From positions 1-21,923 of the IMG/VR virus record IMGVR_UViG_3300009159_000367: a DNA stretch of 21,923 bases; one strand, written 5' to 3'. The translations under genes and the position numbers were made by a program. The stretch is from a virus. Positions 1 to 21,923 of this stretch are shown here, piece by piece; positions within the stretch are counted from its first letter, which is position 1; each line of letters opens with the position of its first letter. Under the pieces are notes generated by a model, which saw only the letters and a program-made list of their open reading frames with translations, made no database searches and had not been told where the DNA came from.

Positions 1-248
1 ACTGCTGTGGCACACAACCATTGCAATTTGGGATGCCGGTTTATGGCAAAAAAGTGTTTGTTGAGATAGTGATTGCAACTTTGTAGATAGTATTCTTGTA
101 GTTCTTGGCTGCCGTGCACAGCCGACCCCCATCGAATCATTAGATAGTTGCTGAACTTCTTGCGTTCTTCATCTGTCAGACTGTCGTAAAAGTCTCGATC
201 CTTGCGGTCAAGACATGCCATTTCGTTGTGTATGCTAAGTTTATCCAT
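1..248 (-). CDS. Unidentified phage protein, C-terminus cut by window edge
   Basis: An open frame runs from ATG (246-248) off the left edge, giving 82 complete codons without a stop. The protein starts MDKLSIHNEMACLDRKDRDF and continues with a charged helical part (LTDEERKKFSNYLMIRW) and later NRHPKLQWL. The start overlaps the end of the upstream 65-codon frame by 8 bases, so the two are probably translationally coupled as the last genes of the operon that begins at 932. I do not firmly recognise it. The helical pattern around LTDEERKKFSNYLM faintly recalls the clamp-loader small subunit (gp62) of T4-like phages, but this is a weak inference from memory and half of the protein is missing. Gene reality is well supported; function is not. 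Confidence 0.75.
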   Translation of the reverse strand, partial: MDKLSIHNEMACLDRKDRDFYDSLTDEERKKFSNYLMIRWGSAVHGSQELQEYYLQSCNHYLNKHFFAINRHPKLQWLCATA

Positions 249-429
249 TGCGTCGATTAATCATTGCAGTTGCATCGTCGACTCTTGCCTTGAGTCTCTT
301 TAGTTCTCTTTCAAGAAAATCAATACGACTATTTTGTGCTTTTATTAATTCTTTAAGATCCTGACTGTGGTCAGTTTTTTGTTCAACAGCAACTTTTACC
401 GGGGGTCCACTTTTTTCGTATTGTTCCAT
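241..429 (-). CDS. Small coiled-coil protein, unknown function
   Basis: A 62-residue protein if the ATG at 427-429 is used; an in-frame TTG at 438 would add three residues but lies inside the upstream gene, so ATG is preferred. The first 20 residues are Pro/Val/Lys rich; from about residue 25 on a single amphipathic helix with heptad-like Leu/Ile spacing is visible (LKELIKAQNSRIDFLERELK), typical of a short coiled coil that would oligomerise. It starts 2 bases after the stop of the 432-932 gene and its end overlaps the next gene by 8 bases, so it sits in the middle of a tight three-gene operon. No family recognised. Confidence 0.75.
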   Translation of the reverse strand: MEQYEKSGPPVKVAVEQKTDHSQDLKELIKAQNSRIDFLERELKRLKARVDDATAMINRRNG

Positions 430-431
430 GA

Positions 432-932
432 TTACCAAGCCTTGTTATAATCGACTATTTCGCAATTTCTACTTACATCTTTTACAAAATAAACACAGTC
501 GGGGTTTTTATGATCTGTCAGCGGGACTGCCAGCATCTGTCCGTTCTTGAGTTTAGGAGCATACCATGTGACTTCGTGGTACACGTCTACAATTTCAATC
601 TCAGGGAAACTGGGCCTAAAGCTACTCAAGGGATTGAATTGAAATACCTTAAATCCTCGATCATTGATTGACGTTAAAGGTAACACTTCAAGGTCCCCTA
701 GATCGGGTTCACCAATAAGTATCTGCCAATCCATGGGCATCTTGATTGTGTCCTCGCCCACACGCAATATCAATGCAGGAGCCGCAAAGCTTTCTAGAAA
801 GATTAAAGGTATGTAGTAATAGTCAGGATTAGAAGTGTCCGAATTATCTAGGATAGCAAACCTCATGTCGTCTACCTCTTCTGGCAGCGTGTCAAGGTTG
901 TAGGGCCGATTGTCTAGTGTTAGTATTCTCAT
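432..932 (-). CDS. Unidentified conserved-type phage protein, 166 aa
   Basis: The protein begins MRILTLDNRPYNLDTLPEE and is rich in predicted beta strands, aromatic residues and acidic patches, without membrane segments, signal peptide or known catalytic motif. It is the first gene of a three-gene minus operon. A near-consensus sigma70 promoter lies directly upstream (939-967), with the -10 box ending only 6 bases before the ATG; no Shine-Dalgarno sequence fits between, so the transcript may start at or next to the start codon. Being behind a host-type promoter suggests early expression. Function unknown: the fold looks compact and globular, but I recognise no family. Confidence 0.8.
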   Translation of the reverse strand: MRILTLDNRPYNLDTLPEEVDDMRFAILDNSDTSNPDYYYIPLIFLESFAAPALILRVGEDTIKMPMDWQILIGEPDLGDLEVLPLTSINDRGFKVFQFNPLSSFRPSFPEIEIVDVYHEVTWYAPKLKNGQMLAVPLTDHKNPDCVYFVKDVSRNCEIVDYNKAW

Positions 933-938
933 GAGTGT

Positions 939-967
939 AGTATAGCAGGTATAATTGTAAATGTCAA
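939..967 (-). promoter_or_regulatory. Sigma70-type promoter for the 932-to-1 operon
   Basis: On the minus strand TTGACA (967-962), a spacer of exactly 17 bases (961-945) and TATACT (944-939). The -35 box contains the TGA stop codon of uvsW. The expected transcription start (6-7 bases after the -10 box) falls at about 932-933, that is on the ATG of the first gene, which implies a leaderless message. Confidence 0.75.
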
Positions 968-2430
968 ATTTTCATCCATTCCAACTTCTCTTGTGTGAAA
1001 GGATAGTTGGCTTCTTTGTAAAACTGCTTGCGTTTGGTCAAGTGACGCTTGGCAAACTTGCAGGTACTGGTTATGTCCCAGATCTGAACATGATCCTTGT
1101 CTTCGGCTTTTCTTATGCCACGCCCAATGCTTTGTATAACGCGGACAAAGCTTTTTCCGGGTTCCACAAGAACCAGATTAAAAATCCTAGGGATATTAAT
1201 GCCCACAGCGGCAACACCATAGGTAGCCACAATAATCTTATCAACACTGTCTGCCACTTGATCATATTCATCTTGTCTGTCTTTTGCTTTGGTTGCGCCC
1301 GATACAAATACTGATTTGTCTCCCAGACGTTCCACCAATTGGCGTCCACACTCGGTACGATCTACCAAGACCAAGGTATTGCCGGTTAAATTAACTTGTT
1401 GTATTAGATTGGCCATGGTATCTAATCGGCCAGATTCTTCCAGCAAGTATTTAAGCTCGCTTTGATAATCATTGTACTCCACGTGATCCACCAGTTGTAC
1501 AATGTTTACATGGCACTGTGCTAGCACTCCTCGATCCTGTAGTTCGCTGGCAGCAAGTCTGCTAATCACAGGACCTAGACTAACCAACAAACTTACGCTT
1601 TCAAATTTCTCCTTGGGTATTGTGCCCGTTAATCCCCAACGAATAGGCACTCTAGACATCACGCCCGTTAGCAAAGTTTTGAGTGCATCTGCCTTGGCCA
1701 TGTGCACTTCGTCTACTATAACGCACACCACATCTTCCATGAAGTCTTGTATGGTGAATTCTGCTTTGCCCGACTTGGTGTCTTTCAACAAGTTGTTTAG
1801 ACTTTGCCAGGTGCAAATGGTGTGTGTTCGGCCATATTCTTTTCTGTCGCCAAAATACACGCCCACATTCAAGCCCAAGTTAACATAGTCTTTTTCTGTT
1901 TGTGTCACTAGACTCTTGTTGGGCACAATAACAATGCTACGACCATATGGTTCAATTCTACTGCTCAAGGCCGCAGTCATAACAGTTTTGCCTGCACCCG
2001 TAGCCACTTCCTGAATGCATTGTGGGTTGTTCAAGTAGTTGTTCACAATCTCAACTTGGTAGTCACGCATCATGACTGGTTCCCCAGCTTGCGGGTGGCC
2101 TTTGGGCCAAGACTTGTGTGCAAATGACGTTTCTTCAAATGGTACAAAGTCAAACGACACTGAATAGTCTCGTTGGTCATCTAGTTCAACGTCGTAATTG
2201 TACTGTTCAAGTACAGGGATGATCTCGGGCAACAAGTTGGTAAATGTACTGCCACCCAGTTGGAAGTAGGCCATTTTGCCATCCCACCGTCCCAGTCTCA
2301 CAGCTGGTAGATATCGTGCATAAGGTATTTCGTATTTGAATTGTTTGGTCAATCTTTGACGCATGTCTAGATCAAGTCCTTCGATCTTGATATTGACTTC
2401 ATCTTTGATTACTATGGTTGCTGTTTTCAT
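964..2430 (-). CDS. uvsW: UvsW-like SF2 DNA/RNA helicase
   Basis: A 488-residue superfamily 2 helicase close in length to T4 UvsW. In T4, UvsW unwinds R-loops and branched DNA, shuts off origin-dependent initiation and promotes recombination-dependent replication and fork regression. Motifs seen: N-terminal substrate-binding region with PAVRLGRWDGK (about residues 42-52), Q/motif I ATGAGKT (about 143-149), motif II DEVH (about 240), motif III GLTGT (about 266), motif V VGINIPR, motif VI QSIGRGIRK (about 434-442). The chosen ATG (2428-2430) overlaps the upstream stop as ATGA; an in-frame upstream ATG at 2460 would add ten residues but cause a 34-base overlap. It is the last gene of a four-gene operon from the promoter at 4209-4237. 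Assignment is firm. Confidence 0.95.
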   Translation of the reverse strand: MKTATIVIKDEVNIKIEGLDLDMRQRLTKQFKYEIPYARYLPAVRLGRWDGKMAYFQLGGSTFTNLLPEIIPVLEQYNYDVELDDQRDYSVSFDFVPFEETSFAHKSWPKGHPQAGEPVMMRDYQVEIVNNYLNNPQCIQEVATGAGKTVMTAALSSRIEPYGRSIVIVPNKSLVTQTEKDYVNLGLNVGVYFGDRKEYGRTHTICTWQSLNNLLKDTKSGKAEFTIQDFMEDVVCVIVDEVHMAKADALKTLLTGVMSRVPIRWGLTGTIPKEKFESVSLLVSLGPVISRLAASELQDRGVLAQCHVNIVQLVDHVEYNDYQSELKYLLEESGRLDTMANLIQQVNLTGNTLVLVDRTECGRQLVERLGDKSVFVSGATKAKDRQDEYDQVADSVDKIIVATYGVAAVGINIPRIFNLVLVEPGKSFVRVIQSIGRGIRKAEDKDHVQIWDITSTCKFAKRHLTKRKQFYKEANYPFTQEKLEWMKI

Positions 2431-2969
2431 TTTGTCAATCCGGTTTGTTGTTGCAACCATGTATGGTATATGTTTGCATCTACTGCGGGCACTAGTTGTA
2501 GTAAATCTTCCACAGCATGTCCTGTTACAATACGTTCAAGTTGTATTATACGCTGAGTTTTTGTTTTAATCAAGCTGGAAAAGTCCCGCATTACTTGTGC
2601 ATATCCTTTTACATTGTTTGCGCCACATGATTCAACCATTTCTTGCCACACATGCGGTCGGTGTAGTTGTTGAAATCGTGTGGCTGCCCATAAAGCAGTA
2701 TCCCAATCTTCGACTGTGATGGCAATAAAATCATGTGCTTGGCGCACATGGTATTCTAAATCATGACTAGGGATGCTGTTCCAGTGTTGCGATGCTCGAA
2801 CCAGGTACTGATTGCGTTCCTGATCACCGGCAAACAAGTGTGTCTTTTTCAATAAACTACGGTCAGGTGCTAGACGCAGTGTGTTATTTACTACAGCTTC
2901 CTGGGGATCGATCATGGCAGTAACAAGATCGCCACATGCGCCGCCATTATAACACACAATTTCAATCAT
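2427..2969 (-). CDS. Unidentified protein with N-terminal Gly-rich loop
   Basis: A 180-residue protein starting with a short beta strand and a glycine-rich turn, MIEIVCYNGGACGDLV, which resembles the first strand and loop of a nucleotide- or PAPS-binding Rossmann/P-loop fold but lacks a canonical Walker A. The rest is helical, with DFIAITVEDWDTALWAATRF in the middle and a C-terminal helical stretch. No membrane segment. It overlaps the neighbours on both sides by ATGA junctions, so its translation is coupled to the methyltransferase-like gene before it and to uvsW after it. A sulfotransferase- or kinase-like fold is possible but I cannot support it; treat as unknown. Confidence 0.8.
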   Translation of the reverse strand: MIEIVCYNGGACGDLVTAMIDPQEAVVNNTLRLAPDRSLLKKTHLFAGDQERNQYLVRASQHWNSIPSHDLEYHVRQAHDFIAITVEDWDTALWAATRFQQLHRPHVWQEMVESCGANNVKGYAQVMRDFSSLIKTKTQRIIQLERIVTGHAVEDLLQLVPAVDANIYHTWLQQQTGLTK

Positions 2970-3658
2970 GCAATTACTTCCCAGGGGCTACCTTGATACA
3001 CAAACCAGAACTTTAGATTGCCATTGGTGGTATCAGGATTTTCTAACATGTCATAATGGCCATTTTCATCTGGCACTTTCCGTTCAAAGTCTATCGAATG
3101 CCATACCAAAGTAAATCCATGCGCTGATAAATCAATTGCCCAATTTAAAAAATGTTGTTCCATGTCAACAGTAAGTCTATTAACATACATTTGGGTATCT
3201 CGAAAACTGTAAAATACTCTGCACCCAGGGCGCATTATTTTGCTGTAATTAATCAAATGGTTGTTGAGTCCCGGCAGTGTGACCCAATGGTCTCCCCGAT
3301 TGTTTACCACAGCAAAATTATCAGCACGAAAATTTACAGTATTTGCGATATCAGCACGGTCAAGACAGATATGTGCATCGGGATAAAAGGTTTTAACCAC
3401 TGGGTGCATTTCAATTACTTCTACATCAGGAAAGATATCCCGTATGTAGTAGCCGGCACTGCCAAAAAATACAGTGGTACCTGGTTGGCAATTTTTAAGT
3501 ATAGAATAATCATATTCATCTAGTACTGCTGAATCAGGGTTCTTTCTGTTTGTTAACCAATACTGGTGTTTGAGTCGCCCTGCTCGATATCTAAAGTACT
3601 GAGTTTTCCAGTCAGTTCGAATACGCTGTTCATGAAAATGTTCTATTAGCTTTGTCAT
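2966..3658 (-). CDS. Putative SAM-dependent methyltransferase-like protein
   Basis: A 230-residue protein whose middle reads like a class I methyltransferase: strand 1 and loop VFFGSAGYYI (about residues 63-72, in place of the usual GxGxG), an acidic residue at the end of strand 2 (VEVIEMHP), a strand 4 candidate FAVVNNRGDHW and a strand 5 candidate CRVFYSF. The motif I loop is atypical, so cofactor use is uncertain. The N-terminus is basic (RIRTDWKTQYFRYRAGRLKH). It is the second gene of the uvsW operon with ATGA overlaps on both sides. The substrate cannot be read from the sequence; a DNA, small-molecule or sugar target are all possible, and a catalytically dead fold cannot be excluded. Confidence 0.75.
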   Translation of the reverse strand: MTKLIEHFHEQRIRTDWKTQYFRYRAGRLKHQYWLTNRKNPDSAVLDEYDYSILKNCQPGTTVFFGSAGYYIRDIFPDVEVIEMHPVVKTFYPDAHICLDRADIANTVNFRADNFAVVNNRGDHWVTLPGLNNHLINYSKIMRPGCRVFYSFRDTQMYVNRLTVDMEQHFLNWAIDLSAHGFTLVWHSIDFERKVPDENGHYDMLENPDTTNGNLKFWFVYQGSPWEVIA

Positions 3659-4200
3659 TTTTGAATATAAAATAGTCTGTCAGGGATAACCCAAGTAAAG
3701 CTTTCCCCATGGTCTATGTAGTCCTGACTTAGATCCAATATCTTGGTTTGGGGCAAACTTTTACGCAGCCATTGAGGAATGGCCAGCGTCAACTTGTCAC
3801 TTAGTGTAGAGTCAATATAACTATTATCAATATTGATATAATGTCTGTTCAAGCAAACAAAAAGATTTGGACATTGATCTAATAGAATGCGTATCTGTTC
3901 AACTAACACAGCACACGGATACCTACTGAATTTTTGATCTGTTATTACAACCAAGTCTGCTTGGTCGGGACTTGCGACACGTTGTACTTGATCAAAGTCC
4001 ACAAACACATCCGTATCAGTTACAAAGTGCACACGTCGGAATTCATTTAAAACTATGAAATCCTCAATTTGTTTTTCTCTACGCATACGCACTTCTTCTA
4101 CAAAAAACTTGCGTTGGGTTGCATTCCAAACGCGGGCCCATTTATAAAGATTGCGTGGAGATTCTATTTGTAATGTTTTACTGGGTTGATTAATATTCAT
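3655..4200 (-). CDS. Unidentified protein, first gene of the uvsW operon
   Basis: A 181-residue soluble protein. The first 50 residues contain a basic helical region (FFVEEVRMRREKQIEDF); the remainder alternates strands and helices (RRVHFVTDTDVFVDF, ADLVVITDQKF, NLFVCLNRHY), suggesting an alpha/beta fold of Rossmann type. No catalytic motif recognised. It is followed by the methyltransferase-like gene through an ATGA overlap and they could act together. A good sigma70 promoter lies 8 bases before its ATG and no Shine-Dalgarno sequence is visible, so the message is probably nearly leaderless. Early or middle expression together with uvsW is inferred from that promoter. Confidence 0.8.
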   Translation of the reverse strand: MNINQPSKTLQIESPRNLYKWARVWNATQRKFFVEEVRMRREKQIEDFIVLNEFRRVHFVTDTDVFVDFDQVQRVASPDQADLVVITDQKFSRYPCAVLVEQIRILLDQCPNLFVCLNRHYINIDNSYIDSTLSDKLTLAIPQWLRKSLPQTKILDLSQDYIDHGESFTWVIPDRLFYIQK

Positions 4201-4208
4201 TGTGTAGT

Positions 4209-4237
4209 ACTATAACATTTATCATCACACAAGTCAA
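4209..4237 (-). promoter_or_regulatory. Sigma70-type promoter for the uvsW operon
   Basis: Minus strand TTGACT (4237-4232), spacer of 17 bases (4231-4215), TATAGT (4214-4209). Only 8 bases separate the -10 box from the ATG at 4200, so the expected 5' leader is about 1-3 bases. The -35 box begins in the U-tract of the terminator just upstream, so termination and re-initiation are fused into one short segment. Confidence 0.75.
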
Positions 4238-4267
4238 AAAAACAGGTACCGTTTTATGGGTACCTGT
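4236..4267 (-). terminator. Rho-independent terminator (second of a tandem pair)
   Basis: A perfect 9-base inverted repeat, ACAGGTACC (4242-4250) and GGTACCTGT (4259-4267), with an 8-base loop. On the minus strand it is followed by seven T (4242-4236). It ends the operon that runs 6375 to 4319. Confidence 0.85.
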
Positions 4268-4268
4268 C

Positions 4269-4310
4269 AAAAACGGATTGTCTAGGAGCTAGACTAAAAT
4301 TGACAATCCG
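4269..4310 (-). terminator. Rho-independent terminator (first of a tandem pair)
   Basis: A perfect 9-base inverted repeat CGGATTGTC (4274-4282) / GACAATCCG (4302-4310), followed on the minus strand by five T (4273-4269). The loop holds a second hairpin, GTCTAG/CTAGAC around GAG, which shares bases with the outer stem, so two mutually exclusive structures are possible. It lies just after the stop of the 4319-4516 gene. Confidence 0.7.
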
Positions 4311-4318
4311 GTAAACTG

Positions 4319-4516
4319 TTAGGCCATACGATCTACATTTTGTCCTGGTTGATTCATTTGGCGATTGCGTTCAATGCGCTTTTGTTCGTTCACTTCGGCT
4401 TGTTGTTTGTTGTGACGTTCTTCTAATCGCCGTTCCTCGTGCCGCTGTTCTAGACGTTTGTACTCTGTGCGCTGGTATATTTCGTTGTTGTATGCAGTAA
4501 CTCTGGTCACGTCCAT
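4319..4516 (-). CDS. Small highly charged helical protein
   Basis: A 65-residue protein composed mostly of Arg, Glu, Gln, Lys and Asn; residues about 15-55 form one long charged helix (for example EQRHEERRLEERHNKQQ) that could be a coiled coil or a nucleic-acid or protein binding helix. A strong Shine-Dalgarno AGGAG stands 6 bases before the ATG (minus-strand text AGGAGATTGACATG). It is the last gene before the tandem terminators. No family recognised; low sequence complexity makes homology calls unreliable. Confidence 0.7.
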   Translation of the reverse strand: MDVTRVTAYNNEIYQRTEYKRLEQRHEERRLEERHNKQQAEVNEQKRIERNRQMNQPGQNVDRMA

Positions 4517-4535
4517 GTCAATCTCCTGGTTACAC

Positions 4536-4751
4536 TTAATTATCTTCTATCTTTTCAATATCAAAATGTATGAGCAAATCTCTACCCAGTAACGGACCAT
4601 GTTCCCAGGCACCCCTGGCATAACGATCACATTCCCGTACAATCAACTCAGCATACTTTTCCAACGCGGCTTCCCACTGAGGTCTTTTTGCACCAAGTCC
4701 GTAGATTTCAAGACCGCTTTCTTTTTCAAATTGTCTGAGTTGCTTGTTCAT
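4536..4751 (-). CDS. Small phage protein with [YF]AxL[IV]VxxC helix
   Basis: A 71-residue soluble protein with the helix EKYAELIVRECDRYA in its middle, a motif that I associate with many small uncharacterised tailed-phage proteins. The preceding gene product (4767-5006) contains a related helix, EKFAKLVVQDCVQTL, so the two look like diverged relatives. An AAAGG ribosome site lies 6 bases before ATG. Sits in the AAA+ ATPase operon. Function unknown. Confidence 0.75.
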   Translation of the reverse strand: MNKQLRQFEKESGLEIYGLGAKRPQWEAALEKYAELIVRECDRYARGAWEHGPLLGRDLLIHFDIEKIEDN

Positions 4752-4766
4752 TTGTGACCTTTAATT

Positions 4767-5006
4767 TTAAATGTCCGGAAATTGATAAGTCTGCCACTCG
4801 GGGTCAGGGCCCAGCTGAGCCTCACTCAAGGCTTTGGCCGCATCAGTGTAACCATAGTTAACCAAGGTTTGAACACAATCTTGAACAACCAACTTGGCAA
4901 ACTTTTCAGTATCAAACCGATCCACCATATAGCTATCAAAAGCACTAGTGCCACGTTGTTCACGCACAATGCACTGGCTCTGTAATTCAAGAAGTTGTTG
5001 ATTCAT
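4767..5006 (-). CDS. Small phage protein, relative of the next gene
   Basis: 79 residues from the ATG at 5004-5006, which is 1 base after the TAA of the upstream gene (text TAAAATG), implying coupled translation. A longer in-frame version beginning at 5045 would overlap the upstream gene by 38 bases and is less likely. The motif EKFAKLVVQDC matches EKYAELIVREC of the next gene. The C-terminus is Pro/aromatic rich (DPEWQTYQFPDI). Function unknown. Confidence 0.7.
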   Translation of the reverse strand: MNQQLLELQSQCIVREQRGTSAFDSYMVDRFDTEKFAKLVVQDCVQTLVNYGYTDAAKALSEAQLGPDPEWQTYQFPDI

Positions 5007-5007
5007 T

Positions 5008-5184
5008 TTAGTTGTCCCAGGTGTCAAGAAGTATAATGTAACCAATCATGAAAAACAACCAACCTTGTGCGGTGTTACCTTGCGCAAAATACTGTAGGCC
5101 ACTTAGCACATTGATACCACCGATTGTATAGCCAATGGGCTTGCGATACGTTCCAAACCAAACTGCAAATTTTTCAAACATCAT
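5008..5184 (-). CDS. Small membrane protein, tandem relative of 5193-5345
   Basis: About 58 residues from the ATG at 5182-5184 (or 57 from the adjacent ATG at 5179-5181, whose spacing to AAAGGA is better). A longer in-frame start at 5253 lies inside the upstream small gene and lacks a ribosome site, so it is not used. The protein has a short cytosolic-looking start with a KFAVWFGTYRKP element, a weakly hydrophobic segment, then GNTAQGWLFFMIGYIILLD, a clear membrane span. The GNTAxGWL element recurs in the 50-residue product directly upstream. Possible roles include holin-like or membrane-remodelling function, but nothing proves this. Confidence 0.7.
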   Translation of the reverse strand: MMFEKFAVWFGTYRKPIGYTIGGINVLSGLQYFAQGNTAQGWLFFMIGYIILLDTWDN

Positions 5185-5192
5185 TGATTCCT

Positions 5193-5345
5193 TTAAAAAA
5201 TGGCACTTGCTATTGATGCCCCATTCCACGCTGAGAAGAATATGTTGAGCCACCCCATAGCCGTGTTGCCATTTTCAAAATCCCGGGTGGCCCAGTTCCA
5301 GCACAGAACCATGACAACTGCATTTAATACAATCATCCACGACAT
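5193..5345 (-). CDS. 50-residue membrane protein (short gene)
   Basis: Minus-strand frame from ATG (5343-5345), 1 base after the TAA of the AAA+ gene, to TAA at 5193-5195. The product begins MSWMIVLNAVVMVLCWNW, a membrane-spanning helix, then a polar turn RDFENGNTAMGWLN and a second hydrophobic helix (IFFSAWNGASIASAIF). Two helices with a short polar loop give a hairpin topology. The element GNTAMGWL is shared with GNTAQGWL in the next gene, and the stop lies only 8 bases before that gene's ATG, so the pair looks like a tandem duplication. It fills a gap that would otherwise be empty between two co-directional genes, which supports reality despite its length. Function unknown. Confidence 0.7.
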   Translation of the reverse strand: MSWMIVLNAVVMVLCWNWATRDFENGNTAMGWLNIFFSAWNGASIASAIF

Positions 5346-5346
5346 C

Positions 5347-6375
5347 TTAGGCACTCTTCATACATGTTGTCTCGGCCATCAAGCGCCATTTTGCAGGGAA
5401 GCTCTTGACTAAGTCTGCAATCTTGAGCGCCATACGCAAGCTCATCTCACGCAAGCGAGCTTGGTTGGTGTTCATGAACTCAATGATGTCGTCTTGCTGG
5501 TACTCGTTAAAGTCGTAGTCCTGGAACAGTACGCCATCTTTGGCAATCTGCTTGATACGCAAGATCTTGTCACGCATGGTGTCCAAGGTCAAGTCCAGAT
5601 AGTGACAGCGTGACTGCAATGCATCCAAGTGATCCCGCAATTTTTGCGATTTCATTTTGTCAAACTTTAAGTTTGTAATAAAGATAACGCTACCTTTAAA
5701 CTCAAAACTGTCTGGGATGCCTTCTCTGCGCAGAGTGCTGGACTCCGACAACCAGGAAATTTTACGCTTCTTGCCTGAGTCCAGGGCACCTTTTAACAAG
5801 TTGAGTGCCACGTCATCTAACAAGATGCTGTCACAGTCATCGAACACCAAGACGCAATTGGCATCTGAGTACTTGTACAGGGTCTGGTACAGGCCAATTG
5901 GGGTGGCACTACCTTTGACAACTTCTGCACGGAGTCGCTTGCCTGACAGTTTGTCAAACAAACAAGCTTTGTCAACTTCGGCTTCTACACCGTAGCTCTT
6001 GCCCACACCAGGAGGGCCTGATACAATCATGGCACGAATGTCGCCTGATGTTGCGGCTTTGGTCATCTCTGTAAGAATCTCAAAACGCTCGCGGATACGA
6101 GTCATTGCTTCTTCCTCAGTTTCCTGGGGTTTTACAAAATCAATTGTGTTTTTTGCGGCTGTAGCTGTCACTGTATGTTCTCCAACAATTTCAATTTGTT
6201 CCATGCTGTCAACTTTGACACGCACCACGTCAAATTCTGCGCCAAAGTAGCCGTCACTTTTTACAGTAACAAACCCACCTCGTGCACCTTTTGTGTAATC
6301 TTTAACTAATGTAAAGGCAATGTTTTGCACAGATTTGTTGCGGTAATTGCCGTTGCGTATTAGTACTTGAGTCAT
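5347..6375 (-). CDS. AAA+ family ATPase
   Basis: A 342-residue protein. After an N-terminal domain of about 85 residues rich in beta strands comes an AAA+ module: Walker A GPPGVGKS (about 120-127), Walker B VLVFDDCD (about 175-182), sensor 1 FITN (about 232-235) and an arginine-finger candidate in the following helices (SQKLRDHL/LQSRCHY). The C-terminal region (about 270-340) is helical, with MSLRMALKIADLVKSFP typical of an AAA+ lid. It would use ATP to remodel a protein or DNA complex; the partner is unknown and it is not the clamp loader gp44 by its motifs. It leads an operon of six genes, has a strong AAGGAG ribosome site 8 bases before ATG and its own sigma70 promoter at 6408-6436, suggesting early expression. 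Confidence 0.9.
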   Translation of the reverse strand: MTQVLIRNGNYRNKSVQNIAFTLVKDYTKGARGGFVTVKSDGYFGAEFDVVRVKVDSMEQIEIVGEHTVTATAAKNTIDFVKPQETEEEAMTRIRERFEILTEMTKAATSGDIRAMIVSGPPGVGKSYGVEAEVDKACLFDKLSGKRLRAEVVKGSATPIGLYQTLYKYSDANCVLVFDDCDSILLDDVALNLLKGALDSGKKRKISWLSESSTLRREGIPDSFEFKGSVIFITNLKFDKMKSQKLRDHLDALQSRCHYLDLTLDTMRDKILRIKQIAKDGVLFQDYDFNEYQQDDIIEFMNTNQARLREMSLRMALKIADLVKSFPAKWRLMAETTCMKSA

Positions 6376-6407
6376 TTATCTAGCTCCTTTTTAATTACTA
6401 TACTCGT

Positions 6408-6436
6408 ATTGTAACAAATGGGCAATTTCTGGTCAA
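6408..6436 (-). promoter_or_regulatory. Sigma70-type promoter for the AAA+ operon
   Basis: Minus strand TTGACC (6436-6431), 17-base spacer (6430-6414), TACAAT (6413-6408). The expected start is about 6401, giving a leader of roughly 25 bases with AAGGAG before the ATG at 6375: unlike the promoters at 939-967 and 4209-4237, this one yields a normal leader. Confidence 0.7.
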
Positions 6437-6462
6437 CCTCTAGTTATTTTGGGTTTTTAGCG

Positions 6463-6535
6463 AGTGTTGTACAAAAACAACACTGTAAAACCTGGGTTTT
6501 TTGCCTCTTTTTTAGACTGCAAATGCATTGTACAA
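6463..6535. repeat. Inverted repeat and twin TTGTACAA palindromes in a 235-base intergenic gap
   Basis: The gap 6376-6610 holds, besides the promoter and terminator listed separately, a perfect 8-base inverted repeat AGTGTTGT (6463-6470) / ACAACACT (6477-6484), and the palindrome TTGTACAA twice (6467-6474 and 6528-6535). These lie 27-100 bases upstream of the AAA+ operon's -35 box and could be regulator binding sites. No convincing coding frame was seen in the gap. Confidence 0.4.
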
Positions 6536-6564
6536 CATCTAGAATTACAGGTCAAGCACAAAAG

Positions 6565-6591
6565 AAAAACCCTGCTCGGGGCAGGGTTTTT
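6565..6591 (-). terminator. Rho-independent terminator, bidirectional in form
   Basis: Perfect 11-base inverted repeat AAAAACCCTGC (6565-6575) / GCAGGGTTTTT (6581-6591) with a 5-base loop. On the minus strand the stem is followed by TTTTTCTTTT. It ends the 6611-7108 gene, lying 20 bases after its stop. The symmetric A/T flanks would also work on the plus strand, but no plus gene needs it. Confidence 0.88.
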
Positions 6592-6610
6592 GGTGTAGTT
6601 ATAGCATGTA

Positions 6611-7108
6611 TCAAGGGGTTGATTCTGGTGCAATTGCCTGGCACTCATAATCAAATTCTATAGTAGATCCAGCAGGCACCCACCATACCCACTCACCAGT
6701 TTGATCTGGACTAGTGGTTTTTTTAGTTACCGGAATACCGTTAATACGAACATTAGTTTTTGTATCGCCTGCAGGTATGTCAATATTTTCAATTTGCATG
6801 AAAGTGGCCCCGGGTTCTGGGTCAGTGTCCGGAGTTCCTGGGGGCGGGAAATTGCCAATTGTGATTTGTTTTAATTTTAAATCACCGTTTGTTACAGTAA
6901 CCGATACTGGTAATATTCCAGCCAAGCTAACGTCAGTTTGCCATTTACATAGTGCTACACCGTCTACTCTTTTTTCTTCAGTGTAAGGTGCAATTGTGGG
7001 TACAGTACCAGAATATACTTCTGTGTCATTAAAATTTACCACAAGTGTTGCTGGATTTGTTGGGTCGCCCACAACTTCCCCTAATAATTCTTGCCATCTT
7101 TGAGCCAT
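6611..7108 (-). CDS. Beta-rich, probable virion-associated protein
   Basis: A 165-residue protein with alternating beta-strand pattern, few charges and two low-complexity turns: PPPGTPDTDPEPG in the middle splits it into two domains of about 90 and 60 residues. The first half (LVVNFNDTEVYSG, ILPVSVTVTNGDLKL) looks like a beta-sandwich of the carbohydrate-binding or Ig-like type that decorates phage virions; this is a structural impression, not a family match. It has an isolated position, its own late-type promoter (7131-7138), a good GGAG ribosome site 7 bases before ATG and its own terminator, all fitting a separately and highly expressed late structural protein. Confidence 0.75.
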   Translation of the reverse strand: MAQRWQELLGEVVGDPTNPATLVVNFNDTEVYSGTVPTIAPYTEEKRVDGVALCKWQTDVSLAGILPVSVTVTNGDLKLKQITIGNFPPPGTPDTDPEPGATFMQIENIDIPAGDTKTNVRINGIPVTKKTTSPDQTGEWVWWVPAGSTIEFDYECQAIAPESTP

Positions 7109-7130
7109 AATATATCTCCGTTGTTATCTT

Positions 7131-7138
7131 TATTTATC
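7131..7138 (-). promoter_or_regulatory. T4-late-type promoter box
   Basis: Minus strand GATAAATA (7138-7131), one to two bases off the T4 late consensus TATAAATA. It lies 22 bases before the ATG at 7108, so with a start about 6 bases downstream the message would have a short leader that includes the GGAG ribosome site. Confidence 0.5.
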
Positions 7139-7152
7139 ATTGAATTAGAGAA

Positions 7153-7872
7153 TCAAACCCAATGTTGAACAATCTTGTGATCCTGTACATCATGTGGTTT
7201 GGGCTTACCGTGGAAAACCACTATGCTTACATTTTCATCTAGAATAGCCCCTGCGTCGGGACGACGAACTGTACGAGTTCTCAAGTCCATCCCCCCATCG
7301 TTTACTTGCCAGCGCCAGCTTTGTACCAGACTTTCGTTAAAGAAACGTAGATTTGTTGCAGGCACAACTTCAGTTAAAAAGTCCTGGTCCCCGGGATACC
7401 TCCGAATAATTTCCATGGGATCGTTGTCAAGAAATTGCTTCCAAATATAAGGATGTGTTGCGTTGCTCCAGTACATTACACTAGAATTCATGCCCTGCCA
7501 ATCAGGGCGTTGCAGGTATTTAAAATCCCTAATAGACCAGAAATATCTAGGAGAACAATCCAGTATCCAATCAATTGATTTTACCAAAACAGTGTCAAGA
7601 TCAAAATACAACAATTGCCCCGGAAATGTGTCTGGGTTAAACAATTGCATTTTGTACCACCAAGACCGTCTTGGTCCAGCGACACCGGGCCATTCTTCCA
7701 GTGTGTGTTTGATCATGTGGTCTGGTACCGGCCTGCTGGCTTCAGTCCAAACATGTAGTTTTATTGGGCGAGACAAGTTTCTTGACAACATAGAATGCAG
7801 TCGGTCAACATAGGTCCAATCATACGCATTGCTGTGTATCACGCAGGCACAGTTTATAGGAGTTTGGTTCAT
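7153..7872 (-). CDS. GT8-like glycosyltransferase
   Basis: A 239-residue GT-A type glycosyltransferase-like protein. Visible motifs: the N-terminal strand CACVIHSNAYDW, the metal and nucleotide-sugar binding DxD in LLYFDLDTVLV (about residues 87-97), GDQDFL (about 162) and a C-terminal VVFHGKPKPHD, which matches the HxGxxKP pattern of glycogenin/GT8 enzymes. It should transfer a sugar from a nucleotide-sugar donor; the acceptor is not visible. The gene is transcribed divergently from the nucleotidyltransferase-cupin gene; a CTAAATA box stands 12 bases before its ATG and no Shine-Dalgarno sequence is present. First member of the carbohydrate island. Confidence 0.85.
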   Translation of the reverse strand: MNQTPINCACVIHSNAYDWTYVDRLHSMLSRNLSRPIKLHVWTEASRPVPDHMIKHTLEEWPGVAGPRRSWWYKMQLFNPDTFPGQLLYFDLDTVLVKSIDWILDCSPRYFWSIRDFKYLQRPDWQGMNSSVMYWSNATHPYIWKQFLDNDPMEIIRRYPGDQDFLTEVVPATNLRFFNESLVQSWRWQVNDGGMDLRTRTVRRPDAGAILDENVSIVVFHGKPKPHDVQDHKIVQHWV

Positions 7873-7884
7873 AGGGAGATTTGA

Positions 7885-7891
7885 TATTTAG
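7885..7891 (-). promoter_or_regulatory. Late-type promoter box CTAAATA
   Basis: Minus strand CTAAATA (7891-7885), 12 bases before the ATG at 7872. In T4-like phages a TATAAATA-like box recruits gp55-RNA polymerase and starts RNA about 6 bases downstream; that would give a leader of about 6 bases without a ribosome site. Confidence 0.45.
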
Positions 7892-7905
7892 TATTATATA
7901 CGTAC

Positions 7906-7912
7906 ATAAATA
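7906..7912 (+). promoter_or_regulatory. Late-type promoter box ATAAATA
   Basis: Plus strand ATAAATA (7906-7912), 5 bases before the ATG at 7918, so transcription would be expected to begin at or beside the start codon. It drives the five-gene plus-strand operon and is arranged back to back with the minus-strand box at 7885-7891 in a 45-base divergent gap. Confidence 0.5.
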
Positions 7913-7917
7913 TCATT

Positions 7918-8676
7918 ATGAAAATAATTGTTGTCACTGGTGGGTTTGATCCACTGCACTCCGGTCACATTGCCTATTTCAAGGCTGCTCGAGCACTTGG
8001 GGATAGGTTAGTTGTGGGACTTAATTCTGATGAATGGCTTGCCCGTAAGAAAGGTAGACCTTTCATGCCTTTGCAAGAACGAATGACTATAGTAGGTAAT
8101 CTTGCAATGGTTGACGAAGTTGTTGTTTACAACGACGATGATGGATCCAGCTGTGATGCTATCAGACTGATCAAAGCTCGCTATCCCACAGCAGATATTG
8201 TGTTTGCCAATGGTGGCGATCGTACTCAAGATAACATCCCTGAAATGGTTGTTGAAGGTGTAGAATTTGTGTTTGGTGTTGGTGGTCAGGACAAGAAGAA
8301 TAGCTCAAGTTGGATTCTTGAAGACTGGAAAAAGCCCAAGACGGGCCGAGCCTGGGGGTACTATCGTGTGTTGCACGAAGTTGGCACGCATACAAAACTT
8401 AAAGAACTCACGGTAAACCCAAAAACTTGCCTTAGTATGCAACGCCATGAAAAACGTGCTGAGTTTTGGTTTGTGGCCGAAGGCGAAGCCACAGTATACA
8501 CAGTGGATCCGCATAGCACAGACCGTGACTTAATGGCAAGCCCGGCAAAGCATCAGTCGACATGGATCAGACTAAATGAATGGCATCAACTGTGCAACGA
8601 AACTGACAAACCGTTAAAGTTGATTGAAATACAATATGGCGAAGATTGTGTGGAAGAGGACATTGAACGCCGATGA
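7918..8676 (+). CDS. HxGH nucleotidyltransferase fused to PMI-type cupin
   Basis: A 252-residue fusion. Residues 1 to about 135 are a cytidylyl/adenylyltransferase of the HxGH superfamily (as in HldE C-terminal domain, TagD): GGFDPLHSGH (8-17), the helix after it, and a KNSSSWI element (127-133) in the place of the family's ISSSxI/ISTTxI motif. Such enzymes make CDP- or ADP-activated sugars or polyols. Residues about 142-252 are a cupin like the C-terminal domain of type II mannose-6-phosphate isomerases (ManC): WGYYRVL, LSMQRHEKRAEFW with metal-ligand candidates H177 and E182, EWHQLCN with H223, and the tail IEIQYGEDCVEEDIER. The module pair suggests sugar-phosphate isomerisation or binding plus activation in one chain. 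It leads the plus-strand glycosyltransferase operon, and the ATG is 5 bases from a late-type box with no Shine-Dalgarno sequence. Confidence 0.9.
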   Translation: MKIIVVTGGFDPLHSGHIAYFKAARALGDRLVVGLNSDEWLARKKGRPFMPLQERMTIVGNLAMVDEVVVYNDDDGSSCDAIRLIKARYPTADIVFANGGDRTQDNIPEMVVEGVEFVFGVGGQDKKNSSSWILEDWKKPKTGRAWGYYRVLHEVGTHTKLKELTVNPKTCLSMQRHEKRAEFWFVAEGEATVYTVDPHSTDRDLMASPAKHQSTWIRLNEWHQLCNETDKPLKLIEIQYGEDCVEEDIERR

Positions 8677-9359
8677 AACCTATTCCTGTATTTGTTGGGT
8701 ATGATCCTAGAGAAGCAATAGCATATCATACATGTGTCAACAGTATCATACGCAATGCCAGTAAACCAGTAGCAATTATACCAGTGGCACTAAATCTGTT
8801 TCGAGATTACGACGAAACTCATACTGACGGCAGTAATCATTTTATATACACACGTTTTCTTGTACCGCACTTGATGGACTATGAAGGGTGGGCAATCTTC
8901 ATAGACGGTGATATGATTGTGCGTGGCGATATTACTGAATTATGGGATTTAAAAAATTCCTACATGGATGTGATGGTAGTCAAGCACGACTACAAAACAC
9001 GCATGCCTGTAAAATACCTAGGAGCACCAAATGAAGACTATCCTCGAAAAAATTGGAGTAGTGTTATTCTGTGGAATTGTAATAGCTTTCCTAACAGGCG
9101 ACTTACTCCCCAGTTCGTCCAGCAATCCACAGGCAGTGAGCTCCACCGCTTCTCGTGGTTAGAAGATGCTCGCATTGGTGAACTGCCACCTGAGTGGAAT
9201 TGGCTACCAGATGAGTACGGTATTAATCGGGATGCTAAATTGCTACATTACACACTGGGCACACCGTGCTTTCAAGAATTTGCTGACACCCCACAAGGTG
9301 ATGAATGGCACAGAGAACGTATTCTGACTGAATACTGCTTGCAAAGGAATATGCTATGA
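8673..9359 (+). CDS. GT-A type glycosyltransferase-like protein
   Basis: A 228-residue protein beginning PIPVFVGYDPREAIAYHTC, with the DxD-type motif in WAIFIDGDMIV (about residues 73-83) and two aromatic/Trp-rich stretches (SWLEDARIGELP, EWNWLPDEYG) that are common in GT8-like GT-A enzymes; near the end LLHYTLGTP may replace the HxGxxKP motif (only His and Gly remain). It should be a retaining-type sugar transferase, acceptor unknown. Start ATG overlaps the preceding stop as ATGA, and its own end overlaps the next gene as ATGA, so the operon is translationally coupled. Confidence 0.85.
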   Translation: MKPIPVFVGYDPREAIAYHTCVNSIIRNASKPVAIIPVALNLFRDYDETHTDGSNHFIYTRFLVPHLMDYEGWAIFIDGDMIVRGDITELWDLKNSYMDVMVVKHDYKTRMPVKYLGAPNEDYPRKNWSSVILWNCNSFPNRRLTPQFVQQSTGSELHRFSWLEDARIGELPPEWNWLPDEYGINRDAKLLHYTLGTPCFQEFADTPQGDEWHRERILTEYCLQRNML

Positions 9360-10459
9360 TTTTACCAGTGGCGTTAGTTGATCGGTGGCCTGCTAATGAA
9401 TATAAACAACATCATACCACAATTGAATCAGCACTCAAGCACAATGTTACAGATTTGCTAAAACTTCGTAACGAAGTTAACATTCTCAGACAAATTGAAC
9501 AACAATGGCACATGAGTCCAATTCCTGAAGAGCTACTGACCAAAGAAATTAGAAATTCCATTAAACGCCAGGGCGGAGATGAGTTAGGTCAAGAGTTTCG
9601 TCAATATATTGTAAATCAAAATGAAAAATTTGATCGCTGTTTAAAATTTTCAGATTATCCTGCCATGGTTATGTCAGCTTACCCCAACAGCAAATTTGTT
9701 GCTAAAAATAGATTTTGGGAGGAAGCTGAAGATATTATCAAAACCCCGGTGTTGGTACGTGGAATTAGTTCAGGTAAAATAATTAAATTTGTTCAGGAAC
9801 ACGGACAAGATTACTACTTTATTGAAACTGGATATCTTGGAAACTATCGCTGTGACAACAATCTTACAGGTAGAAAAATATATCATCGTATCGTAAAAAA
9901 TTCCATGCAACATTCCACAATCATGGATGTGCCCGACGATCGTTGGAAGGAATTGGTCAAATTTAATCCAACACTGAAATACAAGGGCTGGCGGCGTAAG
10001 GGATCAAAAATTCTAGTGGTCCTTCCAACTGAAAAACCATTTCAGTATTATGGACATAATCGTGAAAAGTGGATTGAGAAAGTTGAAAGAACAATTAAAA
10101 AACATTCAGATAGAGAAATTGTCTGGAGGGAAAAGGCTGGTCGAGGCGAGCGTACAAATAACACCATCTACGATGCCTTAGACGACGATATCTATGCATT
10201 GGTCACCTATAACAGTATTGCAACAGTAGAAGCCGTGCAATACGGTATTCCAGCATTTGGCCTAGCCCCCACTGCGGCAGATCCTGTGTGTGGTAATGAT
10301 TTGTCACAGATTGAAAACCCTGTCATGCCCAGTGAAGACATAGTATATAAATGGCTATGTTCAATTGCCTACAGTCAATTCAGTCTTGATGAAATTGTAA
10401 CAGGCCAGGCCTGGAGTTTGGTACAAGAAAATGAACAACGTCCAACCCTTAGTTATTAA
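9356..10459 (+). CDS. GT-B/capsule-type glycosyltransferase-like protein (paralog A)
   Basis: A 367-residue protein. The C-terminal half (about 215-367) has a strand KILVVLPTEKPF, a helix, then DDDIYALVTYNSIATVEAVQYGIPAFGL, the pattern of the donor-binding domain of GT-B enzymes and capsule export/synthesis proteins of the KpsC/KpsS type: a small-residue loop N-S after a strand, then a Glu and G-x-P. The N-terminal 200 residues are charged and helical and are not shared with the two shorter paralogs (10431-11381, 12887-13726). It starts by ATGA overlap with the preceding glycosyltransferase. Probably adds a sugar or Kdo-like residue; the specific reaction is not visible. Confidence 0.75.
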   Translation: MILPVALVDRWPANEYKQHHTTIESALKHNVTDLLKLRNEVNILRQIEQQWHMSPIPEELLTKEIRNSIKRQGGDELGQEFRQYIVNQNEKFDRCLKFSDYPAMVMSAYPNSKFVAKNRFWEEAEDIIKTPVLVRGISSGKIIKFVQEHGQDYYFIETGYLGNYRCDNNLTGRKIYHRIVKNSMQHSTIMDVPDDRWKELVKFNPTLKYKGWRRKGSKILVVLPTEKPFQYYGHNREKWIEKVERTIKKHSDREIVWREKAGRGERTNNTIYDALDDDIYALVTYNSIATVEAVQYGIPAFGLAPTAADPVCGNDLSQIENPVMPSEDIVYKWLCSIAYSQFSLDEIVTGQAWSLVQENEQRPTLSY

Positions 10460-11381
10460 AAGCTATCTTAGCAGTTTACCTGTACACATCAACGGTGAAG
10501 AAAAGATCAATGCCCTGACATATTTTGCTGAAGGCGCAGCCAAGTGCGGAGATAGTGCTATGACTACCAGCAGTCGCACGTATGAGTCATGTGATGTAGG
10601 TGCCATAATTGGCAATGCATTTGATGCCAATCCTAGCAAAACTGGATTGTCACATTACAAAGTTCGTAAGATGGTCATGGACACGCAAACACAGTTGAAC
10701 CGATACTGGCTCAGTATTGACTCGAATGTGTTTATCTACCAGGATCGTGTAAACCCTCACAAGTACCTACGTTATAGTTTTAATGGCGTATTTCCTGCCA
10801 CGGGGATATACTGCAATGACAATCCTGGGGATGAAAACTGGGCCAACATACGTAGAGACTACAATATGGATTTAAAGCCCTGGCGTACACATGGCAGTCA
10901 TATTCTCATTACCCTACAACGTCCCTTGGGCTGGAGCATGCGAGGTGCCGATCTCATGGCATGGCTAAAAAGAACACTGCGATTAATTCGAGAAAATAGC
11001 GATCGTCCTATTGTGCTAAGATGGCATCCTGGGGATTGGAAAGCGTATCCAAAGTATAAAGACACGTTGGCCAAATTTGGCGTTACTGTAAGCCCACAAG
11101 ATCGTCACATCACACAAGACCTAGTCGACTGCTGGGCTTTAGTGTGTCACAATAGCACACCTAGTGCAGTTGCTCCTATTGAAGGAATTCCTGCATTTAT
11201 CACAGATGATCCCAGTTACAGTCAAGGTGGCGATATTGCCAACACCAATTTTAAGCTATTAGAAAATCCCTTGATGCCAGATCGAGAACAGTGGATTAGA
11301 AAGCTTGCCCAGTGTCACTGGAGTTTTGACGACCTCAAGTCAGGTCGTCAATGGGCTCACATGCGCCAATGGGTCAAGTAA
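10431..11381 (+). CDS. GT-B/capsule-type glycosyltransferase-like protein (paralog B)
   Basis: A 316-residue protein with the same C-terminal layout as the gene before it: HILITLQRPLGW, a helix with ENSDRPIVLRWHPGD, the strand and loop WALVCHNSTPSAVAPIEGIPAF, and the tail ENPLMPDREQWIRKLAQC. RPIVLRWHP resembles the HP-type motif of capsule glycosyltransferases and polyglycerol-phosphate enzymes. The ATG at 10431 lies 29 bases inside the previous gene; no closer Met precedes the conserved region, so this start is kept, and the long overlap is unusual among the 1-8 base overlaps seen elsewhere. Ends in a TAATG junction with the GT2-like gene. Confidence 0.75.
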   Translation: MNNVQPLVIKSYLSSLPVHINGEEKINALTYFAEGAAKCGDSAMTTSSRTYESCDVGAIIGNAFDANPSKTGLSHYKVRKMVMDTQTQLNRYWLSIDSNVFIYQDRVNPHKYLRYSFNGVFPATGIYCNDNPGDENWANIRRDYNMDLKPWRTHGSHILITLQRPLGWSMRGADLMAWLKRTLRLIRENSDRPIVLRWHPGDWKAYPKYKDTLAKFGVTVSPQDRHITQDLVDCWALVCHNSTPSAVAPIEGIPAFITDDPSYSQGGDIANTNFKLLENPLMPDREQWIRKLAQCHWSFDDLKSGRQWAHMRQWVK

Positions 11382-12064
11382 TGTTGGTCACAGTATTATT
11401 ACCCACACGGCATAGAACATCCTTGGTTGAACGCACAGTTCGTTCACTACTGGACCAGGCCAGCAACCCTGCACAGATTGAAATAGCTGTGGCCTATGAT
11501 GAAGATGATACAGAAAGTCATGATTACTTTGGTTCCGCAACATGGACTACTTTAGTTGCTGATTATGGCTCAGGGCTACAAGTACACAAAACCCCGGCTT
11601 GGGGGTATCAAGAACTACACCAATATTATAATTTACTAGCAGATCATGCGCAAGGAAAATGGCTACTGGTTTGGAATGATGATGCTTTGATGAAATCTGC
11701 TGGCTGGGATAGTATGGTACAACAAGAACAAGATTACATGGGCATGTTGCACATGGTTACCGAAAACTATCGACCAAAATTTGCATTGTTTCCCTTGATT
11801 CCACGAAAGTGGGTTGACCTTTTTGGCTCGGTAAGTTTGTCAAACTCCAACGATTCTTGGATACATCATATTTGTTTAGAAGCAAATGCTATCAAATTGA
11901 TCGATGCTGTAGCATTTCATGACCGAGCGGATCTCACGGGCAACAATCTAGATCAAACGTATCTAAATAGAACCAATCAAAAAAAACTTTACAAATCAGA
12001 ATCCATGCGTCAAATCAGACATGAGTGGGCACAACGACTCATTGAATATCGAGCACAACTATAG
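11381..12064 (+). CDS. GT2-like glycosyltransferase
   Basis: 227 residues from the ATG at 11381, which shares its A with the TAA of the previous gene (TAATG). A longer in-frame start at 11351 would give 237 residues and a 31-base overlap and is less likely. The protein opens with VTVLLPTRHRTSLVERTVRSL, the classic first strand and helix of family 2 glycosyltransferases, followed by IEIAVAYDEDD and by KWLLVWNDDALM (about residues 94-105), the DD/DxD donor and metal site. Family 2 enzymes invert configuration and build many bacterial surface glycans. It ends convergently with the minus-strand gene 12059-12868: the six-base palindrome CTATAG supplies a TAG stop on each strand. Confidence 0.85.
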   Translation: MLVTVLLPTRHRTSLVERTVRSLLDQASNPAQIEIAVAYDEDDTESHDYFGSATWTTLVADYGSGLQVHKTPAWGYQELHQYYNLLADHAQGKWLLVWNDDALMKSAGWDSMVQQEQDYMGMLHMVTENYRPKFALFPLIPRKWVDLFGSVSLSNSNDSWIHHICLEANAIKLIDAVAFHDRADLTGNNLDQTYLNRTNQKKLYKSESMRQIRHEWAQRLIEYRAQL

Positions 12065-12868
12065 ATATTTTTGTTGCTCTTGTTTGAACACGTCTAGTTC
12101 TTTGCGCTTGCCCTTGGCACTCCAAATAGTACTGTCTGGATTCATGTGCCAATCGATGTAAGTCACTGGCAGCGCACCTTTACGATACCTACCAATAATG
12201 TTGTCTAGGCTGTGTTGGTCTAGGAACCAGTAAATATTGTCTTTTTCAATTTCTGCACGTATTGTATTACCTAGTTCTTGTATAAAGTTTACTCCTGTGG
12301 GACGTTCAGTAAACAACATTGCCCCAGCAAGATGTCCGCCCTTGGCCTTTTCATACAAATAAACATCAGTCTTTGGGTCATTGTGCAGTATGTATTCAAA
12401 TGGCGCCCGTACCAGGCCGTCAACATCTATTTCTAAAAATCTAGTGGGCTTTTGTATAATTTCAGCCATGCGAACAAATCGCATACAAGCATAGTAAGTT
12501 TTCCACAACCATGTTCTTAAACTTTCAAGGTTGTTGCCTTTGAGTTCATATTGTTTGAGTCCCAGCATTTTTCGTTTGCGACCCATGTAGGGATCTGGGA
12601 TTACATCTGGACTCCAAAAATCAAAAGCTGATTGAAACTGTGCTTGATCAACTGTTTCCCATGTAACACTCACACGAGCATGTTGTTGACAAAACACCAG
12701 CTGGTCCTGTCTGGGGTTATACAAGTGCAAGTGTATGCCATGTTGGGTATTACGAGTTACACTGTTGATTAAAGGTATGCCGTGACAGTCAAAATAATCA
12801 GCGTCTGCGGCAGCATAGATAAAGAAATTAGCTTGGTCGAGCTTTCCTTGAAGTGGTGATATCTGCAT
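12059..12868 (-). CDS. Putative GT-A type glycosyltransferase
   Basis: A 269-residue protein with an N-terminal strand and turn NFFIYAAADADYF, a middle DxD-type motif in RFLEIDVDGLVRAPF (about residues 142-156), LDQHSLDNIIG (about 216-226), and a C-terminal YIDWHMNPDSTIWSAKGKRK, which occupies the position of the HxGxxK element in GT8-like enzymes. This supports a nucleotide-sugar dependent transferase, though similarity to characterised families is weaker than for the 7153-7872 product. It is a single gene on the minus strand between two plus-strand units, and is divergent from the 12887 gene across an 18-base gap containing the palindrome TTAAATATTTAA. Confidence 0.75.
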   Translation of the reverse strand: MQISPLQGKLDQANFFIYAAADADYFDCHGIPLINSVTRNTQHGIHLHLYNPRQDQLVFCQQHARVSVTWETVDQAQFQSAFDFWSPDVIPDPYMGRKRKMLGLKQYELKGNNLESLRTWLWKTYYACMRFVRMAEIIQKPTRFLEIDVDGLVRAPFEYILHNDPKTDVYLYEKAKGGHLAGAMLFTERPTGVNFIQELGNTIRAEIEKDNIYWFLDQHSLDNIIGRYRKGALPVTYIDWHMNPDSTIWSAKGKRKELDVFKQEQQKYL

Positions 12869-12870
12869 AG

Positions 12871-12882
12871 TTAAATATTTAA
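12871..12882. promoter_or_regulatory. Palindromic divergent late-type promoter box
   Basis: TTAAATATTTAA is a perfect palindrome holding a TTAAATA box on each strand: the minus box ends 7 bases before the ATG at 12868 and the plus box ends 9 bases before the ATG at 12887. Neither gene has a Shine-Dalgarno sequence, and two polymerases could not occupy it together. Confidence 0.45.
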
Positions 12883-12886
12883 CCCT

Positions 12887-13726
12887 ATGAACATCGCCTA
12901 CTTCCCAAATCAGATTGCCAGAAATGCCGGTCCAGTACTTGATGCTTTTTTACAAAGTTGTCGCAATCGCGGTATATCAACTGTGCAAGATTCAATGGAT
13001 GCCGACATGGCCGTGATCTGGAGCCATGTTTGGGCTGGTAAAATGCGAAAAAATCAACTGGTATGGCAGCATTATCGCAAACACAATCTACCTGTGATTG
13101 TACTAGAAGTAGGCAACCTAAAACGAGATGTCACCTGGCGGGTGGGGTTAAATGGTATCAACAGATCAGGATATTTTGGAGCAGTTGATCAAGGTCCCAC
13201 AAGGGCACAGCAATTGGGGCTGGAGTTGGCGCCATGGCGCAATACCGGAAATTATATATTGATATGCACACAACGTGCCGACAGCGAGCAGTGGTGCAAT
13301 CAACCTGCTCCCGAACAATGGGTTAGTGATATTATCAAACGCATACGGTGTTACACCAATAGGCCTATTGTTGTCAGACCTCACCCAAGATTTCAGTTTA
13401 AAAAGGCCTGGCCAGATGTTGCCATGCACCAACCGCTAAAAATACCCAACACATACGATAGTTACAACTTTGATAGTGCACTAGACAACGCCTGGGCTGT
13501 GGTAAATTGGAACAGTGGGCCAGGAGTTGAGGCAGTTATGAAAGGCGTGCCTGCTTTTGTTGGGGCAACAAGCCTGGCAGCACCTGTGGCCAATATTGAT
13601 TTCTCGCTTGTTGAACAACCACTACGTCCCGATAGACAGCAGTGGTTAAATGATTTGGCCTACACTGAGTGGACCGTTGGGGAAATCGCCCAGGGACTTC
13701 CTTTACAACGGTTGCTTTACACTTGA
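12887..13726 (+). CDS. GT-B/capsule-type glycosyltransferase-like protein (paralog C)
   Basis: A 279-residue protein. It shares with the two other paralogs a strand YILICTQRADSEQW, RPIVVRPHPRF (the HP motif of capsule and teichoic-acid-type GT-B enzymes), NAWAVVNWNSGPGVEAVMKGVPAF and the tail EQPLRPDRQQWLNDLAYTEW, ending with a short Leu-rich segment. The N-terminal 90 residues include MAVIWSHVWAGKM, a plausible acceptor-domain strand. It is transcribed alone on the plus strand and its last 10 bases overlap the end of the convergent UvsY-like gene. It likely transfers a sugar, donor unknown. Confidence 0.8.
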   Translation: MNIAYFPNQIARNAGPVLDAFLQSCRNRGISTVQDSMDADMAVIWSHVWAGKMRKNQLVWQHYRKHNLPVIVLEVGNLKRDVTWRVGLNGINRSGYFGAVDQGPTRAQQLGLELAPWRNTGNYILICTQRADSEQWCNQPAPEQWVSDIIKRIRCYTNRPIVVRPHPRFQFKKAWPDVAMHQPLKIPNTYDSYNFDSALDNAWAVVNWNSGPGVEAVMKGVPAFVGATSLAAPVANIDFSLVEQPLRPDRQQWLNDLAYTEWTVGEIAQGLPLQRLLYT

Positions 13727-14169
13727 ATATCTTCCATACCGGCTGTGCGCAAACGCACAATATGTCCCATTTGCCATTGCTTGGTATCTAGGCCTTTCAT
13801 GATGCCCAGCCATTTGTTACGCAACAATGCCACTTCGTTGATCAAAGTCTCAAAATCAATAACTTCATCTTCTCCATCAACATACTTTTCAGCATCACGT
13901 GCTGTAAGAGCACGGGCATATCCTTCAAGATATTTTTGAAAATGTCGTCGACGAATTTTTCGTAATTGAATATTGAGATAGTTTAGTACTGCTTCAATTT
14001 CTTGCAATTGATTAAAACGATGTTCAGTAACACCCGGAAGTTCTTTGATGTTAATTTCTACATAACCACCGATCCGACATTCTTTCTTGGCATCAACTAA
14101 CTCATGTTCGTAATGAGCTATGAAGTCAGGAATTTTGCCAAGATCAGCAACTACTCGATTATACCACAT
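13717..14169 (-). CDS. uvsY: Probable UvsY-like recombination mediator
   Basis: A 150-residue, mostly helical, charged protein. The middle helix (IQLRKIRRRHFQKYLEGYARAL) and the following RDAEKYVDGEDEV are reminiscent of the Y-x-x-Y/G-x-x-D region of T4 UvsY, and the length is near the usual 137-150. In T4, UvsY loads UvsX on gp32-covered DNA. The call rests on composition, length and position: it is third in an operon directly downstream of uvsX, through a TAATG junction with the acidic 88-residue gene. I cannot show residue-level homology, so this is an inference. Its 3' end overlaps that of the plus-strand glycosyltransferase by 10 bases. Confidence 0.6.
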   Translation of the reverse strand: MWYNRVVADLGKIPDFIAHYEHELVDAKKECRIGGYVEINIKELPGVTEHRFNQLQEIEAVLNYLNIQLRKIRRRHFQKYLEGYARALTARDAEKYVDGEDEVIDFETLINEVALLRNKWLGIMKGLDTKQWQMGHIVRLRTAGMEDIQV

Positions 14170-14435
14170 TAATTTTCCCAGTCGTCTTCGAGATAATCCT
14201 CTTCAGCTTCTTCTTCAATGTCTTCTTCATCTTCATAGTTGTTATCATTGTCAAGATAAGAAGTTAGTGCACGTTTTACATCACCGTCACCTTTAAAGGC
14301 ATCCCGGATATCTTCAACGTCACTGTCATGATCAATTAGCACCGCTACAACTGTTTCGGCTGCTTCGGCACGATCAACGGTGTTGATATAGCGTTTGAGT
14401 TCGCTCCATAATTCACTTACTACGGTTTCGGTCAT
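14169..14435 (-). CDS. Small acidic protein between uvsX and the uvsY-like gene
   Basis: 88 residues; the first 60 form a helical domain (SELWSELKRYINTVDRAEAAE, DSDVEDIRDAFKGDGDV) and the last 28 are almost only Asp, Glu, Asn and Tyr. An acidic tail suggests a DNA mimic or a protein-protein contact with a DNA-binding partner such as UvsX or gp32. It is tied to both neighbours by ATGA (with uvsX) and TAATG (with the next gene) overlaps, so roughly equal synthesis with the recombinase is expected. No characterised family recognised. Confidence 0.8.
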   Translation of the reverse strand: MTETVVSELWSELKRYINTVDRAEAAETVVAVLIDHDSDVEDIRDAFKGDGDVKRALTSYLDNDNNYEDEEDIEEEAEEDYLEDDWEN

Positions 14436-15490
14436 TCCGCATCCTCCTGTTCAAGGTTACTTACCTCTTCTTTTTGATTTCCAAAGTCCTTCATAACAGT
14501 ATCCAGGCAGTTATCATCATTGCGTTCCCAACCTTTGCGGAACTTCTTGATGATCTCGCCTGCACTGGTAGTAAACACAAGACTGTTGCCTTCTTTTTTG
14601 AGCAAGCCCTTTTTCTCAATCAAATCAGTAAGACCGGAGTATGGGCTCATACCTGTTGTGTAAGGAATCTTGACTTGCACACCTTCAAAAGGTTTGGCAT
14701 AGCGTGTTTTCATAACCTTGCAGCCTGCACGAATACCATTAACTTCCGAAACTTTGTTGCCGTCCTCATCCTCCTTGAGCTTCATCTTTTTCATAGCTAC
14801 AACAATTGAGCTAGCGTAAATGAAACCTTGTCCGCCCGAGATCTTGTCGTCTGGATCAAACATGTCTTGGCTTGCGTATGTGTGATTGGTACAAACCAGG
14901 CCGACATTGTAACTACCAAACATATTAACACAGTTACGAACAAGTGCTGTTAGTGCTTTGGGCTTGCGACCCAAGTCACCTTTCATTTCACCTGCTTCAA
15001 ACTGATTAACGTCTGTGGGTGTCAACAACATACCCAAGGAGTCAATCACAAACAAAATCTTGGGACGGTCGCCATCTGGCAATGCTTTGTAATCACTCAT
15101 GAATGTTGAAATAGTTTTTGCTACATCATCAATCATGGCCATGCTTAGTTTAAGAAGTTTATCTTGGCCAGTGTCAACACCAAGTGCTTTGAGCCAGTCT
15201 TCATCTAGGGCGTTTTCACTATCAATCAACACAACAAAGATGCCTTGTTCTTGTGCGTGTTTCACAATGTTACCAGAGCAGATATATGACTTGCCTGCAC
15301 CGGAATCTCCAGCAAACACAGTGACCTTGCCCAGTGGGATGCCGCGGTTGAAGTCACCTGAGATAAGATAGTTTAAGGCATAGTTGCCTGTGGAGATCCA
15401 ATCTGTAGGATCGTTAAATCCAATGCTTAGGCCGTCAATGCTTTTTGTAATTTCCTTGCGGAATTTTGATACGTCAAATGGTTTACCCAT
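14432..15490 (-). CDS. uvsX: UvsX RecA-like recombinase
   Basis: A 352-residue RecA/Rad51-family protein, somewhat shorter than T4 UvsX (about 390). Seen: Walker A GDSGAGKS (61-68), the acidic SENALDEDWL element (about 91-100), Walker B ILFVIDSLG (145-153), the DNA-binding loop region after LTPTDVNQFEAGEMKGDLGR, and GLVCTNHTYA (motif 3 region). It forms a filament on single-stranded DNA and drives strand exchange for recombination-dependent replication. AAGGAA lies about 8 bases before ATG, and a TATAAT promoter sits upstream at 15519-15548. The C-terminal 20 residues are acidic (EEVSNLEQEDAE), as in many RecA-type proteins. Assignment is firm. Confidence 0.95.
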   Translation of the reverse strand: MGKPFDVSKFRKEITKSIDGLSIGFNDPTDWISTGNYALNYLISGDFNRGIPLGKVTVFAGDSGAGKSYICSGNIVKHAQEQGIFVVLIDSENALDEDWLKALGVDTGQDKLLKLSMAMIDDVAKTISTFMSDYKALPDGDRPKILFVIDSLGMLLTPTDVNQFEAGEMKGDLGRKPKALTALVRNCVNMFGSYNVGLVCTNHTYASQDMFDPDDKISGGQGFIYASSIVVAMKKMKLKEDEDGNKVSEVNGIRAGCKVMKTRYAKPFEGVQVKIPYTTGMSPYSGLTDLIEKKGLLKKEGNSLVFTTSAGEIIKKFRKGWERNDDNCLDTVMKDFGNQKEEVSNLEQEDAE

Positions 15491-15518
15491 GATAGAAGTT
15501 CCTTGTAAAGTTGTATGT

Positions 15519-15548
15519 ATTATACTAAAGGTTTCGGAAGAATGTCTA
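15519..15548 (-). promoter_or_regulatory. Sigma70-type promoter for uvsX operon
   Basis: Minus strand TAGACA (15548-15543), 18-base spacer (15542-15525), TATAAT (15524-15519), a perfect -10 box. It overlaps the stop codon of the upstream gene (15520-15522) and gives an expected leader of about 23 bases that contains AAGGAA. Confidence 0.65.
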
Positions 15549-16488
15549 GTGATTCAGGAAACAACTTTAGATAGTTTTTGCTGACAAAGTGGTCATAATT
15601 GTATTCAATGGTGTCTTGTTCTAACAAATACAAATCGTGCCAATCTTGTCGGGACAGGTTGCTAAATTTAGATAACATACCTATAATCGCTACCAATCGT
15701 TGTATTGGATTTTGTATTTGATCAAAACTGTAATCAAACAGTTGAGTATAATGACGAAATCCAAAATATTTCTCTATGTGTTTATGCCAACCAGGTTGTG
15801 CATACGCAACAAATAATCCACGAGTGACCACACTGTAAACAAATTTTTCAGTGACAAATGGATAGTATGTTGTACCCACTGTTTCTGCTATAAGGTGCAC
15901 AAAGGATCCTGTTAGCTTAGATTCTAGCAATTGAATATTCTTGGTATGGTCTGTTCGATTAAAATCAAACCCAAACTCTGAATTGTAAAATTTATCATCT
16001 TGATCATCAATGATAAACTTTCGATAGAATGGTTCAGTTGAACTGTCATTCAACAGTGTTTGCACATTGCCGTCGACCCGATCTCGACTGGTTGTGAAAT
16101 TTTTACTGCAATGATCAGGATCAAACCAACCCATCTTGTGCAAGGCTGATGTTAGCAACTGCTTTGACACATGTGGAGAACCGTTAAACGAACACACAAA
16201 CGTTTTGAAGTCACACGGTACTGTTGTTGTAAACCCATCAAAATAATCAAATGCTCGCTTTTGAAATATAAACTGTAAATTTAAATTGTTGTAGTGACGT
16301 ATTATGTCATCATCTAATGCATAGTTTACATACACCCGGTGTGGAAAAGCAATGGCGTTGAGATGATCTAAAATGTAGTTTCGTCTATTCTGATCAAACC
16401 CGTTCAAGTGATCAGTAATGTATATGTCTCCGTGAAGATACTGCGACTGTAATATGTCGTTATAGCTGTCATAAGTGTGATATATCAT
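15520..16488 (-). CDS. Glycosyltransferase-like protein inserted between gp32 and uvsX
   Basis: A 322-residue soluble protein, rich in Tyr, Phe, Asp and His. The most telling part is HLIAETVGTTYYPFVTEKFVYSV (about 196-218) followed by TRGLFVAYAQPGWHKHIEKY: the T-E-K, then a helix, then a G-x-P-like loop, resembles the nucleotide-sugar site (SEK...NAL...G..PI) of GT10 fucosyltransferase-like proteins that are found as accessory genes in large aquatic phages. Function as a transferase is inferred only. It splits a replication block, lies behind the gp32 terminator, and has no visible promoter or ribosome site of its own, so it may depend on read-through. Looks like a moron. Confidence 0.6.
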   Translation of the reverse strand: MIYHTYDSYNDILQSQYLHGDIYITDHLNGFDQNRRNYILDHLNAIAFPHRVYVNYALDDDIIRHYNNLNLQFIFQKRAFDYFDGFTTTVPCDFKTFVCSFNGSPHVSKQLLTSALHKMGWFDPDHCSKNFTTSRDRVDGNVQTLLNDSSTEPFYRKFIIDDQDDKFYNSEFGFDFNRTDHTKNIQLLESKLTGSFVHLIAETVGTTYYPFVTEKFVYSVVTRGLFVAYAQPGWHKHIEKYFGFRHYTQLFDYSFDQIQNPIQRLVAIIGMLSKFSNLSRQDWHDLYLLEQDTIEYNYDHFVSKNYLKLFPESLDILPKPLV

Positions 16489-16501
16489 GTTAGACCAAAT
16501 G

Positions 16502-16527
16502 ATAAATGCCCCTGACGGGGCATTTAT
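16502..16527 (-). terminator. Terminator after gp32
   Basis: An 11-base perfect inverted repeat ATAAATGCCCC (16502-16512) / GGGGCATTTAT (16517-16527) with a TGAC loop, 13 bases after the gp32 stop. The U-tract on the minus strand is short (ATTTATC), so termination may be partial, which would allow some read-through into 15520-16488. Confidence 0.7.
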
Positions 16528-16540
16528 TAATCAACAGTGA

Positions 16541-17515
16541 TTAGGCTTTTTGTCTAGCACGGATAATAGCCAAAATGTCTTGTGCATTTTTGTTGCTATC
16601 ACCTTGCTTGATTACTGGTGCAGTAGGTGCTGGTGCATCTTCTACATCAAATGGTGCATCTTCTGCCACAGCTGGTGCTGTAGCAGGCGCACTTTCGCTA
16701 ACAGCTGGTGCAGAACCTGCTGGTGCTGCCACTCCCGCTGGACGGAAGTACTGTCCCCAACGCTCAGTGTCGTAAGGTTTGCCATCTACACTTGCTTCAA
16801 ACATTTCTTTGATAACCTTGAGCTCAACGTCTGTGGGCTTTTTGGGCAAGAATGTTGCCAAGTCAAACAAGCCATGTTTTGCAATGGCATCTTGTTCAGC
16901 TTCGGTCAGCGCAGACTCTTTACGTGCCCACTTGCTTGTGTTGTAGTCAGCGTAACCGCCTTTGCTGGTTTTAGCAATACGGAAGTCTAGACCACGCATC
17001 AAGTCAGTTGGCAATTCTTCCAACTCAGGATCCATCAATGCACCTTTGATCAAGGTAAACAACTGTGGGCCGATAATGAAACGTCGGATGGGATTTTCTG
17101 GGGTTGTGTCATCGCTGAGAGCATTTTCACGAACAAAGCCTTGGAAGATATATGAACGTTTCTTCCAGTACTTACGACCCATGTCCTCAAGACTCTTGTC
17201 CTTGAACCATGTACGTACTTCTGCTAAGATTGGGCAAGCGTCGCCCCACATCTCTACGCAGGGCACTTGTACCATGACTTGCTTGGATTCCATTTCTCCC
17301 TTGATGCCTGCAAAGGGCAGTCGAATCATTGCACGTTCGACCCAGAAGAATGTGTTTTTGTTGTTACCGTCTGGTAAGAAGCGAACTACGGCTTCTTTGC
17401 CTTCGTCCATGTTCCAGTGTGGGTAAATTGCTTTGTCGCCGCCGCCTTGTGTGTTGCCGCCTTGTTTGGACTCTGCAGCCTGGAGTCGTGCGCGGATTTC
17501 TGATAATGATGCCAT
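16541..17515 (-). CDS. 32: gp32-like single-stranded DNA-binding protein
   Basis: A 324-residue protein slightly longer than T4 gp32 (301). N-terminal basic helix SEIRARLQAAESKQGG is the place of the cooperativity (LAST-like) region; the DNA-binding core has VVRFLPDG, FFWVERAMIRLPFAG and the element VPCVEMWGDACPI (C86 and C94), then SYIFQGFVREN and RRFIIGPQLF. T4 gp32 binds zinc through one His and three Cys; only two Cys are visible here, so the zinc site appears reduced. After about residue 262 comes an Ala/Pro-rich linker with acidic DAPFDVEDAP patches, standing for the acidic C-terminal arm that recruits partners, then a terminal helix AQDILAIIRARQKA. It coats ssDNA in replication and repair. 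AAAGG ribosome site is 9 bases before ATG. A sigma70 promoter overlaps a dyad upstream. Confidence 0.93.
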   Translation of the reverse strand: MASLSEIRARLQAAESKQGGNTQGGGDKAIYPHWNMDEGKEAVVRFLPDGNNKNTFFWVERAMIRLPFAGIKGEMESKQVMVQVPCVEMWGDACPILAEVRTWFKDKSLEDMGRKYWKKRSYIFQGFVRENALSDDTTPENPIRRFIIGPQLFTLIKGALMDPELEELPTDLMRGLDFRIAKTSKGGYADYNTSKWARKESALTEAEQDAIAKHGLFDLATFLPKKPTDVELKVIKEMFEASVDGKPYDTERWGQYFRPAGVAAPAGSAPAVSESAPATAPAVAEDAPFDVEDAPAPTAPVIKQGDSNKNAQDILAIIRARQKA

Positions 17516-17575
17516 AGTGTTTTACCTTTCGTTGCCTATGAATGTTTTACTAAATGCCTAGTATATGCCTGTTGC

Positions 17576-17595
17576 GTACACTTGTTGTAGTGTAC
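17576..17595. repeat. Dyad over the gp32 promoter -10 box
   Basis: GTACACT (17576-17582) and AGTGTAC (17589-17595) form a perfect 7-base inverted repeat with a 6-base centre. It covers the -10 box (17589-17594) and the expected start site. Operator-like by placement; as RNA it could also form the 5' hairpin of the gp32 leader. Confidence 0.5.
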
Positions 17596-17617
17596 ACGAT
17601 GTATTTAGTATTGTCAA
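17589..17617 (-). promoter_or_regulatory. Sigma70-type promoter for gp32
   Basis: Minus strand TTGACA (17617-17612), 17-base spacer (17611-17595), TACACT (17594-17589). The expected start is near 17582, giving a leader of about 67 bases, much longer than for neighbouring genes and compatible with translational control. Confidence 0.7.
17602..17608 (-). promoter_or_regulatory. Possible late-type box CTAAATA upstream of gp32
   Basis: Minus strand CTAAATA (17608-17602), inside the spacer of the sigma70 promoter. If used as a T4-late-type box it would start RNA near 17596, so early and late transcripts would share nearly the same leader. The motif alone is short and may be chance. Confidence 0.35.
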
Positions 17618-17620
17618 AGG

Positions 17621-17644
17621 AAAAGGCAGAAGATTCTGCCTTTT
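17621..17644 (-). terminator. Terminator between the large head-type gene and gp32
   Basis: Perfect 9-base inverted repeat AAAAGGCAG (17621-17629) / CTGCCTTTT (17636-17644), 6-base loop. On the minus strand it is followed by TTTTCCTTT. It lies 20 bases after the 17664-19697 gene and directly abuts the gp32 -35 box. Confidence 0.8.
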
Positions 17645-17663
17645 GTTAGTAAAGTGGCAAATG

Positions 17664-19697
17664 TCAGTATTTGAGCATTTGCTTGAGGCGTAGTACAGGA
17701 TCCGCTGACTCACTTGACATGTTTGATGGTTTGGTCATCATGACCCCGTCGGTGTCCAGGTCTTCAGCCATGCCTTGCTTTTGTAGATATCCATAATTAG
17801 TCACAAAATCGCTGACAAAATCTTCATCGCGGAATATACCATTTACGCTGGTACCTAGATTGGGTTCTTTTTTGGCCATATCATAGCCTGCTTTTATGAT
17901 GTCGTCTTGGTTTTGCAAATTGGGCATTTGAGCAAAAACTTTTTCTGCCAGTTGTTCTGCATAGAAGGAGCCATGTCCTTCCGCCAAACCTTGCTCATTC
18001 ATACCGTCAAGTGCTTTTTCAACGTATTGCATATAGGCATACATGTCACTGCTGCCAATTTCTTCTACATCACCAAAAAATTCAGCGGCATCATCGATTG
18101 CTTGAGTAACTTTTACTGGACCATACTTCTTTAGTAAATCCAAACGTTGCGTCATGATGCGACGGGTAAGGGCACTAGCCACTGGGCTAGCGTCGTGGCC
18201 TTCTGCTACAGGGTTTTTACCATACCTATCCACTAGTTGTTGGACAAAGAAATCATAAAACTCACGACGCTCTCTGTAATCTCTTTCTCCAACTTGATAT
18301 TTTATTGCGGCCACAGCATCCAACCATGTTGGACCACGCATTATTTTTAATCCGTTAGTAACCAGCGTATCAACTCTATCTGAGCCTTCTGTTACATCTT
18401 GTTCATAGTCGCCTTCGGGATCAATTCCGTGTTTGTTAATATCGATGTCAAGATTTTCTTCATCATCTGTGGCGCTAGTAGTTGGTGTAATATCAATGCC
18501 AAGCTCACCTAGTCGATTGATAACGCCGGGATCTTCCCAGCAGTTGGCGTCAGGGTTTTCGTCAGCTAGATCACCTAAACGATCAAACAAGATGTCATCA
18601 CCTACTAGGTCATACAGTTGTTCTGTAGCATTAGTAGCATCAGTTCCAACAATCAAGGGCTTGCTCATCAAGTCCTTTAATTGTTGTTCTGTTTCTGCAT
18701 CATTGGGCAAGGCCCATGTACCTTCCATGACCCGGTTGGTCCAACATTCAAATTCGTCTGCTTCACGCATGGGAGTTTCCTTTAGTTTTGCTAGTATAGG
18801 CAATGCTTCTTCAATTCTTGAGTCTAGCGTTTGCTCTATAAACATATTGCGAATAGATTCAGCCATTTTACTGCTGTCGTTGATTTCAGCAGGGTCAAAT
18901 GATTCACGAGCTTCGTGATAACCACGTTGACTGATCATGTGTTTGGCCTTGGCTTTTAGATCACTGTAGTGACGAACAGCCGCTTCAATTAGTTTGGCAG
19001 CCTCACCTGTAAACGGTTTGTGCTTGGCAGCACGAATAAATCTACTCAAGGTAGCTATTTCAGTTACAATTTCATTGATGTGGTTGCCGAATGCGTCATA
19101 TGGATTGCCACCTTCGGCTACGTGTCGAGCAATCATGCGACCGTGTGCAAGGCTACGACTGGGAACTTTAAAACGCTCACCGTCAGCTGTCTCCACAAAC
19201 AAACTTTCAATTGCACGATGTCGAGGTTCACCTTCAAGGATATTGCGATTGTGTTTGATCATCAAACGAACTTGTTTGGGCTGGTCACTATAACTAACAT
19301 TCTTTTTGCCGTAATAGCCTTCAAACAATCCTTCTTTGATGGCAGCCATGCCTTTCATGGTATATTTCAAGCGACTGATATTATCTGCACTAAAGTTTTT
19401 AAAATTGTTACCCATGGCAAAATGTTTCATTTGCTCTAGGAAATTATACCAGGCTTTTTTGTCGTCTTGTTCCATTGTGCGACCTAGATTGTCGCCAAAG
19501 AACACAGTGAAATCTTTGTTGGCCCCAAACAGTATAACAACTGTTCCGTAATTTTTGTTTTCCGTTTTCCAATTGAACACAAACATCTCTGCTTCTGCGG
19601 GATTATCCACAGGATTTGCGTTGGCATCTTTGATCTCGGGCTCAAGATCTTTGGTTACTAAATCGTTGTAAAGGGAGGTGGCTGCAGGATTTTCCAT
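17664..19697 (-). CDS. Large acidic phage protein, probably head- or structure-associated
   Basis: A 677-residue soluble, strongly helical and acidic protein with no membrane segment or known catalytic motif. Two parts can be seen: residues about 1-330 hold FVFNWKTENKNYGTVVILFG and a long helical stretch, and the C-terminal part holds PVASALTRRIMTQRLDLLKKYGP and DDAAEFFGDVEEIGSSD, which I associate with uncharacterised structural-type proteins of aquatic T4-like phages. The element AEG recurs: HVAEGGNP, PVAEGHD and GLAEGHG (571-574 = LAEG), with LAE again at 583-585 and MAE at 643-645; L/I-x-E is the cleavage rule of the T4 prohead protease gp21. It is transcribed from a late-type box only 6 bases before its ATG, fits late expression, and is near terminase. 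Function is inferred, not shown. Confidence 0.75.
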   Translation of the reverse strand: MENPAATSLYNDLVTKDLEPEIKDANANPVDNPAEAEMFVFNWKTENKNYGTVVILFGANKDFTVFFGDNLGRTMEQDDKKAWYNFLEQMKHFAMGNNFKNFSADNISRLKYTMKGMAAIKEGLFEGYYGKKNVSYSDQPKQVRLMIKHNRNILEGEPRHRAIESLFVETADGERFKVPSRSLAHGRMIARHVAEGGNPYDAFGNHINEIVTEIATLSRFIRAAKHKPFTGEAAKLIEAAVRHYSDLKAKAKHMISQRGYHEARESFDPAEINDSSKMAESIRNMFIEQTLDSRIEEALPILAKLKETPMREADEFECWTNRVMEGTWALPNDAETEQQLKDLMSKPLIVGTDATNATEQLYDLVGDDILFDRLGDLADENPDANCWEDPGVINRLGELGIDITPTTSATDDEENLDIDINKHGIDPEGDYEQDVTEGSDRVDTLVTNGLKIMRGPTWLDAVAAIKYQVGERDYRERREFYDFFVQQLVDRYGKNPVAEGHDASPVASALTRRIMTQRLDLLKKYGPVKVTQAIDDAAEFFGDVEEIGSSDMYAYMQYVEKALDGMNEQGLAEGHGSFYAEQLAEKVFAQMPNLQNQDDIIKAGYDMAKKEPNLGTSVNGIFRDEDFVSDFVTNYGYLQKQGMAEDLDTDGVMMTKPSNMSSESADPVLRLKQMLKY

Positions 19698-19703
19698 ATT
19701 GTA

Positions 19704-19710
19704 TATTTAG
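19704..19710 (-). promoter_or_regulatory. Late-type promoter box CTAAATA
   Basis: Minus strand CTAAATA (19710-19704), 6 bases before the ATG at 19697. It contains the TAA stop of the upstream methyltransferase gene. With a start about 6 bases downstream the message would begin at the ATG; no Shine-Dalgarno sequence is present. Confidence 0.5.
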
Positions 19711-20540
19711 TCGTTATTAAACAAAATTTCTGTGTAGTACTTGCCTGGTTTGTTTTCGGTTATGTTGCGATAAGTGGCTATAACTTCGGGGTCAATGGTG
19801 TTGGGGTTGACCCACCAGTCTTCGAACATCAACAGAGATGAATCAGGGTATTTTCCCAGCATTGACATACCTGGAGCTTCACATACATCATTTGCAATCA
19901 ACTCATACCCATGTGATTTTAATATCTCACGAGACCTGTCTCTGGCATGATATGCTTCTGCGGTTGCTGTCCATACATCATGCTCAAACGTAATAACTGA
20001 AAATTCATGTGAATCTATCAGTTGGTTTAGCACAAGCAAATTGTTAGCAGGAGTGTCGATGTCAATTTGCAAGTAATCAACATGAGTGGGTATTGTACTG
20101 TAATCAAATTTAGTAGCATCATGTTGACAAAAATCAGTGTTGGGTCGTGTTGTTGCCCAGGTTTGTATGCCTTGTGCTAGCACATATTCTTCGTAACCGT
20201 GAAACTTGCATTCGTTTTGAATTTTTACAGGCAGTTGATCTATCGAGTCTGCATCGGGCCAACTGCTGTCGCGAATGTTACTGTAAAAATTCTTCCAGAT
20301 AATTGATGTTGTATCTGAAGTATGTTCCTGCACATCAATGCTGGTCCCGCAAAATCCAAAATATTGTTCTAGCAACCATGTGTTGTTGCCAATCACTGGT
20401 AGTCCTGCACCAATTTCTAAAAATGTTCCGTTTAGTTTACCTTTGAGCATGGCTATCACAAACAAGTCTTGCCCAGCTTGTGATTGTGAATTAACATTCT
20501 TCAGGCAATCGATATTGTCTACAGGGTATTTAAAATTCAT
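19707..20540 (-). CDS. FkbM-family methyltransferase
   Basis: A 277-residue class I SAM-dependent methyltransferase of the FkbM type. Seen: the family's entry element SQAGQDLFVIAML (about 20-32), motif I FLEIGAG (40-46), acidic strand-2 end GTSID (65-69), HDATKFDYS, the post-motif DYLQIDID (155-162) and FEHDVW (185-190). FkbM-type enzymes O-methylate hydroxyls, often on sugars of surface glycans or secondary metabolites. Its ATG shares an A with the TAA of gp17 (TAATG), so it is coupled to terminase. It is unexpected between terminase and a structural-type gene, and looks like an accessory gene that fits the glycan island functionally. Confidence 0.85.
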   Translation of the reverse strand: MNFKYPVDNIDCLKNVNSQSQAGQDLFVIAMLKGKLNGTFLEIGAGLPVIGNNTWLLEQYFGFCGTSIDVQEHTSDTTSIIWKNFYSNIRDSSWPDADSIDQLPVKIQNECKFHGYEEYVLAQGIQTWATTRPNTDFCQHDATKFDYSTIPTHVDYLQIDIDTPANNLLVLNQLIDSHEFSVITFEHDVWTATAEAYHARDRSREILKSHGYELIANDVCEAPGMSMLGKYPDSSLLMFEDWWVNPNTIDPEVIATYRNITENKPGKYYTEILFNND

Positions 20541-21923
20541 TACATCATGCTCATGACAAAGGGCAAAGGTTCAATAAAATTATCACTGTGGTCTCTCATT
20601 TGTGTATCCAAGTCCTGATGATAGCTTTGTAACACTTGTAGCATGCGCACTGCCAACAAACTACTCATTACCAAATCATCGGTTTCCCCGATCTTGGCAG
20701 CATAGCTTGCGCCAGATGCTACAAAATTCTTGAGTTCGCTCACAAGGCTACGACTGTTAATGGTCATTCGGTTGCTTTCGATCAAGTGTTTGAGTTTTGC
20801 ACATGCAACCAATTTGGGTTTGTTTGACGTGTTAAATCCCTTGCGGAATCTACGACTGCCCCTGCTGCCAGGTTCACTCAAGAAGTAACCAGGGATATTT
20901 TCTTCTCCGTATTCTGCAATAGAAATCAAGGCAGCTTCGCCTATGGTATTGTTTTCCACAGAAAAGTAAATGCTTTTGGGATCACGCACTATTTCATTGA
21001 TGTGTTGTACAATGTTTGCCAAGGTTCTAACTTGTGTGGGTATGTCACTTTTGTTGTGGCGCCACTCGGCTATTTGTTCTGTAGTGTTAGCTTCGAACAC
21101 TTGTATGGCAGAGGGATCTCCGCCTGTACCCAGGCTGGGGTCCAGTGATACAACATAAATTCTATCACGCAACGGGCGTTTGTACCAGCGCACTTCACCT
21201 GTTTTATACAAGGGATCTATACCTTGCAAGTCAAATAGCTTGGCTGGTGCAATTAGTGTTTCATCATTGATGATGAATTCACAATCCATCTCTCGACGAA
21301 AACGATCCACACCCAGGGCCGCACGTTGTTGTTTGGCCCAGCTTTCATCACGATCAGGATGTTCGTTCCAGAAACTGCGATATGCCTTGAATCCGTTTAC
21401 ACCAACGTTGGTGGGGTTGCCGAATTCATCTTCACAGCGATTGGCTCCTTTCCATAACAGCGCAAATTGATCTTCGTCCGAGTTAGGAGTTGATGTAATA
21501 ATTGCTTTACCACCAGTTGCTAGTGTGGGGCTAATAGAAGTCCAAAACTCTGTGGCAATAGTGGGTCGCACAAATGCAAACTCATCTGCGTATAATAGGG
21601 AGATAGACATACCACGACCGGTATTTTCAGTAGTTGTTGCTGACACAATACGACTACCATTGTCAAAGTCCAAGTTACCTTTGTTATAACTGGTAACGCC
21701 TGCACGTATGTGATCTGGTACTGATTCGTAAGCATAGCGAATACGTTGCATGATCTCTTGCGAGCCTGTGTATTTGTGTGCGGCAACTAGAATTGTTGAA
21801 TCGGGCACAAACATAGCATACCACAGCAAGTAACCAGCGGCACTTGTTGACTTACCCGTCTGTCGAGGCATCATGGAGATTGAGAATCGATTTTGGTGGT
21901 AGGTATCTATCAGTCTCTTTTGA
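20540..21923 (-). CDS. 17: Terminase large subunit gp17, N-terminus cut by window edge
   Basis: The frame is open to the right edge, with QKRLIDTYHQNRFSIS before the first internal Met (21874), as in T4-type terminases where a Q-K/R-x-x-x motif precedes Walker A; the true start is therefore outside. Counting from that Met: Walker A MPRQTGKST (2-10), Walker B LLYADEFA (93-100, catalytic Glu after Asp), coupling motif ITSTPNS (126-132), then the nuclease domain with VVSLDPS (D245), FSVEN (E307) and ETDDLV (D399/D400). The ATPase motor drives DNA into the prohead and the RNase H-like nuclease cuts concatemers. All key residues are present. The end overlaps the FkbM gene by TAATG. Confidence 0.95.
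   Translation of the reverse strand, partial: QKRLIDTYHQNRFSISMMPRQTGKSTSAAGYLLWYAMFVPDSTILVAAHKYTGSQEIMQRIRYAYESVPDHIRAGVTSYNKGNLDFDNGSRIVSATTTENTGRGMSISLLYADEFAFVRPTIATEFWTSISPTLATGGKAIITSTPNSDEDQFALLWKGANRCEDEFGNPTNVGVNGFKAYRSFWNEHPDRDESWAKQQRAALGVDRFRREMDCEFIINDETLIAPAKLFDLQGIDPLYKTGEVRWYKRPLRDRIYVVSLDPSLGTGGDPSAIQVFEANTTEQIAEWRHNKSDIPTQVRTLANIVQHINEIVRDPKSIYFSVENNTIGEAALISIAEYGEENIPGYFLSEPGSRGSRRFRKGFNTSNKPKLVACAKLKHLIESNRMTINSRSLVSELKNFVASGASYAAKIGETDDLVMSSLLAVRMLQVLQSYHQDLDTQMRDHSDNFIEPLPFVMSMM

Follow-up and report, generated by a model that had tools for sequence, protein, structure and literature searches.

A T4-type late promoter box against many start codons in uncultured T4-related giant phages: candidate leaderless late messages

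Results

The window and its putative late promoter boxes

The window, that is, the whole stretch of DNA analysed here, is a 21.9 kb virus record (21,923 nt, IMG/VR record IMGVR_UViG_3300009159_000367) whose terminase shares 51–54% identity with the terminases of Sinorhizobium phage Phosso, Agrobacterium phage Atu_ph07 and Pseudomonas phage PA5oct. It encodes UvsX, a UvsY-like mediator, a gp32-like ssDNA-binding protein, a UvsW-type helicase and a set of glycosyltransferases. Judging from the terminase identities together with the UvsX, UvsY-like, gp32-like and UvsW-type genes, the window stems from a jumbo phage of the T4 superfamily, of whose genome it is a fragment. Between positions 7153 and 13726 lies a glycosyltransferase island, including an HldE-like cytidylyltransferase with a cupin domain, which suggests surface-glycan modification.

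The hexamer TAAATA occurs 13 times in the window, against a mean of 15.0 in shuffled sequences, so that its overall count is at chance level. The sequence-only reading had singled out five boxes of the form NTAAATA close to start codons, and we confirmed all of them, 5, 6, 7, 9 and 12 nt before the ATGs at 7918, 19697, 12868, 12887 and 7872, respectively (Table 1). Thus, 5 of the 13 sites lie 5–12 nt upstream of an ATG that opens a real gene, whereas we put the expectation for such positions below 0.1; for spacers of 4–7 nt alone, three are observed and 0.2 predicted from control hexamers. The boxes of 7918, 12868 and 19697 belong to this sharp 4–7 nt class, while those of 12887 (9 nt) and 7872 (12 nt) fall outside the class as seen in relatives and are atypical and marginal, and messages from them would carry a leader a few bases long. 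Inspection of the sequence also bears out that none of the five boxed starts has a Shine-Dalgarno (SD) sequence, the gap between box and ATG being too short to hold one, whereas the contrast genes at 6375 (AAGGAG), 15490 (AAGGA), 17515 (AAAGG) and 7108 (GGAG, behind a more distant box) do have one. A palindrome, GTTAAATATTTAAC (window 12869–12886), supplies overlapping late boxes, one per strand, to the divergent genes starting at 12868 and 12887, which are 18 bp apart.

Table 1. Late boxes of the window and the genes that follow them.
Feature	Position	Strand	Remarks
Late box CTAAATA	19704..19710	-	6 nt before ATG at 19697; spacing to the conserved start 4–7 nt in 38/38 listed full-start homologues
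Leaderless-class gene: 677 aa virion structural protein, phrog_13484, next after terL	17664..19697	-	
Late box ATAAATA	7906..7912	+	5 nt before ATG at 7918; 31/32 variants at 5–6 nt
Leaderless-class gene: HldE-like cytidylyltransferase with cupin domain	7918..8676	+	
Late box TTAAATA	12876..12882	-	7 nt before ATG at 12868; overlaps the + strand box; 8/8 variants at 5–7 nt
Leaderless-class gene, without family match	12059..12868	-	
Late box TTAAATA, atypical	12871..12877	+	9 nt before ATG at 12887; predicted leader about 3–4 nt
Gene behind the 9-nt box	12887..13726	+	Orthologues mostly leadered
Late box CTAAATA, atypical	7885..7891	-	12 nt before ATG at 7872
Glycosyltransferase behind the 12-nt box, phrog_1962	7153..7872	-	
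Late box ATAAATA, leadered class	7131..7137	-	22 nt before ATG at 7108, GGAG SD in the gap; internal contrast

Enrichment in related genomes and two spacing classes

A lack of enrichment of the box at a fixed distance from the ATG had been named beforehand as a refuting outcome; related genomes instead show enrichment, as a sharp peak at 4–7 nt. Using related IMG/VR loci together with contigs G002, G003 and G013, and permuted hexamers of the same composition as controls, 326 of 1268 distinct TAAATA sites (26%) lie 4–7 nt before an ATG with a long open reading frame, in comparison with 359 of 21907 control sites (1.6%), which corresponds to an odds ratio of 20.8; the loci are redundant and phylogenetically linked, so that the sites are not independent and P values are overstated. 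Gene calls outside GenBank records were made with a simple ORF-calling script. Counting protein-similarity clusters with an ATG, there are 19, 35, 7 and 21 at spacers 4, 5, 6 and 7 (82 in total), versus 0–4 at each spacer from 8 to 15. Starts with GTG or TTG behind the boxes gave a flat background only, the peak being confined to ATG. Two additional locus sets, fetched by the PA5oct and Phosso terminases, also display the 4–7 nt peak, the second of them almost solely at spacer 5 (97 sites).

When boxed genes are pooled over the window, G013, G002 and G003 (window genes recur in G013), two classes are evident, with 55 genes at 4–7 nt, 72 at 13–39 nt and few between. An SD core is found between box and ATG in 59 of the 72 genes of the leadered (13–39 nt) class and in 0 of the 55 of the leaderless class, which start on AUG without an SD. 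In T4, PA5oct, Atu_ph07, Phosso and phiM12 only the leadered class rises above background, with no excess at 4–7 nt (in T4, 2 seen against 2.9 expected), and Vibrio phage 2.275.O has three boxes at 4–7 nt against 1.5 expected. Most long members of the clade encode the ribosomal protein bS21 (genes were found in G001, G002, G004, G008, G009, G011, G012, G015, G021–G023, G025 and G027–G029, as well as in PA5oct, Atu_ph07, Phosso and HTVC008M); as a cause of the leaderless class bS21 was rejected, since Phosso, Atu_ph07 and PA5oct encode it and all are without that class.

The late sigma factor and the predicted start site

A gp55-type sigma factor (phrog_234) is encoded by nine relatives, with E values of about 1e-23 to 1e-25, and by every named phage tested; that of G002 matches phrog_12791 at 7e-74. 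The gene is absent from the 22 kb window, itself only part of a genome. In G002 (303045–303944) and relatives the protein measures about 300 aa, and its T4-like domain is preceded by a long extension at the N-terminus. In the T4 structure gp55 reads promoter adenines at −12, −9 and −8 (PMC7892883), and from these contacts we infer that TATAAATA spans −13 to −6, which would put +1 at the sixth base after the box.

With a spacer of 5 nt this T4-register +1 coincides with the A of the ATG. Among 76 leadered promoters from the window clade, steps from a pyrimidine to A are enriched at positions 5 (25) and 6 (22) downstream of the box, which the A of the ATG occupies for spacers 4 and 5; elsewhere they number mostly 7–16, with 20 at position 8. 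The 7-nt class, which would need transcription either to begin 2 nt beyond the T4 position or to leave three leader bases, counts against the leaderless explanation. Promoters with this spacer (the 104-member family and others) have A at position 5 (81%) and T at position 7 (81%), a pattern which suggests either such a three-base leader or a small downstream shift of the start. This signal, along with the dip at spacer 6, hints at two start-site registers three bases apart. Overall, the mRNA 5′ end is predicted to lie 0–3 nt from the AUG for spacers 4–7.

Conservation, distribution and gene content of the classes

The short spacing is strictly kept in the cluster of the gene downstream of terL (17664–19697), where all 104 distinct variants have the box at 4–7 nt and the protein is conserved from its ATG methionine onward among the 38 listed homologues that reach the start. 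It is also kept in two other families, at 28/28 and 28/29 distinct sites. Orthologues of the 12887 gene have boxes mostly 14–21 nt upstream, and the few orthologues of the 7872 gene have them at 4, 8, 9 and 12 nt. On the terminase tree the 4–7 nt trait extends across most of a large clade and is absent from the Atu_ph07/Phosso branch, whose members, where they show a box before the terL-downstream gene, have it 22–24 nt upstream. The tree forces at least 11 changes of the trait, which indicates that gains or losses have occurred.

In the relatives, TAAATA boxes lie upstream of portal, sheath, tube and other virion proteins. The leaderless class includes the portal gene, in 8 of 11 genomes, along with further virion proteins and radical-SAM and glycan genes. 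A leadered box precedes the tail sheath gene in 15 of 16 genomes, while no box lies within 60 nt of the capsid gene, for which most of eight genomes show an SD. The cultured Pelagibacter phage HTVC008M shows the short spacing independently, with 12 annotated genes, mostly orthologues of T4 late genes, that have the box at exactly 5 nt: genes behind boxes at this distance encode the tape measure, gp2, gp4, the baseplate cap, gp25 and gp3, whereas its sheath, tube and capsid genes have SDs. In T4 the former set of proteins is of low copy number, and sheath, tube and capsid are of high copy number. This difference in copy number suggests a possible role for box position in late-gene stoichiometry. 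In the HTVC008M relatives Melnitz and Mosig, pattern counts do not exceed the reversed-pattern control, so that not all of this family shares the trait.

Discussion

Taken together, these genome comparisons make it probable (roughly 0.86) that some of the late genes in this phage clade, among them those for the portal, minor virion proteins and accessory functions, are transcribed from gp55-type late promoters as leaderless mRNAs. The boxes would be T4-type late promoters read by a gp55-like sigma; for the subset concerned, transcription would start on the A of the ATG or at most about 3 nt upstream, and the ribosome would begin on the 5′-terminal AUG without SD pairing, while other late genes would have the same box 13–39 nt upstream and an SD leader. 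The box, its spacing class, the lack of an SD, the conservation and the gp55 gene of the relatives can be read from the sequences themselves. The proposal that accessory and structural genes are leaderless is supported for a subset of late genes, considering the 4–7 nt peak, the lack of SDs there and their presence in the leadered class, the orthologue conservation and the occurrence of gp55 in the clade; it does not extend to sheath, tube and capsid, which keep SD leaders or SDs, and the 9- and 12-nt boxes are marginal.

The main rival is that the box beside the ATG is not a promoter but an AU-rich translation signal within a longer mRNA from an upstream promoter. Unstructured AU-rich starts favour initiation, and the first 40 nt are weakly folded in both classes, slightly more weakly in the leaderless one; as a discriminator this difference is slight and not decisive (P 0.04). 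Also, 36 of the 55 genes at 4–7 nt have a co-directional upstream neighbour that could donate such an mRNA, but the other 19 are divergent from theirs and therefore receive no read-through from it. A translation signal would not explain why the identical hexamer lies 13–39 nt upstream of other late genes and in T4, nor why the register agrees with the T4 start site. Moreover, orthologues switch between the two positions, as in those beginning MYSTTAYLYQQ, with the box at 7 or 16 nt. In fact, 18 of 37 clusters of at least three members are mixed between spacing classes, which fits a promoter able to occupy either position, even though such mixing of many families counts against the leaderless explanation. 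On balance we regard the translation signal as improbable.

Misannotation of the starts, with the true ATG and its SD further downstream behind an ordinary leader, is less probable still: simple ORF calling does favour upstream starts, but protein similarity to distant homologues begins within a few residues of these ATGs and the independent GenBank annotation of HTVC008M has the same ones. That an AT-rich hexamer fell by chance into short gaps between genes, a reading in line with the unremarkable total count in the window, is excluded by the controls for practical purposes, as permuted hexamers of the same composition give no such peak and the placement is conserved across divergent genomes.

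Returning to leaderless late transcription, its output would suit lower-copy products. A tentative extension, to which we give somewhat less than even odds, is that a single late promoter type acts as a dial, set against the ATG for leaderless expression of low-copy virion and accessory proteins and 13–39 nt upstream, with an SD, for high-copy ones, and that this arrangement arose at least twice, in the jumbo clade and in HTVC008M.

The closest known system is the T4 late promoter TATAAATA with gp55, gp33 and gp45 (PMC7892883), which has in common the box sequence, the expected start register, the gp55-type sigma and the virion genes downstream, but whose boxes lie farther upstream, ahead of SD leaders. 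Cyanophage late promoters NATAAATA (S-PM2, Syn9; PMC2984593) share box and gp55 with the window clade; in Syn9 the 34 kb that we tested lack a 4–7 nt class, and the pattern is in no clear excess genome-wide. In Deinococcus-Thermus (PMC12340547) a −10-type element at a short fixed distance before the reading frame likewise yields leaderless mRNA and is a promoter rather than a ribosome-binding site, although there it is TANNNT with the host RpoD, unlike the phage late-sigma box of the window clade. The lambda cI message (PMC4965119) is a natural phage mRNA beginning at AUG, but concerns a single regulatory gene instead of many late genes across a clade. Our literature search, confined to open-licence papers, found no description of leaderless late genes in T4-like phages, which is weak evidence of novelty.

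On this evidence, a predicted late promoter stands directly against many start codons in a large, uncultured group of T4-related giant phages of lakes and seas. Such boxes would bear on gene calling, and their position next to the ATG, seen also in HTVC008M, may help to explain why late-promoter detection failed in the pelagimyophages, as reported by the authors of a survey of that group (PMC7029224). If the leaderless reading is true, a whole clade of abundant aquatic phages would, in the late phase of infection, have many of its late genes translated with no need of SD pairing; this would make leaderless translation testable in the hosts, and promoter position could set the stoichiometry of late gene products.
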